This document shows positions 1 to 64,000 of a stretch of DNA of 64,000 nt, piece after piece. The DNA is from Armatimonadota bacterium (GTDB lineage Bacteria > Sysuimicrobiota > Sysuimicrobiia > Sysuimicrobiales > Sysuimicrobiaceae), in contig JAVKGW010000005.1 of assembly GCA_031460175.1 (NCBI GenBank), positions 62,001 to 126,000 on the forward strand, written 5' to 3'. The number at the start of each line of letters is the position of its first letter. The first letter of the stretch is position 1. The position numbers and the translations under genes were made by a program. The notes under the pieces were generated by a model that was not told the DNA's origin, searched no databases, and saw only the letters and a program-made list of their open reading frames with translations.

Positions 1-48
1 GCACCGGCTGGTCGGGGAGGGACGGAGGGGAAGGAGCCGGGGGGAGGG

Positions 49-1233
49 ATGAGGGCGTGGCCCGCGCGGGCCGTGGACCGGATCCTGGTGCGCTTCCGAG
101 CGGACGCCCCGACATCGGAGCGTCAGGTGCTCCTGGCTCGGGTGGGCGGGGAGGTGATCCGGGAGGTGGCGCCGCTGCGGATGCGGGTGGTGCGGGTTCC
201 CGGAGGGCAGACGGAAGCGGCCCTGGCGGCCTACCGGACCTCGGGACTCGTGGAGTACGCGGAGCCCGATGCCCTCGCCTTCCTCCAGAGAGAGCCCAAC
301 GATCCTCTGTACCGGAACCAGTGGAACTACCCTCAGATCCGCCTCCCCCAGGCGTGGGAGTGCACGGTGGGTTCGGGCGGGGTGGTGGTGGCGGTCATCG
401 ACGACGGGATCACGGACCATCCGGACCTCCGGGGGGTCACGGTGCCGGGGTGGGACTTCGTGGATGGGGATACGGATCCCACCTGGCCGGGGTGCCGGAT
501 CCACCCGGAGGAGTTCAGCCACGGGGTACACGTGACGGGAATCATCACGGCCCTCACGGACAACGGCCTGGGAGTGGCGGGGGTGAACTGGGGGCCGGGC
601 GGGGCGAGGATCATGCCCCTGCGGGCCTTCGGGCCGTGCCCCGAGGACGGCGGCTTCATCTCGGATATCGTGGCGGCCATCGTCTACGCGGCGGACCGGG
701 GAGCCCGGGTGATCAACATGAGCTTCGGCACCCCGTACTTCAGCGAGTTCCTGGCGGCCGCGGTCCGGTACGCGTACCAGAGGGGGGTGGTGATGGTGGC
801 CGCGGCCGGAAACGGGTATCCCGCGCCCATCCAGTACCCCGCCCGGTTCCCGGAGGTGATCGCGGTGGGAGCGGTGAACTGCCGGAACGATGCCACCTAC
901 TACTCCGCGGAGGGTCCGGAGCTGGAGGTGGTGGCGCCCGGAGGGAGCTCGGTAACGGAGTGCGGGTTGGACGGGGCAACGGACGGGGACCTGGTGTGGA
1001 GCACCAGCACCAGCCTCGCCCAGGGTCACGGGTACTTCCGGGCTCAGGGCACCTCCATGGCGGCCCCGCACGTCACAGGGGTGGTGGCCCTAATGATGGG
1101 GCGGGGCTTTTCGGGGGTGGAGGCGATCCGGCAGCGGCTGCGCAGTACGGCCATAGACCTCGGGCCCGCGGGCCGGGACGACCGGTTCGGGTGGGGCTTG
1201 GTGAACGCGCAGGAGGCCGTGGGGGCGAGGTAG
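49..1233 (+). CDS. S8 family serine peptidase (subtilase), 5' end possibly outside window
   Basis: A subtilisin-like endopeptidase. The triad is visible as Asp118 (VAVIDDG), His158 (HGVHVTG) and Ser336 (GTSMAAPH), and an oxyanion Asn sits in AAAGNG. Residues 8-80 look like an inhibitor/propeptide domain (DRILVRF at its start, LVEYAEPD at its end), as in thermitase- or fervidolysin-type proenzymes. The predicted ATG has a GA-rich run directly against it with no spacer and is followed by no signal peptide. The frame stays open to base 1 with no other start codon, so the true start and a signal sequence probably lie upstream of the window. The family assignment is firm; the start is not. A second subtilase lies 2 kb downstream. 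Confidence 0.93.
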   Translation: MRAWPARAVDRILVRFRADAPTSERQVLLARVGGEVIREVAPLRMRVVRVPGGQTEAALAAYRTSGLVEYAEPDALAFLQREPNDPLYRNQWNYPQIRLPQAWECTVGSGGVVVAVIDDGITDHPDLRGVTVPGWDFVDGDTDPTWPGCRIHPEEFSHGVHVTGIITALTDNGLGVAGVNWGPGGARIMPLRAFGPCPEDGGFISDIVAAIVYAADRGARVINMSFGTPYFSEFLAAAVRYAYQRGVVMVAAAGNGYPAPIQYPARFPEVIAVGAVNCRNDATYYSAEGPELEVVAPGGSSVTECGLDGATDGDLVWSTSTSLAQGHGYFRAQGTSMAAPHVTGVVALMMGRGFSGVEAIRQRLRSTAIDLGPAGRDDRFGWGLVNAQEAVGAR

Positions 1234-1292
1234 ACGGCCGGCAGGAGAGCGGGTTTGATCCGCCGAAATCTTGAGGCGGGGAGGTGATGGGA

Positions 1293-1991
1293 ATGGCCCG
1301 GCGGAGCATCCTGGTGACGGCCGCGGTAGCGGTGGCGATCCTCGCGACCGCGTGCGGCCAGATGGGAGGCGGGCCGACTCCCACCCCAACCCCGACCCCG
1401 ACGCCGACCCCTACACCCACGCCCCCTCCGCAGACCGTGACCCTCATGATGGTTCCGGGAGGGGGGACGGTTTGCGCGGACGGCGCTCTGGCCACTGGTG
1501 TGTTCCAGGTCGGGGTTGACGTGGCGGCGGGCGGCACCAATAACGGAATCTGCCCTGATCCGGATCCGGACGGGGACCTGGACTCCACGGACGTCGTGCG
1601 CGCCTTCCTCGCCTTCGTGCGGTCTCCCATCCCCACGGGTGCGACGATCCTCTCCGCGATCCTCACGGCCCAGCGAACCCAGACGGGGAACCCTTACCCG
1701 GCCGGCCAGCAGCTCCTGGTGGAGGCCACGCCGTGGGTGACAACCGGCGGAGGCCTGGACGCCTCTGACTTCATCGCCCCGAACCTGGGCGGCACGGTCT
1801 CCATGGTGGCGGCCACCGGGCCCGGAACCACCCTGCTTGTGGACATTCGGCCCCTCGTGCAGGCCTACGTCAGCCTGGGATCCCCGACCATCGACCTGCG
1901 GCTGCGGCTCCTGAACGAGTCGCTTGCCGCTGGGGATCTCGACACCCTGGTGCCCGGCAGCATCGCGCTCCAGGTGACCTACCAGCCGTAG
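1293..1991 (+). CDS. Lipoprotein with PT-repeat linker and DNRLRE-like domain
   Basis: A hypothetical exported lipoprotein of 232 aa. The signal peptide is hydrophobic (residues 6-18) and ends in the lipobox ATAC with Cys21. Next comes a Thr-Pro linker (about residues 28-46) and then a beta-rich domain. The string VVRAFLAF, followed by PIPTGATI and a late LLVDIRPLVQAY, resembles the DNRLRE/CBM96-like surface fold; that match is inferred. I chose the ATG at 1293 because GGAGG at 1280-1284 then has an 8-base spacer; GTG 1284 and ATG 1287 sit too close. It lies between the first subtilase and the sigma factor gene. No enzymatic motif is seen. Confidence 0.8.
   Translation: MARRSILVTAAVAVAILATACGQMGGGPTPTPTPTPTPTPTPTPPPQTVTLMMVPGGGTVCADGALATGVFQVGVDVAAGGTNNGICPDPDPDGDLDSTDVVRAFLAFVRSPIPTGATILSAILTAQRTQTGNPYPAGQQLLVEATPWVTTGGGLDASDFIAPNLGGTVSMVAATGPGTTLLVDIRPLVQAYVSLGSPTIDLRLRLLNESLAAGDLDTLVPGSIALQVTYQP
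1374..1430 (+). repeat. Thr-Pro codon repeat (lipoprotein linker)
   Basis: Nineteen consecutive codons encode alternating Pro and Thr, ending in three Pro. Codon choice varies (ccg, ccc, cca, cct with acc, acg, act, aca), so this is a selected low-complexity peptide linker rather than a recent microsatellite expansion. Confidence 0.8.
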
Positions 1992-2007
1992 GGACTCCAT
2001 GCGGCCC

Positions 2008-2035
2008 TGAACCTCCGTCCTGGATTTTGCGACTA
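2008..2035 (+). promoter_or_regulatory. Candidate ECF-type promoter of the sigma/anti-sigma operon
   Basis: TGAACC at 2008-2013 is followed by exactly 16 bases and CGACTA at 2030-2035. The spacing and the GAAC / CG-C cores match the general form of ECF sigma promoters, which are often autoregulated. The sigma factor ATG is at 2091. The same arrangement recurs at 6418-6445 (TGAACC-N16-CGTCTA). The assignment rests on pattern only. Confidence 0.5.
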
Positions 2036-2090
2036 ATCCTGCGGAGGGCGCAGGGGTCCAGGCCCGGATCGCCGAAGCTCACGGGAGGCG

Positions 2091-2639
2091 ATGACGGACG
2101 AGGAGCTGCTGCGGCTCATCGCGCAGAAGGATCCCACGGCCTTCCGGGAGTGGTATGACCGGCACAGCCGGTCCGTGTACGGCTACCTGTATCGGATGCT
2201 GGGAGACGCGCACGCGGCGGAGGACGTGTTGAGCGAGGCCATGTTCGCGGTTTGGCTGGAGGCGGCCCGGTTCCGGGGAGAATGCCGGCCGCGGACGTGG
2301 CTGTTCCGCATCGCCCGGAACAAGGCGGTGGAGTGGCTGCGGCGGCGGTCCGCGGCCCGGGAGGACCTGGACGGGGAGGCGAGGGAGCCCGAGGGGCGGG
2401 GATCCGAGGGGACGGATCTCCGGCTCGCGGTGGAGCAGGCCCTGGGGGCCCTTCCCCGGGAGCAGCGGGAGGTGGTGGAACTCGCCTTCTTTTTCGGCTT
2501 CCCGTACGAGGACATCGCGAGGATCCTGGGCTGCCCCGTGAACACGGTGAAGACCCGGATGTTCTGGGCCAAGCGGAGGCTGCGGGATGCCCTCGGACCG
2601 GCGGAGGAAAGGGGGAGGGAGGAGGGATCAGGGACTTGA
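2091..2639 (+). CDS. ECF-family RNA polymerase sigma factor
   Basis: A 182-aa sigma-70 factor of the extracytoplasmic-function type. Region 2 is at residues 5-85, with DAHAAEDVLSEAMFAVW and the -10 recognition segment RPRTWLFRIARNKAVEWLRRR. After an acidic linker, region 4 is at about residues 115-170, with LPREQREVVEL and a helix-turn-helix in YEDIARILGCPVNTVKTRMFWAKRRLR. Its TGA stop overlaps the TTG start of the anti-sigma gene, so the two are translationally coupled. An ECF-like promoter about 55 bp upstream suggests autoregulation. Confidence 0.95.
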   Translation: MTDEELLRLIAQKDPTAFREWYDRHSRSVYGYLYRMLGDAHAAEDVLSEAMFAVWLEAARFRGECRPRTWLFRIARNKAVEWLRRRSAAREDLDGEAREPEGRGSEGTDLRLAVEQALGALPREQREVVELAFFFGFPYEDIARILGCPVNTVKTRMFWAKRRLRDALGPAEERGREEGSGT

Positions 2640-3214
2640 CGACGGACCACGAGCGGCTGAGGCGCTTGCTCCCGTGGTACGCGGCGGGAACCCTGGAGGG
2701 GGCAGAAGCCGCCGCGGTGGAGGAGCACCTCGCCGGATGCCCCCGATGCAGGCACGAGATGCAGAGCTGCTTGCAGCTGCGCAGAAGCCTCCAGAACCTC
2801 TCCAGCTCCCTCCCCCCTCCTCCTCCGGAGGTTCTCTCCCGCACCTGGACCCGCATCCTCCGGCACGAGCGTGAGCGGGGCCGTCCCGGTTTCGCCCGGT
2901 ACGCGGGGCTTATTGCGGCCCTCGCGGCCGCGTGGGTCGTGGCGGTGGCCGGCGTTGTCCCTCACCCCGGCCCCTTCGTCACCCTCGGCGTCGCCCGCCG
3001 GGAATCTTCCCCCGTGCTCCAGGTGGTCTTCCATCCGGGGACCACGGAGGCGGAGATCCGCGCCCTGCTGCAGGAGATCGGCGGCACCATCGAGGAAGGG
3101 CCTCGGGCAAGCGGGCTGTACCGGATCCGGCTGAGCAGGGACACGGATCCCGATCGGGCGGTAGAGCGACTCCGGCGGGATCGGGCGGTACTGTTCGCAG
3201 AACTCGAGCCCTAG
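2636..3214 (+). CDS. Membrane anti-sigma factor with zinc finger and subtilase-propeptide-like C-terminus
   Basis: The 192-aa partner of the ECF sigma factor. The TTG start overlaps the sigma stop (TTGA), behind a GGAGG-type site. The cytoplasmic part has the zf-HC2 anti-sigma signature His31-x3-Cys35-x2-Cys38. One transmembrane helix spans about residues 90-108. The exported part (about 126-192) begins VLQVVFHPG, continues with EAEIRALLQEIGGTI and ends AVLFAELEP. This layout looks like the I9/fervidolysin-type propeptide at the N-terminus of the neighbouring subtilase (DRILVRF ... LVEYAEPD). Such a domain could bind or be cut by an exported subtilase to control sigma release; that role is inference. 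Confidence 0.85.
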   Translation: MTTDHERLRRLLPWYAAGTLEGAEAAAVEEHLAGCPRCRHEMQSCLQLRRSLQNLSSSLPPPPPEVLSRTWTRILRHERERGRPGFARYAGLIAALAAAWVVAVAGVVPHPGPFVTLGVARRESSPVLQVVFHPGTTEAEIRALLQEIGGTIEEGPRASGLYRIRLSRDTDPDRAVERLRRDRAVLFAELEP

Positions 3215-3221
3215 GAGCTGG

Positions 3222-4847
3222 ATGCGCCCCCTGCATCGGGTAGGCCTGTACCTGGTCCTCCTGGCCGTGGCGGTCCTCCCGGCCACGGGAAGCCCGGCCG
3301 GTGCCACGGGAAAACCGGACCTCCCCGCTCCTCCCGGAAGCCCCGCGGAGCAGCCACCAGGTCCTCCTCCTCACCCGGGGATTCCCGGTTCCCGGGAATT
3401 CCCGGGAGGGGGTCAAGTGCCGACCTCCTCGGCGGCCGCGCCCGGGGTCCGGGTGGTCTCGGAGAGCGTGGGGTTCGAGGGAGGAGGGCACACCGCGGCG
3501 GTGGAGCCTGGCCGACCCCTGAGGGGAAGGATCCTGGTGGAGGCGGATCACCTGGCGGAGGTGGTGGCCCGGTGGCAGGTGGACGGGGAGGTGGTGGGGG
3601 AGACCCGGGTCCGGTTGGAATCGGGTCGGAAGACCCTCCTGAGCCCCCCGCTCCCAACGGGGAAACCCGGCCGTTACGTCCTCGACGTCTCCATCGAGGG
3701 TGCCCGTACCTTCGCTACTTCTTATACGGTGAAGGGGAAGGCCGGCCCCGACCGGGTGCCGGACGAGGTGGTAGCCCTCCTGGATCCCTCAGAAGGCCTC
3801 CCGGAGCGGGTTGCTGTGCAGTCAGGGCTCCTCCTCCTCCGGGCCCACGCGCTCCCGTCCACCGGGGAAGTACTGGCCACCTACCGGGTTCCCCCGGGAC
3901 TGGACTCTGAGGCCGTGCTGGAGCGGCTCCGGAAACTTCCCGGCGTCCGGTCCGCGGACCTGGTGGTCCTCCTGGAAGGAGCCGCGGGCGGAGACCTGCG
4001 GGCCCTGCAGTACGCGCCCGCCCTTCTCGAGGTGCCGAGCGCCCTGAAGTGGACCCAGGGCCGGGATGTCCCCATCGGCCTCGTGGACACGGGCTTGGAC
4101 GCCTCGCACCCGGAGTTCGAGGGCCGGGTGGTCCGGGCGGGGGACGTGACCTCCTCCCCGTACGAGCCCGAGGTGCACGGCACCGCGGTGGCCGGGGTGA
4201 TCGTGGCCCGGCAGCGGCTTGTAGGAGTGGCACCCGGATCCCGGATCCTGGCCATCCGGGCCTGTACCGCGGTCCGGAAAGGAGGGCTTGAGGCCCGCTG
4301 CCGCACGGACGACGTGATCCGGGCCCTGGACCTCGCGGCGAGGTCGGGGGCCCGGATCGTCAACGTGAGCCTCGGAGGACCCCCGGACGCGGTCCTAGGG
4401 TGGACGGTGCAGAGGCTCCTCGAGGCCGGGATCCTGGTGGTGGCGCCCGCGGGGAACGGGGGGTCAAACCGGGCTCCCCCCTACCCCGCGGCCGTCCCGG
4501 GCGTGGTGGCGGTGGGTGCGACGGACCGCAGGGATCGGCTTGACCCCACCAGCACCACCGGGAGCTTCCTGTCCGTGGTCGCTCCGGGCGTGGACATCCT
4601 CACCGCGTTCCCGGCCGGCCGGTACCTCTTCGTATCCGGGACCTCCTTCGCCGCGGCCCACGTGTCCGGGGCCGCGGCCCTCCTCCTGGAGATCCTTCCG
4701 GGCCTCGGGCCAAAGGCGGTGCGGGTGGCCCTGGAGAGGACCGCCCAGGACCTCGGCCCGCCTGGATTCGATCCCGAGTACGGGTGGGGGCGCATCTCCG
4801 CCTGCCGGCCGCTGGAGCTCGTCAGGCGCACCGTTCGGTGCCGCTAG
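3222..4847 (+). CDS. Secreted S8 family serine peptidase (subtilase)
   Basis: A 541-aa exported subtilase. The signal peptide is at residues 1-28 (hydrophobic LYLVLLAVAVLPATG). A Pro/Gly-rich segment follows, then a beta-rich region (about 80-175), a propeptide-like part (about 195-265, ending VRSADLVVLLEG), and the catalytic domain. The triad is Asp289 (GLVDTGLD), His319 (VHGTAVAG) and Ser475 (SGTSFAAAH), with the Asn in APAGNGG. The gene starts seven bases after the anti-sigma stop and probably belongs to the same operon. It is therefore a good candidate partner or target of that sigma system. It ends five bases before a convergent lipoprotein gene. Confidence 0.94.
   Translation: MRPLHRVGLYLVLLAVAVLPATGSPAGATGKPDLPAPPGSPAEQPPGPPPHPGIPGSREFPGGGQVPTSSAAAPGVRVVSESVGFEGGGHTAAVEPGRPLRGRILVEADHLAEVVARWQVDGEVVGETRVRLESGRKTLLSPPLPTGKPGRYVLDVSIEGARTFATSYTVKGKAGPDRVPDEVVALLDPSEGLPERVAVQSGLLLLRAHALPSTGEVLATYRVPPGLDSEAVLERLRKLPGVRSADLVVLLEGAAGGDLRALQYAPALLEVPSALKWTQGRDVPIGLVDTGLDASHPEFEGRVVRAGDVTSSPYEPEVHGTAVAGVIVARQRLVGVAPGSRILAIRACTAVRKGGLEARCRTDDVIRALDLAARSGARIVNVSLGGPPDAVLGWTVQRLLEAGILVVAPAGNGGSNRAPPYPAAVPGVVAVGATDRRDRLDPTSTTGSFLSVVAPGVDILTAFPAGRYLFVSGTSFAAAHVSGAAALLLEILPGLGPKAVRVALERTAQDLGPPGFDPEYGWGRISACRPLELVRRTVRCR
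3390..3407. repeat. 18-bp perfect palindrome inside subtilase gene
   Basis: A perfect inverted repeat, TCCCGGGAATTCCCGGGA, preceded by further TTCCCGG units. It encodes part of the Pro/Gly-rich segment behind the signal peptide. It may only be low-complexity coding sequence. Confidence 0.6.
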
Positions 4848-4851
4848 GCCT

Positions 4852-6348
4852 TCAGGGCGCGATGAAGACTGTCCGGCTGTAGGACTCCCGGATCGTGCGG
4901 GGAATGGGCTCCCGGGCGAGCACCGCGGAGGGCCGCACCCGGAGGGGGATGGGCGCCCGGAGGGTGCGGGCGGGGGAGATGCCCACCACGGAGCCCGTGC
5001 GGCCCAGGACCCAGCCCGCGGGCCGCTCCGAGTCGGTCGCGTAGACGTACACGAAGGAGCCGGGGCGCAGAAGGGAAAACGGGAGGCGGGCAGTACCTCC
5101 GTCTCCGCCCCGGACCCCGACCCAGACCGGACGGCCCGCGGAGTCCCGCAGGTTCACCTCGTGGGCCCCGGCTCCGGGCGCCGGGGTCCACCGGAAGGAG
5201 GAGGTGCCCGCGTCCCAAGCGGGGGCCCCCGGAGCCTGGAGGTAAGAGACGAGGATGGAGCCGTCCCGGAACGGCGAACGCGTGACGGAGACCTCTCCGG
5301 TCCCGTCCTGGACGGTAGCGTCGTAGGCGTACCCCAGGGCGAATACCCCCACGAAAGGACTCGTCGCACCCAGCACGGGGGGAACCGGGACTTCCTGCTG
5401 TACCGCCAGCTGCCCGATGAACGGGCCGGTGTAAGCCTGGGCCAGCTCCAGGTCGTCCAGTTCTCCCTGGGGACGGGCGAGGACGTACACGAAGCTGAAC
5501 CCGTTGCGGCCCAGGGCTCGGAGCACGTCCCGGGCCGCGGTGTCGTAGAGGAGGAGGAGGCTCGCGGTCACGGGTGCCAGGCGGACGGTGCCCGCCTCCG
5601 CGCTTCCGTCCGGCGGGAGGCTCACGGAGGGGATGAGGGCGTACTCCCGGAAGAACTGGACGTCCCCGGAAGGGGATCGGCCCGTGTAGTTGCCCGCGAA
5701 GAAGGGCCGCGTGGAGCCGTGCCGGGCCACGGAGTCCGTCCACACCTCGAACGTCCCGTCGTCGTTCGTGATCCCGGAATCCATCCAGGGCGGGCTCGTC
5801 CGGTTCCCGTATGCCCCCCACCACACGAACCCGAGAGTCCCGGGACTCCCAGGCTGCTCGCCGCGGGGGAGGAAGCCCGGTTGGGGGAAGCCCGAGGAGT
5901 TCAACAGCCTGCCGCGGACCGCGGGCCGCGGCTGGGAACCCGGCGGGGGGGATCCAGCGGGTTTCCGGAGGGGGAGGGCGATCCGCAGCTGGAACTGGGT
6001 CTCCGAGGTGTGCAGGTCGTACACGGAGAGGGCCGCGGCTCCGGCCTGGTCCGGGGGAAGCACGTGGATCGCGTAGGCGAACGAGCCCCCGAGCCCCGTG
6101 TCGAAAACCCCGGAGGCGTCCGTGTAGACCACCACGGTCCGGTTCTCGGTCTCCACCGTGACCCGGGCACAACCGATGGGCCTCCCGGAAACCTGGCCGT
6201 CCGTGCCCATCCCCTCCACCACCACACCTCGCAGGGTGTTGGTCCCGGGAGGCGCGGGCCCGGTGGGGCACGCGGCGCCGGGCGATCCCCCGAATCCCCC
6301 GCACGCGGCGAGCACCAAGGCCGCCACCAGGAGAAACCCTCGACGCAT
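4852..6348 (-). CDS. Large lipoprotein with carboxypeptidase-regulatory-like domain, function unknown
   Basis: A 498-aa exported lipoprotein that I do not recognise as a named family. The start chosen is the ATG giving MRRGFLLVAALVLAACGG, with lipobox Cys16 and a GGAGAG site upstream; a longer open frame to 6519 lacks a signal peptide and is unlikely. Residues about 35-110 (LRGVVVEG, then VVVYTDASGVFDTGL) look like a carboxypeptidase-regulatory or Cna-B-like beta sandwich, common in surface proteins. The remainder is beta-rich with several aromatic strands and no catalytic motif. It is transcribed towards the subtilase, with only four bases between the stop codons. Confidence 0.8.
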   Translation of the reverse strand: MRRGFLLVAALVLAACGGFGGSPGAACPTGPAPPGTNTLRGVVVEGMGTDGQVSGRPIGCARVTVETENRTVVVYTDASGVFDTGLGGSFAYAIHVLPPDQAGAAALSVYDLHTSETQFQLRIALPLRKPAGSPPPGSQPRPAVRGRLLNSSGFPQPGFLPRGEQPGSPGTLGFVWWGAYGNRTSPPWMDSGITNDDGTFEVWTDSVARHGSTRPFFAGNYTGRSPSGDVQFFREYALIPSVSLPPDGSAEAGTVRLAPVTASLLLLYDTAARDVLRALGRNGFSFVYVLARPQGELDDLELAQAYTGPFIGQLAVQQEVPVPPVLGATSPFVGVFALGYAYDATVQDGTGEVSVTRSPFRDGSILVSYLQAPGAPAWDAGTSSFRWTPAPGAGAHEVNLRDSAGRPVWVGVRGGDGGTARLPFSLLRPGSFVYVYATDSERPAGWVLGRTGSVVGISPARTLRAPIPLRVRPSAVLAREPIPRTIRESYSRTVFIAP

Positions 6349-6417
6349 CTGCGCTCTCCGAATCCCTGAAAATTCGATGCCCAATCCGGAATACCTGGCT
6401 TCCGGCCGAGGCGCCGG

Positions 6418-6445
6418 TGAACCGCCCCGGCCCGGGGGGCGTCTA
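6418..6445 (+). promoter_or_regulatory. Candidate ECF-type promoter of the secreted-protein/LPS-transport operon
   Basis: TGAACC at 6418-6423, sixteen bases, then CGTCTA at 6440-6445, matching the element before the sigma factor in both boxes and spacing. The predicted transcription start near 6452 leaves a short leader with GGAGG at 6465-6469 and GTG at 6476. The downstream genes run to 14350 in one direction with gaps of 12 bases or less, so this promoter could serve the whole Lpt run. Confidence 0.5.
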
Positions 6446-6475
6446 TTGGTGTAGAATACCGCGAGGAGGTTAAGG

Positions 6476-7063
6476 GTGCCCCGGGCGATGTTGCTGTTCC
6501 TGGTCCTCGCGCTGGCCACGGGGGCTGCGGCTCAGGCAGACGGGCGGCTCCTCGTGGTCCGGGTGCACCTGAGCGGCCCCGTGGACGACGGGCCGGAGGC
6601 GGGCCGGTACTTCGTGGCCTTCAGCACCCTGCCCGGGCTCCTCACGGGCCCGACTCCCTCCGGGGAGAACTGGACGCACTACGCCCTGTACCATCGGGGC
6701 CGGTTCTTCTTCGCGGCCCGGCGCACGGTGGATCTCCCACCGTCTCTGTTCCGGACCACCCTGCCTCCCGAGCCATGCAACTGCGGCAGCGTGGGCCCGG
6801 ACCGCAGGTCCCTGAGCGTGGAGGTCCCCCTCTCGCGCCTTGCGGACTCGGGCCGGCTGCAGGGGCCGATTAAGATCAACGTGGTCACCACGGACCAGTG
6901 GTACCGGCCCCTGGACGCCCTGGGCCGGGGGATCGAGGACTCCTTGGGGTTCGTCTCCTTCGACCCCGCCCGGGACGTGATGGTGCGCGGGGAGGCGCCT
7001 GCGGGAAACGCCCCGCCGGCTTACGACGTCGTGGGCGTGGAGGTCACCCTCCGAGTTCCTTGA
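6476..7063 (+). CDS. Secreted protein of unknown function
   Basis: A 195-aa exported protein. The signal peptide is AMLLFLVLALATGAAAQA (cleavage near residue 22). The GTG start has GGAGG six bases upstream. The mature part is beta-rich, with an isolated CNCG at about residue 101 and no catalytic pattern I recognise. It stands first in a run with the Ig lipoprotein (12-base gap) and the lpt genes, downstream of the second ECF-like promoter. This placement suggests a role in envelope biogenesis or stress, but no function can be read from the sequence. Confidence 0.8.
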   Translation: MPRAMLLFLVLALATGAAAQADGRLLVVRVHLSGPVDDGPEAGRYFVAFSTLPGLLTGPTPSGENWTHYALYHRGRFFFAARRTVDLPPSLFRTTLPPEPCNCGSVGPDRRSLSVEVPLSRLADSGRLQGPIKINVVTTDQWYRPLDALGRGIEDSLGFVSFDPARDVMVRGEAPAGNAPPAYDVVGVEVTLRVP

Positions 7064-7075
7064 GGAGGTGCACAG

Positions 7076-8623
7076 ATGCGGTGGCTGGCCTTGGCCCTAT
7101 CCGCGGTGCTCCTGGCGGGGTGCGCGGAGTCCAACCTGATCCGGGGAGCGGCCACGGACCGCACCCCGCCCACGGTGACCGCCACGGAGCCCGCGAACGA
7201 GGCCCAGAACGTCACGGAGGGCCGAATTACCGTCACCTTCAGCGAGCCCATGGCCACGAACACCGTGCAGCTGCGAGCTAACCCCAGCCTCACCCTGGGG
7301 GTGGCCACCTGGTCAAACGCGAACCGCACCGTGACCTTCGTCCCCTCGGACCTCCGACCCAACACCACGTACACCGTTACCGTCACGGGGCGGGACCTGG
7401 CGGGGAACGACCTGCAGCAGCCCTACACCTTCCGGTTCACCACGGGCTCCGTCGTCCAGTCCGGGGCGGTGACCGAGGGGTTGCTGCGGGGCCGGGTGTT
7501 CGCGGGCGCGGACGAGCGGGTGTACGCGGTTTTCCTCGCCTACCTCGTGGGCCTCGGCGAGCGGGCCGCGGCGACCCTCACGGAGGACCAGCGAACCCTC
7601 CGGGAAACCGTGGAGCGCACCGCGCCGGAGGCGGTACGAAAGGTCCGGGAGTTCCTCGGCCAGCATCCCGCCACCGTGCGGGACCTATCGGAGTACGCCC
7701 TGTGGCTCACCCCGGACTTGCGGGTCGCCCCGGTCCCGCAGCCCGTGCAGGGAACCTCCCGGACGGGCCCCGCTTCCCCGGGGCCCGCGCGTCCGGGTCC
7801 TTCCCCCACCACGGGTCCCGTGCCGGCGAGCCCCACACCCACCGCAAGCCCCTCCTCCCGTGCCAACCTGCGGGGGGCGAGCGCCGGGCCCGGAGCCCCC
7901 GCGGCCCAGGCCAACCCCTCCCCGGCCGCGGGGCAAACCCGAAACGGGGTGGTGCAGCGGCTGAGCGGGTTTGACGCGCTGGTCCGGGAGCTCTACGCGG
8001 AGGCGAAGGGGCAGGACCTCTGGGCGAGGGCCCGGGAGGCGCATGAGCGGGAAGTCGTCCAGCTGCGGGACGCGGGGGAGGACCGGTTGCGGCAGGCCGC
8101 CACCTATCTCCGGATCTCGAGCCTCCCCTTCGCCCGACTGGTCCTCGTGCCCAACCTGTTGGCGCCCCGGGACTCCCTCGCGGAGGTACAGTTCGGGGAG
8201 GTCCTGCACGTCTTCACGGGTCCGTCCACCGGCCCCAACGTGCGGGGGGTCGTTCGGGTCTTCCTCCGATCCGTAGTCACCCCCCTCTTGGCCCAGTACC
8301 GGGAGGCCGCCTTACAGTCCCGGGAACTCTTCGACCTCGTCAAGCAGGAGGCGGAGGCCCGGGGATGGGAGGACTGGGAGACGGTAGTGCGGGAGAGCCT
8401 CGTCCGGGCCGTGGAGGCCCGCATGTTCCTCCCCAACCCTCAGGAGCAGTCGGACTACCTGGATGCCACCTTCAACGAGGGGCTGGTGCTCGTGCGGCAC
8501 TTCGCCCAGCGCCTGGTGGACCTGGAGCGGGGGCAGGTCAACCTCCCGCGGTTCGTACTGGACGCCCTCCGGAACGTGAACGTGCCGCAACTGCGTCAGC
8601 AGTGGCAGGGGAGGAGGAGGTAG
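7076..8623 (+). CDS. Lipoprotein with N-terminal Big_5 (SbsA Ig-like) domain
   Basis: A 515-aa lipoprotein. The signal peptide ends LLAGC with Cys16. Residues about 28-122 form an Ig-like domain of the Big_5/SbsA type: PPTVTATEPANEAQNV at the start, then ITVTFSEPM, then NTTYTVTVTG and YTFRFTTG. Residues about 215-285 are a disordered Pro/Ser/Thr/Ala-rich linker. The C-terminal half (about 290-515) is helical and charged, without a family I recognise. A strong GGAGGTG site precedes the ATG. The gene ends seven bases before lptF, so it may assist envelope assembly. Confidence 0.82.
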   Translation: MRWLALALSAVLLAGCAESNLIRGAATDRTPPTVTATEPANEAQNVTEGRITVTFSEPMATNTVQLRANPSLTLGVATWSNANRTVTFVPSDLRPNTTYTVTVTGRDLAGNDLQQPYTFRFTTGSVVQSGAVTEGLLRGRVFAGADERVYAVFLAYLVGLGERAAATLTEDQRTLRETVERTAPEAVRKVREFLGQHPATVRDLSEYALWLTPDLRVAPVPQPVQGTSRTGPASPGPARPGPSPTTGPVPASPTPTASPSSRANLRGASAGPGAPAAQANPSPAAGQTRNGVVQRLSGFDALVRELYAEAKGQDLWARAREAHEREVVQLRDAGEDRLRQAATYLRISSLPFARLVLVPNLLAPRDSLAEVQFGEVLHVFTGPSTGPNVRGVVRVFLRSVVTPLLAQYREAALQSRELFDLVKQEAEARGWEDWETVVRESLVRAVEARMFLPNPQEQSDYLDATFNEGLVLVRHFAQRLVDLERGQVNLPRFVLDALRNVNVPQLRQQWQGRRR

Positions 8624-8630
8624 CGGATCC

Positions 8631-9767
8631 ATGCCCTCCCTCCTCGACCGGTACGTGGCCCGCGAGCTCCTCTCTCCGTTCCTCGCAGGGGTCTTCGCGT
8701 TCCTCGTCATCCTCATCGGCGACATCCTCTACGTGCTCGCGGAGTACCTGGCGCGGGGACAGGTACCGTTGTGGGCCCTTCTGCGCCTGTTCTTCTACAA
8801 ACTCCCCCACATGCTAGTGATCACCTTCCCGGTCGCCACCTTGCTCGGAACCCTGCTGGGGATCGGGCGGCTCACGAAGGACGGGGAGATCATCGCCCTC
8901 CGGATGGCGGGGCTCCCCCTCACCCGGATCTTCCTCCCCGTGATGGGGTTCGGGCTCGTGGTGAGCGTCCTCAGCTTCGGGGTGAACGAGTACCTCACGC
9001 CCCTCGCGAACCGGAAGGCGGATGAGTTGGTGCGCCGCACCATCTTCCGCGAGGTCTTCCCCAACATCAAGCAGGACGTCTTCTTCCGGGGCCCCCAGAA
9101 CCGGTACTTCTACGTGCGGCAGGTGGACTACACGAACCGGACCCTGCAGGGGGTGATGGTGTACGAACTGGGAGGCGCCTTCCCCCGCCTCATCACCGCC
9201 CAGCGGGCTACCTTCGGGGAAGGGGTGTGGGTGCTGGAGCAAGGGGTGATCCGGGAGCTGGACCGGAACGGGTTCACGAGCTACGAGGCGGGCTTTCAGC
9301 GGTTCGAGCTCCGGGTGGACGTGGACGCGGAGGGGTTCCTGCTGCAGCAGAAGACCCCGGACGAGATGTCCGCCTCGGAGCTGCGGCAGCATCTCCAGCA
9401 GCTCCGTCAGAGCGGGGTAGACCCCCAGCCCCTGGCGGTGGACTACTACTTCAAGTTCGCGGCCCCGCTCGCGGCGCTGATCTTCGCCTTCATGGCCGCC
9501 CCCCTCGGGCTCGTGGCGGCCCGGGGCGGGCACTACACGGGGGTGGGAGCCGCCATCGCCCTCGTCTTCGTGTACTACGCGGTGATGAGCACGGCCCGGG
9601 CCTGGGCCAAGGCGGGAACCCTCCACCCCTTCCTGGGCGCATGGGCCGCGAACCTGGCGTTCCTCGCGGGCGGCGCCCTCCTCTACCTGTACACGGAGGG
9701 CCTGCTGCGGGGCCGGCGGGCCCAGGCGGCTCCTCCGATCTCCCCCCAGCCGGCGGAGGCGGGATGA
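8631..9767 (+). CDS. lptF: LptF/LptG-family LPS export permease
   Basis: A 378-aa inner-membrane permease of the YjgP/YjgQ family, part of the LptB2FGC ABC transporter that extracts LPS. It opens with the family pattern LLDRYVARELLSPFLAGVFAF, has further membrane segments near residues 50-120 (VITFPVATLLGTLLGIGRL), a periplasmic beta-jellyroll region (about 130-260), and three C-terminal helices (about 270-360, AAPLAALIFAFMAAPLGL). Only one such permease is encoded here, whereas many bacteria have separate LptF and LptG, so it may act as a homodimer or its partner may lie elsewhere. The stop overlaps the lptC start (ATGA). Confidence 0.92.
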   Translation: MPSLLDRYVARELLSPFLAGVFAFLVILIGDILYVLAEYLARGQVPLWALLRLFFYKLPHMLVITFPVATLLGTLLGIGRLTKDGEIIALRMAGLPLTRIFLPVMGFGLVVSVLSFGVNEYLTPLANRKADELVRRTIFREVFPNIKQDVFFRGPQNRYFYVRQVDYTNRTLQGVMVYELGGAFPRLITAQRATFGEGVWVLEQGVIRELDRNGFTSYEAGFQRFELRVDVDAEGFLLQQKTPDEMSASELRQHLQQLRQSGVDPQPLAVDYYFKFAAPLAALIFAFMAAPLGLVAARGGHYTGVGAAIALVFVYYAVMSTARAWAKAGTLHPFLGAWAANLAFLAGGALLYLYTEGLLRGRRAQAAPPISPQPAEAG

Positions 9768-10336
9768 GGACCTTGGCGGTGGTGGGGATCCTCGCCGGGC
9801 TCGCCGCGGGATTGGCGTGGGCCATGCGCACGGAGCCCGTGCCTCCCCAGGCGGTGGCCACACCCGCCCCCCCCGTAAAGCTCCGCGCGGAGGAGACCCG
9901 GGTAGTGGTCCGGCACAAGGGAGTGCCCCAGGTAGACCTGCGGGCCCGGGAGGCGGAAGTCAGCCCGGATCAGCAACGCGCCACCCTGAAGGAAGTGGGT
10001 CAGGCCACCGTGTTCCGGGAGGGGAAGGAGTTCCTGAGGGTGCGGGCGAAGCGCATCGTCTTCAACCGGCAGACCCAGAATTTCGTGGCCACCGGGGAGG
10101 TGGAGGTCACCTCCCCTGACGGGGACTGGCTGCGGGCGCCTGAGATGGTGTACCACAACGACCGGGCGGTCCTCGTCTTCCCGAAGGGCGTGGAGTTCCA
10201 GCTCGGCCGGAATCACGCCCGGGCCCGCCTTCTGCGTTACCACGTGCAGCGGGACGTGGTGGAGATGGAGGGGGAGGTGGATATCCAGCTGGACGTCCGC
10301 TCCCTTCCCAGCCCCGGCCCGGAGGGAGGCCGATGA
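9764..10336 (+). CDS. lptC: LPS export periplasmic protein LptC
   Basis: A 190-aa LptC-like protein: an N-terminal membrane anchor (residues 3-21, LAVVGILAGLAAGLAWAM) and a single periplasmic beta-jellyroll domain (about 36-180). The repeated pattern of VVRHKGVPQVDLRA, RVRAKRIVFN and NFVATGEVEVTSPDG is that of the LptC/OstA fold. LptC docks on the inner-membrane permease and hands LPS to LptA. The ATG overlaps the lptF stop, and the stop overlaps the lptA start. The order permease-LptC-LptA supports the call beyond the fold alone. Confidence 0.87.
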   Translation: MRTLAVVGILAGLAAGLAWAMRTEPVPPQAVATPAPPVKLRAEETRVVVRHKGVPQVDLRAREAEVSPDQQRATLKEVGQATVFREGKEFLRVRAKRIVFNRQTQNFVATGEVEVTSPDGDWLRAPEMVYHNDRAVLVFPKGVEFQLGRNHARARLLRYHVQRDVVEMEGEVDIQLDVRSLPSPGPEGGR

Positions 10337-11541
10337 GGTACGGGTTGGCCTTCGCCCTCTTCCTGGGAGCGGTCCTGGCCGCGCCCGTCCTCGCCCAGCA
10401 GCCCATGCGGGCCCCGGAGCCCGGGCAGGGGCGGCTGCAGGCGGACCGGATCCGGTACGACGCCCGTAACGGCGTCTTCGAGGCCCGGGGAAACGTGCGC
10501 CTCGTGCTGGGAGACGTCACGGTCACGGGCGAGGCCCTCACCTACCACGAGCGTACCCGCACCGCCTGGGCCGAGGGGAACGCGCGGGTGGTCCAGGGCC
10601 CCACCACCCTATCCGCGCCCTCCATCCGGTACGAGGCGACCCCCCGCGTGGTGCACGCCTCCGGGGGCGTCGTGGTGCAGCAGCCGGACCTCATCCTCCG
10701 GGCGGGCCAGCTCACCTACGGGCTGCAGGACCAGGCGGTGAAAGCCTCCCAGGAGGTGGCGGTGGAGCAGCCGGACCAGACCCTCCGGGCTCGGGAGCTC
10801 ACCTACCGGGTGCGGGAGAGGGTCGCGGACGCCTCGGGAAGCGTGCGGTTGGAGACCAAGGACTCCACCCTGGAAGGCGAGGCCATGTGGGCGGACCTCG
10901 CGAAAAAGGAGGCCCGGGTACGGGGTCCCGCGCGCCTCGTGCGGAAGGGGGGGCCTCCGCCCCGGGGCCGGGAGCAGGACCGGGTGCTCGCGGCCCTCGC
11001 GAAGGAGGACACCACCATCACCGCCTCCCGGGCCTTCTGGTTCGCCTGGCAGCAGACCAACGAAGCCCGGGCGGAGGGAGAGGTGCGCATCGTGCAGGTG
11101 GACAAGGAAGCCCGGGCGGAGGAGGCCCGCTATTCCGAGAAGGAGGACCGCATAGAACTCGTGGGAAAGGCGGAGGTCCACCAGCGGAGCGGGCAGTGGT
11201 TGGTGCGGGAGAGGTTGGTCCGGGCCCCGGAGACGGAGGAGGAGAGAAAGGCCCTGGAGACGCCGGCCACCATCCAGGCGGACCGCATCGTGATCTACCT
11301 CAGCACCCGCGACGCGGTGGCCACCGGCAACGTCCGGGTGACCCAGGGCAAGCGGAGCGCCACCGGCGAGCGGGCGGAGTACGACGACCGCAACGGGATC
11401 ATCCTCCTCGTGGGAAGGCGGGCCCGCATGGAGCGGGAGGACGGCGCGTGGCTCCTGGCGGAGCGGGTAGTGGTCTCCCTCAAGGAGGACACCTTCGAGG
11501 CCTACGGTGCCGTGGACACCACCTTCCCGGTGCGGCCGTGA
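10333..11541 (+). CDS. lptA: LptA/OstA-like periplasmic LPS bridge protein, extended
   Basis: A 402-aa exported protein with signal peptide (residues 1-21, ending VLAQ) and repeated OstA-type strands. LQADRIRYDARNGVFEARGNVRL opens the domain, and related units recur (ALTYHERTRTAWAEGNARV, LTYRVRERVADASGSVRL, ADRIVIYLSTRDAVATGNVRV). It is about twice the length of typical LptA (about 180 aa), so it likely carries two jellyroll units in one chain. In the known pathway LptA forms the periplasmic bridge between LptC and LptD. It is flanked by lptC (4-base overlap) and the M23 lipoprotein (GTGA overlap). Confidence 0.88.
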   Translation: MRYGLAFALFLGAVLAAPVLAQQPMRAPEPGQGRLQADRIRYDARNGVFEARGNVRLVLGDVTVTGEALTYHERTRTAWAEGNARVVQGPTTLSAPSIRYEATPRVVHASGGVVVQQPDLILRAGQLTYGLQDQAVKASQEVAVEQPDQTLRARELTYRVRERVADASGSVRLETKDSTLEGEAMWADLAKKEARVRGPARLVRKGGPPPRGREQDRVLAALAKEDTTITASRAFWFAWQQTNEARAEGEVRIVQVDKEARAEEARYSEKEDRIELVGKAEVHQRSGQWLVRERLVRAPETEEERKALETPATIQADRIVIYLSTRDAVATGNVRVTQGKRSATGERAEYDDRNGIILLVGRRARMEREDGAWLLAERVVVSLKEDTFEAYGAVDTTFPVRP

Positions 11542-12242
11542 GGTTCGCGGCCCTCTTGCTCTGGCTTCCGTTGCTGGCCTCTGGGTGCGGGGCGCTCTCC
11601 CTGGAGCCTCCTAACGACGGCCCCACCCCGAGGCCCGGAAACCGGATGTTGGCGCTCTTCGACCGGCCCTTCCAGGGTGACCCGGGGGTCACCAACGTCT
11701 TCGACCACCAGTACCCCGGACAACCCACGGGCAAGGGCTACTCCCTTACCTTCCGGGGAAACCGGTTCCTGTTCGGACAGGAGGGCCATACAGGGTGGGA
11801 CTGGCTGCTGTGGCGGGGAACCCCCGTGTTCGCGGTGGCGGACGGAGAGGTGGTGAACGCGGGGGTCCTGCCTCCCTTCTTCTGCCCCCTACCCGGGTTC
11901 GGGCGGACGGTCTCGGACCAGCTCGCGGTGGAGATCCTGGTGACCGCGCCGGACGGCACCCGGTTCCGGGTGGGCTACCACCACCTCGATCGGGTGGACG
12001 TACGGGTGGGGCAACGGGTAATGGCCGGACAACAGGTGGGGCTAACGGGAAACACGGGCTGCAGCACGGGGCCGCACCTGCACTTTGAGGTCAAGCGGCT
12101 CGATGGCACGAACTCCGGAGCCCCGACCTGGGTGGACCCCTTCGGGTGGGAAGGTCCCTTCCCGGACCCGTGGGCCCAACACCCGCAGGGCGCTCCGAGC
12201 TTCTGGCTGTGGAAGCCCGGGGCGGCTCCGCCGACTCCGTAG
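11538..12242 (+). CDS. M23 family metallopeptidase lipoprotein
   Basis: A 234-aa lipoprotein peptidase. The GTG start overlaps the lptA stop. The signal peptide ends LLASGC (Cys17). The LytM/M23 domain shows HTGWDW (zinc His and Asp of the HxxxD motif, about residues 86-90) and GPHLHFEV (HxH, about residues 179-181). A four-Cys set (PPFFCPLPG, GNTGCSTG and others) may include disulfides. M23 enzymes cleave peptidoglycan cross-links or act as amidase activators. Its position between lptA and lptD suggests it opens or shapes the wall during LPS-bridge or LptD assembly; that link is inferred from context. Confidence 0.9.
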   Translation: MRFAALLLWLPLLASGCGALSLEPPNDGPTPRPGNRMLALFDRPFQGDPGVTNVFDHQYPGQPTGKGYSLTFRGNRFLFGQEGHTGWDWLLWRGTPVFAVADGEVVNAGVLPPFFCPLPGFGRTVSDQLAVEILVTAPDGTRFRVGYHHLDRVDVRVGQRVMAGQQVGLTGNTGCSTGPHLHFEVKRLDGTNSGAPTWVDPFGWEGPFPDPWAQHPQGAPSFWLWKPGAAPPTP

Positions 12243-12253
12243 GGGAATCCGGC

Positions 12254-14350
12254 TTGCGCATCCGGACCGGTCTGCTCGCCGTCCTCCTGGCCCTCGCGCT
12301 GGTGACCCCCGCCTCCCCCCAGGAGGAAGGGGTCCCCGTCCGGGTACGGGCCGACTACCTCCGGTACGACCGGGCCCGGCAGGTGGTGTACGGGCTGGGC
12401 AACGTGGTGGTGGAATACCAGGACCTCACCCTCCGGGCAGAGGAGGTGCTGCTGGAACTGGAGCCCATGGAGCTGGTGGCCCGAGGGAGGGTGGTCCTGG
12501 AGAGCGCGGGGCAGGTGGTGACCGCGGAGCACCTCACGTACAACCTGCGAACCCGCCTCGGCAGCCTGGAGGCCGCGGAGACCCGGTGGCGGGACCCCTT
12601 GACTCGGGATCCCATCCACATCCGGGCGGGCCGGATGGAGGGCAATCCGGAACAGCGGATGTGCTTCAGCAACGCGGAGGTCACCACGTGCGACCTGGAC
12701 GACCCCGGAGCTCCGTACAAGCTCGCGGCCCGCGAGATCGAGTTCATCCCCCAGGACCGGGTGGTGATGCGGGACGTCTCCCTCTACCTCTTCGGCGCGA
12801 AGATCCTCACCCTACCCTTCTTCATCCTCTTCCTCCGGGAGCCCCGGCAGACCCGGATCCTGCCGCTGGTGGGCTACAGCGAGGAGGAGGGGTTCTTCGT
12901 CAAGGTGACCACCACGTACTTCTTGAGCGAGGAGCACCTGGGGTTCGTGTACACGGACTGGATGGAGCGGATCGGGTTCGGGGGAGGGGTCGAGCACCTG
13001 TGGCGGTACAACCGGGGTCAGGGGGACTACTTCGTGTACTTCCTGCAGAACCGGAAGGTGGCCAGCACGGACCTCCGGCTGCGGCTGCAGCACCGCCACG
13101 ATTTCGGAGGGGGACTCGCCGTGGGCGCCTTCTACGACGAGTTCCGCAGGCAATTCGGGGACGGAGGCCTCACGCGCTCCCTGTACACCAGCCTGGACGC
13201 CGTGTACCTCGACCCCGTGCAGTCCGGCAACCTCTTCGCCGCCTACACGCGGAACGACACCCCTCAGGGGTTTGCCGGGGACTTCCTCAACGGCCTCCTC
13301 CAGTACAACCGGACCCTCCTCCCCAACCTCACGGGCCGGCTGCAGATCCCCTTCAGCCAGCGGGGCGGGGTGGGCTTCACGGACCTGGAGGCCACGCCCC
13401 GCCTGGACCTCTCGTACACCGGACCCGGATACACCCTCCAGCTGGTGGCGGAGCAGCGGCTGGATCTGGAAGGGGAGGCGTACACCGGAGACCTGATCCC
13501 CTCGGTCTCTCGCCTCCCCGAGCTGAACTACACGGGGTTCCCCCAGCCTCTCCGGTTGGGAAGCCTGAACCTCTTCCTCCAGCTGCAGGGATCCGCGGGG
13601 TACTACGTGGAGACCGCGCCCTCCGGGGCGGGAATGCTCTCGCTCCCCGCGGGACGGCTGGATGTGCAGGCAATCCTCTCGGGCACCCACACCCTGAGCC
13701 CACAGACCTCCGCGAACCTCCAGCTCTCCTTGCGGACCTCCTACTACACCACGGGGAACCTGCGGGCCCTGGTGTTCGGGAACCTCGGGTTCAGCCAGCA
13801 GATGGGCCCACGGCTCACGGGCCGCCTGACCTACACCTACAAGGATGGGGCGGGCGACACCCCCTTCCAGTTCGACCGGGATCCCACCCGCATCAATACC
13901 CTGCAGGCGCAGCTCACCTACCAGGACCCCGCCCTCACCGCGGAGATCGCGATCCCGTACAACTTCATCCGGGCCCTCCCGGACCCGGTGGTGCTGCGGG
14001 TGCAGTGGTTGCCGCTTCCCGGGTGGACCCTGGCCACCGCGGCCCAGTACGACCTGACCCTGGGGAGTCTCGCCACGGTGGAAGCCCAGGTGCGGGCGCG
14101 GCTGTCGGATCAGTGGGAGGTGGTGTACGCGGGGCGGTACACCGCGACCACGGGGCAGCTCTTCCACGACACCATCCAGCTGAACTACTACCAGCAGTGC
14201 TGGGCCGCGAGCGCCACGTACCGGGGCGCGGACCAAGCGGTCTGGCTGGAGGCCTGGCTCACGGCCTTCCCGCAGGCGGTGGGGGCAATCGGCCTGGGCC
14301 AGACGGGCGTGCTCTTCCCCCAACCTCTCCTGCCCACACCCACGCGCTAG
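12254..14350 (+). CDS. lptD: LPS-assembly outer-membrane protein LptD
   Basis: A 698-aa LptD homologue. The TTG start at 12254 gives a clean signal peptide (IRTGLLAVLLALALVTPASPQ). The N-terminal OstA/LptA-like domain is at about residues 28-200, with RVRADYLRYDRARQVVYGLGNV, then TTCDLDDPGAPYKL and the typical LYLFGAKILTLPFFI. The rest is a beta-barrel built of short amphipathic strands. Cysteines at MCFSNAEVTTC and near the C-terminus (NYYQQCW) fit the disulfide-bearing positions of the family. LptD inserts LPS into the outer leaflet. This is direct evidence for a diderm cell with LPS. The upstream open frame to 12146 was rejected because it overlaps the M23 gene and lacks an RBS. Confidence 0.92.
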   Translation: MRIRTGLLAVLLALALVTPASPQEEGVPVRVRADYLRYDRARQVVYGLGNVVVEYQDLTLRAEEVLLELEPMELVARGRVVLESAGQVVTAEHLTYNLRTRLGSLEAAETRWRDPLTRDPIHIRAGRMEGNPEQRMCFSNAEVTTCDLDDPGAPYKLAAREIEFIPQDRVVMRDVSLYLFGAKILTLPFFILFLREPRQTRILPLVGYSEEEGFFVKVTTTYFLSEEHLGFVYTDWMERIGFGGGVEHLWRYNRGQGDYFVYFLQNRKVASTDLRLRLQHRHDFGGGLAVGAFYDEFRRQFGDGGLTRSLYTSLDAVYLDPVQSGNLFAAYTRNDTPQGFAGDFLNGLLQYNRTLLPNLTGRLQIPFSQRGGVGFTDLEATPRLDLSYTGPGYTLQLVAEQRLDLEGEAYTGDLIPSVSRLPELNYTGFPQPLRLGSLNLFLQLQGSAGYYVETAPSGAGMLSLPAGRLDVQAILSGTHTLSPQTSANLQLSLRTSYYTTGNLRALVFGNLGFSQQMGPRLTGRLTYTYKDGAGDTPFQFDRDPTRINTLQAQLTYQDPALTAEIAIPYNFIRALPDPVVLRVQWLPLPGWTLATAAQYDLTLGSLATVEAQVRARLSDQWEVVYAGRYTATTGQLFHDTIQLNYYQQCWAASATYRGADQAVWLEAWLTAFPQAVGAIGLGQTGVLFPQPLLPTPTR

Positions 14351-14360
14351 GGAATGCCGC

Positions 14361-14434
14361 TGGCTGGGGGGCCGGGATTCGAACCCGGATTCCCGGATCC
14401 AAAGTCCGATGTCCTACCGTTGGACGACCCCCCA
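14361..14434 (-). tRNA. tRNA-Gln (anticodon TTG)
   Basis: A complete cloverleaf on the minus strand. The acceptor stem TGGGGGG pairs with CCCCCCA, the D stem is GTCC/GGAC, and the anticodon loop CTTTGGA gives TTG (Gln, codon CAA). The T arm is intact and CCA is encoded. It lies between lptD (convergent) and marR (divergent). Confidence 0.95.
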
Positions 14435-14444
14435 GGGCCTTTCC

Positions 14445-14453
14445 ATTGTACCA
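14445..14453 (-). promoter_or_regulatory. Extended -10 promoter of tRNA-Gln
   Basis: On the minus strand TGGTACAAT forms an extended -10 (TG-n-TACAAT). It predicts transcription starting about four bases before the mature tRNA 5' end. No good -35 hexamer is seen. Confidence 0.55.
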
Positions 14454-14483
14454 ACTCCGGGGCTGGACGGGGGAGCGGGACGG

Positions 14484-14492
14484 TGCTATTCT
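14484..14492 (+). promoter_or_regulatory. Extended -10 promoter of marR
   Basis: TGCTATTCT is an extended -10 element. The predicted start near 14499 lies at the edge of the palindrome at 14501-14513, with the marR ATG at 14517, so the transcript would be nearly leaderless. Confidence 0.45.
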
Positions 14493-14500
14493 TTCGATGT

Positions 14501-14513
14501 GCGAACTGTTCGC
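14501..14513. promoter_or_regulatory. Candidate MarR operator palindrome
   Basis: A perfect 13-bp inverted repeat, GCGAAC-T-GTTCGC, at the predicted transcription start of marR and three bases before its ATG. Its position suits autorepression by the encoded MarR protein. Pattern-based only. Confidence 0.5.
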
Positions 14514-14516
14514 TCG

Positions 14517-14981
14517 ATGAAACATCCAGCGCCGGGCGCCCAGGAGGCGCTCGAGGACTGTGCGGTGGCCATCGCGGAGACGGTGCCCGTGGTGATGCGG
14601 TTCCTGCGCTGCGGGATGCGCGCGGCCGCGGCCCAGGTGGTGTCCATCCCGCAGTTCCGGTCCCTCGTCTACCTCCGGCACCACCCAGGCGCCTCCCTCC
14701 AGGCCCTCGCGGAGCACCTGGGCGTGACCCCGCCCACGGCCTCGGCCCTGGTGGAGCGGCTGGTGCAGCGGGGGCTGGTGCGCCGGACCGCAGACCCCCG
14801 GGAGCGGCGCCGGGTGGTTCTGGAGCTCACGCCCGCGGGTGCGCGCCTCCTGGAGCGGGCCTGGCGGGCCACCCAAGCGCGGCTGCGGCAGAAGCTCGCC
14901 TCCCTCTCTCCGGGCCGGCTCGAGCGGGTCCGCGAGGCCATGAAGATCCTCGAGGAGGTGTTCCGGGGTGGCGATGACTGA
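14517..14981 (+). CDS. MarR family transcriptional regulator
   Basis: A 154-aa winged-helix repressor. The core is PQFRSLVYLRHHPGASLQALAEHL (start of the DNA-binding domain), the recognition helix region TPPTASALVERLVQRGLV, and the wing with RRTADPRERRRVVLELT, which matches the MarR wing DxRDxR-type pattern. ATG 14517 is preferred to upstream frames because the palindrome and promoter lie directly before it. The end overlaps the ABC ATPase start, so it probably controls that exporter in response to a drug or other ligand. Confidence 0.9.
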   Translation: MKHPAPGAQEALEDCAVAIAETVPVVMRFLRCGMRAAAAQVVSIPQFRSLVYLRHHPGASLQALAEHLGVTPPTASALVERLVQRGLVRRTADPRERRRVVLELTPAGARLLERAWRATQARLRQKLASLSPGRLERVREAMKILEEVFRGGDD

Positions 14982-15810
14982 GGTCCCTCCCCGCCTGGAA
15001 ACCGGCCGGGACGGACGGCCCGCGGTGGAGGCCGTGGGGCTCACCCGGCGGTACGGAGACCTCGTGGCGGTGGACGGTCTGTCGCTCACCATCCCCGCGC
15101 GGATCGTCTTCGGGCTGCTGGGGCCCAACGGGGCCGGGAAGTCCACCACCGTGAAGATGCTCACCACCCTTCTCGAGCCCACCGCCGGCGAGGCTCGGGT
15201 CGCGGGATGGGACGTCGTACGGGAAGCCCACCAGGTCCGCCGCTGCATCGGGTATGTGCCGCAGCTGCTGTCCGCGGACGGGCTGCTCACCGGCTACGAG
15301 AACCTGCTGATCTCCGCCAAGCTGTACGGGATCCCCCGGAAGGAACGCGGGCAGCGGGTGGAGGAAGCGTTGCGGTACATGGGGCTCTGGGAGGCCGCCC
15401 ACGTGCTCGTGCGCAACTACTCCGGGGGCATGATCCGGAGACTGGAGATCGCGCAGGCCATGCTGCACCGCCCGCAGGTCCTGTTCCTCGACGAACCCAC
15501 CGTGGGGCTGGACCCCGTGGCCCGACGGGCGGTGTGGGCGCACATCCGGGAACTGCGCGACCGGTTCGGCACCACCGTGGTCCTCACCACCCACGACATG
15601 GAGGAGGCGGACGAGCTGTGCGACCTCGTGGCCATCCTCCACCGGGGCCGGCTCGCAGCCCTGGGGACTCCTGAGGACCTCAAGGCCCGCGTGGGCGGTG
15701 GGGCCACGATGGACGACGTGTTCGCCCACTTCACGGGAGGGGCCATTACGGAAGGAGGGACGTTCCGGGATGTCCTCCGTACGCGCCGCACCGCGCGCCG
15801 GCTCGGCTGA
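14968..15810 (+). CDS. ABC exporter ATP-binding protein, DrrA-type
   Basis: A 280-aa nucleotide-binding subunit of the daunorubicin-resistance (DrrA/CcmA) group. Walker A is GPNGAGKST (about residues 52-60), the Q-loop is in GYVPQLLS, the signature is NYSGGM, Walker B is LFLDEPTVGLDP, and the switch His is in TTHDMEEAD. The C-terminal TMDDVFAHFTG is the regulatory tail typical of DrrA proteins. GTG 14968 overlaps the end of marR; ATG 14974 is an equally good start. The permease follows, so the pair forms a drug or lipid exporter. Confidence 0.93.
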   Translation: MAMTEVPPRLETGRDGRPAVEAVGLTRRYGDLVAVDGLSLTIPARIVFGLLGPNGAGKSTTVKMLTTLLEPTAGEARVAGWDVVREAHQVRRCIGYVPQLLSADGLLTGYENLLISAKLYGIPRKERGQRVEEALRYMGLWEAAHVLVRNYSGGMIRRLEIAQAMLHRPQVLFLDEPTVGLDPVARRAVWAHIRELRDRFGTTVVLTTHDMEEADELCDLVAILHRGRLAALGTPEDLKARVGGGATMDDVFAHFTGGAITEGGTFRDVLRTRRTARRLG

Positions 15811-16585
15811 TCGCCTGACGGAGTTCGTGCGGGGCACGTTCGTGGTGGTGGAGGCGGAGCTGCGCAAGCTGGCGCACGACCCCGCGGAACTCTTCACCCG
15901 CGCGATCCAGCCCATCCTGTGGCTCGTGGTGTTCGGCGGGGTCTTCGCCCGGGTGCGGGGGATCCCCACGGGAGCCGTGGGATACCGGGAGTTCCTCACC
16001 CCGGGGATCCTCGCCCAGAGCGGGCTGTTCATCGCCATCTTCTACGGAATCGCCATCATCTGGGAGCGGGACCTCGGGGTCCTGCACAAGTACCTGGTGA
16101 GCCCTGCTCCCCGGGGCGCCCTGGTCCTGGGCAAGGCCCTCTCCGCGGGTCTACGGGGGCTTTCCCAGGCGGTGATGGTGTATCTGATCGCCCTCCTCCT
16201 GGGCGTCCGGCTGCGGATCGGGTGGGACACGGCGCTCGGAGTCCCCGTGTTCGTCACCCTGGGGGCCGCGGTGTTCGCCACCTTCTCCCTGCTGGTGGCG
16301 TGTCTGGTGAAGACCCGGGAGCGGCTCATGGGGATCGGGCAGCTGGTGACCATGCCCCTGTTCTTCGCCAGCAACGCCATCTACCCCCTGGAGCTCATGC
16401 CCGCCTGGCTGCGGGCCATCTCCTCCATCAACCCCCTCACCTATCAGGTGGACGCCCTCCGGGCCCTCATGCTCCCCGGCGGACACACCCAGTTCGGGCT
16501 CGGCGTGGACCTCGTGGTCCAGGTGGCGGCCTTGAGCCTGCTGGCCACCGTGGCCGCGCGCCTGTATCCCCGCGTGGCCGTGTAG
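15770..16585 (+). CDS. ABC-2 type permease, DrrB-type
   Basis: A 271-aa membrane subunit for the ATPase just upstream, which it overlaps by about 40 bases. ATG 15770 has GGAGGG nine bases upstream. Six predicted helices include FTRAIQPILWLVVFGGVFA, GILAQSGLFIAIFYGIAI and the conserved region MPLFFASNAIYPLELMPAWL, which is typical of ABC2 membrane proteins (P-L-F-x-S-x-x-x-Y-P). The substrate cannot be read from the sequence. The convergent ridA gene ends 22 bases downstream. Confidence 0.92.
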   Translation: MSSVRAAPRAGSADRLTEFVRGTFVVVEAELRKLAHDPAELFTRAIQPILWLVVFGGVFARVRGIPTGAVGYREFLTPGILAQSGLFIAIFYGIAIIWERDLGVLHKYLVSPAPRGALVLGKALSAGLRGLSQAVMVYLIALLLGVRLRIGWDTALGVPVFVTLGAAVFATFSLLVACLVKTRERLMGIGQLVTMPLFFASNAIYPLELMPAWLRAISSINPLTYQVDALRALMLPGGHTQFGLGVDLVVQVAALSLLATVAARLYPRVAV

Positions 16586-16606
16586 GGACGGCCGGAGGGT
16601 TCGCCC

Positions 16607-16984
16607 TCACGCCAGGGCGATCACGTCCATCTCCACCGCGGCGTCCCGCGGCAGCCGCGCCACCTGCACCGTGGTGCGGGCCGGCCGGGCGTCCCGGAAG
16701 AAGTTCATGTACTCCTCGTTCACCGCGTTGAAGTCGTTCAGGTCCCTGAGGTACACGGTGGTGCGCACCACCCGCTCGAGGGAGGTGCCCGCGGCTTCCA
16801 GGATGGCCGCGATGTTCAGCAGGACCCGCCGGGTCTGCACCCGCACATCCCCGGTGACGAGCTCCCCGGTCTCGGGGTCGAGGGGAATCTGACCGGAGAC
16901 GAACACAAAGCCGCCCGCCCGCACCGCCTGGGAGTACGGGCCGATGGCCCGGGGGGCCGCGTCCGTGTGGATGACTTCCTTCAC
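16607..16984 (-). CDS. ridA: RidA family reactive intermediate deaminase
   Basis: A 125-aa YjgF/RidA protein. RidA hydrolyses reactive enamines and imines released by PLP enzymes. Family marks are GPYSQAVRAGGFVFVSGQIPLDP near the N-terminus, the ligand Arg in LPRDAAVEMDVIA (near residue 115), and NFNAVNEEYMNFF-type segments. The GTG at 16984 has GGAGG upstream. The gene starts 13 bases after the ABC-2 permease stop and may be the last cistron of the TetR-headed operon, although it is functionally unrelated. Confidence 0.93.
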   Translation of the reverse strand: MKEVIHTDAAPRAIGPYSQAVRAGGFVFVSGQIPLDPETGELVTGDVRVQTRRVLLNIAAILEAAGTSLERVVRTTVYLRDLNDFNAVNEEYMNFFRDARPARTTVQVARLPRDAAVEMDVIALA

Positions 16985-16997
16985 CGCACCACCTCCT

Positions 16998-18125
16998 TCA
17001 GTCGAGCCTCTTGTGGAACCGTACAATCGCCGCGGCGAAGACCACAACCCCCAACGCCACCAGGGCCAGGATGGAGGGCCAGAGGGCTTCGATCCCCACC
17101 CCCTTGACCACGATCCCCCGGATCACGGTGAGGTAGTAGGTGAGCGGGACCACAAGTCCTACCCACTGCAGGGCCGCGGGCAGGGACTCCCGGGGGAAGA
17201 GGAAACCGGAGAGGAGGATGCTGGGGAGGAGGATGAGCTGGGCGAGCTGGGCCGCCTGGGTGAAGGTGCGGGAGACGGTGGAGATGAGGGTGCCCAGGCC
17301 CAGGCTGGAGAAGAAGAAGGCCAGGGTGAGGAGGTAGAGGAGCGCGAGGCTCCCCTTCACGGAGACCCCGAACCACACCCAGGCCAATCCCAGGATAAAG
17401 GTCAGGTTGATGTAGCCCAGGCCCACGAGCGGCAGGATCTTGCCCAGCATGAGCTCCGCGGGCCGGATGGGGGTCACCACCAGCTGCTCGAAGGTCCCCA
17501 GCTCCCGCTCCCGCACGATGACCCCGATGGTGAGGAAGGTGGTGGTGAACTGCAGGATGGCCCCGAGGATCCCCGGCACGATGAACACCTGGCTGCGGAG
17601 GTCCGGGTTGTACCAGGCCCGGGTGCGCACCTCCACGGGCTGCACCGGCGGCCGCTGTCCCCGGCGCCGAACCAGGTGCACGGTGAGGTCCTGGGAAAGG
17701 CGCGCGCCCACGCCACCCGCCACGGAGAGCACTACCCGGGCGCTGGTGGCGTCGGAGGCGTCCACCACCACCAGCACCTGCGCCACCTCCCCCGCCCGGA
17801 GGCGCCGGGCGTAGTCCGGAGGGATCACGATCCCGATCTTGGCCTGCCCCCGATCCAGTCGGCGCTCCATCTCCTGCAGGTTCCGGACCCACCACCGGAC
17901 CGTGAAGTACCGGGTGTTCTCGAAGGCCCGCACGAGGGTGCGGCTCTCCGCACACCCGCACTGATCCCACACCGCGGTGGGCTGGTGGAGGACCTCGTTG
18001 GTGAGGTATCCGTACAGCACGAGCTGGATGATGGGCAGGGTGATCATGATGCCCAGGGTGCGACGGTCCCGCAGGAGCTGAGCCGTCTCCTTGCGCACGA
18101 TGCTCCCCAAGCGCCGGAGGCTCAT
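16998..18125 (-). CDS. ABC-2 type permease (YhhJ/YbhR-like)
   Basis: A 375-aa permease of the ABC-2 group that works with HlyD adaptors. It has one N-terminal helix (about residues 24-42), a large extracytoplasmic domain (about 45-175, including GQAKIGIVIPPDYARRL and VVVDASDATSA), and five C-terminal helices. The family pattern LLPSILLSGFLFPRESLPAALQWV lies near residue 300. It overlaps the preceding ATPase by four bases (ATGA). Known relatives export drugs or ions together with a double ATPase; here only one permease is present. Confidence 0.92.
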   Translation of the reverse strand: MSLRRLGSIVRKETAQLLRDRRTLGIMITLPIIQLVLYGYLTNEVLHQPTAVWDQCGCAESRTLVRAFENTRYFTVRWWVRNLQEMERRLDRGQAKIGIVIPPDYARRLRAGEVAQVLVVVDASDATSARVVLSVAGGVGARLSQDLTVHLVRRRGQRPPVQPVEVRTRAWYNPDLRSQVFIVPGILGAILQFTTTFLTIGVIVRERELGTFEQLVVTPIRPAELMLGKILPLVGLGYINLTFILGLAWVWFGVSVKGSLALLYLLTLAFFFSSLGLGTLISTVSRTFTQAAQLAQLILLPSILLSGFLFPRESLPAALQWVGLVVPLTYYLTVIRGIVVKGVGIEALWPSILALVALGVVVFAAAIVRFHKRLD

Positions 18126-19051
18126 CCCTCCTCCGCCTCCACCAGGGCCACGAAGACGTCCTCGAGGCTCGGCAGCACGGGCTCCACGGACTCCACCGCG
18201 AACCCGGACGCCCGCAGATCCCCCAAAAGCCGCGGGGCCACCCCGACGTCCTCCACGATGGCATGGATGGCGGCGCCGTGCAGGGCCGCCTCCCGCACGA
18301 GGGGATGCCCCTCGCAGGCGGCCAGGGCCTCCATGAGGCGGTCCACCCGCACTTCCAGGACCACGCCCGGCATGCGGGTGCGCTTGATCTCCTCCGGGGG
18401 CCCCTGGGCGATGAGCCGGCCGTTGTAGATGAAGGCCAGCTCGTCGCAGTGCTCCGCCTCGTCCATGTAGTGGGTGGTGACGATCACCGTGGTCCCCTCT
18501 TCGGAGAAGCGGTCGATGAGGTCCCAGAACTGCCGGCGGGAGAGGGGATCCACGCCGGCCGTGGGTTCATCCAGGAACAGCACCTCCGGCCGGTGCAGCA
18601 CCGCGCACCCGAGGGCAAGCCGCTGGCGGAGCCCGCCCGGAAGCGCGGCCACGAGGTCGTGCTGGCGGGCCCCAAGCCCCGCCTGTTCCAGCCACGCCTC
18701 CACCCGCCGGCGCAGGTCCGGCCCCCACAGCCCGTACACCCCGCCGTAGAACTCCAGGTTCTCCCGAACGGTGAGGTCCCGCCAGAGGCTGAACCGTTGG
18801 GTCATGTAGCCGATGCGGGCCTTGATGGCCTCCGCCTCCCGCCGCACATCGCGGCCCAGGACCCACGCGGTCCCCTCCGTGGGCATGAGGATCCCGCAAA
18901 GCATGCGGATGGTGGTGGACTTGCCCGCGCCGTTGGGGCCGAGAAACCCCCAGATCCGGCCCCGACGGATCTCGAAGGAAACGTGGTCCACGGCCACGAG
19001 CCCGTCGAAGACCCGGGTGAGGCGTTCCGCCCGGACCGCCACCTCCGTCAT
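18122..19051 (-). CDS. ABC exporter ATP-binding protein (second, YbhF C-half-like)
   Basis: A 309-aa ATPase. Walker A is GPNGAGKST, Walker B is LFLDEPTAGVDP and the switch region is VTTHYMDEAEHCD. The signature is LPGG rather than LSGG, a deviation also seen in one half of fused YbhF/RbbA-type ATPases. The next gene upstream encodes a matching ATPase of similar length, so the two appear to be the separated halves of a double ATPase. ATG 19051 overlaps the end of that gene. The C-terminal extension (about 230-309) is the regulatory domain ending LEDVFVALV. Confidence 0.91.
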   Translation of the reverse strand: MTEVAVRAERLTRVFDGLVAVDHVSFEIRRGRIWGFLGPNGAGKSTTIRMLCGILMPTEGTAWVLGRDVRREAEAIKARIGYMTQRFSLWRDLTVRENLEFYGGVYGLWGPDLRRRVEAWLEQAGLGARQHDLVAALPGGLRQRLALGCAVLHRPEVLFLDEPTAGVDPLSRRQFWDLIDRFSEEGTTVIVTTHYMDEAEHCDELAFIYNGRLIAQGPPEEIKRTRMPGVVLEVRVDRLMEALAACEGHPLVREAALHGAAIHAIVEDVGVAPRLLGDLRASGFAVESVEPVLPSLEDVFVALVEAEEG

Positions 19052-19962
19052 GGCCGCAACCGCGCCACGAACACGTCCTCCAATCCCGGCCGCACCGTCC
19101 GCAGCCCGCGCACCGTCACCCCTGCCTCCTCCAGGGCCCGCCGCAGGGAGTCCGGCCCGACTTGGGGATCCAGCAGGGCGTGGAACCGGTCTCCGAAGAC
19201 CTCCAGACTGCGCACGAGGGGGCTCTCCCGCAGAACCGCCTTTGCCCGGGAGCGGGGCTCGGCCACCACCTCCACCACCGTCCCGCGCAACTGCGCGCGC
19301 AGGGTGGCGGGATCGTCGCAGGCCAGCAACTTTCCCCGGTGCAGGAGCCCCACCCGGGAGGCCCGGTCCGCCTCGTCCATGTAGGTGGTGCTGAGGAACA
19401 CCGTGATTCCCTGGCGGTTGAGCTCGTACAGGATGCGCCAGAACTGCCGGCGCGAGACCGGGTCCACGCCCGTGGTGGGCTCGTCCAGGAGCAGCACCTC
19501 CGGCTCGTGCACCAGGGTGCAGGCGAGCGCGAGCTTCTGCCGCATGCCGCCCGAGAGGTTCACGGCGAGCCGGTCCCGGGCCTCCTCCAGGCCGAAGGCC
19601 ACCAGGAGACGCTCTGCGCGGTCCCGGAAGCGGGCGGGTGGAATCCCGTAAAGGTCCGCGTACAGCCGCAGGTTCTCCCACACGGTGAGGTCCCCGTAGA
19701 GGCTGAACTGCTGGGGCATGTATCCGACGCGCTCCCGGACCTCCTCCCCCTCCCGCACCACGTCCCGTCCCGCGACCCGAACCTCGCCGGCGGTGGGCGT
19801 GATGGCCCCGCACAGGAGACGGATGAGGGTGGTCTTGCCCGCACCGTCCGGTCCCACCAGGGCGAAGATCTCGCCCTGCTGGACCTCCAGATCCACCCCG
19901 TCCACCGCCCGTAGGGGTCCGAAGGTGCGCACGAGTCCCCGGCACACGATGGCAGGGGTCAT
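19048..19962 (-). CDS. ABC exporter ATP-binding protein (first, YbhF N-half-like)
   Basis: A 304-aa ATPase. Walker A has the unusual Asp form GPDGAGKTT, characteristic of the N-terminal half of YbhF/RbbA-type proteins. The rest is canonical: Q-loop GYMPQQFS, signature NLSGGM, Walker B LLLDEPTTGVDP and switch LSTTYMDEAD (Thr replaces the usual switch His). The C-terminal tail ends LEDVFVARL. It overlaps the HlyD gene upstream by four bases. Together with the following ATPase and permease it forms an adaptor-linked exporter. Confidence 0.92.
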   Translation of the reverse strand: MTPAIVCRGLVRTFGPLRAVDGVDLEVQQGEIFALVGPDGAGKTTLIRLLCGAITPTAGEVRVAGRDVVREGEEVRERVGYMPQQFSLYGDLTVWENLRLYADLYGIPPARFRDRAERLLVAFGLEEARDRLAVNLSGGMRQKLALACTLVHEPEVLLLDEPTTGVDPVSRRQFWRILYELNRQGITVFLSTTYMDEADRASRVGLLHRGKLLACDDPATLRAQLRGTVVEVVAEPRSRAKAVLRESPLVRSLEVFGDRFHALLDPQVGPDSLRRALEEAGVTVRGLRTVRPGLEDVFVARLRP

Positions 19963-21413
19963 GGCTGGACGCGCAGGAGGGCATCCGCGGGAAGCCCGGG
20001 CTTGAGGAGCCCGCCTGGGTTCAGCAGGGCGATCTTCACCGCGAAGACGAGCTTGGTGCGTTCCTCTCGGGTCTGGACGTTGCCGGGCGTGTACTCCGCC
20101 CGGTTCGCGATCTCCACCACCCGGCCGGAGAAGACCCGGTTCGGATAGGCGTCCACCCGGACCTCCACGGGCTGTCCCAGCCGCACGCGCCCCAGGTCCG
20201 CCTCCGGTACGAACACCCGGAGATACGGGCGGTTGAGGTCCGCCACGGTGAGGACCGGGGCTCCGGGATTCACGAGCTCGCCCACCTCCGCCAGCCGCGC
20301 CAGGACCACGCCGGAGATGGGCGAACGCAGCACCGCCTGCGCGCGGGCCACCTCCGCCAGGCGCAGGGCAGCCCGGGCCTGCTCGACGGCGGCCTGGGCG
20401 GCCTCCACCTCCCGGGCCCGCTGGCGCACGAGTTCCCGGGCCGCCCGGGCGCTCCGCAGGCCGGCCTCCGCCTGGGCCACCTGGGCCCGGGAGATCTCTT
20501 CCTCCAGCCTCCGGATGGAGACCTGCCGCTCCGCCGCCCGGGCCGCGGACAGGGCGGAGCGGGCCGCCTGATCCGCGGCCGCGGCCTGGGCCACCGCGGC
20601 CCGGGCCGCCGCGATCTGCTCCGTGAGGGCAGAGAGCTGCGCCTGAGCGGCCTCGTACTGGGCCCGCGCAGCCTCGCTCTGAGCCCGGGCGGCCTCCGCC
20701 GCCGCCTGGGCGCTCGCCAGCTGGGCTCTCGCCGCGTCCACCTGCTGGGCCGCGATGGCCCCGGCCTGGTAGAGGGCCTCCGCCCGGGCGGCATCCGCCC
20801 GGGCCCGGTCCAGCTGAGCCTGGGCCGCGGCGAGTTGGGCTTCCGCGGTGTGACGGGCGGCCTCTGCCGCCTGTACCTGGGCCCGGGTGGCCTCCAGGTT
20901 GCGGAGCAGGGCCCGGAGGTTGGCCTCCGCGGCAGCCCGCTGGGCGCGGGCATGCTGCACTTGAGCTTCAGCTTGCTGGATCTGAGCCCTCGCGGTGGAC
21001 CGCTGCACCTCCGTGGCTTCCCGGGCCTGGGGCACCCGGACCTTCGTGGCCCGTAGGACGGCCTGCGCCTGCTCCACCGAGGCCCGGTACTGGGCCTGCT
21101 GGAGGCTCAACGCCGCCTCCGCCTGGCTCAAGCGGGCCTGGCTCAAGCGGAGATTGGCCCGGGCCTGGGCGAGCTGGGCCAGCAGCTCCTCCGCCTCCAG
21201 CTCCGCCACCACCTGCCCCGCCCGCACCGCCTCTCCCTCCCGTACGAGGATCCGGCGGATGCGGCCCGCCACCTTCGGAGCCACGTCCACCTGCGTGGCC
21301 TCGATGGTGCCGCTCGCCTCGATGCGGTCCGGGTTTGCCAGGCCACGCGGCCACAGGAAGTACGCGGCCACGCCCGCGGCCACAACCAGGACGAGCCACC
21401 GCCGCGCTACCAT
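19959..21413 (-). CDS. HlyD-family membrane fusion protein (YbhG-like)
   Basis: A 484-aa adaptor for the ABC exporter. An N-terminal membrane anchor (residues 5-21, WLVLVVAAGVAAYFLW) precedes the first lipoyl half (GTIEATQVDVAPKVAGRI, about 36-55). A very long Ala/Gln-rich coiled coil (about 75-370) follows, then the second lipoyl half (VLRSPISGVVLARLAEVGELV) and the beta-barrel (VRLGQPVEVRVDAYPNRVFSG). The hairpin is much longer than usual, which suggests it reaches the outer-membrane TolC channel directly. Its start overlaps the PII-like gene. Confidence 0.92.
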   Translation of the reverse strand: MVARRWLVLVVAAGVAAYFLWPRGLANPDRIEASGTIEATQVDVAPKVAGRIRRILVREGEAVRAGQVVAELEAEELLAQLAQARANLRLSQARLSQAEAALSLQQAQYRASVEQAQAVLRATKVRVPQAREATEVQRSTARAQIQQAEAQVQHARAQRAAAEANLRALLRNLEATRAQVQAAEAARHTAEAQLAAAQAQLDRARADAARAEALYQAGAIAAQQVDAARAQLASAQAAAEAARAQSEAARAQYEAAQAQLSALTEQIAAARAAVAQAAAADQAARSALSAARAAERQVSIRRLEEEISRAQVAQAEAGLRSARAARELVRQRAREVEAAQAAVEQARAALRLAEVARAQAVLRSPISGVVLARLAEVGELVNPGAPVLTVADLNRPYLRVFVPEADLGRVRLGQPVEVRVDAYPNRVFSGRVVEIANRAEYTPGNVQTREERTKLVFAVKIALLNPGGLLKPGLPADALLRVQP

Positions 21414-21697
21414 ACCGTCTCCACGGGCTGTACGAAGGCGAACAGGGCCGGCGGCCGGAGGTATCCCCGCTTGAGGGTCTCGAGCGCCTCCAGCAACCCC
21501 TGCACTTGAGGCTCCTCCAGCACCGCCAGCAGCAGGTTATTGGTGCCGGGCCAGATGGGGGTGCCCAGCCGCAGCCCCTTCCTTCCGGACCCCACCGCAC
21601 CCTCCAACTTCGTCCAGCCGGGAAGTTCCAGGCGCTGCAGGAGCTCCATCATCGAATCGTCGATCCCCGCCTCGTAGATCACCGCCACCAGCTTCAT
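21407..21697 (-). CDS. PII-like, transporter-associated protein (PG0541 type)
   Basis: A 96-aa soluble protein with a ferredoxin-like PII fold pattern: MKLVAVIYEAGIDDSMMELLQRLELPGWTK, then GTPIWPGTNNLLLAV, as in the PG0541-like family found beside RND pumps. The ATG overlaps the RND pump stop (ATGA), and its end overlaps the HlyD start, so it is coupled on both sides. Family members are thought to sense a ligand and modulate the adjacent transporter; the effector here is unknown. Confidence 0.8.
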   Translation of the reverse strand: MKLVAVIYEAGIDDSMMELLQRLELPGWTKLEGAVGSGRKGLRLGTPIWPGTNNLLLAVLEEPQVQGLLEALETLKRGYLRPPALFAFVQPVETVW

Positions 21698-24600
21698 CGT
21701 CCCGCCTCCTCCGGGTGCGCGGCCACCCCGGGCGTGGGCCTGAGGCTCCGCGCCCGCCTCGCCACCCATCCCCGGAGGTCGTCGAGCAGGGTGTAGGTGA
21801 CGGGGATGACCACCAGGGTGAGGAGGGTGGACCAGGCGAGGCCCCCGATCACGGCCCAAGCCAGCGGTGAGCGCAGCTCCGAGCCCTTGCCGAACTCCAG
21901 GGCCACGGGGAGGCTCCCGAGGATCACGGAAAGGGTGGTCATGATCACGGGCCGGAGCCGCGTGGGACCGGCCTCCAGCACCGCCTCCGTGCGGGGCAGC
22001 CCCCGCGCCCGCAGGGTATTCGTGTAGTCCACCAGCAGGATGGAGTTCTTCATCACGAGCCCCGTGAGCAGGATAAAGCCGATGGCGCTCACCATGGAAA
22101 GGGACTTCCCAGCCAGCAACAGCGCCAGGATCCCGCCCACCCAGGCGAGGGGCAGGGCCAGCATGATGGCAAACGGCGTGAAGGTGCTCTCGAAGAGGGC
22201 CGAAAGCAGGATGTAGACCAACACCACGCCCAGCCCCAGGGCGAAGAGGAACGTCCCGCCCGCCTCCGCGATCTGCTCCGCCTGCCCGCCGAGCTCCACC
22301 ACCACGCCCGGAGGGCGGATGTCCGCGATGGCCCGGGCCGCCAGTTGGTTCACGTTGCCCGCGAAGGATCCGGGCTCCAGGTTCGCGGTCACGGAGACCA
22401 CCCGCTGCCGGTTGCGCCGATCGATGCGGGTGGGCCCGGTCCCGGTCTCGATGCGGGCCACGTCCCGCACGTATACGGGTCGGCCCGAGACCACGGCGAG
22501 CAGCACGTCCCCGAGATCTTCAGGCCGGAGCGGCCGCCCTTCCCGCACCATGCGGATGCGCACGGGGACCTCCTTCTCGCCCGTCCGGAAGCGGATGTCC
22601 GTGCTCCCCTCCACGGCATTGCGCAGGATCCCCGCCACGGCCGCGGTGCTGAGGCCGAGCTCCGTGAGCCGCTCCCGGTCCATGCGCACCCGGAGCTCCG
22701 GCCGGCCCAGGCGCACGCTCACGTCCACGTCCCGGATCCCGGGGACCGCGCGCAGGCGATCCGCGATCCGGTCCGCGGTGGCGCTCAGGAGGCCGAGATC
22801 CTCCCCCCGCACCCGGACCTCCACGGGCGATTGAGGCCCCGCCACGTTGCCCGCCGCGTACACCACCCGGGCTCCGGGGAGCTGGTTCGCCTCGGGATCC
22901 CGTTGCAGCTGCGCCACGATCTCCCGGTCCGTGCGGTGGCGTTCTTCCCGCAGGCGCACCAGGAGCTGCGCGAACTGAGGTCCGGTCTGGGCCTGTTGCC
23001 CGGAGGTGCCCACGTTCGTGATGACCGTCTCCACCTCCGGCACCCGGCGCAACAACGCCTCCACCCGCCGGGCCGTGGCCTCCGTGGTCTCGAGGTTGGT
23101 GCCCGCGGGCAGTTCCAGCCGCACGGTGAACACGCCCTGGTCCACGGAGGGGATGAACTCGAACCCGAGCCGGGAGGCGAGGGGAAAGACGAGGAGCACG
23201 GAGAGTCCGCCGAGGAGGACCACCTCAACGCGGTGGTGAAGGGCCCAGGACAGGAGCGCCCGGTACCTTCCGTCGAGCCACCCGTAGAAGCGATCCAGGG
23301 GCGCGAACAGCCGCGCCGCGAATCCCTGCGGTTCCTCGTGCCCGGTGCGGCGGCGCAGCCACCGGGCCGCCAGCATGGGGGTGAGGGTGAAGGCGGCGAA
23401 GAGGCTGAACAACGTCACCGTGGCCACGGTGAGGCCGAAGGGCCGCAGGAGTTGTCCGAAGATCCCACCGGCCAAAGCGAGGGGCACGAACACCACCACG
23501 TCCACCAGGGTGATGGCCACCGCCGCGAGTCCGATCTCGCTACGGCCGTTGTAGGCGGCCTCCGCGGGGAGTTCCCCCCGCTCCAGGTGCCGGTGGATGT
23601 TCTCCAGGACCACGATGGAGTCGTCCACCAGGATCCCGATGGCCAGGGAAAGCCCCAGGAGGGTGAAGAAGTTCAGGGTGAACCCGAGGCCCGCGATCAC
23701 GACGAAACTGGAAAGCAGGGAAGTGGGGATGGCGAGGAAGACGATGAAGGTGTTCACCGCGTCGTGCAGGAAGAAGAACACGATGACGGAGGCGAGCACG
23801 ATGCCCAGCAGCAGAGCCAGGAAGACGTCGTTCACCGCTTCCCGGGTGAAGGTGGAGGCGTCGCTGGCGACGGTCACCTGCAGGTCCGGGAACTCCGTCT
23901 GGATCCGCCGCAGCTCCCGCTTCACCGCATCCGCCACCGCGATGGTGTTGGCGTCCGCGGCCTTGCGCACGAGCAGCGTGACGCTCTCCCGGCCGTTCAG
24001 CCGGCTGAGCTGCGTGCGCTCCCCGACCCCGTCCGTGACCTCCGCCACATCCCCGAGCCGCACGGACCCGCCTCCGGGGAGTCCCAACCGCAGGTCGCGG
24101 AGTTCCTCTAAGGAGGTGAACTCTCCCAGGGCCCGCACCGCGTACTCCCGCCGCCCTTCCTTGAGGAAGCCCGCGGGGACGTTGAGGTTCTCCTGTGCCA
24201 GAGCCGCGGTGAACTGCCCAAGGCCGAGCCCGTACGCCTGGAGGCGATCCCGGTCCACCGCGATCCGGATCTCCCGGGTCTGCCCGCCGATCACCTCCAC
24301 GTTGGCCACCCCGCCGATCTGCTCCAGGCGGGGCTTGAGGCGGTCATCCACGAGCTCCCGCAGCTGCAGAGGGGAGCGGGTGGCGCTGGTGAGGGAGAGG
24401 GAGAGGATGGGGAAGGCGGAGAAGCTGAACCGCTGGACCACGGGCGCGAGGACGTCCCGGGGGAGCTGCGCGCGCACCGCATCCACCTTCTCCCGGACCG
24501 CGGCGGTGGCCGCGTTGAGGTCCGTGCCGAGCTGGAACTGCACCACCACCAGGGACAGGCCCTCCTGGCTGGTGGCCTGGATCTCCCGAATCCCCGAGAC

Positions 24601-24819
24601 CGTGCCCACCGCATCCTCGAGGGGTTTGGTGACGGAGGTCTCCACCTCCTGGGGGCCGGCTCCGGGGTAGACGGTCACGATGGAGACCACGGGGAACTCG
24701 ATGTTGGGCAACAGCTCCACGGGCATGGCCCACAGGAGGCGAAGGCCGATGACGCCCAGGGCCACCCAGGCCATGAGCACGAGCACGGGCCTGCGGATCG
24801 AGAGACGCGTGAGCCACAT
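21694..24819 (-). CDS. RND efflux pump, HAE1/AcrB family
   Basis: A 1041-aa inner-membrane proton/drug antiporter. It opens LTRLSIRRPVLVLMAWVALGVIGL (TM1), has two large periplasmic loops (about 35-335 and 555-860), and two groups of membrane helices. The proton-relay pair is Asp-Asp in GILVDDSIVVLENIHRHL (about residues 400-410), and GxNxxxLxx-type loop motifs are present. With the adaptor and TolC protein upstream in the operon it forms a tripartite efflux complex. Length is normal for the family. The TetR gene heads the operon. Confidence 0.95.
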   Translation of the reverse strand: MWLTRLSIRRPVLVLMAWVALGVIGLRLLWAMPVELLPNIEFPVVSIVTVYPGAGPQEVETSVTKPLEDAVGTVSGIREIQATSQEGLSLVVVQFQLGTDLNAATAAVREKVDAVRAQLPRDVLAPVVQRFSFSAFPILSLSLTSATRSPLQLRELVDDRLKPRLEQIGGVANVEVIGGQTREIRIAVDRDRLQAYGLGLGQFTAALAQENLNVPAGFLKEGRREYAVRALGEFTSLEELRDLRLGLPGGGSVRLGDVAEVTDGVGERTQLSRLNGRESVTLLVRKAADANTIAVADAVKRELRRIQTEFPDLQVTVASDASTFTREAVNDVFLALLLGIVLASVIVFFFLHDAVNTFIVFLAIPTSLLSSFVVIAGLGFTLNFFTLLGLSLAIGILVDDSIVVLENIHRHLERGELPAEAAYNGRSEIGLAAVAITLVDVVVFVPLALAGGIFGQLLRPFGLTVATVTLFSLFAAFTLTPMLAARWLRRRTGHEEPQGFAARLFAPLDRFYGWLDGRYRALLSWALHHRVEVVLLGGLSVLLVFPLASRLGFEFIPSVDQGVFTVRLELPAGTNLETTEATARRVEALLRRVPEVETVITNVGTSGQQAQTGPQFAQLLVRLREERHRTDREIVAQLQRDPEANQLPGARVVYAAGNVAGPQSPVEVRVRGEDLGLLSATADRIADRLRAVPGIRDVDVSVRLGRPELRVRMDRERLTELGLSTAAVAGILRNAVEGSTDIRFRTGEKEVPVRIRMVREGRPLRPEDLGDVLLAVVSGRPVYVRDVARIETGTGPTRIDRRNRQRVVSVTANLEPGSFAGNVNQLAARAIADIRPPGVVVELGGQAEQIAEAGGTFLFALGLGVVLVYILLSALFESTFTPFAIMLALPLAWVGGILALLLAGKSLSMVSAIGFILLTGLVMKNSILLVDYTNTLRARGLPRTEAVLEAGPTRLRPVIMTTLSVILGSLPVALEFGKGSELRSPLAWAVIGGLAWSTLLTLVVIPVTYTLLDDLRGWVARRARSLRPTPGVAAHPEEAGR

Positions 24820-24828
24820 CGCCCCCTC

Positions 24829-26313
24829 CTATGGCCGTACGATGACCGGCACGCCGTCCTGTAGCCGGTCCTGCCCCAGAACCACCACGCGTTCCCCGGT
24901 TCGCAGGCCGAAGACCTGCACGGATCCTCCCTCCCGCAGGCCGATGCGGACGGGCCGAAGCCGGGCCCGGCCTCCCTCCACAACCCACACGGAGGGCCTC
25001 CCCCCGGTGGAGACCACGGCTTCCGCGGGCACCAGCACCGCCCCGCGAACCTCTGCCACCACGATGGTCCCCCGACCGAACATCCCGGGCCGCAGGAGAC
25101 GATGGGGGTTGGGGAGCTCCACCTCCACGGTGAAGGTGCGGGTGCGGGTGCTGGCCGCTTCGGACCACCGGGTGACCCTCCCCTGGAAGACCCGGCCCGG
25201 GAGGGCATCCACGGTGACCTCCACGGGCTGACCCCGACGCACCCGGCGGATCTCCCGCTCGGAGACCTCCAGCTGCACCCGCACTTGAGCCAGGTCCGCC
25301 ACCACCAGCACCGGCATGCCCGGAGCAACCCACTCCCCCGGATCCACGGATCGCTGGACCACCACGCCCTCGAGGGGAGAGCGGATCCAGGTGTTCTGGA
25401 GCTGCTGCTCCGCCAGGCGCACCGCGGACCGGGCCTGGTCTACCGCGGCCTTTGCCTGGAGGACATCCTGGCGGCGGGCGGAGGACTGCGCCCGCTGGGC
25501 CTCCGCCGCACGCAGGGCGGCCCGGGCCCCCTCCAGGGCCGAGCGGGCCTGCTCAAGTGCGGCTTCCGCGGCCGCCTGCTGGGCGGTGAGGGTCTGGATC
25601 TGGCTCAAGTGCGCGTCCCGCTGGGCCCGCGCGGCGTCCAGGGCCGATTGGGCGCTCAGCAGCTGCGTGCGGGCCGCCTCCACCTGCTGGGCCGCCACCG
25701 CACCCGCGGCGTAGAGGACCTCCAACCGCGCCAGGTCCGACCGGACCCGCTCGAGGTTCGCCTCCGCGGCCCGCACGTTGGCCTCCGCGGCCGCGAGGTT
25801 GGCCCGCAGGCTCCGGAGGCTGCCGTCCAAAGCGTCCCGGTTGGCCTGAGCGCTCCGGACCTGGGACTCCAGGGCCCGCAGCTGGGCCCTGGCCTGGGCG
25901 ATCTGCGCCTCCGTGGTCTCCCGCTGGAGGGTCTCCCCGATCTCGGCCTGGGAAACCCGCGCGAGGGCCGCCCGGAGGGCCGCCTGGGCCTGCTGGAGCT
26001 GGGCCTCCGCGTCCGAGGGGTCCAGCCGGAGGAGCGCCTGAGCCCTCCGCACCGGGTCCCCTTCCCGCACGAACACCTGGAGCACCCGACCCGGGATCTT
26101 CGAACTCACCTCCACGGTCTGGTTCGCCACCACGGAACCCGCGGCCCGGATCACCTCCCGCACGAGGCCGGTTTGAGCAGACACGGCTTCCACCGCCACC
26201 CCGGGCTGGGGGGTCCTGGGGGATCTGGGCCGGGCGGGTTCCCGCCGCGTGAGGGCGGAAACCCCGAGGACCAGGAACACCGCTACAAGGCCGAGCGCGA
26301 TCCGCCTGCGCAT
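24829..26313 (-). CDS. RND efflux periplasmic adaptor subunit
   Basis: A 494-aa membrane fusion protein. The signal/anchor is at residues 5-22. The first lipoyl half contains AAGSVVANQTVEVSSKIPGRV, followed by a long helical hairpin (about 85-300, Ala/Gln-rich), the second lipoyl half WIRSPLEGVVVQRSVDPGEWV, the beta-barrel (VRRGQPVEVTVDALPGRVFQG) and the membrane-proximal domain. The long hairpin is unusual for AcrA-type adaptors and resembles that of the HlyD protein in this operon. Eleven bases separate it from tolC upstream and nine from the pump downstream. Confidence 0.93.
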   Translation of the reverse strand: MRRRIALGLVAVFLVLGVSALTRREPARPRSPRTPQPGVAVEAVSAQTGLVREVIRAAGSVVANQTVEVSSKIPGRVLQVFVREGDPVRRAQALLRLDPSDAEAQLQQAQAALRAALARVSQAEIGETLQRETTEAQIAQARAQLRALESQVRSAQANRDALDGSLRSLRANLAAAEANVRAAEANLERVRSDLARLEVLYAAGAVAAQQVEAARTQLLSAQSALDAARAQRDAHLSQIQTLTAQQAAAEAALEQARSALEGARAALRAAEAQRAQSSARRQDVLQAKAAVDQARSAVRLAEQQLQNTWIRSPLEGVVVQRSVDPGEWVAPGMPVLVVADLAQVRVQLEVSEREIRRVRRGQPVEVTVDALPGRVFQGRVTRWSEAASTRTRTFTVEVELPNPHRLLRPGMFGRGTIVVAEVRGAVLVPAEAVVSTGGRPSVWVVEGGRARLRPVRIGLREGGSVQVFGLRTGERVVVLGQDRLQDGVPVIVRP

Positions 26314-26323
26314 CCCGCACCTC

Positions 26324-27643
26324 CTAGAGGGAACCCGTGGCGAGCAGCCACTGCAGCCGCGCGAGGTTCTGCTCGAACCGGGCCTGAGCGAGGCTCAGCT
26401 CCGCCTGCGCGAGCTGCGCCTGGGCCGAGAGGAGCTCCAAGGCGGTTCCCACCCCCGCCTCGAACCGGACCGCGGCGATGCGGGCAGCCTCCCGGGCCTG
26501 CTCCACCGCCTTCTCCGCGCTGAGCAGGGCCGCGCCCGACTGCTCCAGGGCGACCCAGGCCTGCCGGACTTCCAGTTCGATGCGGGCGCGCAGCTGGGCC
26601 TCCATCACCCGCAGCTGCTCCAGGCGCAGCTCCGCCTCCCGCACCCGCTCCCGGGTGATGCCGCCGTCGTAGAGCTGTAGGGTCACCGCGAGGGTCACGG
26701 ACCACGTCCCCTGGATCTGGTTCAGGGGACCCGTGAGATCGTAGTTGGCGGTGAGGGCGAGGTTGGGTCGAGCGCCGCTACGGGCGAGCTCCACCGCGGC
26801 CTGGGCGGCCTCCGAGCGGGCCCGGAGCTCCAGGAGCTCGGGCCGGCGCTGAAGGGCCCGGGCGATCCCCTCCGCCAGGGTCGCGATGACGGGACGCGGT
26901 TCCAGGGGGTCCGCGGGCTCGAAGGGGGTGTCGAGGGGAAGATCCAGGAGGGAGGCGAGCTGCGCGGCCGCGTTGCGAACCCCGGTTTCGGCCCGAAGCA
27001 GGTTCTGCCGCGCGCTCGCCACGGCCACCTCCGCCTGCAGGACGTCGAAGCGGGGAGACGTCCCAGCCCGGAATCGGGCCTGAGCCACCCGCAACGACTC
27101 CTCCGCCTGCGCGAGATGCCTATGCGCCGCGGCCACCGTCTCCCGGCTCAACAACCACCCGAGATAGGCCTGCTGAGCCTGGGCCAGCACCTGCTGGCGG
27201 GTCCGCTCCAGGGCCGCCTGGGCACCCCGCACGTTGGCCTCCGCAAGGCTCAGCTGGGCCTCCAGCCGCCCGCCCGTGTACAGGGGGTACTGAGCCAGGA
27301 GGCGCAGCAGGAACTGGTTCGGCTCGGGCGGGGGGATGGTGACGGTGAGCTGGGGCGGGGTCGGACTGAAGGGGTTGGGAAAGGTGAGGGTGGTGCCGGG
27401 TTGATGGAGGGACACGTAGGAAGCCTGGAGGCTCAGCTGAGGTTGCCTTGTGGCCCGGATCTGGGCGAGGGCGGCCTGCGCGATGGCCAGGTCCAGGGCC
27501 GCGGCCCGCAGCTGGAGGTTGCGCTCCAGGGCCAGGGCGGCCACTTCCGCGAACCCCACCCGGCGGGGAGCGGGCTGGGCTCCAAGAGGAGCTTGCACGA
27601 GCAAGAGCACGAGGAGCACGGCAAGCAACGTCCATCGCTTCAT
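26324..27643 (-). CDS. TolC-family outer-membrane efflux protein
   Basis: A 439-aa outer-membrane channel. The signal peptide is WTLLAVLLVLLLVQAPLGAQPA. Two OEP repeats follow: FAEVAALALERNLQLRAAALDLAIAQA opens the first and EGIARALQRRPELLELRARSEAAQAAV opens the second, each with a helical segment and beta strands (YPLYTGGRLEAQ; LQLYDGGITRERV). It serves as the outer exit duct for the RND pump and, by its location, probably for the ABC exporter too. It overlaps tetR by four bases. Confidence 0.93.
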   Translation of the reverse strand: MKRWTLLAVLLVLLLVQAPLGAQPAPRRVGFAEVAALALERNLQLRAAALDLAIAQAALAQIRATRQPQLSLQASYVSLHQPGTTLTFPNPFSPTPPQLTVTIPPPEPNQFLLRLLAQYPLYTGGRLEAQLSLAEANVRGAQAALERTRQQVLAQAQQAYLGWLLSRETVAAAHRHLAQAEESLRVAQARFRAGTSPRFDVLQAEVAVASARQNLLRAETGVRNAAAQLASLLDLPLDTPFEPADPLEPRPVIATLAEGIARALQRRPELLELRARSEAAQAAVELARSGARPNLALTANYDLTGPLNQIQGTWSVTLAVTLQLYDGGITRERVREAELRLEQLRVMEAQLRARIELEVRQAWVALEQSGAALLSAEKAVEQAREAARIAAVRFEAGVGTALELLSAQAQLAQAELSLAQARFEQNLARLQWLLATGSL

Positions 27644-28344
27644 GGCTGACCTCCCGCGACGGTTCCGGTGGAAGGGGAAGACCCCGTAGGACCCGAGCGG
27701 CTGAGCAGTCCCTGGAACACCAGGCGGGCCAACTCCCGGGCCACTTCCTCCCGGGAGTAGCGGGCGAAGAGGGGGTCGGGATCGTACGGATCGAAGAGGG
27801 GGATGCCCCGCAGCATGGCCGCGATGGCGGCCACCACGATGGGAACCTCGAACCGCGCGTAGACCCCTTCCTCCATCCGCTTCGCGATCCGGCCCTCCAC
27901 CACGGCCTTGAGCTCCCGGAGTCGCTCCTGCACGCTGCGGCGGAACTCCTGGTCCACGTCGGCCCGGTGCATGACCAGGCGCAGGAAGGAGCTGTGGCGC
28001 TCCAGGAGCTCGAACTGGGTTAGGAAGATCCGGGCGAGAAGCGCCTCATCCTCGGGAAGGTCTCCATGCTCGATCATCCCGTGCAGGGAGGCAAGCGCCA
28101 CCTGCTCCCAGGCCCCCAGGAGCAGGTGGCGCTTGCTGGGGAAGTAAAGGTAAAGGGTGCCCTCCGCAAGCCCGGCCCGCTCCGCGATGGCCCGGATCGT
28201 GGCCCCCTCGTAGCCCGCCTCCGAGAAGACCGCCACCGCCGCCTCCAGGATCTGCTGGCGGCGCCTCTGAGTGAGACGCCGCCGGGCCTCCTCCGTCAGG
28301 CGCGCCACAACCTCACCCTGCGAGAATGCTGAATGATCACTCAC
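27640..28344 (-). CDS. TetR family transcriptional regulator
   Basis: A 234-aa repressor. The HTH domain is QQILEAAVAVFSEAGYEGATIRAIAERAGLAEGTLYLYFPSK (about residues 30-72), followed by a helical ligand-binding domain. It heads the minus-strand efflux operon and overlaps tolC. GTG 28344 is uncertain because it lies at the end of a palindrome likely to be its operator; GTG 28308 in the same frame is a possible shorter start, but its RBS spacing is short. It probably represses the operon until an efflux substrate binds. Confidence 0.92.
   Translation of the reverse strand: MSDHSAFSQGEVVARLTEEARRRLTQRRRQQILEAAVAVFSEAGYEGATIRAIAERAGLAEGTLYLYFPSKRHLLLGAWEQVALASLHGMIEHGDLPEDEALLARIFLTQFELLERHSSFLRLVMHRADVDQEFRRSVQERLRELKAVVEGRIAKRMEEGVYARFEVPIVVAAIAAMLRGIPLFDPYDPDPLFARYSREEVARELARLVFQGLLSRSGPTGSSPSTGTVAGGQP
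28330..28343. promoter_or_regulatory. Candidate TetR operator
   Basis: The 14-bp inverted repeat TGAATGATCACTCA (one imperfect pair, inner TGATCA perfect) lies at the tetR start, between tetR and the divergent HD-GYP gene. TGAnTGAnnnn-type repeats with TCA ends are common TetR operators. Extra half-site TCACTCA at 28341-28347. Confidence 0.5.
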
Positions 28345-28439
28345 TCAAATTACATGCCCGTTTCTCCGGAGGTCAACGGGAAAATTCCTGCTCGTCCCGG
28401 CATGCTTCTTGCTCTGCTTTGCCTGCCGCGGAGGGGGAG

Positions 28440-29957
28440 GTGCTCACGTTACCGGAGGTCCACGAGCCCAAACCGCCGTCTGGCTCCCTCGCGGAGCAGC
28501 TCCTGCAGGCGGCCCAGTGGGCCTGCGCGGCCCAGGGTCCCGATGAGATCCTGAGCCGGGTGGGAGAAGGGCTCAGCGGTCTAGCGGTCTCCGTGGCCGT
28601 GTACCGGTTCCACCCTGGGGATCGGGTCCTCGAGCTGCGGGCCCACCATGGCCCGGTGCCCATCCGGCGTTCCACCGTTCCCGTGGGCAGGGCCGGGTTC
28701 GCGCACCGGGTGCTCTCTGCCCGCAGGGCCATGGCGGTCCCCGACTGCCGGGCAGATCCGGGGGTGAGCCGCAAGGTGGTGGAGTCCGGGGTGGGGTCCT
28801 TCGTGGCGGTGCCGCTTGTGGGGCCAGACGACGCGGTCTTGGGGTTGGTGTACCTGAACTTCGCGGAGCCTCAGTCCTTCGAGCCCGAGTTCCTCGACCT
28901 CCTCTCCGCCTATGGCCGAATCGTGGCCCTGGCGTTGGACCGGGTGGAGATGCGGACCCGGCTGCAGTGGGAACGACAGCGCCTCATCACGAGCCTCGCG
29001 GAGGCCGTGGACGCCCGGGACCCCTACACCGCGGGGCACAGCCGTCGGGTCCGGGTCCTCGCGGGGGCCATCGGACGGACCCTAGGGCTCGGTCCGGAGG
29101 CGCTGCACCGCCTGGAGGTGGCCGCGTTGCTGCACGACATCGGCAAGATCGGCGTGCGGGACGGGGTCCTCCTGAAGACCGGTCCCCTCACCGCCGCGGA
29201 GCGGGCGGAAGTGCGGGAGCACGCCCTCATCGGCGCCCGGATCCTCGCGAGCGCGGGGATCGAGCCCGAGATCGTGGACGCGGTGCGGCACGTGCACGAA
29301 CGGTACGATGGGAAGGGCTATCCCGCGGGCCTGCGCGGGGAGGAGATCCCGCTGCTGAGCCGCATCCTCGCGGTGGCCGACGCCTTCGAGGCCATGACCT
29401 CGGACCGGGCCTACCGCATCGCCCTTCCGTGGGAGGTGGCGGTCTGCGAGCTGGAGCGGGAGCAGGGCCGTCAGTTCGATCCCCGGGTGGTAACGGCGTT
29501 CTGTGGGATCCTCCGGTCCGCGCGGAGGCGTTCCGCCCTCCAGCAGGCCCTCCTCGAGGTCACGCATTCCGGGTCCGGGACCGCGGATCCCGTGGAGGTA
29601 CTGGAGCGACTCGCGAAGGCCTTCTACGCCTTCACCCTGCGGTTGCTGGAGGCCTTGGAACGAACCGCGGGGAGGTCCCTCACGGAGGGCCTCCTGCAAC
29701 GGATTCCCGTGATCCCGGTCTTCCCCCACGCGGGAGGGGAGGACCCTTCTCCCACGGCCGTGCGCCAACGGGTGGAGGAATACCGGGAGCAGGTCGCCCG
29801 CATGGTGGAGTACGCCGCGGAAGTGTGCGGGAGGCGGATCGCGCGGGCCCTGGTGGAGCAGACGATCCGGGAGCTCCCGGAGGAGGTGCGCCCCCTCACC
29901 ACCCTGTTCCTGCGGGTGGAGGACCCGGGACCCTGGGACGGGTTATACTCCCAATAG
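28440..29957 (+). CDS. GAF and HD-GYP domain phosphodiesterase-like protein
   Basis: A 505-aa signalling protein. A GAF domain (about residues 20-155, FAHRVLSARRAMAVPDCRAD, GSFVAVPLVGPDDAVLGLVYL) precedes an HD-GYP domain (about 180-350) with the metal-binding HDIGKIG and the defining DGKGYPAGLRGEEI. HD-GYP enzymes hydrolyse cyclic-di-GMP or related dinucleotides. The C-terminal 130 residues are helical and match no family I know. GTG 28440 follows GGAGGGGGAG; the open frame extends upstream through the tetR operator to 28326, so the longer start is less likely. It is divergent from tetR. Confidence 0.9.
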   Translation: MLTLPEVHEPKPPSGSLAEQLLQAAQWACAAQGPDEILSRVGEGLSGLAVSVAVYRFHPGDRVLELRAHHGPVPIRRSTVPVGRAGFAHRVLSARRAMAVPDCRADPGVSRKVVESGVGSFVAVPLVGPDDAVLGLVYLNFAEPQSFEPEFLDLLSAYGRIVALALDRVEMRTRLQWERQRLITSLAEAVDARDPYTAGHSRRVRVLAGAIGRTLGLGPEALHRLEVAALLHDIGKIGVRDGVLLKTGPLTAAERAEVREHALIGARILASAGIEPEIVDAVRHVHERYDGKGYPAGLRGEEIPLLSRILAVADAFEAMTSDRAYRIALPWEVAVCELEREQGRQFDPRVVTAFCGILRSARRRSALQQALLEVTHSGSGTADPVEVLERLAKAFYAFTLRLLEALERTAGRSLTEGLLQRIPVIPVFPHAGGEDPSPTAVRQRVEEYREQVARMVEYAAEVCGRRIARALVEQTIRELPEEVRPLTTLFLRVEDPGPWDGLYSQ

Positions 29958-29973
29958 GCCCGGGGAGGGCAAG

Positions 29974-30378
29974 GTGCACGAGTTCACGGTGCGCACCCCG
30001 CAACGGGAGTGCTTGGTGGAGATCACGGACCAGGTGGCGCAGGCGGTGCGCGCGAGCCGGGTTCGGAACGGGACCGCCTTCCTCTACGTGCCCCACACCA
30101 CTTGCGGCCTCGTGATCCAGGAAAACGCGGATCCGGGAGTTGCCCACGACATGCTCCTGCTGCTGCGTCGCATGGCCCCCCGGGGGGATCCCGCGTACCG
30201 GCACGTGGAGGAGAACTCTCCCGCCCACCTCCAGTCGAGTCTGGTGGGCCATACCGCCTTCGTGTTCGTCCGGGACGGGGAGCTCGTCCTGGGGCGCTGG
30301 CAGGCCCTCTTCCTCGCGGAGTTCGACGGCCCCCGGACCCGCCGGGTCCTCGTGAAGGTGCTGCCGGACCCGGCTTGA
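29974..30378 (+). CDS. YjbQ family protein (UPF0047)
   Basis: A 134-aa protein of the YjbQ/UPF0047 family, assigned in some genomes a secondary thiamine-phosphate synthase activity. The family signature is HTTCGLVIQENADPGVAHDM (about residues 40-60), with an HVEENSPAH segment and the late GRWQALFLAEFDGPR motif that closes the metal/substrate site. Length is normal. GTG start, 16 bases after the HD-GYP stop. Its convergent partner is EF-G-II. The physiological role is uncertain. Confidence 0.9.
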   Translation: MHEFTVRTPQRECLVEITDQVAQAVRASRVRNGTAFLYVPHTTCGLVIQENADPGVAHDMLLLLRRMAPRGDPAYRHVEENSPAHLQSSLVGHTAFVFVRDGELVLGRWQALFLAEFDGPRTRRVLVKVLPDPA

Positions 30379-30382
30379 GCCG

Positions 30383-32455
30383 CTAACGGGCCTCCGCGGC
30401 CTGCTTCTGCCGCTGCGCCTCCTCGATCACCTTCTGGGCCACGTGGGGCGGAGCTTCCTCGTAGTGGGAGAAGCTCATCTCGAAACTGCCCCGGCCTCCG
30501 GTGATGGCCCGCAGATCGCTGGCGTACCGCAGCATCTCCGCCATGGGCACCTGGGCGCGGATCCGGGTGGTCCCGTCCCCCTTGGGCTCGATCCCCTGGA
30601 TGCGGGCCCGCTTCGCGTTGAGATCCCCCACCACGTCGCCCACCACGTCGTCCGGGGCCGTGACCTCCACCTGCATGATGGGCTCCAGCAGCACCAGCCC
30701 TGCCTGCTCCGCGGCCTTCTTGAAGGCCAAGGAACCCGCGATCTGGAAGGCGATGTCCGAGGAGTCCACGGGGTGGGTCTTCCCGTCCACCAGCGCCACC
30801 CGCACGTCCACCACCGGGTACCCCGCCAGGATTCCCTCCTCCATGGCCTTGCGCACGCCCTTGTCCACGGAGGGCCGGAACTGCTGGGGGATCACTCCGC
30901 CCACGATCCGGTCCACGAACTCGTAGCCGCTCCCCCGTGGCAGGGGCTCGAGCTCGAGGACGCACACCCCGTACTGCCCTCGGCCGCCCGTCTGCCGGAC
31001 GTAGCGGCCCTCCGCGGTGGCCTTCCGGCGGATGGTCTCCCGGTAGGGGACGTAGGGCCGCCCCAGCTGGACGTCCACGTTGAACTTCCGCTTGAGCCGG
31101 TCCGCCACGATCTCCAGGTGGGACTCCCCCATGCCCGCGATGACCGTCTTCTTCGCCTCGGGGTCGTGCTCCACGTGGAGGGTGGGATCCTCCTCCGCGA
31201 GGCGCGGCAGGACCGTGGCGAGCCGGTCCTCGTCCTGTCGAGTCTTCGCCTCGATGGTCATGGAGATCACGGGCTTGGGGAAGGAGATGGGACGCAGCCG
31301 TACCGGGCGGTCCCGCTGGGTGAGGGTGTCGTTGGTCTGGGTCTCCGCCAGCTTCGCCACCGCCCCGATGTCGCCCGCGGGCAGCTCCGGCACCTGGATC
31401 TGCTGCTTGCCTCGCATGACGTAGAGGGGTCCGATGCGCTCCGGTTTCTCCTTCGTGGCGTTGTAGACCTGGCTATCGGCCCGCAGGGTCCCGGCGTACA
31501 CCCGGAGGTAGGAGAGCCGGCCCACGTAGGGATCCGCCATGGTCTTGAACACCAGGGCCGCGAGGGGACCGGCGGGTTCTACCGCCAGGTGAGCCCCGGA
31601 CTCCGTCTCCGCCTCCCGCTCCCCGGGATGGGGACCGAGAGCCACCAGGGTGTCCAGGAGCGCGTGGGCACCCGCGCCGGTCAACGCAGCCCCGCACAGG
31701 ACGGGCACGACCCGGCCTTCCCGCACGCCCGCCCGCAGCCCCCGGAGGATTTCCTCGGGGCTGAGCTCCCCGGTCTCCAGGTACTTCTCCACCAGGGCAT
31801 CCTCCCCTTCCGCGGCCTCCTCCACGAGCACCTCCCGCCACCGCCTGACCTCCTCCTGGACTTCCGCGGGGGGCTCCCCGGCGCGGACCTTTCCCTCCTC
31901 CACCAGGTACGCCCGCAGGGTCACCAGGTCCACGACCCCCCGGAAGGCCGTCTCCCGGCCTACGGGGACCTGGAGGGGAACCACGTGCGGTCCGAACCGC
32001 TCCCGCAGCTGCTCCATGACCCGCTGGAATTCCGCGTTCTCCCGATCCATGCGGTTCAGGAACACAAACCGGGGGAGACGGGCCGCCTCCGCCACCCGCC
32101 ACAACTTCTCCGTCTGCACCTGGATGCCCGCCACCGCATCCAGCACGAACAGGGCCGCGTCCGCCACGTGCAGGGCCGCATAGCACTCCCCGATGAAGTC
32201 CGGATACCCGGGCGTGTCGAGGAGGTTGAGTTTGTGGTCCTTCCACTCCAGCGGCGCGGGCGTGAGGTTGATGGTCATCCTCCGCCGGATCTCCTCGGGG
32301 TCGTAGTCCGTGGTGGTGGTCCCCTCGTCCACCCGCCCCATCCGCTCGATGGCCCCGGACGCGTACAGCAGCGCCTCCACCAGGCTGGTCTTCCCCACTC
32401 CCCCGTGCCCCACCACCGCCACGTTCCGGATGCGCTCCACCGGATAGACCTTCAT
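30383..32455 (-). CDS. Elongation factor G-like protein, EF-G-II type
   Basis: A 690-aa translational GTPase. G1 is GHGGVGKT (the usual EF-G form is AHIDAGKT, so this belongs to the EF-G-II/EF-G-like branch), G3 is DTPGYPDF, and G4 is NRMDRE (NxxD). Domains II-V follow, with domain III/IV marks (GMGESHLEI, RETIRRKA) and a domain V end EMSFSHYEEAP. Paralogues of this kind occur beside a canonical EF-G and have weak or no ribosome-dependent translocation in some species. GGAGG precedes the ATG. Confidence 0.92.
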   Translation of the reverse strand: MKVYPVERIRNVAVVGHGGVGKTSLVEALLYASGAIERMGRVDEGTTTTDYDPEEIRRRMTINLTPAPLEWKDHKLNLLDTPGYPDFIGECYAALHVADAALFVLDAVAGIQVQTEKLWRVAEAARLPRFVFLNRMDRENAEFQRVMEQLRERFGPHVVPLQVPVGRETAFRGVVDLVTLRAYLVEEGKVRAGEPPAEVQEEVRRWREVLVEEAAEGEDALVEKYLETGELSPEEILRGLRAGVREGRVVPVLCGAALTGAGAHALLDTLVALGPHPGEREAETESGAHLAVEPAGPLAALVFKTMADPYVGRLSYLRVYAGTLRADSQVYNATKEKPERIGPLYVMRGKQQIQVPELPAGDIGAVAKLAETQTNDTLTQRDRPVRLRPISFPKPVISMTIEAKTRQDEDRLATVLPRLAEEDPTLHVEHDPEAKKTVIAGMGESHLEIVADRLKRKFNVDVQLGRPYVPYRETIRRKATAEGRYVRQTGGRGQYGVCVLELEPLPRGSGYEFVDRIVGGVIPQQFRPSVDKGVRKAMEEGILAGYPVVDVRVALVDGKTHPVDSSDIAFQIAGSLAFKKAAEQAGLVLLEPIMQVEVTAPDDVVGDVVGDLNAKRARIQGIEPKGDGTTRIRAQVPMAEMLRYASDLRAITGGRGSFEMSFSHYEEAPPHVAQKVIEEAQRQKQAAEAR

Positions 32456-32472
32456 CCTCTGCCTCCTTCCCG

Positions 32473-33423
32473 TCAGTATCCCAGCTCGGGATCTACGACG
32501 TTCCGCAGCCCCTCCCCTCGAAGGTAGCGGCGGAGGTTATCGCAGAACAACGGGATGGCCCGGTCCATGTACCGGGGGGAGTTGCCCGAGATGTGCGGGG
32601 TGATGAGGACGTTGGGGAGGTCCCACAAGGGGTGCTCGGGCGGGAGGGGCTCCGTCTCGAAGACGTCGAGGGCCGCCCCCCGGAGCCTCCCGGACCGGAG
32701 GGCCTCCACCAGCGCCCGCTCGTCTACCAGGGCGCCCCGGCCCACGTTGACCAGCACCGCCTCCGGCTTCATCCACCCCAACTCCCGCGCCCCGAGGAGT
32801 CCACGGGTTTGGGGGGTAAGCGGGAGGGCGAGCACCACGTAGTCCGCGCTCCGGAGCACCGCCTGCAACCCCTCGGGGCCGTACACCTCCTCCACCTCCG
32901 GCACGGGCGCGGGGTTTCGCCGCAGGCCCACGACCCGGGCACCGAAGGCCCGACATCGTCTGGCCACCTCCTGCCCGATGGCTCCAAGGCCCAGGATCCC
33001 CACCGTGGCCCCCCACAGCTCCCCGCCCGGTTCCGGTTCCCACCGCCGGTGGATCTGGTGGCGGAACGCCACGTGGAGGTTCCGGGCGAACACGAGGAGG
33101 CACCCGAGCACGTGCTCGGCCATGGGGATGGCGTGGATGCCCCGGCTGTTGGTGAGGAGAATGCCCCGGCCGGTGAGTTTCGGGAGCAGGTTATCCACCC
33201 CCGCAGCGGTGGAGTGCACCCACCGGAGCCCGCGGGCTCGCTCCAACACCCCATCCGGCAGATCCCACCCCACCCACACCTCGGCGTCCGGGGCGTGGTC
33301 CAGGGATTCGGAGCGGGACACCACGCGCAGCTCCACCCGGGGATCCACGGCCCGGACCATGGCCTCGTGGTGCGGCCCAATCCGCACCGTGCACACCACC
33401 ACGCACCGCCCACGGTCCCCCAT
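32473..33423 (-). CDS. D-2-hydroxyacid dehydrogenase
   Basis: A 316-aa NAD(P)-dependent oxidoreductase of the D-isomer 2-hydroxyacid dehydrogenase family, which interconverts 2-ketoacids and D-2-hydroxyacids. The Rossmann motif is GLGAIGQEV (about residue 145). Catalytic residues are Arg in NVGRGALVD, Glu in DVFETEPLP and His in TPHISGNSP. The substrate-side N-terminal part carries VGWDLPDGVLERA. The short C-terminus excludes a SerA-type ACT domain. The substrate is not identifiable. It is located between LysRS and EF-G-II with short gaps. Confidence 0.92.
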   Translation of the reverse strand: MGDRGRCVVVCTVRIGPHHEAMVRAVDPRVELRVVSRSESLDHAPDAEVWVGWDLPDGVLERARGLRWVHSTAAGVDNLLPKLTGRGILLTNSRGIHAIPMAEHVLGCLLVFARNLHVAFRHQIHRRWEPEPGGELWGATVGILGLGAIGQEVARRCRAFGARVVGLRRNPAPVPEVEEVYGPEGLQAVLRSADYVVLALPLTPQTRGLLGARELGWMKPEAVLVNVGRGALVDERALVEALRSGRLRGAALDVFETEPLPPEHPLWDLPNVLITPHISGNSPRYMDRAIPLFCDNLRRYLRGEGLRNVVDPELGY

Positions 33424-33429
33424 CTTCTC

Positions 33430-35037
33430 TCAAGACGCGGACGCCGGAACCGTTCGACTCGCCTCCCGCAGACGTTCTACCACGAACCGCCGGTCCAGGG
33501 CCGCCAGCATCCAACCCGCCTGCGGTCCGCTGGGCTTGCCGAGAAAGGCCAGGTAGATGGCACCGAAGGCCTCCTCGGGGGAAAGCCCCAGCTCGGCCTT
33601 CAGGGCGTGGATCCGGGCCTGCACCGCCTCACCCGTCGGCCTCTCCTGCTCGAGGAAGTCCGCGAGCCGTGCGAGGAGGGTACGCTGCGTGGAAGATAGG
33701 CCTCGGGCCGCCTCGGGCAGGTGGGGCTGGACCGTGAACCGGTACCGATCCGGCGCCCACCGCGCCAGCCACCGCCTGGCGTCCTGCACCCGCGCCCGGA
33801 GTTCCGCCCTGTCCTCCTCCGTCAGGGGGGCCCCCTTCTCCCGGGCCACCGCGGCCTCGAGATCCACGTGCGGCATCTGCAGGAGGTAGGCGATCCTCGC
33901 AAACCGGGGCCGGTAGAAGGGTTCCGGGGGCGTCTCGCGGAGCCAGGAATAGCGGAAGGTCCGGGCGAGGTCCCGGATGTCCTCCGCCTCCCCGGGCGTT
34001 TTGGGCTGCAACTCCCCAAAGTACGCGGCCGCGGCCCGGTCGTACTCGTCGTACAGCCGGGGGACGGTCTCCCCGCCCGGGTCGAAGTCGATGGCGGTGC
34101 GGTGGTGGGCCCGCACGATGAGGAACCGCACCAGCTCCGGCCGCAGCACCTCCAAAAGATCCCGGGCGGGCACGCCCCGCCCTGCGCTTCCCGACATCTT
34201 CTTGCCGCCCACGTAGATCCACTCGTAGGGGATGGCAAAGGGCGGGGTGATGCCGAAGATGCGGCGGGCCACCGCGGAGGCGGTGTCGTGGGTGCCCCCC
34301 CGGGTCATGTGGTCCTTCCCGGCCCCCTCCACCTGGACCCCGAAGAGCCACCACTTGGCGGCCCACTCCGTCCGGAAGGTCATCTTGGCCCCACCCCGGA
34401 AGGGAGAGCGGCGGCCTCGGTGTCCGCAGCCCCGGGCCCAGCTCACCTTGTCCGGACGGCACTCGTACACCACCTCCGTCCCGTCCCAACCGAGCACCAC
34501 CGTGGTGGCGAGCCGGCCGCAGGCCTCGCACACCACCTGCACCGGGTGCCGCTCCGCCCGCGTGCTGCCCGTGATCTCCCGCTCGACGCGCACGATCTCC
34601 TCCGCCCGGTCCAGCACCACCCGCATGGCCCCGTCGAACTGGCCTGACCGGTAGAGGTCGCTCGTACGGTAGAAGGTGCACCCCCCTCCCACCGACCGGA
34701 TAATGGCCTCGAACTCCAGGATGTAGCGCTGCGCGAAGCTCGCCGCGGTGGCGTCCACCCACGGCACCTCGCAGAGGGGCTTTCCCAGGTGCGGCAGGAA
34801 GAACTCTTCCGGAAGACCGGCCGGGACGGCGTCGAACGGATCGTAGTCGTCAAACCCGTACAGGAACCGGACCTCCGCGCCCCGCTCCCGGAGTCCCCGG
34901 ACGAGGGCGTCGTGGAGGATCACCCCCCGCAGGGATCCCACGTGCACGAGGCCTGAAGGCGTCCAGGAGTCGTTCACCACGTAGGGCGCCGGACGCTCCG
35001 CCAGGATGGCCTCCACCAGCACGTCCACCCACATCAC
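33430..35037 (-). CDS. lysS: Class I lysyl-tRNA synthetase
   Basis: A 535-aa aminoacyl-tRNA synthetase that charges tRNA-Lys, of the class I type found in archaea and a minority of bacteria. The HIGH-like box is GLVHVGSLRGV (about residues 30-40) and the KMSKS-like box is KKMSGSAGR (about 275). A zinc-binding pair VVCEACGR and WARGCGHRG lies between them. The C-terminal helical domain (about 340-535) fits the class I LysRS anticodon-binding region. The family has no sequence relation to class II LysRS (lysS/lysU). Confidence 0.92.
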   Translation of the reverse strand: MMWVDVLVEAILAERPAPYVVNDSWTPSGLVHVGSLRGVILHDALVRGLRERGAEVRFLYGFDDYDPFDAVPAGLPEEFFLPHLGKPLCEVPWVDATAASFAQRYILEFEAIIRSVGGGCTFYRTSDLYRSGQFDGAMRVVLDRAEEIVRVEREITGSTRAERHPVQVVCEACGRLATTVVLGWDGTEVVYECRPDKVSWARGCGHRGRRSPFRGGAKMTFRTEWAAKWWLFGVQVEGAGKDHMTRGGTHDTASAVARRIFGITPPFAIPYEWIYVGGKKMSGSAGRGVPARDLLEVLRPELVRFLIVRAHHRTAIDFDPGGETVPRLYDEYDRAAAAYFGELQPKTPGEAEDIRDLARTFRYSWLRETPPEPFYRPRFARIAYLLQMPHVDLEAAVAREKGAPLTEEDRAELRARVQDARRWLARWAPDRYRFTVQPHLPEAARGLSSTQRTLLARLADFLEQERPTGEAVQARIHALKAELGLSPEEAFGAIYLAFLGKPSGPQAGWMLAALDRRFVVERLREASRTVPASAS

Positions 35038-35077
35038 CCCCCATCATACCGCCTGCCGCGGCGTCGGGGGAAAACCG

Positions 35078-36409
35078 TCAGCAAACCGGGGAGCGCAGGC
35101 GGCTCAGCAGTGCCGCCCGGAGAGGACCTGCGAGGTAGAAGGATCCGGTGACCACCAGGACGTCGTCCTCTCCCAGCCGGCTCAGGGAAACGGCCAGGGC
35201 CTCCTGGGGGTCGGGCAGGCTCAGGACCCGGGAGGTATATCGCCGGGCCACCTCCCCAAGGGCTTCCGCGGGAAGGGCCCGGGGATCCTGCGGGGTGGTG
35301 GCGATGACCTCTCCCGCGAGCGGGACGATGATCTGGGCCACGGGGTCCGGATCATGGGTCGCGATCATCCCCAGCACCAGGACCACCCGCCGCCCCGAAA
35401 ACAGCTCCCTGAGGGTGTCCCGCAGGGCCGCCATGCTGGCGGGGTTGTGGGCCACGTCCACCAGGATGGCGGGGCGCAGTCTCAGGAGCTCCTGCCGGGC
35501 GGGCCACGACAGGCGCGCGAGCCCCATGCGGGCCGCCTCTGGTGCCAGCCTCCGCCCCTCCCGGCGCAGCAACGCCTCCACCGCGGTGATGGCCACCGCG
35601 GCGTTCACCGCCTGGTGCCGCCCCAGCAGCGGCACGTGGAGGCCCTCGTACCGACCCAGAGGGGTTTCCACCGTGAAATCCACACCGTCCAGCCCCACCC
35701 GGCGGATCTCGTAGTGCACGTCCCGGCCCACCTCGACGAGACGGGCCCCCAACTCCCGGCACCGCTCGTGGAGAACCTCCCAGGGTTCCGGGAGCTGGGG
35801 CGCGGTCACCACGACGCCCCCCGGCCGGATGATCCCCGCCTTCTCCGAGGCGATCTCCCGGAGGGTGTTGCCCAGCACGTCCGTGTGGTCGTAGGAGATG
35901 GGGGTGATGACGGAGAGCTCTGGATCGCAGATGTTGGTGGCATCGAGGCGTCCGCCGATCCCCACCTCCAGGATGGCCCGGTCCACCCCCTCCCGGAGGA
36001 AATGCACGAGGGCCAGGGCCACGGAGACCTCGAAGTACGTGGCCCGACCCCAGGGATCCCCCTCCCCTGCTTCCACCGCCGGGCGCACCTCCGCCACCAG
36101 GTCCGCGAGGGTCTCCTCCGGGATCAGGGTGTCCCCCACCCGGATCCGCTCCCGGAAGTCCACGAGGTGGGGTTTGGAATACAGCCCCACCCGCTCCCCG
36201 GCCTCCGCCAGCACCGCGGCCATCATGGCGGCGGTGCTTCCCTTGCCCTTCGTGCCCGCCACCAGCACCGTGCGCAGGGCGTTGTGGGGGTTCCCGAGAC
36301 GCTCCAGGAGCGCCCGAATGCGGTTCAGCTTGATCTGGGCGTAGGGCATGGGGGCCCGCTCATAGTTGAGCAGGCCCTCCAGCCACTCCAGCGCTTCCCG
36401 GTAGGTCAT
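35078..36409 (-). CDS. folC: Bifunctional folylpolyglutamate synthase / dihydrofolate synthase
   Basis: A 443-aa FolC ligase that adds glutamate to dihydropteroate or folates. The P-loop is VAGTKGKGSTAAM (about residues 47-60). Other marks are the family string KPHLVDFRERIR, the Mg-site motif EVGIGGRLDATN, and SYDHTDVLGNTLREIASEKAGI, all typical of FolC; the C-terminal Mur-ligase domain has VDVAHNPASM. ATG 36409 overlaps the folD stop by four bases, so the two one-carbon genes form a coupled pair. Confidence 0.95.
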   Translation of the reverse strand: MTYREALEWLEGLLNYERAPMPYAQIKLNRIRALLERLGNPHNALRTVLVAGTKGKGSTAAMMAAVLAEAGERVGLYSKPHLVDFRERIRVGDTLIPEETLADLVAEVRPAVEAGEGDPWGRATYFEVSVALALVHFLREGVDRAILEVGIGGRLDATNICDPELSVITPISYDHTDVLGNTLREIASEKAGIIRPGGVVVTAPQLPEPWEVLHERCRELGARLVEVGRDVHYEIRRVGLDGVDFTVETPLGRYEGLHVPLLGRHQAVNAAVAITAVEALLRREGRRLAPEAARMGLARLSWPARQELLRLRPAILVDVAHNPASMAALRDTLRELFSGRRVVLVLGMIATHDPDPVAQIIVPLAGEVIATTPQDPRALPAEALGEVARRYTSRVLSLPDPQEALAVSLSRLGEDDVLVVTGSFYLAGPLRAALLSRLRSPVC

Positions 36410-37272
36410 GGAACCGGCGCGTCCGCGGCCACCTGGAGCTGCGCGGCCTGCAGGGTGTTCCGGAGGAGCATGGCGATGGTCATAGGTCCCACTCCGCCGG
36501 GGACCGGGGTGATCCAGCCCGCCACCTCCCGCACGCCTTCGAAGTCCACATCGCCCACGAGGCGATCGCCGACCCGGTTGATCCCCACGTCGATCACCAC
36601 CGCACCGGGCTTTACCATCTCCGCGGTCACCAGCCGCGGCCGCCCCGCGGCCACCACGAGGACGTCGGCCCGGCGCGTGTGCTCCGCCAGGTTCTCCGTG
36701 CGGGAATGGCACACGGTGACGGTGGCGTGCTCGCCGAGGAGCAGAAGGGCCGTGGGTTTGCCCACCAGGCTGCTCCGCCCCAGGACCACCGCCTGCTTGC
36801 CCACCAGGGAGATGCCGGTCTGCCGGATCAGGGCCAGGATGCCGAGGGGTGTGCAGGGGACGAGCTGCGGCCGGCCCAGGGCCAGGCGGCCCGCGTTGTA
36901 GGGGCTCAGGCCGTCCACGTCCTTGCGGGGATCGAGCCGCTCGAAGATGGCCTCCGGATCGATCTGCGGGGGCATGGGCATCTGCGGCAGGATGCCGTGC
37001 ACGTCCGGCCGCGCGTTCAGGCGCTCCACCAGCTCTAAGACCTCTGCCTGGGTGGTCTCCTCCGGGAGGTGGAAGGTCTCCGAGCGGATGCCCACCCGAC
37101 CCGCGGCCCGGGTCTTGTTGCGTACGTAGACCGCAGAGGCGGGGTTGTTCCCCACGAGGATGGCCGCAAGACAGGGGGTGACGCCCCGCGCCCGCACGAA
37201 GGCCTCCACCTGCTCCCGGACCTCCTGCTCCACGCGAGCCGCCAGCTGCTGCCCATCGAGAAGGTGCGCCAT
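36406..37272 (-). CDS. folD: Methylenetetrahydrofolate dehydrogenase / cyclohydrolase
   Basis: A 288-aa FolD that interconverts 5,10-methylene-THF and 10-formyl-THF. The catalytic Lys is in YVRNKTRAAGRVGI (about residue 53), the DG motif is KDVDGLSPYN, the conserved PCTPLGI follows, and the NADP motif is GRSSLVGKP. The usual GxLVQLPLP reads GILPQMPMP, a Pro-for-Val change next to the active site. The C-terminal PVPGGVGPMT is intact. It is followed by folC and preceded by the tRNA-Gly gene. Confidence 0.95.
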   Translation of the reverse strand: MAHLLDGQQLAARVEQEVREQVEAFVRARGVTPCLAAILVGNNPASAVYVRNKTRAAGRVGIRSETFHLPEETTQAEVLELVERLNARPDVHGILPQMPMPPQIDPEAIFERLDPRKDVDGLSPYNAGRLALGRPQLVPCTPLGILALIRQTGISLVGKQAVVLGRSSLVGKPTALLLLGEHATVTVCHSRTENLAEHTRRADVLVVAAGRPRLVTAEMVKPGAVVIDVGINRVGDRLVGDVDFEGVREVAGWITPVPGGVGPMTIAMLLRNTLQAAQLQVAADAPVP

Positions 37273-37314
37273 CGCTCCCCCGTGTCCGGCTTCGGGTGCC
37301 GAAATGGATCAATC

Positions 37315-37388
37315 TGGAGCGGGAGACGGGAATCGAACCCGCACCACCAGCTTGGAAGGCTGGGGCTCTACCATTGAGCTACTCCCGC
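37315..37388 (-). tRNA. tRNA-Gly (anticodon TCC)
   Basis: A minus-strand cloverleaf with acceptor GCGGGAG/CTCCCGC, D stem GCTC/GAGC, and anticodon loop CTTCCAA (TCC, codon GGA), with CCA encoded. It lies 12 bases after tRNA-Tyr and is probably co-transcribed with it. Confidence 0.95.
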
Positions 37389-37400
37389 TCCTCACTCCTC

Positions 37401-37487
37401 TGGTGGGCGGGGAAGGATTCGAACCTCCGAAGGCGTTCCGCCAGCTGATCTACAGTCAGCCCCCTTTGTCCACTCGGGCACCCGCCC
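37401..37487 (-). tRNA. tRNA-Tyr (anticodon GTA)
   Basis: An 87-nt class II tRNA with a long variable arm. The acceptor GGGCGGG pairs with CCCGCCC, the anticodon loop is CTGTAGA (GTA), the discriminator is A, and CCA is encoded. Confidence 0.95.
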
Positions 37488-37498
37488 AACCACTGCTG

Positions 37499-37526
37499 AG
37501 TATACCAGGAGCCCCCTGCGGGTCAA
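37499..37526 (-). promoter_or_regulatory. Promoter of the tRNA-Tyr/Gly unit
   Basis: On the minus strand, TTGACC (37521-37526) and TATACT (37499-37504) are 16 bases apart, with a TGG extension of the -10. Transcription would begin about five bases before tRNA-Tyr. This is a near-consensus housekeeping promoter. Confidence 0.7.
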
Positions 37527-37601
37527 GGCGAGGGGCTTCTGGACGCGGGGCCGGAACCGGTGCACAATGGTCCCGACACCGTCCGAGGTGAGGAGCGTTC
37601 C

Positions 37602-37994
37602 ATGGCCGCGACCGTTTTCGGCGTCCTCATCGCCCTGGGGGTCATGGGCGGGGCGGTCTACATGGGATGGAAGCTGCTGGCGCCCAGCTGGCGAAGCGCC
37701 TGGGAGGAGATGAACCGCTCCCTCGGCCAGGTCTCCCTCCCCTTCCCCCGGATGGACCTCCAGGAGGACCTCAAAGGCCGCATCCCTCCCCCCCGGCTCT
37801 CGTGGAACTGGGCGGCCGCGGTGTTCGGACCCCTGTGGTACTTCGCCATGGGTCTGTGGGCCCACTTCGTGGCCCTCGCGGCCCTGGTGTTCCTCTCCGG
37901 TGGGCTGCTCGCACCCCTCGTGTGGCTTTACTGTGCCCTGAAGGCCAACGAGGACCTGTGGGAGGCCCGGAAGGCCCGGTGGAGCGCGTACTAG
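37602..37994 (+). CDS. Small membrane protein of unknown function
   Basis: A 130-aa protein with an N-terminal helix (residues 2-22, ATVFGVLIALGVMGGAVYMG), an amphipathic segment with a basic/Trp-rich stretch, and two further helices (about residues 67-110: NWAAAVFGPLWYFAMGLWAHFVAL, LAALVFLSGGLLAPLVWLYC). The C-terminal helix-bundle pattern recalls DUF2628-like proteins, but the match is weak. ATG 37602 with a GAGG site upstream is preferred over the in-frame start at 37560. It precedes the cytochrome oxidase operon by 113 bases, without an obvious link. Confidence 0.72.
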   Translation: MAATVFGVLIALGVMGGAVYMGWKLLAPSWRSAWEEMNRSLGQVSLPFPRMDLQEDLKGRIPPPRLSWNWAAAVFGPLWYFAMGLWAHFVALAALVFLSGGLLAPLVWLYCALKANEDLWEARKARWSAY

Positions 37995-38107
37995 TCGCCT
38001 GGGTTTACCTGAGGTACACGCGGGTCTATACTGGGGGCGAGGTCGGGTGATCCGGATCGCGGTCGGCCGGATCCCCGGCCCTTCTACTGCGGACCACGGA
38101 GTTGGAG

Positions 38108-38956
38108 ATGGCGCACGGGACACCGGCCCCTTCTTCGGAGAGCACCGGGAATCCCCTGGAACGGACCGCGGGTTCCGGACTCAGCCTGGGACTCCTGTTC
38201 TGGCTGTTTATGCTGGCCGCGGTGGCCGCTACCTTGTATGCCCGGCGCGCGTGGTGGCTTCCGCCCCTGGCCGTCCGGGAGGGGGCCAGCATTGACCGGC
38301 TCATCGAGATCACCCTGGGCGTGACGGGCGCCGCCTTTTTGCTCGTGCACGTGCTGCTGGGCTACTTCGTGATCCGCTACCGCACCCGGGGACAGCCCCG
38401 AGCCCACTACTTCCCCCACAACACGCCCCTGGAGGTGCTCTACACCGCGGTTCCCGCCGCGGTGCTGGTGAGCCTCAGCGTGGCGGGGTTGATGACCTGG
38501 TCCAGGCTCCACGCCCCGCCGCCCCCGGATGCCTTCCTCATCGAGATCCGGGGCCAGCAGTTCAGCTGGTCGGCCCGCTATCCGGGACCGGACGGGAAAC
38601 TGGGCCGGGTGGATCCCCGGATCCCCCAACCCTTCAACGTGGACCCACAGGACCCCGCTTCCAGGGATGACGTCACCAGCAGCGAGATCTACCTCGTGGT
38701 GAACCGACCGGCCCACATCCTCCTGCGGAGCCGGGATGTCCAGCACAGCTTCTGGGTCCCCGCCTTCCGCCTCAAGAAGGATCTCCTGCCGGGGCGCACC
38801 ACGGAGCTCTGGCTCACGCCCACCCGTACGGGCACCTTCGACATCGCCTGCGCGGAGCTGTGCGGGGTGGGGCACTACACCATGCACGGGCAGGTCCGGG
38901 TGGTGACCCAGCAGGAGTTCGACCGCTGGATCGGCCAGCAAGCCCAGAGGAGATAG
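38108..38956 (+). CDS. ctaC: Cytochrome c oxidase subunit II (CuA)
   Basis: A 282-aa subunit of a heme-copper oxidase that receives electrons from cytochrome c. Membrane helices lie at about residues 26-45 and 62-85. The CuA site is the His in VQHSFWVP and CAELCGVGHYTMHG (Cys, Cys, His, Met ligands). No fused cytochrome c domain follows, unlike caa3-type enzymes, so a separate electron donor is needed. ATG 38108 has GGAG six bases upstream; the in-frame TTG 38102 is a weaker choice. It is the first gene of the oxidase operon. Confidence 0.93.
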   Translation: MAHGTPAPSSESTGNPLERTAGSGLSLGLLFWLFMLAAVAATLYARRAWWLPPLAVREGASIDRLIEITLGVTGAAFLLVHVLLGYFVIRYRTRGQPRAHYFPHNTPLEVLYTAVPAAVLVSLSVAGLMTWSRLHAPPPPDAFLIEIRGQQFSWSARYPGPDGKLGRVDPRIPQPFNVDPQDPASRDDVTSSEIYLVVNRPAHILLRSRDVQHSFWVPAFRLKKDLLPGRTTELWLTPTRTGTFDIACAELCGVGHYTMHGQVRVVTQQEFDRWIGQQAQRR

Positions 38957-38965
38957 GGGGATTCC

Positions 38966-40702
38966 ATGGCGGCGGCTACGGAACTCCACGTGCCCGAGGC
39001 CCACCGGGAGAGCTTCTGGACCCGCTACGTCTTCAGCCAGGACCACAAGGTCATCGGGATCCAGTACCTCCTCACCTCCTTCGTCATGCTCCTCATCGGC
39101 GGGGCGCTCGCCATGGCCATGCGGGTAAACCTCGCGTGGCCCCAGAGCGGCATCCTCCAGGCGGATCAGTACCTGGCGGCGGTGAGCATGCACGGCACCC
39201 TCATGGTCTTCTTCGTGCTTACCCCCGCGCTGCTGGGAGGATTCGCGAACTTCCTGGTGCCCCTCAAGATCGGGGCCCGGGACATGGCCTTCCCCTTCAT
39301 CAACATGCTCTCCTACTGGGTCTTCCTCCTCTCCGCCCTGGTGCTTCTCGCGAGCTTCTTCGCGCCGGGCGGTCCCCTCAACAGCGGCTGGACGGCTTAC
39401 CCGCCCCTCAGTGCCCTCCCGCAAGCCGCCCCCGGTTCAGGCCTTGGGCAGAGCCTGTGGCTCGTGTCCATCGCCATCTTCTGCGTCTCGAGCCTACTGG
39501 GCTCCCTCAACTACATCACCACCATCCTGGTGATGCGCACGCCCGGGATGCGCCTGGGACGGCTCCCCCTTACCGTGTGGGGGATCTTCCTCGCGGCCAT
39601 CCTGGCCCTCCTGACGTTCCCCGTGCTCATGGCCGCGGGGATCCTGCTTCTGTTTGACCGGCACGCGGGGACGAGCTTCTTCATCCCCGCAGGGCTCGTG
39701 GTGGGCGGGGAAGTGATCCGGCACACGGGCGGGAATCCTCTCCTCTGGCAGCACCTCTTCTGGTTCTTCGGGCATCCCGAGGTCTACATCGTCATCCTCC
39801 CGCCCATGGGCATCGTCTCGGACGTGATCGCCAACTTCGCCCGCAAGCCCATCTTCGGCTACCCCGCCATGGTGGGCTCCATGGTGGCCATCACGGTCCT
39901 GAGCTTCCTCGTCTGGGGCCACCACATGTTCGTGAGCGGGATGCATCCGCTGCTGGGCACGGGGTTCGCCATCACCACGCTCCTCATCGGAACCCCTTCC
40001 GCGGTGAAGACCTTCAACTGGCTGGTGACCCTGTGGCGGGGCAAGCTCTACTTCAGCACCGCCATGCTCTTCGCCCTGGGCTTCATCAGCACCTTCGTGG
40101 CGGGAGGGCTTACGGGCATCTTCCTCGGCAACGCCGCGGTGGACATCCCCCTCCACGACACCTTCTTCGTGGTGGGGCACTTCCACCTGGTGATGGGGGT
40201 GGCGGCCCTGTTCGGCATCTTCGCGGGGACCTACTTCTGGTTCCCGAAGATGTTCGGCCGCATGATGGACGAGCGGCTGGGCAGAGTCCACTTCTGGCTG
40301 AGCATCCTCGGGGTGTACGGGACCTTCTTCCCCATGTACTACCTGGGGCTTGCGGGCATGCACCGGCGCATCTTCAACTACCAGGCCTTCCCCTACCTCG
40401 CGAAACTGCAGCCCGTGCAGGTCTTCATCACCCTGAGTGCCTTCCTCATCTTCCTCGGAGGATTGGTGTTCGCCTACAACCTGTTCACGAGCCTCGCGAA
40501 CGGCCCCCGGGCGGACCGCAACCCGTGGCGGGCGACCACCCTGGAGTGGTTCGCGGACAGCCCCCCGCCCCACGGGAACTGGCACGGCGACGCCCCTCGC
40601 GTGTACCGGGGCCCGTATGAGTACAGCGTGCCGGGTGCGAGGGAGGACTACCTTCCGCAGTGGCTGAGCCCGGTGGAGGCGGGGGTGGAGGCCGAGCACT
40701 GA
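38966..40702 (+). CDS. ctaD: Cytochrome c oxidase subunit I
   Basis: A 578-aa heme-copper oxidase core with 12 helices. Heme and copper ligands are seen as His in SMHGTLMVFF, the cross-linked His/Tyr region GHPEVYIVIL, the CuB pair WGHHMFVSG, and the late heme pair VGHFHLVMG. The N-terminal segment SFWTRYVFSQDHKVIGIQYL is typical of bacterial subunit I. Nine bases separate it from ctaC, and its stop overlaps the first subunit III. It reduces oxygen and pumps protons. Confidence 0.96.
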   Translation: MAAATELHVPEAHRESFWTRYVFSQDHKVIGIQYLLTSFVMLLIGGALAMAMRVNLAWPQSGILQADQYLAAVSMHGTLMVFFVLTPALLGGFANFLVPLKIGARDMAFPFINMLSYWVFLLSALVLLASFFAPGGPLNSGWTAYPPLSALPQAAPGSGLGQSLWLVSIAIFCVSSLLGSLNYITTILVMRTPGMRLGRLPLTVWGIFLAAILALLTFPVLMAAGILLLFDRHAGTSFFIPAGLVVGGEVIRHTGGNPLLWQHLFWFFGHPEVYIVILPPMGIVSDVIANFARKPIFGYPAMVGSMVAITVLSFLVWGHHMFVSGMHPLLGTGFAITTLLIGTPSAVKTFNWLVTLWRGKLYFSTAMLFALGFISTFVAGGLTGIFLGNAAVDIPLHDTFFVVGHFHLVMGVAALFGIFAGTYFWFPKMFGRMMDERLGRVHFWLSILGVYGTFFPMYYLGLAGMHRRIFNYQAFPYLAKLQPVQVFITLSAFLIFLGGLVFAYNLFTSLANGPRADRNPWRATTLEWFADSPPPHGNWHGDAPRVYRGPYEYSVPGAREDYLPQWLSPVEAGVEAEH

Positions 40703-41319
40703 TGGCGGTCACCGTCCGGGAAGTCGCTCCTCCGCCTCCTCCGAAGCCTCCCGCGGAGCCCCCGCATGAGGACCGCCGGCCGGAGGGCCCGCCTCCACCG
40801 CGGGTGGCCACCCGGGTGGGGATCTGGCTCTTCGTGGGGGCCGTCACCCTTTTCTTCCTCGCCCTCACCAGCGCCCTCCTGGCGCGGGCGGAGGGCCTGG
40901 ACTGGGTGCGGATCCCCTTCCCGCGAATCCTGTGGGGGAGCACGGCAGCCATCCTTTCCAGCAGCTTCGCGCTCGAACAGGCCCGGAGGGCGTTGGGGAA
41001 GGGGGACGGAAAGAGGTTCCGCGGGCGGCTCCAGCTGGCCGCCCTCCTGGGAGGCGGGTTCCTCGCGGCGCAGTTCACCGCCTGGCGGGAGCTCTCCCAC
41101 CACGGGCTCTCCCTCGCCAACAGCCCCCATACCGCGTACTTCTACCTCCTCACCGGCGCCCACGCGGCGCACCTCCTGGGCGGACTGGCCTGGTTCGGAG
41201 CACTGGTGCGGCGGGCAAGGCGCGGGCAGGTGGATCCGGAGCGGATCGCGGATTTCGCGGTGTACTGGCACTTCCTGGCAGGGCTTTGGGTGTATCTTTT
41301 CGCCGTTCTGTTCCTGTGA
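40702..41319 (+). CDS. Cytochrome c oxidase subunit III (first paralogue)
   Basis: A 205-aa subunit III-like membrane protein. A Pro-rich N-terminal tail (about residues 8-35, PPPPPKPPAEPP) precedes five helices. Family marks include GAHAAHLLGGLAWFGALV and FAVYWHFLAGLWVYLFAVLFL near the C-terminus. The ATG overlaps the ctaD stop. It is shorter than the classical seven-helix subunit III and is followed by a second paralogue, so the two may be distinct subunits or one may replace part of the other. Confidence 0.85.
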   Translation: MAVTVREVAPPPPPKPPAEPPHEDRRPEGPPPPRVATRVGIWLFVGAVTLFFLALTSALLARAEGLDWVRIPFPRILWGSTAAILSSSFALEQARRALGKGDGKRFRGRLQLAALLGGGFLAAQFTAWRELSHHGLSLANSPHTAYFYLLTGAHAAHLLGGLAWFGALVRRARRGQVDPERIADFAVYWHFLAGLWVYLFAVLFL

Positions 41320-41331
41320 GGAGGTCGGGCC

Positions 41332-42240
41332 GTGGCGGAAGCCGTTCGAACCTTAGAACGCACGGAGGCGCGGGCCGCGGACGTCTGGGCGGGCGGGGTT
41401 TCCCCCTTCGGCATGAGCTGGGGGAAGTTCATGATGTGGATCTTCCTCCTCTCGGACGCCTTCACCTTCGGGGGGCTTCTCGTCGCCTACGGCGCGGTGC
41501 GGATGGGTTCTGGGGCCTGGCCCAACGCCGCGGAGATCTTCCGCATCGGATTCGTGGGCACCATGACCTTCATCCTCATCTGCAGCAGCGCCACCATGGC
41601 GGTGGCGGTGCATGCGGCCCGTCGGGGGGACCGAGGCCTCGCGGAGGGCTTCCTCCTGCTGACCATCCTCGGCGGCCTCACCTTCCTCGGGATGCAGGCG
41701 GTGGAGTGGACCCACTTCATCCGGGAAGGCGCACGGCTCTCCAGCAACCCGTGGGGGGTCCCGGCCTTCAGCGCCTCCTTCTTCCTCATCACGGGGTTCC
41801 ACGGCGGGCACGTGACGAGCGGAGTCCTCTACCTCTCCTCCGTGCTCCTCAAGACGCGTCGGGAGCGCCGGATGCTGGAGGCCTGGGAGCGCCCGCTGCG
41901 GGATCGGGCGGGCCGGCGAATCGATCCCGGCGCCCGGGTGCGCCTGCTGCACCTCTCCCAGCGGCCGGAGCTCGTGGTGGAGCAGACCCACCCCCAGTGG
42001 GGGAAGGTGGTGGTGCTGGTTCCGGAGAAGGGACCCAATGCCGCGGACATGGTGCCCGTGGAGTGGGTGGAGGTGGTGGAGGAAGCCCCGACCCCCCCGA
42101 TCCCCGTGGATCGGAGAGCCCACGCGGAGCGCATCGAGATCGCGGGCCTGTACTGGCACTTCGTGGACCTCGTGTGGGTGTTCGTGTTCACCCTGATGTA
42201 CCTGATCCCGCCCGCGGTCCTCGCCACCGCCCCGCACTAG
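41332..42240 (+). CDS. Cytochrome c oxidase subunit III (second paralogue, with insert)
   Basis: A 302-aa subunit III. The N-terminal half has SWGKFMMWIFLLSDAFTFGGLLVAY and a QAVEWTHFIREG motif. ITGFHGGHVTSGVLYL and IAGLYWHFVDLVWVFVFTLMYL are the family's helices. Between them lies an extra hydrophilic stretch of about 85 residues (about 185-265, including VRLLHLSQRPELVV and WGKVVVLVPEKG) that is absent from ordinary subunit III. GTG start. It stands between the first subunit III and subunit IV; the function of the insert is unknown. Confidence 0.88.
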   Translation: MAEAVRTLERTEARAADVWAGGVSPFGMSWGKFMMWIFLLSDAFTFGGLLVAYGAVRMGSGAWPNAAEIFRIGFVGTMTFILICSSATMAVAVHAARRGDRGLAEGFLLLTILGGLTFLGMQAVEWTHFIREGARLSSNPWGVPAFSASFFLITGFHGGHVTSGVLYLSSVLLKTRRERRMLEAWERPLRDRAGRRIDPGARVRLLHLSQRPELVVEQTHPQWGKVVVLVPEKGPNAADMVPVEWVEVVEEAPTPPIPVDRRAHAERIEIAGLYWHFVDLVWVFVFTLMYLIPPAVLATAPH

Positions 42241-42249
42241 GAGGAAGCC

Positions 42250-42540
42250 ATGCAGGAGGAGCGGCACGCGGAACACGGATACGCGATCTACGCGGTCACC
42301 TGGTTCTGGCTCCTGGTGATCACCGTGGCGGAGATCTGGATCACCCTCGTCCATCTTCCCCGAGGGGTCCTCATCACGGGTCTCGTGGGGCTCGCCGTCC
42401 TCAAGGCGGCCCTCATCATGGCGTACTTCATGCACCTCCGGTACGAGCGCCCCGTGGTGACCGCCATCTTCAGCCTTCCCATCGCCATCCTCCTCCTGGC
42501 CCTGTTCGCGGTGGTGGGCATGGACGCCCTCGCGTTCTAG
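42250..42540 (+). CDS. Cytochrome c oxidase subunit IV (prokaryotic)
   Basis: A 96-aa three-helix membrane protein: TWFWLLVITVAEIWITLVHL, VLITGLVGLAVLKAALIMAYFMHL and VTAIFSLPIAILLLALFAVVGM. The KAALIMAYFMHLRYE string is the mark of prokaryotic subunit IV. It closes the oxidase operon after the second subunit III (nine-base gap). Its role is assembly or stabilisation of the complex rather than catalysis. Confidence 0.87.
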   Translation: MQEERHAEHGYAIYAVTWFWLLVITVAEIWITLVHLPRGVLITGLVGLAVLKAALIMAYFMHLRYERPVVTAIFSLPIAILLLALFAVVGMDALAF

Positions 42541-42543
42541 GGG

Positions 42544-43098
42544 ATGGGTGAGGCGTCCCCTGCACGCTCTCCCCGGATCGCCCCCATCTGCCCCTCTCCC
42601 CGAGCCCGGCGCATGGGCCTGCTCGGGGCCCTCGTGATCCTCATCGCGGCCCTGTGGCCGGTTCCCGCGCTCCTCGTCCAGGATCTCGACGGACCGGAGG
42701 TGATGGGGATCTTCCCGGTAGGCCCCGGGCAGACCCTCCACCTCCGCTACCGCCACTCCCTCTACGGCGGACGGGTGTGGGAGCATTTCCGGATCGGCCG
42801 GGAAGGACTCGTCCTCGTGGCGGTGGAGGCGGAGCGGGAGGCCGCCCTGGAGTACTACGGGCTTCCGCGGCGGATCCGGTACCGGACGGGAGGGGGAATC
42901 GTGGAGGGATTGAAGTTGCCCGTGGGCGAGCTGGTGGTGCGCGCCACGTCCCTGGGAGAGCGGACGCTGGTGGTGGGTGGCCGCGCCATTCCCCTGGCGG
43001 CCGGGCGGGAGGGACACCGGATCCGGCTCCGGGTTGTGTCCCTCCCGGCGGTGCGGCTAGTCTGGAACCGGCTACGGGATTACGGGAAGGGACGATGA
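42544..43098 (+). CDS. DUF1850 domain-containing protein
   Basis: A 184-aa exported or membrane-anchored protein (hydrophobic segment about residues 24-43, GLLGALVILIAALWPVPALL). The DUF1850 pattern is LHLRYRHSLYGGRVWEHFRIG and GIVEGLKLPVGELVVRAT. DUF1850 proteins occur beside fused TRAP permeases, as here, where the stop overlaps the permease start (ATGA). ATG 42544 is three bases after the subunit IV stop; ATG 42613 also works and would start at the hydrophobic segment. Its biochemical role is unknown. Confidence 0.85.
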   Translation: MGEASPARSPRIAPICPSPRARRMGLLGALVILIAALWPVPALLVQDLDGPEVMGIFPVGPGQTLHLRYRHSLYGGRVWEHFRIGREGLVLVAVEAEREAALEYYGLPRRIRYRTGGGIVEGLKLPVGELVVRATSLGERTLVVGGRAIPLAAGREGHRIRLRVVSLPAVRLVWNRLRDYGKGR

Positions 43099-45314
43099 CC
43101 GAGGTGCAGGCCGCGCAGCCTGTGCAATCTGAGGTCGAGGAACTCATCGAGCGGTTCGAGGGAGCCACCCGCAAACTCCCCGGCCCCGTGGGGTGGCTGG
43201 TAACGCTCCTCGCCCTCGCCGGCTCCCTCTACCACCTGTGGGCCGCCCAGGCGCCCTACATCCGCCAGCTCCACCTCACCCGCCACCTGCTTCTCGTTCT
43301 CGTGCTCACCTTCCTGCTGTATCCCGGGTGGAGGGGAGCGCGGCACCGCGTGCACCCCTTGGACTGGCTCCTGGTGCTCCTCTCCGTCCTTGGCCTGGGG
43401 TGGGTGTTCTGGGATTTCGAGCACTTCGTGTACCGTCAGGTGGTCCCCAACCTCTATGACCTCCTCTTCGGCACCCTCACCCTCCTCACGATCCTGGAGG
43501 CCACCCGACGGACCACGGGCTGGCCCCTCGTGATCCTCGCGGTCGCCTTCCTCCTCTACGCCTTCTACGGTCCCCTTCTCCCGGAACCGTGGACCCATCG
43601 GGGGTATGACCTCCACCGGGTGATCGGCCACCTGTACGTGGGGCTGGAGGGGATCTTCGGGATCCCGCTGGACGTCTCCGCCAGCTTCATCATCCTGTTC
43701 ACCCTCTACGGGTCGTTCCTCGAGCAGTCCGGAGCCGGGAAGTACTTTGTGGACCTGGCCTTCGCCCTCATGGGCCGGCGGCGCGCGGGGGCGGGCCAGG
43801 CGGTGACGGTGGCCTCCTTCCTCCTGGGCGGGCCCTCCGGAAGCGGGGTGGCCACCACGGTGACCGTGGGAGCCATCGCGTACCCCCTGCTGCGCCGCAG
43901 CGGCTACGACCCGGAGTCCGCGGGAGGGTTGCTGTCCGCGGGCGGCATCGGCGCCGTGATCTCCCCGCCCATCCTGGGGGCCGCGGCCTTCATCATCGCG
44001 GAGATCCTGAAGATCTCCTACCTGCAGGTGATGGTGCTCGCCATCGTCCCCACGTTGCTGTACTACTTCTCCATCCTCCTCATGATCGAGCTGGATGCCC
44101 GGCGGTTCGGCCTCCGACAGGTGGAAATCCGGGCGGAGAACCCCTGGCGGCTTGCGGGCCGCTACTGGTACCTGCTGGCCTCTCTGGTCCTCATCCCCCT
44201 CTTCATGGTGCGGGGGTTCACCGCCATCGCCGCGGTGTTCTGGTGCATCGTGACCACGGCCCTCACCAGCCTCCTCCGTCCTGAGACCGCCCTGGTGGCC
44301 GTGCGGCGTGCCCCCGGAGCCGCACCCTGGCCCCCGGGGACCCGCAGGATCCTCGGGGGGATCCTGGGAGCGGCCCTGGCCCTTCTCCTCGTCCCGGCCC
44401 TCCGGAGCCTCCTTGCCCTGCCGTCCCTCCCGGCGGCGACCCTATGCATGGCTCTCGGCGCGGCCCTGGGCGCCGCCGCGGAGCGGGCGTGGAGGGAGCC
44501 GTACACGGGAGAACCCCTGCGTCCCCAACCCCTCGCCTTCCGGAGGCTGGGGGCATGGGAGGTGAGCGGTGCCCCCCTGGTGGCCGCCCTCGTGAACGGC
44601 ACCAAGCAGGTGATCACCGTGGCGGTGACCTGCGCGGTGGCCGGGATCATCGTGGGGGTCATCACCCTCACGGGGCTCGGGCTCAAGCTCTCGGGCATCA
44701 TCGTGGACCTGGCCCGGGGTCAGCTGCTGCCCACCCTGCTCTACTCGGGGATCGCTCTGTGGATCCTGGGACTGGCCCTGCCCATCACCGCCACGTACAT
44801 CATCGCCGCGGCCATCATCGCTCCCGCCCTCATCCGCCTGGGCGTCCATGAGCTGGCGGCCCACATGTTCATCTTTTACTATGCCATCCTCTCGGAGGTG
44901 TCCCCGCCCGTGGGATTGAGCCCCCTCGCGGCCTCCGCCCTCACGGGCGGAAACGCCTTCCGCACCATGCTCATGGCGTGGAAGTACACCCTGCCCGCCT
45001 TCGTGGTACCCTTCATGTTCACCGTGCACCCGGATGGGATGGGCCTGCTGCTCCACGCCCCCTGGGAGGTCACCGCGAAGGTCATCCTCACCGCCCTCCT
45101 GGGGCTCATAAGCCTCAGCGCCGCGGTGAACGGGTGGCTCCTGCGCCGGACTTCCTGGCCGGAACGGTTGGTCCTCGCCCTGTGTGGCCTACTGCTCATC
45201 TACCCGGCCGCCGCCCTGGACCTGGTGGCCGCGGGAGGCCTCGGGGCCGTCCTCCTGATCCAGTGGGTTACCCGGCCCCAACCGGCCCCCCAGCGGGGCG
45301 GTTCGCATCCTTAA
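43095..45314 (+). CDS. TRAP transporter permease, fused 4TM/12TM
   Basis: A 739-aa membrane protein combining the small and large TRAP subunits, of the type that pairs with TAXI solute-binding proteins. Early helices lie at about residues 28-140. The large-subunit family string is FLLGGPSGSGVATTVTVGAIAYPLL, then GGIGAVISPPILGAAAFIIAEIL. A second conserved region is FYYAILSEVSPPVGLSPLAASALTGGN. It imports small carboxylate-like substrates using an ion gradient and a periplasmic binding protein. No TAXI binding protein is encoded nearby, so the partner must lie elsewhere. The ATG overlaps the DUF1850 stop. Confidence 0.93.
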   Translation: MTEVQAAQPVQSEVEELIERFEGATRKLPGPVGWLVTLLALAGSLYHLWAAQAPYIRQLHLTRHLLLVLVLTFLLYPGWRGARHRVHPLDWLLVLLSVLGLGWVFWDFEHFVYRQVVPNLYDLLFGTLTLLTILEATRRTTGWPLVILAVAFLLYAFYGPLLPEPWTHRGYDLHRVIGHLYVGLEGIFGIPLDVSASFIILFTLYGSFLEQSGAGKYFVDLAFALMGRRRAGAGQAVTVASFLLGGPSGSGVATTVTVGAIAYPLLRRSGYDPESAGGLLSAGGIGAVISPPILGAAAFIIAEILKISYLQVMVLAIVPTLLYYFSILLMIELDARRFGLRQVEIRAENPWRLAGRYWYLLASLVLIPLFMVRGFTAIAAVFWCIVTTALTSLLRPETALVAVRRAPGAAPWPPGTRRILGGILGAALALLLVPALRSLLALPSLPAATLCMALGAALGAAAERAWREPYTGEPLRPQPLAFRRLGAWEVSGAPLVAALVNGTKQVITVAVTCAVAGIIVGVITLTGLGLKLSGIIVDLARGQLLPTLLYSGIALWILGLALPITATYIIAAAIIAPALIRLGVHELAAHMFIFYYAILSEVSPPVGLSPLAASALTGGNAFRTMLMAWKYTLPAFVVPFMFTVHPDGMGLLLHAPWEVTAKVILTALLGLISLSAAVNGWLLRRTSWPERLVLALCGLLLIYPAAALDLVAAGGLGAVLLIQWVTRPQPAPQRGGSHP

Positions 45315-45332
45315 ACGAAGGAGGCGAGCACC

Positions 45333-45614
45333 GTGGAAGAGGACCTGAGTCCTCTGGCTCCCCTGGAATCCGCCACCGCCTCCGAGGTGGTGGCCTGGTG
45401 TGCGGAGCTCCTCCTGCACAAAGCCCGCCTCCATCTCGGCCTCTCCCCGGAGAAGGGGCCGGCGGACCCGGACCAGGCGCGCCTCGCCATGGACGCTGCG
45501 AGCGCCCTGGTGGAGCTCCTTCAGGGAAAACTGCCCGGAGAAACCCTGGGAGAGCTCCTCATGCACATCGCGGATCTGCGCCTCCGCTACCTGCAGCTCC
45601 GGCCGCCGCGCTAG
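45333..45614 (+). CDS. DUF1844-like small protein
   Basis: A 93-aa soluble protein. The pattern HLGLSPEKGPADPDQARLAMDAASALVELL, then LLMHIADLRLRYLQL, resembles DUF1844 proteins, whose function is not established. A strong AAGGAGG site precedes the GTG start. It is the last gene of this plus-strand run. Confidence 0.78.
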   Translation: MEEDLSPLAPLESATASEVVAWCAELLLHKARLHLGLSPEKGPADPDQARLAMDAASALVELLQGKLPGETLGELLMHIADLRLRYLQLRPPR

Positions 45615-45621
45615 CCGGAGG

Positions 45622-46044
45622 TCACCGCTCCGAAGGGAGGAAGATGGCCCGTCCTTTCCCGTCCGCGAAGACCCGGACCGTGATCTGGTGCTCTCCCGGC
45701 GGGAGGTACGGGGCCTCCAGGATGAGGGCCCCCGTGTCCACGGAACCGATAAGGCCCGTGCCGTTGCGCAGGATGGTGTAGCCCCGGCAGGTGTCGAACT
45801 GGTAGGGGACGAAGATCACCTCCTCGGCCAGCAGACCTCGGGCGGCGAGGTCGTGGAGCAGTCCATCAATTCGCTCGCACGTGGACCAGCCGTAGCTGTC
45901 GCCGGAGACGATCACCGCCGCCTCCCCCTCGCCCCTCCAGACCCGCACGCACCCCCCCAGGCCGTGGCGGGCGATCAGGGACTCGGCCTCCTCGGCACCC
46001 TCCGGCCTGATGGGCACCTCGTCACACCAGTAGTAGATCCCCAT
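45622..46044 (-). CDS. Hypothetical protein
   Basis: A 140-aa soluble protein of unknown family. It begins MGIYYWCDEVPIRPEGAEEAESLIARHG, has a central SGDSYGWSTCERIDGLLHDLAARGLL, and ends in a beta-rich part (YLPPGEHQITVRVFADGKGRAIF). Three Cys and no signal peptide are visible. It is convergent with DUF1844 and divergent from the DUF255 gene. Confidence 0.62.
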   Translation of the reverse strand: MGIYYWCDEVPIRPEGAEEAESLIARHGLGGCVRVWRGEGEAAVIVSGDSYGWSTCERIDGLLHDLAARGLLAEEVIFVPYQFDTCRGYTILRNGTGLIGSVDTGALILEAPYLPPGEHQITVRVFADGKGRAIFLPSER

Positions 46045-46214
46045 GGCCGACCTCCCATCCAGGATCGTGCATAGATATTCACCGTGGCTGCCTTCCCATT
46101 TAGTACGCCACGGATAACCGCCTGTCCCTCCTTGATTTCGAGAAATGTTTCCGGGGAATCCAAATGCAGAGAATTCTGAGCAGACCTCCTGTGGCTCCCG
46201 GCCGAGGTGCGGGG

Positions 46215-46220
46215 TACAAT
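46215..46220 (+). promoter_or_regulatory. -10 element of the DUF255 gene
   Basis: TACAAT lies seven bases before ATG 46227. No clear -35 box is present 16-18 bases upstream, so a very short leader would be expected. Confidence 0.4.
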
Positions 46221-46226
46221 AAGCGC

Positions 46227-48296
46227 ATGGCGAACCGGCTGACGCATGTCAAAAGCCCTTACCTGCGGGCCGCGGCGCACCAGCCCGTGGACTGGTACCC
46301 CTGGAGCGAGGAGGCCTTCGAGCGGGCGCGCCGCGAGGACAAACCCATCCTGCTGGACATCGGGGCCGCTTGGTGCCACTGGTGCCACGTGATGGATCAC
46401 GAGTCCTACGAGGATCCTGAAATCGCCGCCTTCATCAACCAGCACTTCGTCCCCGTCAAGGTGGACCGGGATGAGCGGCCGGATCTCGACATCCGGTTCC
46501 AGAACGCCGTCAGCGCCCTCACGGGGCAGGGCGGTTGGCCCCTCACCGCCTTCCTCACCCCCGAGGGACACGTCTTCTACGGCGGCACCTACTTCCCCAA
46601 GGAGGATCGGTACGGACTCCCGGGGCTGAAGCGGATCCTGCAGCAGGTGGTGGAGACGTACCGGAAGGAGCGGGACCGCACCGTGGCGTTTGCCAAGCGC
46701 CTGGTGGAGGACCTGCGCCGGGCCCAGGCCGCCACGGGCCGCGAGTCCCTCTCCTGGGAGCTGGTGGATCGGTGCCTGGATGAAGCCAGTCGGGCCTTCG
46801 ATGTGCGGTACGGCGGATTCGGGTCCGCGCCCAAGTTCCCGCACGCGCCGGTCTTGGACCTGCTGTTGCACCTGTGGTGGTCCCGCCGGGAGGGCTGGAT
46901 GGAGACGGTGGTGACCCGCACCCTGGAGGCCATGGCCCGGGGCGGAATTCGCGATCAGCTGGGCGGGGGCTTCCACCGGTACAGCACGGATGCCCGTTGG
47001 TGCGTGCCCCACTTCGAGAAGATGCTCTACGACAACGCGGCGCTGCTTTCCACCTACGCCCGGGCCGCCGCGGCCCTGGATCACACGGACTTCCGGGAGG
47101 TGGCGCAGGACACGGCAGCCTTCCTGCTGGACGTGCTCCAGGATCCCCACGGCGGATTCGGCGCAAGCCAGGACGCGGATGTGGGCCCCGGGGACGACGG
47201 GGACTTCTTCACCTGGACCCTGGAGGAGGCGGCCGCGGTCCTGGATCCCGAGGAGCTGGAGATCGTGCGGCTGCGGTTCGATCTGCACGAGGTCGGGGAG
47301 ATGCGGCATGATCCCCGCCGCAACGTCCTGTGGATCGCCCAGGACGTTCCGGAGATCGCCCGGAATCTCGGCCTCGCTGCTGAGCGGGTGGAGACCCTCC
47401 TGGCCCACGCGGTGGCAAAGCTGCGGGCCGCGCGGGCTCAACGGCCTGCCCCTGCGGTGGACCGCACCCTCTACGCCAGCTGGAACGGGATGGCCATCCA
47501 GGCGCTTCTGCTGGCCCACCAGGTGCTGAGGGACCCGCGTCTGGGGGAGGCGGGCCTGCGGGCCCTCCGGCGGTTCCTCCGGGAAGGCTACCGCGAGGGT
47601 CTCGGGTTCCCGCACGCCCTCCACGCTCCAGACGGCCCCCGCACCCTGGACGACCAAGTGCACATGGGGCGGGCGCTGCTGGCGGCGTATCAGTACACCT
47701 CGGATCCCGGCTTCCTGCACGCCGCACGGGGGATCGCGGAGCTGCTGGACCGGGCGTACTGGGATCCCGCAGAAGGCGGCTACTTCGACGTCCCCCGCGA
47801 CGCCGCGCGGGATCCCGCCCTCGCCATCCCCTACAAGCCCCTGCAGGACGCCCCGACTCCCGGCGGGAACGCCGCCGCGGCCCTGTTCCTGCAGGACCTC
47901 GCACTCCTCACGGGGGAAGCTCGCTACCGGGAGCGGAGCGAGGAGGTGCTGGAGGTGTTTGCCCGTCCCGCCTCGGCCCACGGGTACTTCGCCGCCACCT
48001 ACTGTCTGGCCCTCTGCCGCCACCTCCAGCCCGGCGTCCACGTGGTGGTGGTGGGTGGCCGGGAGGACCCGCAGGCCCGAGCCCTGTTCGAGGCCGCCTG
48101 GTACACCTTCCACCCGGACAAACTGGTGAGCTGGCGGGCGCCGGATGAGGCGCTCCCCCCTCCGGTCCAGCCGATGGCCCAACACGCGGGCGGTCGGGCC
48201 GCGGCCTTCGTGTGCCTGGGGGTTTCCTGCCGGCCCCCCACCTTTGATCCGGAACCCCTCCGGGAGGTCCTCCGGCAGCCGCAACGCCACCCCTGA
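46227..48296 (+). CDS. DUF255 thioredoxin domain-containing protein (YyaL/SSP411 family)
   Basis: A 689-aa protein. Residues 1-160 form the DUF255 thioredoxin-like domain: [22 protein letters not shown], then [14 protein letters not shown] with the CxxC pair. The rest is an (alpha/alpha)6-barrel resembling N-acylglucosamine 2-epimerase-like folds ([36 protein letters not shown]). The family is widespread but its reaction is unknown. ATG 46227 was chosen over 46164 because the conserved [13 protein letters not shown] starts there, with TACAAT just upstream. Confidence 0.92.
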
Positions 48297-48352
48297 CGCG
48301 GCCCGAGCGTCGTTACGGTTCCGTTGCGAACGCGGTTCATCCTGTCCTCCGA

Positions 48353-49072
48353 GTGAGGGCGCCGCCCAGGATCGAGGCCCGGGAGTTTCTCGACGGCCCC
48401 GCCCAGGACCCGGTGGCGTTCGCGGGCCTGCTCGCGGACATCCGGCGGGTGAACCGGTGGTATGGGGGTCGGACCCTGGTCCTGTCCCATCTCGAGGCGT
48501 TCAGCCGCCGCATCCCACACCGTCCTCTTCGCATCCTCGATGTGGCCACGGGAAGCGGGGACATGCCCGCGGAGATGGTCCGGTGGGCCCGCGCGCGGGG
48601 AATCCCCCTCCGGATCCTCGCCGTGGACATCCACCCGGAGATCCTGGCGGTGGCCCGGGCGCTCCTCGAAGGCGTCCCGGAGGTGATCCTGGTGCGGGCG
48701 GACGCGCGGGCCCTCCCGCTTGCAGACCGGAGCGTGGACGTGGTGTTCTGCGGGCTCGCCCTCCACCACTTCTGCTGGGCGGACGCGGTCCGGGTACTGC
48801 GGGAGGTGGACCGGGTGGCCGCGGGCGGGTACGTGGTGCACGACGTGCTGCGCACCTGGGCCGCGTATCTCGGCGTGCTGGCGGACACGTGGATCCTGGG
48901 CCGCAGCCGTCTGAGCCGTCACGACGGCCCCTTATCCGTCCTGCGGGCATACACCCTGGAGGAACTCGAGGCCCTCGTCCGCGCGGCAGGACTTCGGAAC
49001 GCCGAGGTTCGGCGCCACCGGTTCCAACGGGGCGTGATCGTACGCTGGCCGGAGGAGCGGGATGGACGCTGA
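48353..49072 (+). CDS. SAM-dependent methyltransferase
   Basis: A 239-aa class I methyltransferase. Motif I is ILDVATGSGDMP (about residues 62-73), followed by ILAVDIHPEILAVARA, motif II-like VDVVFCGLALHHF and a C-terminal LRAYTLEELEALVRAAGL region. The size and HHF motif resemble small-molecule methyltransferases near type III PKS genes. It overlaps the flavin oxidoreductase by 11 bases and opens a four-gene set with it, an SRPBCC protein and a ketosynthase. Substrate unknown. Confidence 0.88.
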   Translation: MRAPPRIEAREFLDGPAQDPVAFAGLLADIRRVNRWYGGRTLVLSHLEAFSRRIPHRPLRILDVATGSGDMPAEMVRWARARGIPLRILAVDIHPEILAVARALLEGVPEVILVRADARALPLADRSVDVVFCGLALHHFCWADAVRVLREVDRVAAGGYVVHDVLRTWAAYLGVLADTWILGRSRLSRHDGPLSVLRAYTLEELEALVRAAGLRNAEVRRHRFQRGVIVRWPEERDGR

Positions 49073-50171
49073 TGTCCTGGTGGTGGGGGCCGGGCCCGCG
49101 GGGAGCAGCCTGGCGATCCACCTGCGCCGGTTCGGCTGGCATGTGCGGCTCGTGGATCGGGCGCACTTTCCCCGGCCGAAGCCGTGCGGCGAGTACCTGA
49201 ATCCGGGTGCGGTGCGGCTGCTGGCACGGCTCGGCCTCGGGGCGCGGATACAGGCGGCGGGCGTGCGGATCCACGGAATCCTCCTCACGGGCCCGGACGG
49301 CACCTCCGGGTGGGCGCCGTTTCCCTCCGGGTTCGGCCTGCTGGTGCCGCGGGTCCGGCTCGACCACCTCCTGGTCCAGGAGGCGGTGCGCATCGGCGCA
49401 GAACTGCTGGAAGGTGTCCGGGTGGATGCGGCCGCTCCGGGCAGTCCGCCTGTTGTCTCGGCCCGTGGGCAAAACCGCGTCTTCCCCCTCCGGGCCCGGC
49501 TGGTGGTGGGAGCGGATGGCCTGCACTCCGCGGTGGCTCGATCCCTCCAACGGCTGCGGCCTCCGGCCCACGCCTACACCACCGTAGGGGCATGCTTCGA
49601 GGGGATCGCGTGCGACCATCCGCGCGGAGACCTCCACGTGGGACCCGGGTGGTACGTGGGGGCGGCACTCTACGGCAACGGCGTGGGGAACGTGGTGGCG
49701 GCTCTGCCCCAGAGGAGGATGCGGGAGGCCCGGGATCCCCGCGCGGCCTTTGCGGGGGCGTGCGCAGAACTTCCCGTGCTGCGCCGCCTCATGCGGAACG
49801 TCCGGCCGGTCGCGCCCTTCGCGTGCGTGAGCCCCCTCGGGTTCACGGTGCGACGGGCGTGGGCTCCAGGCATCCTCCTCGTCGGCGACGCCGCGGGCAC
49901 CGTGGACCCCATGACGGGCCAGGGCGTATATCTGGCGCTTCGGAGTGCCGAGCTCGCCGCTGGCTTCATTGACCGATTCCTGCGGACGCAGGACCTGCGG
50001 GCGCTTGCGGACTACGATCAGATCCGGCGAAAGGCCTTCCGCCGCATGTGGGCCATCGCCCGGATCCTGCAGTGGGGGGTGCGGCGCGGGCTCGCGCGCC
50101 GGTTCATGCGGTGCCTGGTGGATTCCCCAACCCTCGCCTCCTGGCTGCTGGGAGTGGTGGGAGGAAGGTGA
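49062..50171 (+). CDS. FAD-dependent oxidoreductase, geranylgeranyl reductase family
   Basis: A 369-aa flavoprotein. The dinucleotide-binding fold is at the N-terminus (VLVVGAGPAGSSLAIHL, then RLVDR), the conserved PCGEYLNPGAV follows (about residues 44-55), and the second FAD motif is LVGDAAGTVDPMTGQGVYLALRS. The family reduces isoprenoid double bonds or oxidises small hydroxylated substrates. It overlaps the methyltransferase and ends in a GTGA overlap with the SRPBCC gene, which implies shared translation and function. Confidence 0.88.
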   Translation: MDADVLVVGAGPAGSSLAIHLRRFGWHVRLVDRAHFPRPKPCGEYLNPGAVRLLARLGLGARIQAAGVRIHGILLTGPDGTSGWAPFPSGFGLLVPRVRLDHLLVQEAVRIGAELLEGVRVDAAAPGSPPVVSARGQNRVFPLRARLVVGADGLHSAVARSLQRLRPPAHAYTTVGACFEGIACDHPRGDLHVGPGWYVGAALYGNGVGNVVAALPQRRMREARDPRAAFAGACAELPVLRRLMRNVRPVAPFACVSPLGFTVRRAWAPGILLVGDAAGTVDPMTGQGVYLALRSAELAAGFIDRFLRTQDLRALADYDQIRRKAFRRMWAIARILQWGVRRGLARRFMRCLVDSPTLASWLLGVVGGR

Positions 50172-50644
50172 CCGTGCGCCTCGTGCACACCGCCCGCATC
50201 CGGGCGCCCCTCGGGGCGGTCTTCGACCTCGTCCGGGACGTGGAGCGCTGGCCGCGGCTTCTGCCCGCCTACCGGCGGTGCCGGATCCTGGAGCGGACGC
50301 AGGATCGCCTGACCTTTGCCATGGCCGGATGCATCCGGGGCTGGCCCGCCCGGTGGGTGGCGGTGCAGGAGGCCGATGAACCTGGCCGCCGCATCGTCTT
50401 CCGGCACCTCCGCGGGATCACCCGCGGGATGGTCGTGGCGTGGCAGTTCGAGCCGGACGGGGAAGGGACGCGGGTGGTGCTCGTGCACGACCTCACGCTG
50501 TCTTGGCCGCTGGTGGGCCGGTGGGCCGCGGAGCGGATCGTGGGACCCGTGTTCCTGGACTTCATCGCCCGGAGAACCCTGGAGGCCGTGCGGGCATGGG
50601 CGGAGCGGCGGAGAGGAGCGGGAAGACGGGCAGGCACCGGGTAG
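50168..50644 (+). CDS. SRPBCC family protein (polyketide cyclase/dehydrase-like)
   Basis: A 158-aa START-like fold protein. HTARIRAPLGAVFDLVRDVERWPRLLPAYRRCRIL opens the fold, and the late helix is ERIVGPVFLDFIARRTLEAVRAWAE. Such proteins bind hydrophobic ligands, including aromatic polyketides. GTG 50168 overlaps the oxidoreductase stop. Its end overlaps the ketosynthase start by 49 bases. Substrate unknown; cyclase or aromatase activity is possible by context. Confidence 0.82.
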   Translation: MTVRLVHTARIRAPLGAVFDLVRDVERWPRLLPAYRRCRILERTQDRLTFAMAGCIRGWPARWVAVQEADEPGRRIVFRHLRGITRGMVVAWQFEPDGEGTRVVLVHDLTLSWPLVGRWAAERIVGPVFLDFIARRTLEAVRAWAERRRGAGRRAGTG

Positions 50645-51891
50645 TGGTCACGGGGATCGGCGCCGTCACCCCCATCGGGATCGGCGTGGAGGGGCTCTTT
50701 CGCGGGATCCTGGAGGGCCGGTCGGGGGTGCGGCGGCTTGAACGGTTCGACGCCTCCCCGTTCGCCAGTCAGGTGGCCGCGGAGGTGGCGGACTTCGACC
50801 CCGCGGCGTTCCTGGATCCCAAGCAGGGGAAGCGGCTCGATCGGTTCGCCCAGTTCGCGGTGGTCTGCGCCCGTCAGGCGGTGGCGGACGCGGGCCTGGA
50901 CCTGGAGGCCGTAGACCGGGATCGGGTGGGGGTCTTCATCGGGACCGCCCTGGGTGGAGCCGCGTTCGCGGAGGAGCAGGCCCGCATTTATCTCCGGGAG
51001 GGAATCCGGCGGGTACGGCCGACCCTGGCGGTGTCCGTCTTCGGCGGGGCCGCCAGCTGCAACATCGCCCTGGACCTGGGGATCACGGGTCCCACGAGCG
51101 CCAACAGCGACTCCTGCGCCTCCGGGACCATCGCCATCGGGGAGGCCATGCGGCTCGTGCGCGACGGCGAGGTGGACCTCATGCTGGCGGGCGGGGTGGA
51201 GGTGCCCCTCACGCCCCTCATCTTCGGGGCCTTTGACCTCCTGCGGGCCATGTCTACGCGGTTTAACCACGATCCCGCCCGTGCCAGTCGCCCCTTTGAC
51301 CGCGGCCGGGACGGGTTCGTGATGGCGGAGGGGGCGGCCGTCCTGGTGCTGGAACGCCTGGAGCATGCCCTGGCCCGAGGCGCCCGCATCTACGGGGAGG
51401 TCCTGGGGTACGGCACCACGAACGACGCCTACCACATGACCGCGCCGCTCCCGACGGGTGCCCAGGCGGCCCGGGCCATGCGGCTTGCCCTCGCCGACGC
51501 GGGGGTCTATCCGGAAGAGATTGACCACATCAACGCGCACGCTTCCAGCACCCCCCTCAACGACGTGACGGAAACCCGGGCCATCAAAGAGGTCTTCGGC
51601 CCGCACGCGTACCGGATCCCCATCAGCGGCACCAAGTCCATGCACGGGCATCCACTAGGCGCCGCGGGTGCCGTGGAGGCCGCCATCTGCCTGTTGAGCC
51701 TTTTTCGGGACTACGTGCCGCCCACCATCAACCTCGAAGAACCGGACCCCGCGTGCGACCTCGACTACGTGCCGGGCCGCGGAAGGTTCGTCCGGGTGCA
51801 CCACATCCTCAACAACTCCTTCGGGTTCGGCGGGATCAACGCCTGCCTGGTGTTCGGACGACCCCCGGTCCCCCTGCCCGAGAGACGGTAA
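50596..51891 (+). CDS. fabF: Beta-ketoacyl-ACP synthase II-like ketosynthase
   Basis: A 431-aa KAS II/FabF homologue. The catalytic Cys is in SDSCASGTIAIG (about residue 175), and the two His are in NAHASSTPLND and KSMHGHPLGAAGA. The C-terminal NNSFGFGGINACLVF is typical. The active site is complete, so it should condense acyl chains. No acyl carrier protein, ketoreductase or chain-length factor gene lies nearby. It closes the methyltransferase/oxidoreductase/SRPBCC cluster, which argues for a specialised role rather than housekeeping fatty acid synthesis. Confidence 0.9.
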   Translation: MGGAAERSGKTGRHRVVVTGIGAVTPIGIGVEGLFRGILEGRSGVRRLERFDASPFASQVAAEVADFDPAAFLDPKQGKRLDRFAQFAVVCARQAVADAGLDLEAVDRDRVGVFIGTALGGAAFAEEQARIYLREGIRRVRPTLAVSVFGGAASCNIALDLGITGPTSANSDSCASGTIAIGEAMRLVRDGEVDLMLAGGVEVPLTPLIFGAFDLLRAMSTRFNHDPARASRPFDRGRDGFVMAEGAAVLVLERLEHALARGARIYGEVLGYGTTNDAYHMTAPLPTGAQAARAMRLALADAGVYPEEIDHINAHASSTPLNDVTETRAIKEVFGPHAYRIPISGTKSMHGHPLGAAGAVEAAICLLSLFRDYVPPTINLEEPDPACDLDYVPGRGRFVRVHHILNNSFGFGGINACLVFGRPPVPLPERR

Positions 51892-51944
51892 CCCTTCCCT
51901 GTCAAGTTTCCCGGATTCGCGCGGGCGTTTAGGCTACGGATGGA

Positions 51945-52667
51945 ATGTACGTCCGTCTCAAACACGCGCTGAGCGAACTCACCCTCCAGGCGGTCCGCGA
52001 TCCCGCCCAGGCCCGATTCGTGGTGTGGCTCGCGGGGTACGCGCAGGTGGCCGTCGCGGGGGAGGCGGTATCGCTCTTTCGGGTGCAGTCCACCGCTCGT
52101 CTCCTCGCGGCCCCGCTGGGGTGGAGGGTGCGGCAGCGGGATCTCACTTCCCTCGTGGGACGACGGCTCCTGTGGCGGGGAAGCCGTCGGATCGGGCTCC
52201 CGCGGCCCTACCGCCCCTTCTGGCCGTACTTCCGCACACAGACCCTCCGACTCTACCGGGTCACCGCACACCTCCTCCGCCACCCGGAGGTGGGGGATCT
52301 GCCAGACGATCTGTACCGGGGTCTTGTGCTCTTCGACTTCGGGCTGTACTTCTCGTGCCACGAGTACTTCGAGGGTCTGTGGCGCGCGGCAGGTCCGGAC
52401 GGCCGCGATTTCTACCACGGACTCATCCAGGTGGCGGCCGCCTTCTACCACCACGAGAAGGGTAACCGGCGCGGAGCCCTGGCCTTGCTGCGCCGCGGAC
52501 TTTCCAAGCTCACGGCGTACCGTCCCGGCTATCGAGGGATGGAGGTGGAGCGCGCGTGGGCGATCCTGGCCTCTTGGGAGGATCGGTTCCAGCAGGGGGC
52601 GTCGGCGGACCCTCCCCGGATCGTCGTACAATCGGAGCGACCCCTGGGACCGGGGGAGGGAGCATGA
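51945..52667 (+). CDS. DUF309 domain-containing protein
   Basis: A 240-aa soluble protein. The DUF309 mark is LFDFGLYFSCHEYFEGLWRAAGPDGRDFYHGLIQVAAAFYHHEKGN (about residues 127-172), with the conserved CHE and FYHG motifs that recall a metal site. The N-terminal 120 residues are helical and unfamiliar. It overlaps the M20 peptidase start by four bases, so the two are co-translated. Function unknown. Confidence 0.85.
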   Translation: MYVRLKHALSELTLQAVRDPAQARFVVWLAGYAQVAVAGEAVSLFRVQSTARLLAAPLGWRVRQRDLTSLVGRRLLWRGSRRIGLPRPYRPFWPYFRTQTLRLYRVTAHLLRHPEVGDLPDDLYRGLVLFDFGLYFSCHEYFEGLWRAAGPDGRDFYHGLIQVAAAFYHHEKGNRRGALALLRRGLSKLTAYRPGYRGMEVERAWAILASWEDRFQQGASADPPRIVVQSERPLGPGEGA

Positions 52668-54019
52668 AGCGGGTATTCGAGCACATCGAGCGCAACGCCC
52701 AGACGTACATCGCCGCCCTGCAGCGGCTGGTGCGTCAGCCCAGCGTGGCGGCCCAGGGGATCGGGATCGAGGCGTGCGCGGAGCTGGTGGCGGAGATGCT
52801 CCGGGAGATCGGCGCCCGGGTGGAAGTGCTGCGGCTTCCGGGTGCGGCCCCGCTCGTGTACGGAGAGGTCTCCGGCACTTCCGCCAAGACGCTGCTCATC
52901 TACGAGCACTACGACGTCCAGCCTCCGGAGCCGCTGGAGGAGTGGATCTGCGATCCCTTCGCCGCGGAGGTGCGGGGGGACCGGATCTACGGCCGCGGGG
53001 TGGCGGACACCAAGGGGAACCTGGTGGCCCGCATGTGCGCGGTCCGGGCTCTGCGGGAGGTCACGGGACGGGTGCCGGTGACGGTGAAGTTCCTGGTGGA
53101 GGGGGAGGAGGAGATCGGGAGCGTGCACCTATCGGAGTATGCGGAACGCCACCCGGAGCTCTTCCGGGCGGACGGGTGCCTGTGGGAGTCCGGGGGCAAA
53201 GACCACCAGGAGATCCCCAACCTGTACCTGGGCGCGAAGGGGATCGTGTACGTGGAGCTGGAGGCCCGGGGGGCAGTCCGCGACCTCCACTCCTCCCTCG
53301 GCACCATCGTCCCCAACCCTGCCTGGCGACTCGTGTGGGCGCTTTCCACCCTAAAGGACGAGGAGGAGCGCATCCGCATCGAGGGATTTTACGACGACGT
53401 GGCGGAGCCTACCCCGGAGGATCTCACCCAGCTGGAGCGGATCGCATCCACCCGGGACGACGCGGCCCTGCTGCGAGACCTGGGATTGGACCAGTACCTC
53501 CTGGGACTGAGCGGGGTGGAGCTCCTGAAGCGGCACCTCTTCCAGCCCACCTGCACCATCTGCGGGCTCACCGGCGGCTACTCCGGTCCCGGATCCAAAA
53601 CCGTGCTCCCCAGGGTGGCCCGGGCAAAGGTGGAGTTCCGGCTTGTGCCCAATCAGAGGGCGCAGGACATCCTTCGGAAGCTGCGGGCGCACCTCGCGCG
53701 GCACGGGTTCGCAGACATCCAGGTGACAGATCTCGGCATGGAGGATCCTGCCCGCGCGCCCATGGATGCGGAGATCGTGCGGGTGGTGGCCGCTACGGCC
53801 CGGGAGGTGTACGGGCGGGATCCCCTCATCTTCCCCCTCATGGCCGCCACGGGGCCCATGGACGTGGTGTGCGGGAGGTTCGGCACCCCTGTTGTGGGCA
53901 CGGGAATCGGGTATCCCGGAGCCAACGTACACGCCCCCAACGAGAACATCCGCATCCGGGACTACGTGGAGGGCATCAAGCACATCGCCCTCATCCTGGA
54001 ACGGTACGGGGCCCCATAG
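52664..54019 (+). CDS. M20 family metallopeptidase (dipeptidase-like)
   Basis: A 451-aa zinc exopeptidase. The metal ligand motifs are EHYDVQP (about residues 83-89), GRGVADTKGN with Asp (about 112), EGEEEIGS with the catalytic Glu pair (about 146-150), and a late His in GANVHAPNE. It fits the ArgE/CPG2/dipeptidase group, which cleaves N-acyl amino acids or dipeptides. ATG 52664 follows GGGAGGG and overlaps DUF309. tRNA-Ser lies just downstream. Confidence 0.9.
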   Translation: MKRVFEHIERNAQTYIAALQRLVRQPSVAAQGIGIEACAELVAEMLREIGARVEVLRLPGAAPLVYGEVSGTSAKTLLIYEHYDVQPPEPLEEWICDPFAAEVRGDRIYGRGVADTKGNLVARMCAVRALREVTGRVPVTVKFLVEGEEEIGSVHLSEYAERHPELFRADGCLWESGGKDHQEIPNLYLGAKGIVYVELEARGAVRDLHSSLGTIVPNPAWRLVWALSTLKDEEERIRIEGFYDDVAEPTPEDLTQLERIASTRDDAALLRDLGLDQYLLGLSGVELLKRHLFQPTCTICGLTGGYSGPGSKTVLPRVARAKVEFRLVPNQRAQDILRKLRAHLARHGFADIQVTDLGMEDPARAPMDAEIVRVVAATAREVYGRDPLIFPLMAATGPMDVVCGRFGTPVVGTGIGYPGANVHAPNENIRIRDYVEGIKHIALILERYGAP

Positions 54020-54025
54020 GGGCGT

Positions 54026-54054
54026 TTGACTTTCCCCCGCTCCCTCCCTATCAT
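54026..54054 (+). promoter_or_regulatory. Promoter of tRNA-Ser
   Basis: TTGACT (54026-54031) and TATCAT (54049-54054) are 17 bases apart, a near-consensus housekeeping promoter. The predicted start at about 54061 lies five bases before the tRNA. Confidence 0.75.
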
Positions 54055-54065
54055 GGGGGCGGCCC

Positions 54066-54158
54066 GGAGGGGTGGCCGAGCGGTCCAAGGCGGCGGTTTG
54101 CTAAACCGTGGCGGGGCAAAAACCCCGCCCGTGGGTTCGAATCCCACCCCCTCCGCCA
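54066..54158 (+). tRNA. tRNA-Ser (anticodon GCT)
   Basis: A 93-nt class II cloverleaf with the long variable arm GGCGGGGCAAAAACCCCGCC. Acceptor GGAGGGG pairs with CCCCTCC. The anticodon loop TTGCTAA gives GCT (Ser, AGC). CCA is encoded. Confidence 0.95.
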
Positions 54159-54160
54159 GC

Positions 54161-54631
54161 TTAGGGTCTCATCGGCCGGTACACCACCACCATCTGAACG
54201 CGTTCCCCCCGGGACTTATCCAGGGCGAATGAGATCCCCAGACCCGGATAGGCGAGGACCAGGGTGCTCCGATCCTCCTGGGCTTGGTGGGTAGGACCGA
54301 AGGCCCGTAAAACCTCCTCCAACCCGCTCCCCACGCCGATCCCCTGTGCGGTGCGGTACCGTGGGTGCTCCACGAAGATGGTGTCCACATGCCCTGCGGA
54401 GTCCACCCGCACCGTGATCCCCCGCTGCGGCCAGAAGAATTTGCCGCCCCCCTCGGATCCGGCCCGCCCGGCCGGGGGACCCAGGTGCTGGAACACCTGG
54501 ACCACCCGCATGCCGAGAACGACGGGGCCCACCCGCTGGCCGGGGACGATGAGGAACGCGGCCGGGATCACCGGGAGGATCGCCAGGGCCGCGACCAAGG
54601 CGGATCCGAACCTCGTGGACAACCGTTCCAC
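54161..54631 (-). CDS. Exported protein of unknown function
   Basis: A 156-aa protein with a hydrophobic N-terminal segment (ALVAALAILPVIPAAFLIV) that may be a signal or anchor. The mature part starts VPGQRVGPVVLGM, resembling the GxGPVxLGMT-type opening of many small bacterial periplasmic proteins, and contains GIGVGSGLEEVLRAFGPTH. It is antisense to nothing known and sits between tRNA-Ser and tRNA-Arg. No operon partner. Confidence 0.62.
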   Translation of the reverse strand: MERLSTRFGSALVAALAILPVIPAAFLIVPGQRVGPVVLGMRVVQVFQHLGPPAGRAGSEGGGKFFWPQRGITVRVDSAGHVDTIFVEHPRYRTAQGIGVGSGLEEVLRAFGPTHQAQEDRSTLVLAYPGLGISFALDKSRGERVQMVVVYRPMRP

Positions 54632-54636
54632 CCCGC

Positions 54637-54645
54637 TGCTAAAAT
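54637..54645 (+). promoter_or_regulatory. Extended -10 promoter of tRNA-Arg(ACG)
   Basis: TGCTAAAAT (TG-n-TAAAAT) places transcription about five bases before the tRNA 5' end. It lies just upstream of the divergent 156-aa gene's start. Confidence 0.55.
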
Positions 54646-54656
54646 AACGGCCGGCT

Positions 54657-54733
54657 GCGCCCGTAGCTCAATTGGATAGAGCATCTGACTACGGATCAGA
54701 AGGTTGGGGGTTCGAGTCCCTCCGGGCGCGCCA
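54657..54733 (+). tRNA. tRNA-Arg (anticodon ACG)
   Basis: Acceptor GCGCCCG/CGGGCGC, D stem GCTC/GAGC, anticodon stem TCTGA/TCAGA, loop CTACGGA (ACG; A34 is presumably deaminated to inosine). T arm complete, discriminator G, CCA encoded. Confidence 0.95.
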
Positions 54734-54935
54734 CCTTCCCATATCCCCTCCAGGCCGGTCGCAGGGTCTCCTCCGGCTACGAGTCCGGCCCCGGGAGGAG
54801 TTCCGCACGGACCCCGGAAGCGCTTCCGCCGGGATCCAGCCCGTCCAGAGAAGCAACTCTCCTCCAGGTCCTCGAGGAGACCTCGATGCCACGGTCGGAG
54901 GAGTCGTCTTCGTAGTCCCGGGGAGACCCTCCCCG

Positions 54936-54944
54936 TGTTATAAT
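54936..54944 (+). promoter_or_regulatory. Extended -10 promoter of tRNA-Arg(CCT)
   Basis: TGTTATAAT contains the consensus -10 TATAAT (54939-54944) with an extended TG. It is about 12 bases upstream of the tRNA. No convincing -35 hexamer is seen. Confidence 0.65.
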
Positions 54945-54956
54945 TCGCCCCGGATC

Positions 54957-55032
54957 GGGCCCGTAGCTCAGTGGATAGAGCAGGGGACTCCTAAGCCTCA
55001 GGTCGGGGGTTCGATTCCCTCCGGGCCCGCCA
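54957..55032 (+). tRNA. tRNA-Arg (anticodon CCT)
   Basis: Acceptor GGGCCCG/CGGGCCC, D stem GCTC/GAGC, loop CTCCTAA with anticodon CCT (Arg, AGG). The anticodon stem GGGGA/GCCTC has an A31-G39 mismatch and one G-U pair. T arm complete; CCA encoded. Confidence 0.92.
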
Positions 55033-55210
55033 GCCTCCCGGGACTCGCACCTGCACCGTGAAGGTACCGCCACCGGGGCCTTGCGGTGTTGTGCATGCTC
55101 ACGGTGGTCACGGGTCCCCGTTTCCTCCGCCTCCGGCACGCATCCCGAGCAGGATCCCGGTCCGGAAAGCCGAACTCCTCCCGGTGAGGTTTGCCCGGAG
55201 GACCGCAGGC

Positions 55211-56488
55211 ATGGCCATCTCCCCACCGGAAACCCCAACCGGCCGGGCGCAACTGGCGCGGCGGCACATGCGCCTCCTCTTCTGGGCCCAGGCCCTATCG
55301 GTGGCCACCTTCCAGCTCATGCCCGCCCTGGGCGGGGTGATGCTCCTGCACCTGACGGGTACCGTGGCCGCCACGGGACTCGCCCTGAGCCTCAGCGGGC
55401 TCGGGCAGATCCTCACCGCTTACCCCGCGGGCCGCTGGATGGACCGGGTGGGGCGAGGACCGATCTTCGCCACCAGCGGCTTTCTCTCCGCCCTCGCCGC
55501 AGCCCTGGTCGGATGGACCTTCCAGGCGCACCACCTTTGGGGATTTCTAGGGGCGGTCCTCCTGTTCGGGGCCCTCTCCGCGCCCCTGCGACAGCTGTCC
55601 GTGGCGGCCGCGGACCTCCACCCCCCGGAGGAACGGGGCAGGGCCGTGGGCCATCTCCTCATGGGGAGCGTGGTGGGTGCTTTGATCTCCCCCCTGCTCT
55701 CCTCTTCCCTCGTCCGGGTCTGGCGGAACGAGGTCTCCGCCATCGCGTGGACATGGTTCGGCGCGGCGGCGTTGCAGACGGGGATCCTGCCCCTCATGCG
55801 CCTGCTCCGGCCGGATCCCAGAGAGGTGGCCCGCCAGTACCTGGAGCGCACGGATACGGAGGGAACCGCCGCCTCCCCGAACACCCCCGCGAATGCCTGG
55901 GGCCTTGCCGCCGCCATCACCGCCTACGCGGCCAGCTGGGGGATCATGACCCTCTCCATGGCCATCGCGCCTGTGGCCATGCGTGCCCACGGGCACGGGG
56001 TCTCCGAGATCGTGTGGGCCATTACCCTCCACAGCATCGGGATGTTCGCCTTCGGGCGCCCCCTCGGAGCGGTCGCGGACCGGCTGGGCCGGCTCCCCGT
56101 AATGGCGGGATCTCTTATGGTCATCGCGCTCTCCACCTTCGGGTCTGTGGCCGCGGGGGAGTACTGGACGGCCACCCTCTTCCTCTTCCTCGTAGGAGTG
56201 GGGTGGTCCGGAGGCGTGGTGGCCTCCACCGCCCTCCTCTCCGACCTCTCCACCGCCGGGGAGCGGGGAAGGCGCTTCGGGGTGGCGGAGCTGGTGGCGC
56301 GGGTGGGGGTGGTGGGGTTTCCCATGCTCGGTGCCGCACTGTTGGGGCAATCCGGACTCGGGCCCGTGGGGGCGGTCCTGGTCCTGAGCGCGGGCATCCC
56401 GCTCGGGTGCATCGCCGCGGCCGCCCGGACCAACTCCCTGCTCCCGGCAAGGGCCGTTCCCCGCGGTGCCGCGGACGCAGGGGATTGA
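55211..56488 (+). CDS. MFS transporter
   Basis: A 425-aa, 12-helix major facilitator. The loop 2-3 motif is AYPAGRWMDRVGRGPI (G-x-x-x-D-R-x-G-R form), and the second half repeats it as RPLGAVADRLGRLPVM. A gating region and long central loop (about residues 200-225) are present. ATG 55211 has GGAG nine bases upstream and begins just before the first helix (ALSVATFQLMPALGGVML); the upstream open frame from 55058 is rejected as lacking an RBS. Substrate unknown; it is monocistronic. Confidence 0.9.
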   Translation: MAISPPETPTGRAQLARRHMRLLFWAQALSVATFQLMPALGGVMLLHLTGTVAATGLALSLSGLGQILTAYPAGRWMDRVGRGPIFATSGFLSALAAALVGWTFQAHHLWGFLGAVLLFGALSAPLRQLSVAAADLHPPEERGRAVGHLLMGSVVGALISPLLSSSLVRVWRNEVSAIAWTWFGAAALQTGILPLMRLLRPDPREVARQYLERTDTEGTAASPNTPANAWGLAAAITAYAASWGIMTLSMAIAPVAMRAHGHGVSEIVWAITLHSIGMFAFGRPLGAVADRLGRLPVMAGSLMVIALSTFGSVAAGEYWTATLFLFLVGVGWSGGVVASTALLSDLSTAGERGRRFGVAELVARVGVVGFPMLGAALLGQSGLGPVGAVLVLSAGIPLGCIAAAARTNSLLPARAVPRGAADAGD

Positions 56489-56552
56489 CGGAGGTCAGCG
56501 TCCTGGGAGATCTTCAACCGTGCAGAACCCGTTCGCGGAAGGAGGGGAGGGG

Positions 56553-57047
56553 ATGGCTGAGGTCCGGGTGGGAGACCGGGCACCGGATGTGACGCTCGTG
56601 AGCTGGGACCGACAGGCGGTGCGTCTGAGTTCTCTGCGGGGTCAACCTCTCGTGCTCGCCTTCTTCCCCGCGGCCTTCACCCCCGTCTGCACCCGGGAGA
56701 TGTGCACCTTCCGGGACCAGCTTTCCACCTTTGAAGCCCTGGGCGCCCGGGTGGTGGGGATCAGCGTGGACGGCCCCTTCGCCCTGAAGGCCTTCGCGGA
56801 GCAGCAGGGCTTAACGTTTCCGCTTCTGAGCGACTTCAACCGCGAGGCGGTGCGGGCCTTCGGCATCGAGGACGACGGATTGCTGGGGGGACTGCTGCGG
56901 GGAGCGAGCAAGCGGGCGGTGTTCGTCCTGGATCCGGACGGCGTGGTGGTGTACCGTTGGGTCTCCGAGGATCCCCGGGTGGAGCCGGACTACGAGGCGG
57001 TGCGGCGGGCGGTGGAACAGCTGGGAGCGGGGAGTCCGGGGAAGTAG
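56553..57047 (+). CDS. Peroxiredoxin (AhpE/Bcp-like)
   Basis: A 164-aa thiol peroxidase. The peroxidatic Cys is in FTPVCTREMC (about residue 46, with Pro and Thr of the PxxxTxxC motif), and the second Cys five residues later is a possible resolving residue. Other marks are the opening VGDRAPDVTLVSWDRQAVRLSSLRGQPLVLAFF and the Arg in KRAVFVLDPDG. It reduces peroxides with thiol donors. A strong GGAGGGG site supports ATG 56553. Confidence 0.93.
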   Translation: MAEVRVGDRAPDVTLVSWDRQAVRLSSLRGQPLVLAFFPAAFTPVCTREMCTFRDQLSTFEALGARVVGISVDGPFALKAFAEQQGLTFPLLSDFNREAVRAFGIEDDGLLGGLLRGASKRAVFVLDPDGVVVYRWVSEDPRVEPDYEAVRRAVEQLGAGSPGK

Positions 57048-57153
57048 CGCCCCCCCGGTTCACCAACCCTTAACCTCCTCTTGGCCTGCAGTTCATCCCG
57101 AAAGCTCTCCGGAGCCGTAGGCTATCCATGAAATTCCGCTCCGGAGGCATCGG

Positions 57154-57483
57154 ATGTCGCGCGTGTGGGCATGGACGGGAACCGCGCTGGCCACGGCCTT
57201 CCTCGTGGCGGCCGCTCTCAGCTTGGGAATTCGCTGGGCCAAGGCGCAGGGCGCTGGAAGCTCGTGCACCGAGGTCCGCACTTGGCTGGAGGAGACCAGG
57301 AACCAGCTGGCGCAGGCAAACCGCTTGCTTGAGCTCTATCGGCAGCGGGAGCGGGTCTACCGAGAGCGCCTGGAGGAAGCAAACCGCACCATCGCCGAGC
57401 TCTCCGGCGGAGGGCGCCACCAGACGTTCCCCAGATTCGAGCGGGAACACGAGGAGCCCTGGGAGTGGCGTCATGACCACTAA
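57154..57483 (+). CDS. Small membrane-anchored coiled-coil protein
   Basis: A 109-aa protein of unknown family. A membrane helix (residues 5-28, AWTGTALATAFLVAAALSLGIRW) is followed by Cys38 and a charged coiled coil (about residues 42-85, VRTWLEETRNQLAQANRLLELY). It is the first of a run leading to apbE, a ferric-reductase-like protein and a two-component system; its stop overlaps the next gene. It may be an extracytoplasmic sensor or scaffold, but nothing proves this. Confidence 0.65.
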   Translation: MSRVWAWTGTALATAFLVAAALSLGIRWAKAQGAGSSCTEVRTWLEETRNQLAQANRLLELYRQRERVYRERLEEANRTIAELSGGGRHQTFPRFEREHEEPWEWRHDH

Positions 57484-57694
57484 GGTGGACGCGTGGAAGG
57501 CCCTCCTTCTTTCCGTCGCCCTCGCGGGGACGATCACCGGGATGGGATGGCTTGCCGACTCGGAGTTTCCGCCCCACCGGCCAGCCCCTCCGGCCCTGGG
57601 GGCTCCACCGGACCCGAGCGCCGTGGAGCTCCGGGAGCTTCCACCCATCCCCTCCGTGCGGCGCCCCGTCGCCTCCACCCGATCCTCCCGGTGA
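57473..57694 (+). CDS. Small membrane protein
   Basis: A 73-aa protein. One helix (about residues 8-27, WKALLLSVALAGTITGMGWLA) precedes a Pro-rich tail (PPHRPAPPALGAPPDP). The ATG overlaps the preceding gene, and the TGA overlaps the GTG of apbE, so it is translationally coupled to both. No domain is recognised. Confidence 0.6.
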   Translation: MTTKVDAWKALLLSVALAGTITGMGWLADSEFPPHRPAPPALGAPPDPSAVELRELPPIPSVRRPVASTRSSR

Positions 57695-58542
57695 ACCCGC
57701 GGCTCTTCGTCCACGATTTCCGGGCCATGGGATGTGGGTTTCGGATCTGCCTCGGGGCGGCTTCCCGCACGGTGGCCCAAACCGCGGTCTGGCATGCCCG
57801 GTGCCTGATCGAGCGGATGGAGCAGGCCCTGAGCCGGTTCCGGCTCGACAGCGAGCTCGTGCACCTGAACGGATCAGGCGGCAGGTCCATGCGGGTGAGC
57901 CCGCTCCTCTGGATCGCCATCCGGCTGGCCCTCTGGGCCGCGGAGATCACGGGAGGCCTGTACGATCCCACCTTGGGTCCCCGGGAGGAAGCCTGCATGG
58001 GCTGGCTGGGCCGCTGGCGAAGGGTGCGGCTGGATCCGCGAACCCGAAGCGTACGCCTCCCCCCGGGCTTGGAGCTCGACCTGGGAGGCGTGGGGAAGAG
58101 CTTCGCCGCGGAGGTGGTGGCCGACTTCCTCGGCCGGTACGGTCCCTGCCTGGTGGATGCGGGGGGGGATGTGGCGGTGCGAGGGATGCCGGGGAAAGGG
58201 CAGGGGTGGCCCGTGGCGGTGGCCGGGCCATACGGGTCCCCAAAGCCTCTGGGAACCGTATGGATGTGGAAAGGAGGGCTTGCCACCTCCGGGGTGGACG
58301 TGCGGCGTCACATCCTCGATCCCCGCACCGGTGGCTCCGCGGAGACGGACGTGGTGTGCGCCACGGTTTGGGCCCCCACCGCGGTGGAGGCCAACGCCCA
58401 CAGCCTCGCCCTGGTGGTGCTGGGGTTCGAAGCCGCCAGGGCGTACCTCCGCGGGCGGCCCGGGATCCGGGCCTTGCTCGTGCGGCGGGACGGCTCCGTA
58501 TATGCCACACCGCGGTTCGCTCTGAAAGACGTGGAGGGATAG
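57691..58542 (+). CDS. apbE: FAD:protein FMN transferase (ApbE)
   Basis: A 283-aa ApbE flavinylating enzyme, which transfers FMN from FAD onto Ser/Thr of target proteins. Marks are FRAMGCGFRICL (start of the fold), LDLGGVGKSFAAEVV (about residues 129-143), VDAGGDVAVRG (about 155), and TSGVDVRRHILDPRTGG. Known targets carry a DGA(T/S)x(S/T) motif; none is seen in the neighbouring genes, so the substrate is probably elsewhere. The GTG overlaps the preceding small gene. Confidence 0.92.
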   Translation: MNPRLFVHDFRAMGCGFRICLGAASRTVAQTAVWHARCLIERMEQALSRFRLDSELVHLNGSGGRSMRVSPLLWIAIRLALWAAEITGGLYDPTLGPREEACMGWLGRWRRVRLDPRTRSVRLPPGLELDLGGVGKSFAAEVVADFLGRYGPCLVDAGGDVAVRGMPGKGQGWPVAVAGPYGSPKPLGTVWMWKGGLATSGVDVRRHILDPRTGGSAETDVVCATVWAPTAVEANAHSLALVVLGFEAARAYLRGRPGIRALLVRRDGSVYATPRFALKDVEG

Positions 58543-58546
58543 GCGG

Positions 58547-59230
58547 ATGCGGATGGTTCCGGGAAAGGGCTGGCCTGTACTGGTGCTGGGTGTCCTGGCG
58601 GGTACCGCCGCAGGGCTTGTCTGGGCCGGCGCATACGGCGAGGCCATCATCGCCGCGCTTGTGGGCCCGGCTCCGAAATTCTTCTGGCACGCGTCCCGCG
58701 CCACGGGAGGGGTAGCCTATGCCCTCCTGTGGATGAGCGTGTGCCTCGGTCTTTTGCAGGCGGCCCGCCTCGTCCGGGGCCCTGCCTGTGGGGCCCTGGT
58801 GGAGATCCACCGGTTCGTGAGCGGATTGGGGTTGGGCTTTTCCATCCTACACGCCCTGCTGTTCCTCGGGGACCGCTCCCTGCGGCCACGACTTGCGGAG
58901 GTCCTTTTGCCCTTCGGATTCGCCCCCTATCGCCCTGTCGAGGTCGGGCTCGGACAGATGGCCCTCTGGACGGCCCTTCTGGTATATGGAAGCTGGTATA
59001 TGCGGCGCCGGATGGGCCACCGGGCCTGGCGACGGATCCACTACGCAGCTTTTGGCGCGTACCTCCTTGCCACCGTGCACGCGGTAGGGGCCGGGACGGA
59101 TGTCCCGGATCCCGTCTTCGGAGGATTCCTGGTGGGAACCGCGGCGCTGGCATACACGCTCTTCCTAGCCCGTGTGTGGCGAAAAACCGATGCGAGAAGG
59201 ACAGCCACGGATCCTCCTCATCGAGGATGA
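58547..59230 (+). CDS. Ferric reductase-like transmembrane protein
   Basis: A 227-aa membrane protein with six helices. Candidate heme-ligand His are in EIHRFVSGLGLGFSILHALLF and RRIHYAAFGAYLLATVHAVG, as in the ferric-reductase/MsrQ heme b family. It lacks FAD/NAD domains, so electrons must come from another protein. Coupling to ApbE (4-base gap) suggests a flavinylated partner. Its end overlaps the response regulator start. Confidence 0.83.
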   Translation: MRMVPGKGWPVLVLGVLAGTAAGLVWAGAYGEAIIAALVGPAPKFFWHASRATGGVAYALLWMSVCLGLLQAARLVRGPACGALVEIHRFVSGLGLGFSILHALLFLGDRSLRPRLAEVLLPFGFAPYRPVEVGLGQMALWTALLVYGSWYMRRRMGHRAWRRIHYAAFGAYLLATVHAVGAGTDVPDPVFGGFLVGTAALAYTLFLARVWRKTDARRTATDPPHRG

Positions 59231-59903
59231 CGAGGCGCTGGCGGATCCCCTTCAGGAAGCGCTGGCCGAGGAGGGGTTTCGGATCCTCTATGCTGCCACG
59301 GGCGAGGAAGGGCTGCGGAAACTTTCGGAAGTCTCCGTGGACCTGGTGGTGCTGGACGTGATGCTCCCAGACGTAGAGGGCTTCAGTCTCTGTCGGGCCA
59401 TCCGACAGCGGTCGGACGTCCCCATCCTCATGCTCACCGCCCGGACGCATGAGCTGGACCGGGTGACCGGGCTGGAGATGGGGGCGGACGACTACGTGGG
59501 CAAGCCTTTCAGCCTTCGGGAGCTGGTGGCGCGGATCCGGGCCCTGCTGCGGCGGCGGGAGCTGGATCGGGGTGCGCTCCCCGCCTCCGGGGATCGCATG
59601 GCCATCGGGGCCATCCTCTTGGATCGGGTCGCCCGGCGAGTGTGGAAGGCCGGGCAGGAGGTCCCGCTTCGCCCGCGGGAGTTCGAACTGCTTCGGGTTC
59701 TCATGGAGGAGGCGGGGAAGGCTCTGTCCCGACAGGAGCTCCTGGACCGGGTATGGGGATCCAACTGGGTGGGAGACCCGCGGACCCTGGACGTGCACAT
59801 CCGGTGGCTACGGGAGAAGCTGGAGGACGATCCCACCCGTCCCCGCTACATCCAAACGGTGCGGGGGTACGGGTATCGGTTCGAGGTAGAGGGTGGCCCG
59901 TAG
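59190..59903 (+). CDS. OmpR/PhoB-family response regulator
   Basis: A 237-aa two-component regulator. The receiver domain has the acidic pair in LLIEDDEALAD (about residues 12-14), phosphorylation Asp in LVVLDVMLPDV (about 56), Thr in LMLTARTHE and Lys in DDYVGKPF. The C-terminal winged helix includes LRPREFELLRVLMEEAGKALSRQELLDRVWG and the tail YIQTVRGYGYRFEV. ATG 59190 overlaps the ferric-reductase gene by about 40 bases. It probably controls this cluster. Confidence 0.94.
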   Translation: MREGQPRILLIEDDEALADPLQEALAEEGFRILYAATGEEGLRKLSEVSVDLVVLDVMLPDVEGFSLCRAIRQRSDVPILMLTARTHELDRVTGLEMGADDYVGKPFSLRELVARIRALLRRRELDRGALPASGDRMAIGAILLDRVARRVWKAGQEVPLRPREFELLRVLMEEAGKALSRQELLDRVWGSNWVGDPRTLDVHIRWLREKLEDDPTRPRYIQTVRGYGYRFEVEGGP

Positions 59904-61245
59904 CCTTCGGTCCCAGATCGTGCTCCTGTACCTGGGGATGCTCTCCGTGGGGCTGGGCGGCCTCGTGGTATGGGCGGGCGTACAGCTCCGGGAGGCGGCG
60001 GTCCATCAGGCCCACCGGGAACTCGTGGCCCGGGCGGTGGTGGTGGCAACAGCCCTCGCGGAACCTTTGGAGCATTGGGCCACCCCGAGCCCCTCCGCGC
60101 TTGCCCACTACGCCAGGAGCGCAGGGGCGCGCCTGGTGGTCCTCGACCCTACCCTTCGGGTCGTAGCGAGCTCGGAACCCTTGCCGGAACGGCTCCTCTC
60201 CGCCCCACGTCAAGGCCTTGGGTGGGAGGGAAATGCACGGCGCCTGTTCGCCACCGTACCCGTGGTAGAGGAACACGGCCGGGTCGTGGGGGCCGTGGAG
60301 CTCTCCGTCCCCGCTTCCGCGGTCTTTGACACGGTGCGGGGCACCTGGTTCACCTTGGGCAGTGCGGGGCTCGGAATCCTCTGCGCGGTGGCCGCGGCGA
60401 GCGTCCTGCTGGCGCACGGAATCACCCAGCCCCTCCAACGACTCACCTCCGCCGTGGAAGCGGTGGCCAGCGGGAAGCTGCAGGAACGGGTGGAGGTGAA
60501 GGGATCAGCGGAGGTAGAGCGGCTGGGACATGCCTTCAACCGCATGGCGGAACGGGTGGAAGCCATGGTGACCCGCCAGCGGACCTTCGCCGCGCACGCG
60601 GCGCACGAGCTTCGCTCCCCTCTTGCGGCCCTGCGCCTGCGTCTTGAGGTCCTGCAGCAGCGCCTCCCGTCGGATCCCGCTTTGGCGGCCCACGTGATGC
60701 AGGCCTTGCGGAACGTGGACCGGTTGCAGCGACTCGTGGATCATCTCCTCGTGCTCGCGGCGGTGGAGGAGCGCCGCGGGCTACGCCGGGAACGGGTCGA
60801 CCTCGCCCCCCTCCTGTACGAGCTGGCGGACGAGATCGGTCCCGTGGTGGCAGAAGCGGGGCTTCGGCTGGATGTGGAAGTCCCCCCGCACCTGCCGCTC
60901 GTGGAAGCGGATCCGGAGCAGATCCTGCTCGCGATCCGCAACCTCCTCGACAACGCGGTGAAGTATACACCCCCGGGCGGCCGGGTGCTCCTGCAGGCGG
61001 AAGCCCAAATGGAGGGGGTCGTGCTCCGGGTCCGCGACACGGGCGTGGGAATCCCTCCGGAACACCTCCCACACGTCTTCGACCGGTTCTATCGGGTCCC
61101 GGCCCCCCGACGCGCGGACGGGAGTGGGCTCGGACTCGCCCTGGTCAAGGAGGTGGTGGAGGCATACGGGGGCCGGGTCACCATCCGCAGCGAGGTCGGA
61201 GCAGGAACAGAGGTTTCCTTCCTCCTCCCGGCCAAGACCTCCTGA
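59893..61245 (+). CDS. Sensor histidine kinase
   Basis: A 450-aa membrane kinase. Two membrane helices (about residues 8-28 and 155-177) bracket an extracytoplasmic sensor. The HAMP-like segment is GITQPLQRLTSAVEAVASGKLQERVEV, the phospho-acceptor is His in FAAHAAHELRSPLAALR (about 240), and the ATPase motifs are NLLDNAVKYTPPGG (N box), DTGVGIPPEHLPHVFDRFYR (G1/F) and GSGLGLALVKEVV (G2). The start overlaps the regulator. Together they form a two-component pair; the signal is unknown. Confidence 0.94.
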   Translation: MARSLRSQIVLLYLGMLSVGLGGLVVWAGVQLREAAVHQAHRELVARAVVVATALAEPLEHWATPSPSALAHYARSAGARLVVLDPTLRVVASSEPLPERLLSAPRQGLGWEGNARRLFATVPVVEEHGRVVGAVELSVPASAVFDTVRGTWFTLGSAGLGILCAVAAASVLLAHGITQPLQRLTSAVEAVASGKLQERVEVKGSAEVERLGHAFNRMAERVEAMVTRQRTFAAHAAHELRSPLAALRLRLEVLQQRLPSDPALAAHVMQALRNVDRLQRLVDHLLVLAAVEERRGLRRERVDLAPLLYELADEIGPVVAEAGLRLDVEVPPHLPLVEADPEQILLAIRNLLDNAVKYTPPGGRVLLQAEAQMEGVVLRVRDTGVGIPPEHLPHVFDRFYRVPAPRRADGSGLGLALVKEVVEAYGGRVTIRSEVGAGTEVSFLLPAKTS

Positions 61246-61255
61246 TCGGAATCCC

Positions 61256-61900
61256 TCAGGCGATCCCGCCCGGCTCCACCGCGGTCGCGAGAATCACCCC
61301 GTCCCGGATCTCATAGACGAAGTGCCGCGGCGGACGAGGCGCGGGACCCGACAGCACCCGGCCGGGAAGCTCCCGGTCGGCGGGGTCGAAGATAGAGAGG
61401 TGGCAGGGGCAGGCTAGCAGTCCGTGGCGTCGGTCTTCCGGCGGCACGTACCCGCCGTAGCCCGCGGTGACCTCCCGCCAGTTCGGCACGTAGTTGAAGA
61501 TGCAGCCCAGGTGCGGGCAGATCCGGGAGAACACCACGATGTCCGTGGGCTCCTTCCCACCCTTGTAGCCCGGGAAGCTCAACTTCCACGGCAGTTTGAT
61601 GGCCACCCCGGGTACGGTGGCCGCCTTGGCGAGCTCCGGCGTGTACTGCGGGTACTTCTGGGTGAACACGAAGAACTTGCTCGACCAGGGCTCCCGCAGC
61701 TCCTCCAGGGTGGCGATGGGGAGCGTCTCCCCCTCCGGGAGGTCGCCCTCCGCCAGGTCCGGGATCTCGCGCCGCGGTACGCCGAGGCCTGGCTCCAAAT
61801 TCGGCTTCAGGTAGCGGAGCACGGGAGCGGTGAAAGAGGCCAGGGCACCCACCACAGGGACTGCAGCCAACCACCTGAGAAAGGCCCTCCGGTCCGGCAC
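61256..61900 (-). CDS. Rieske 2Fe-2S protein
   Basis: A 214-aa membrane-anchored iron-sulfur protein. A twin-Arg-like and hydrophobic N-terminus (RRAFLRWLAAVPVVGALASF) precedes the cluster-binding boxes CPHLGC (about 135-140) and CPCHLSIF (about 168-173), with the disulfide Cys pair. Insert VKLPWKLSFPGYKGG lies before the first box. It resembles the Rieske subunit of cytochrome bc1/b6f complexes, but no cytochrome b gene is near. GTG 61900 has GGAGG upstream. It is divergent from the Met-rich gene. Confidence 0.9.
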   Translation of the reverse strand: MPDRRAFLRWLAAVPVVGALASFTAPVLRYLKPNLEPGLGVPRREIPDLAEGDLPEGETLPIATLEELREPWSSKFFVFTQKYPQYTPELAKAATVPGVAIKLPWKLSFPGYKGGKEPTDIVVFSRICPHLGCIFNYVPNWREVTAGYGGYVPPEDRRHGLLACPCHLSIFDPADRELPGRVLSGPAPRPPRHFVYEIRDGVILATAVEPGGIA

Positions 61901-61912
61901 GTCTCCTCCTTG

Positions 61913-61926
61913 CGGTAGTACTACCG
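61913..61926. promoter_or_regulatory. Perfect palindrome, candidate BlaI-type operator
   Basis: CGGTAGTACTACCG is a perfect 14-bp inverted repeat in the gap between the divergent Rieske and Met-rich genes. GATAAT (61926-61931) overlaps its end and a further GGTAG half-site follows. BlaI/MecI-family operators contain TACT-type half-sites (TAGTACTA core), and a BlaI-like repressor is encoded 1.4 kb downstream. Confidence 0.55.
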
Positions 61927-61966
61927 ATAATGGTAGCATGCCCCACGAGGAGAGGAGGTGGTAGTC

Positions 61967-62317
61967 ATGCGGAGCCTGGCCTGGGCCGGGCTTTCGGCTC
62001 TGGCGGTCCTACTCGTTACAGGTGGGCTCGTGTGGGCTCACGGGCTCTCACAGACTGCCCCGCCCTCCGCAGGTCCCGCACACGGGCCCGGACAGATGCG
62101 TGGGCCGATGAGCCCGACCACGCAGGATCCGGAGGCCATGCCGTCTATGGTGGACGCGTGCGTCCGGGCGATGCAGGACCCTCAGATGCAGCGGCACATG
62201 CAGGACCACATGTCCGACCCGCGAATGCGGGACATGATGGCAGACATGATGCGGAGCATGATGCCCGGCATGCCCATGATGCCGATGATGCCCATGATGC
62301 CGGGCCCGTCCCGGTGA
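61967..62317 (+). CDS. Met-rich exported protein
   Basis: A 116-aa exported protein. The signal peptide is residues 1-28 (AWAGLSALAVLLVTGGLVWA). The mature chain is rich in Met and His, with MQRHMQDHMSDPRMRDMMADMM and a C-terminal MPGMPMMPMMPMMPG repeat. Such Met clusters bind Cu(I) in periplasmic copper-handling proteins (by family analogy). ATG 61967 has GGAGG eight bases upstream. It heads a run with a BNR propeller, a BlaI repressor and an M56-like protein. Confidence 0.78.
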   Translation: MRSLAWAGLSALAVLLVTGGLVWAHGLSQTAPPSAGPAHGPGQMRGPMSPTTQDPEAMPSMVDACVRAMQDPQMQRHMQDHMSDPRMRDMMADMMRSMMPGMPMMPMMPMMPGPSR

Positions 62318-62320
62318 GCC

Positions 62321-63286
62321 ATGGCAAAGCCCCGGAGGGAATCACGAACCCGAGGGCCTGCCGCTCCATGGGTGCTCGCCTTGCTGCTGCTGGGCACGGG
62401 CGCGTGGACGGGCGATCGGTTCGCCGCCGGCCCGGCGGCTGCGGAGGTCCGCGACATCCCGGGGCCCCACATCCACGGTCTCGCGGTGGACCCCTTCGAG
62501 CCGCAGCTGGTGTGGGTGGCCGCGCACGGGGCCCTGTTGCGCATCCGCGACGGCCGGTGGGAGCGGGTCGGCACCCACACGTACGACCACATGGGCTTCC
62601 TGGTGCATCCCCGACAGCCCCGTGTCCTCCTGACCAGCGGCCACCCGGGGCCTCGGGATCGACGGTCGAACCCCCTCGGCATGGAGGTGAGCCGCGACGG
62701 GGGGCTGAGCTGGCAACCGCTCGCCCTGGCCGGTGAAGCGGACTTCCACGCGGCGGCCCAGGGCTTCTCGGATCCCCAGGTGATCTACGGGTGGAACGTG
62801 ACCGGGCGTACGGGCCTTTACCGGACCCGGGACGGCGGCCACACGTGGGCCTACCTGGGCGGGCGAGGGCTGTCAGGGGTGTTCTCGCTGGCCGTACACC
62901 CCCGCGACCCCAGCACGGTGTTTGCCGCGACCGTGCAGGGGCTTGTGGTCAGCCGGGACGGGGGCGAGCGGTGGCAGAACTTCGACGGTCCGCTCGGCCG
63001 GGTTGCCGTGACGGCTGTGGCCTTCCACCCCCGGGAGCCGCAGCAGGTGTACGCATACGCAGCTTCCCCGGAACTGGGGTTGCTGCACAGCACGGACGGC
63101 GGCAGGACCTGGAACCCGCTGGGGTTGTTCTTCGGGCCGCGGGAGGGAGCCGCGCACCTGGCCCTGCACCCCGCGGACCCCAAGGTCGTCTACCTCAGTA
63201 CGTTCTCCGCGGACCTGTACCGGTCCACAGACGGCGGAAGGACGCTTCAGAAGCTCGTGGAGGCGGGGAGGGTCCTGGCCCCGTGA
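62321..63286 (+). CDS. F510_1955-like BNR-repeat exported protein
   Basis: A 321-aa exported beta-propeller. A signal/anchor (residues 14-30) precedes five Asp-box (S-x-D-G-G-x-x-W) repeats: SRDGGLSW, TRDGGHTW, SRDGGERW, STDGGRTW and a last STDGGRTL with Leu for Trp. It fits the F510_1955 family, annotated as glycosylhydrolase-like, but no catalytic residues of sialidases are seen, so an enzymatic role is not supported. The start is four bases after the Met-rich gene, and its stop overlaps the repressor (GTGA). Confidence 0.82.
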   Translation: MAKPRRESRTRGPAAPWVLALLLLGTGAWTGDRFAAGPAAAEVRDIPGPHIHGLAVDPFEPQLVWVAAHGALLRIRDGRWERVGTHTYDHMGFLVHPRQPRVLLTSGHPGPRDRRSNPLGMEVSRDGGLSWQPLALAGEADFHAAAQGFSDPQVIYGWNVTGRTGLYRTRDGGHTWAYLGGRGLSGVFSLAVHPRDPSTVFAATVQGLVVSRDGGERWQNFDGPLGRVAVTAVAFHPREPQQVYAYAASPELGLLHSTDGGRTWNPLGLFFGPREGAAHLALHPADPKVVYLSTFSADLYRSTDGGRTLQKLVEAGRVLAP

Positions 63287-63726
63287 CGCGTCCGCGGGAG
63301 GAACCCGAGCTCCACACGGTGCGCCTGGACCGGCCCGGGATCCGCTCGGCCCTGGGGGATCTGGAAGCCGAGATCATGGAGGTGATCTGGTCCCGGCCGC
63401 CGGGAGAAGGGGTCACGGTGCGGGAGGTGTTCGAGGAGCTGTACCGGCGCCGCCGCCTCGCCTACACCACCGTCATGAACACCATGGCGCGCCTGGCCCG
63501 CAAAGGGCTGCTGGTGGCGGAGCGGCGCGAACCCGCCTACGTGTACAGGGCCGCCCTCCAACGTGAGGCCTTCATCGAGCGCTTCGTCGGACGCGTCCTG
63601 GAGCGGCTTTTGGTGAACTTCGGCGGTGTCGCGGCCGAGAAGCTGCGTGAGCTCACCGATCCTGGGACGCGGCAGCGCCTCCTCCGGCTGGCGGAGGAGG
63701 CGAGGGCTCGCCGGCCGGGGCGATGA
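63283..63726 (+). CDS. BlaI/MecI/CopY family transcriptional repressor
   Basis: A 147-aa winged-helix repressor. LGDLEAEIMEVIWSRPPGEGVTVREVFEELYRRRRLAYTTVMNTMARLARKGLL is the family's DNA-binding core (about residues 26-80). The C-terminal helices (about 95-147) mediate dimerisation. In known BlaI/BlaR1 systems the repressor is cleaved when a membrane peptidase signals; the M56-like gene that follows (ATGA overlap) supports that. GTG 63283 overlaps the BNR gene stop. Confidence 0.92.
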   Translation: MTRPREEPELHTVRLDRPGIRSALGDLEAEIMEVIWSRPPGEGVTVREVFEELYRRRRLAYTTVMNTMARLARKGLLVAERREPAYVYRAALQREAFIERFVGRVLERLLVNFGGVAAEKLRELTDPGTRQRLLRLAEEARARRPGR

Positions 63727-64000
63727 CGTACACGGAGTTCCTGCTGCGCTCCCTCGCGCTGGCCGCCCTCCTAAGCGCGGCGGCCAGCTGGATCGTCCCG
63801 CATGTGCCCGTGGGCAGCCGACGTCCTGTCGGCCTTTTGCTTTTGAGCCTCCCCCTGTTCGTCCTGGCCCTCGTGGCCGCCCACCTGCTCCCCAGGTACT
63901 GGAACGCCTGTGCCACGCTCACGGGATGGGATCCGCTGTTGAGCCTGGGGCTGCTCGTCGCCGTCTGGGGGACCGTACCGGGCGCCTTGATCCTGAACCT
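63723..64000 (+). CDS. M56 family metallopeptidase-like membrane protein, 5' part
   Basis: The first 92 codons of a membrane protein, truncated by the window end. Helices are seen at about residues 7-25 (LLRSLALAALLSAAASWI), 38-55 (LLLLSLPLFVLALVAAHL) and 70-90. The start overlaps the BlaI-like gene (ATGA), the usual partner arrangement for BlaR1-type M56 sensor peptidases, and the helix spacing fits. The HExxH zinc site would lie outside the window, so the family call rests on context. Confidence 0.6.
   Translation, partial: MTYTEFLLRSLALAALLSAAASWIVPHVPVGSRRPVGLLLLSLPLFVLALVAAHLLPRYWNACATLTGWDPLLSLGLLVAVWGTVPGALILN

Follow-up and report, generated by a model that had tools for sequence, protein, structure and literature searches.

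We analyzed 64,000 nucleotides of an Armatimonadota genome (the window; positions 62001-126000 of contig C5 in the 2.49-Mb, 18-contig assembly, G000), and the evidence makes it likely that an ECF sigma factor encoded there is autoregulated, recognizes TGAACC-N16-CGWC and controls a small local regulon for LPS export and periplasmic protein folding. The predicted regulon has three units: the operon of sigma factor, anti-sigma factor and subtilase; a seven-gene operon with homologues of LptF/G, LptC, LptA and LptD (the lpt operon); and a divergent lipoprotein gene with a PpiC/SurA-like foldase gene, 0.7 kb to the left of the window. The predicted promoter of the sigma operon (2008..2035, forward strand) consists of TGAACC as the –35 element, a 16-nt spacer and CGACTA as the –10 element, and that of the lpt operon (6418..6445, forward strand) reads TGAACC-N16-CGTCTA. 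Both match TGAACC-N16-CGWCTA exactly where the initial annotation had placed them, on the strand it gave. They are the only exact matches in the genome, and the reversed control motif has none. We infer that the sigma factor uses these promoters, that envelope stress provides the signal and that a proteolytic step, described below, is involved.

The initial annotation had named a random genome-wide frequency of the motif as a refuting condition. The exact motif occurs at its two sites only; with one mismatch allowed, the 15 matches genome-wide against 13 in the control represent background, and because of this only the strict motif is informative. In the window, the one-mismatch form gives three matches where 0.24 are expected, and none of 100 shuffles reaches three. 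The core TGAACC-N16-CGWC occurs in two of the 63 leaders in the window, those of the sigma and lpt operons, on the right strand in both; the chance of such a match is about 2e-4 per leader. The end of the core lies 57 nt from the start codon in the sigma leader and 32 nt in the lpt leader. Genome-wide there are 15 core matches, of which five are intergenic and ahead of a gene, according to a gene caller based on codon usage and trained on the window. Three of these five fall within 7.2 kb around the sigma gene, and the probability that two of the other four intergenic matches would do so is about 5e-5. The reversed core motif gives two matches. The excess of 15 over two is no evidence by itself, since most matches are coding and CTG-AAC codon pairs favor the word, and for this reason only core matches ahead of genes were counted.

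Changing the spacer removes the association with gene starts: a 15-nt spacer gives 11 matches, none ahead of a gene, and a 17-nt spacer gives six, of which the four examined include none ahead of a gene. Nor does the motif stand in any leader of the other ten sigma-70-family genes of this genome or of 25 ECF paralogues in relatives. Rfam has no matches at the loci. The remaining two intergenic core matches, which precede genes for a 407-residue protein and a 152-residue secreted protein, were kept out of the regulon, as they are not conserved in the sister species. A wider regulon was sought with the relaxed motif GAAC-N17-CGWCTA and one mismatch, which matches 141 sites, compared to 268 for the reversed control. 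Relaxed motifs are thus at background and their matches nearly all intragenic, which leaves no basis for a wider regulon. The initial annotation had expected hits ahead of other envelope genes across the genome; the predicted regulon turns out to be small and local instead of spread.

Orthologues of the sigma factor were found in two of the 60 other genomes searched, those of a sister species in the same genus (G001, 82% identity) and of bacterium HR32 (G006, 64%); all other genomes give at most 46%. At the sigma promoter, the sister species has TGAACC-N16-CGACCA and HR32 has TGAACC-N16-CGACTA, with diverged flanks in both. The lpt promoter of the sister species, TGAACC-N16-CGTCTA, has –35 and –10 elements identical to those in the window, and the 60 nt upstream of it are 33% identical. 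For all three promoters of the predicted regulon, the –35 and –10 core agrees fully between the two species and the upstream 60 nt are 33–43% identical, a lower bound, as the count is ungapped and anchored on the motif. MAFFT alignments show the same boxes to be invariant. The sister species has 19 core matches, and the sole intergenic ones in its genome are the same three promoters. In HR32, the core motif stands at the sigma promoter and at the lipoprotein/foldase promoter; the HR32 contig stops short of the lpt start, and the lpt footprint accordingly covers two species. The conservation in relatives that the initial annotation had proposed as a check is thereby borne out in the sister species for both promoters and in HR32 for the sigma promoter. 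We regard one HR32 match, ahead of a 107-residue frame (L223), as doubtful and disregard it. A second lptF-bearing contig of the HR32 assembly (C147) has no motif; its lptF looks nearer to that of family member G003 than to the other HR32 copy and may reflect a binning error.

The motif also tracks the sigma gene across genomes. In the three sigma-bearing genomes 11 of 58 core matches lie ahead of a gene start, compared to 0 of 92 in four family members without the sigma gene (G002, G003, G004 and G005), a difference with a Fisher probability of 1.5e-5, or 0.002 when orthologous promoters are collapsed. In the window and in the sister species, the genes follow the order sigma factor, anti-sigma factor, subtilase, divergent lipoprotein gene, lpt operon. 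The sigma cassette of HR32 directly follows lptF-lptC-lptA, and its –35 element overlaps the lptA stop codon. The sigma–lpt link is thus also positional, in two different gene arrangements. The same sigma factor probably reads both the sigma and the lpt promoter, as first suggested in the initial annotation: footprints in the sister species, the co-occurrence of motif and sigma gene over seven genomes, and the spacing and paralogue controls all favor this part of the claim.

The third core-motif promoter (contig C5:61298-61323, reverse strand) is intergenic and precedes a gene for a Big_5-domain lipoprotein, followed by one for a PpiC/SurA-like foldase. Its HR32 counterpart (L244) precedes a lipoprotein gene with a similar signal peptide and an unrelated mature part, followed by a gene for a PpiC-domain protein that is 27% identical to the one next to the window. 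The lipoprotein passengers at this promoter thus vary between species. No close orthologue of the foldase was found in the sister species, whose contig ends first; this and the varying passengers count against the model. The conserved promoter itself strengthens the parallel with E. coli sigma-E that the initial annotation had drawn from lpt genes.

Downstream of the lpt promoter we find a co-directional run of seven genes, one fewer than initially annotated; the gaps are at most 12 nt, as annotated, and the next gene lies 166 nt further on. All seven are on the forward strand. The run begins with genes for a 195-residue secreted protein with no Pfam match (6476..7063) and a 515-residue Big_5-domain lipoprotein (7076..8623; PF13205, 5.7e-21). 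The third gene (8631..9767) encodes an LptF/LptG permease (PF03739, 2.3e-92) that scores below the cut-offs of the NCBIfam LptG and LptF models. It is followed by an LptC-like gene (9773..10336; PF06835, 1.4e-7), an LptA/OstA-like gene that starts at 10333 or 10345 and ends at 11541 (PF03968, 5.6e-23; above the NCBIfam LptA cut-off) and an M23 peptidase gene (11538..12242; PF01551, 5.8e-21). The last gene (~12254..14350) encodes an LptD-like outer-membrane protein, and the initial annotation, in which the run ended in lptD, stands in that qualified form. The evidence for LptD is weak but consistent: NCBIfam LptD at 6.2e-8, the profile of the LptD structure 8h1r at 0.0066, and PF04453 at 0.0031, below its cut-off. 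LptF/G, LptC, LptA and, weakly, LptD are thus all represented alongside lipid A synthesis; LpxC is encoded, and lipid A is therefore expected.

The sigma gene (2091..2639, forward strand) encodes 182 residues with sigma70 regions 2 and 4 only (PF04542 and PF08281), close to the approximately 180 residues expected for an ECF sigma factor, and scores above the cut-off for the NCBIfam sigma70-ECF model TIGR02937. The anti-sigma gene (2636..3214, forward strand) overlaps the sigma stop codon by 4 nt, and the same order is found in the sister species and HR32, so that an anti-sigma gene directly follows the sigma gene and is predicted to be co-transcribed with it. Its product combines a zf-HC2 domain, one transmembrane segment predicted from the sequence and a C-terminal subtilisin-propeptide-like domain. 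PF13490 (zf-HC2) and PF22148 (fervidolysin propeptide family) are above cut-off in all three orthologues, and H31, C35 and C38 of the HxxxCxxC motif are invariant, as in zinc-binding anti-sigma factors. AlphaFold2 models the C-terminal domain as a β-α-β-β-α-β fold with pLDDT of about 70–90, and the top five Foldseek matches are all subtilisin propeptides, albeit with E-values no better than 0.010–0.027; fold and profile match together identify a propeptide/I9-like domain. The adjacent gene (3222..4847, forward strand) encodes a 541-residue subtilase (PF00082, 1.3e-43) with a signal peptide read from the sequence, and its catalytic D289, H319 and S475 are invariant in the three orthologues. It has a propeptide-like segment of its own at residues ~182–248, located by the secondary structure of an AlphaFold2 model that is poor overall (pLDDT 45) and was used for this segment only. 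Between the subtilase gene and the lpt operon, and divergent from the latter, lies a lipoprotein gene found by homologue search (4852..6348, reverse strand), a conserved neighbor in the sister species and HR32 whose product has a weak CarboxypepD_reg match below cut-off.

This arrangement makes the subtilase and the propeptide-domain anti-sigma factor a plausible sensor. The zf-HC2 domain most likely keeps the sigma factor at the membrane, and we infer that the secreted subtilase encoded next to it probably reads the external propeptide-fold domain. Envelope trouble would alter the occupancy or activity of the subtilase, or free it to act on the anti-sigma factor. The anti-sigma factor would then be cleaved and the sigma factor released, which would raise the capacity for LPS export and periplasmic folding as well as the synthesis of the sigma factor itself. 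The complete proposal, an independently arisen sigma-E-like response in which the propeptide domain baits the subtilase and cleavage switches on the LPS-export and foldase genes, is a tentative one and, taken as a whole, rather doubtful. Slightly short of an even chance, in our judgment, is a reading in which the sigma factor does recognize the lpt promoter, the subtilase is no more than a product of the regulon, serving as a protease for quality control or maturation, and the propeptide-like domain senses some other signal or only inhibits the protease. A likely oxyanion Asn of the subtilase is Thr in HR32, so that catalysis may not be essential, as this reading would have it. It accounts less readily for the fact that sigma factor, anti-sigma factor and subtilase are kept together in all three species, and that the propeptide domain exceeds the Pfam cut-off in each of them.

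The remaining alternatives concern the lpt promoter. The sequence TAGAAT (6452..6457, forward strand), 6 nt past CGTCTA, is either a possible overlapping housekeeping –10 element or part of the 5′ leader. If it were the former, the lpt operon could be driven mainly by the housekeeping sigma factor, with the ECF-like match minor or incidental. TAGAAT is conserved in the sister species and in G003, which has no sigma gene, and LPS export genes need basal expression. We nevertheless regard this explanation as unlikely, as the window sequence shows neither a suitably spaced –35 element nor an extended –10 element, and a sigma-70-type promoter scan of 12 kb finds nothing. It also leaves unexplained the exact conservation of TGAACC and CGTC, which starts where the flank similarity drops to 33%, and the recurrence of these boxes at two further promoters. 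An ECF start 6–9 nt past CGTCTA would moreover make TAGAAT the 5′ end of the transcript. Even less probable is that another ECF sigma factor encoded in this genome recognizes the lpt promoter and the neighboring one is merely similar in specificity. The ten further sigma-70-family genes provide candidates, and G003 retains GGAACC-N16-CGTTCG at its lpt start; yet none of the ten has the motif in its own leader, and the strict motif ahead of genes tracks the presence of the neighboring sigma gene. An overlapping basal housekeeping promoter, or another sigma factor, may still act at the lpt start in addition to the ECF sigma factor proposed here. That two GC-rich leaders are alike by chance is hardly credible: relaxing the motif does bring it to background, but both promoters are conserved in two species, a third conserved promoter exists, and relatives without the sigma gene have no matches ahead of genes.

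The predicted system resembles RpoE–RseA–DegS of E. coli in its ECF sigma factor, membrane anti-sigma factor, predicted autoregulation and the presence of LPS transport in the predicted regulon. E. coli lptD is transcribed by RNA polymerase with sigma-E, and folding of LptD needs SurA (PMC6358824). Here, the motif stands ahead of the lpt genes and of a unit with a SurA/PpiC-like foldase gene. The components differ: the sigma factor scores 76.4 bits against the RpoE equivalog model TIGR02939, whose cut-off is 236, and the anti-sigma factor, with its zf-HC2 and Fervidolysin_NPro-like domains, matches no RseA, RseB or DegS domain. The candidate sensor is thus unrelated to that of E. coli, in agreement with the initial annotation. 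No gene for RseB or DegS was recognized beside the sigma gene in the three species, and, unlike the sigma-E regulon, the predicted regulon comprises three units around the sigma gene. In Bacillus subtilis, sigma-M, sigma-V and sigma-W recognize TGAAAC-N16-CGTC/CGTA, and the membrane anti-sigma factors of sigma-V and sigma-W are proteolyzed. The box layout with its 16-nt spacing is very similar here, whereas the –35 element is TGAACC and the anti-sigma families, lineages and targets differ.

The ECF54 group, with its subtilase/CHAT neighbors, likewise places a subtilase gene beside the sigma gene; proteolytic control is proposed for it, and it is described without an anti-sigma factor (PMC8999054). 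The present sigma factor has a zf-HC2 anti-sigma factor and does not belong to that group. The C-terminal domain of the anti-sigma factor shares the fold of subtilisin propeptides (inhibitor I9-like; 3cnq and 1scj), but it forms the outer terminus of a membrane-bound anti-sigma factor instead of preceding a protease. In the literature searched, no description was found of a zf-HC2 domain, transmembrane helix and subtilisin-propeptide-like domain combined with an adjacent subtilase. This combination represents a concrete candidate for a type of sensor. The predicted wiring is small, with three promoters, and is therefore directly testable. The present case comes from an uncultured lineage, with a sigma factor and an anti-sigma factor outside the RpoE and RseA families, and it suggests more than one evolutionary origin for systems in which LPS export and helpers of outer-membrane folding are coupled to an ECF sigma factor.

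The cassette of ECF sigma factor, anti-sigma factor and subtilase has a frameshifted and decayed paralogue in the sister species G001 (contig C8; L157 4770-7051), which adjoins flagellar genes and at which the predicted sigma promoter motif, TGAACC-N16-CGWC, is absent. In the cassette subtilase of bacterium HR32 (L003:4782-6374) AGN has become AGT, with Thr replacing the likely oxyanion-hole Asn, and the D/H/S triad is retained; the activity of this enzyme may be reduced or lost. Each of the three species (G000, the source genome, G001 and HR32) also encodes a second subtilase close to its sigma cassette. The window copy (73-1233) has a clear propeptide (PF22148); the HR32 copy is at L003:7929-9347.

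The possible housekeeping -10 element TAGAAT at the lpt operon start is kept across genera (window 6452-6457; L108:9121-9126 in the family member G003), including G003, which lacks the sigma gene. The HR32 assembly (G006) holds a second lptF-bearing contig, C147 (L114), closer to G003 than to HR32's own copy and possibly mis-binned.

A third conserved copy of the predicted promoter, TGAACC-N16-CGAC, is located on the minus strand ~0.7 kb beyond the left edge of the window (G000:C5:61298-61323 = L113:5299-5324) and precedes a Big_5 lipoprotein gene, followed by one for a PpiC/SurA-like foldase. Its leader of ~190 nt contains conserved blocks and gave no match in an Rfam search. The lipoprotein gene behind this promoter (L113:3963-5108) and its HR32 counterpart (L244, contig C128) have promoter, leader and lipoprotein signal peptide in common, whereas the mature lipoproteins are unrelated. 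These comparisons indicate that G000 and HR32 use the same expression module with the lipoprotein passenger swapped.
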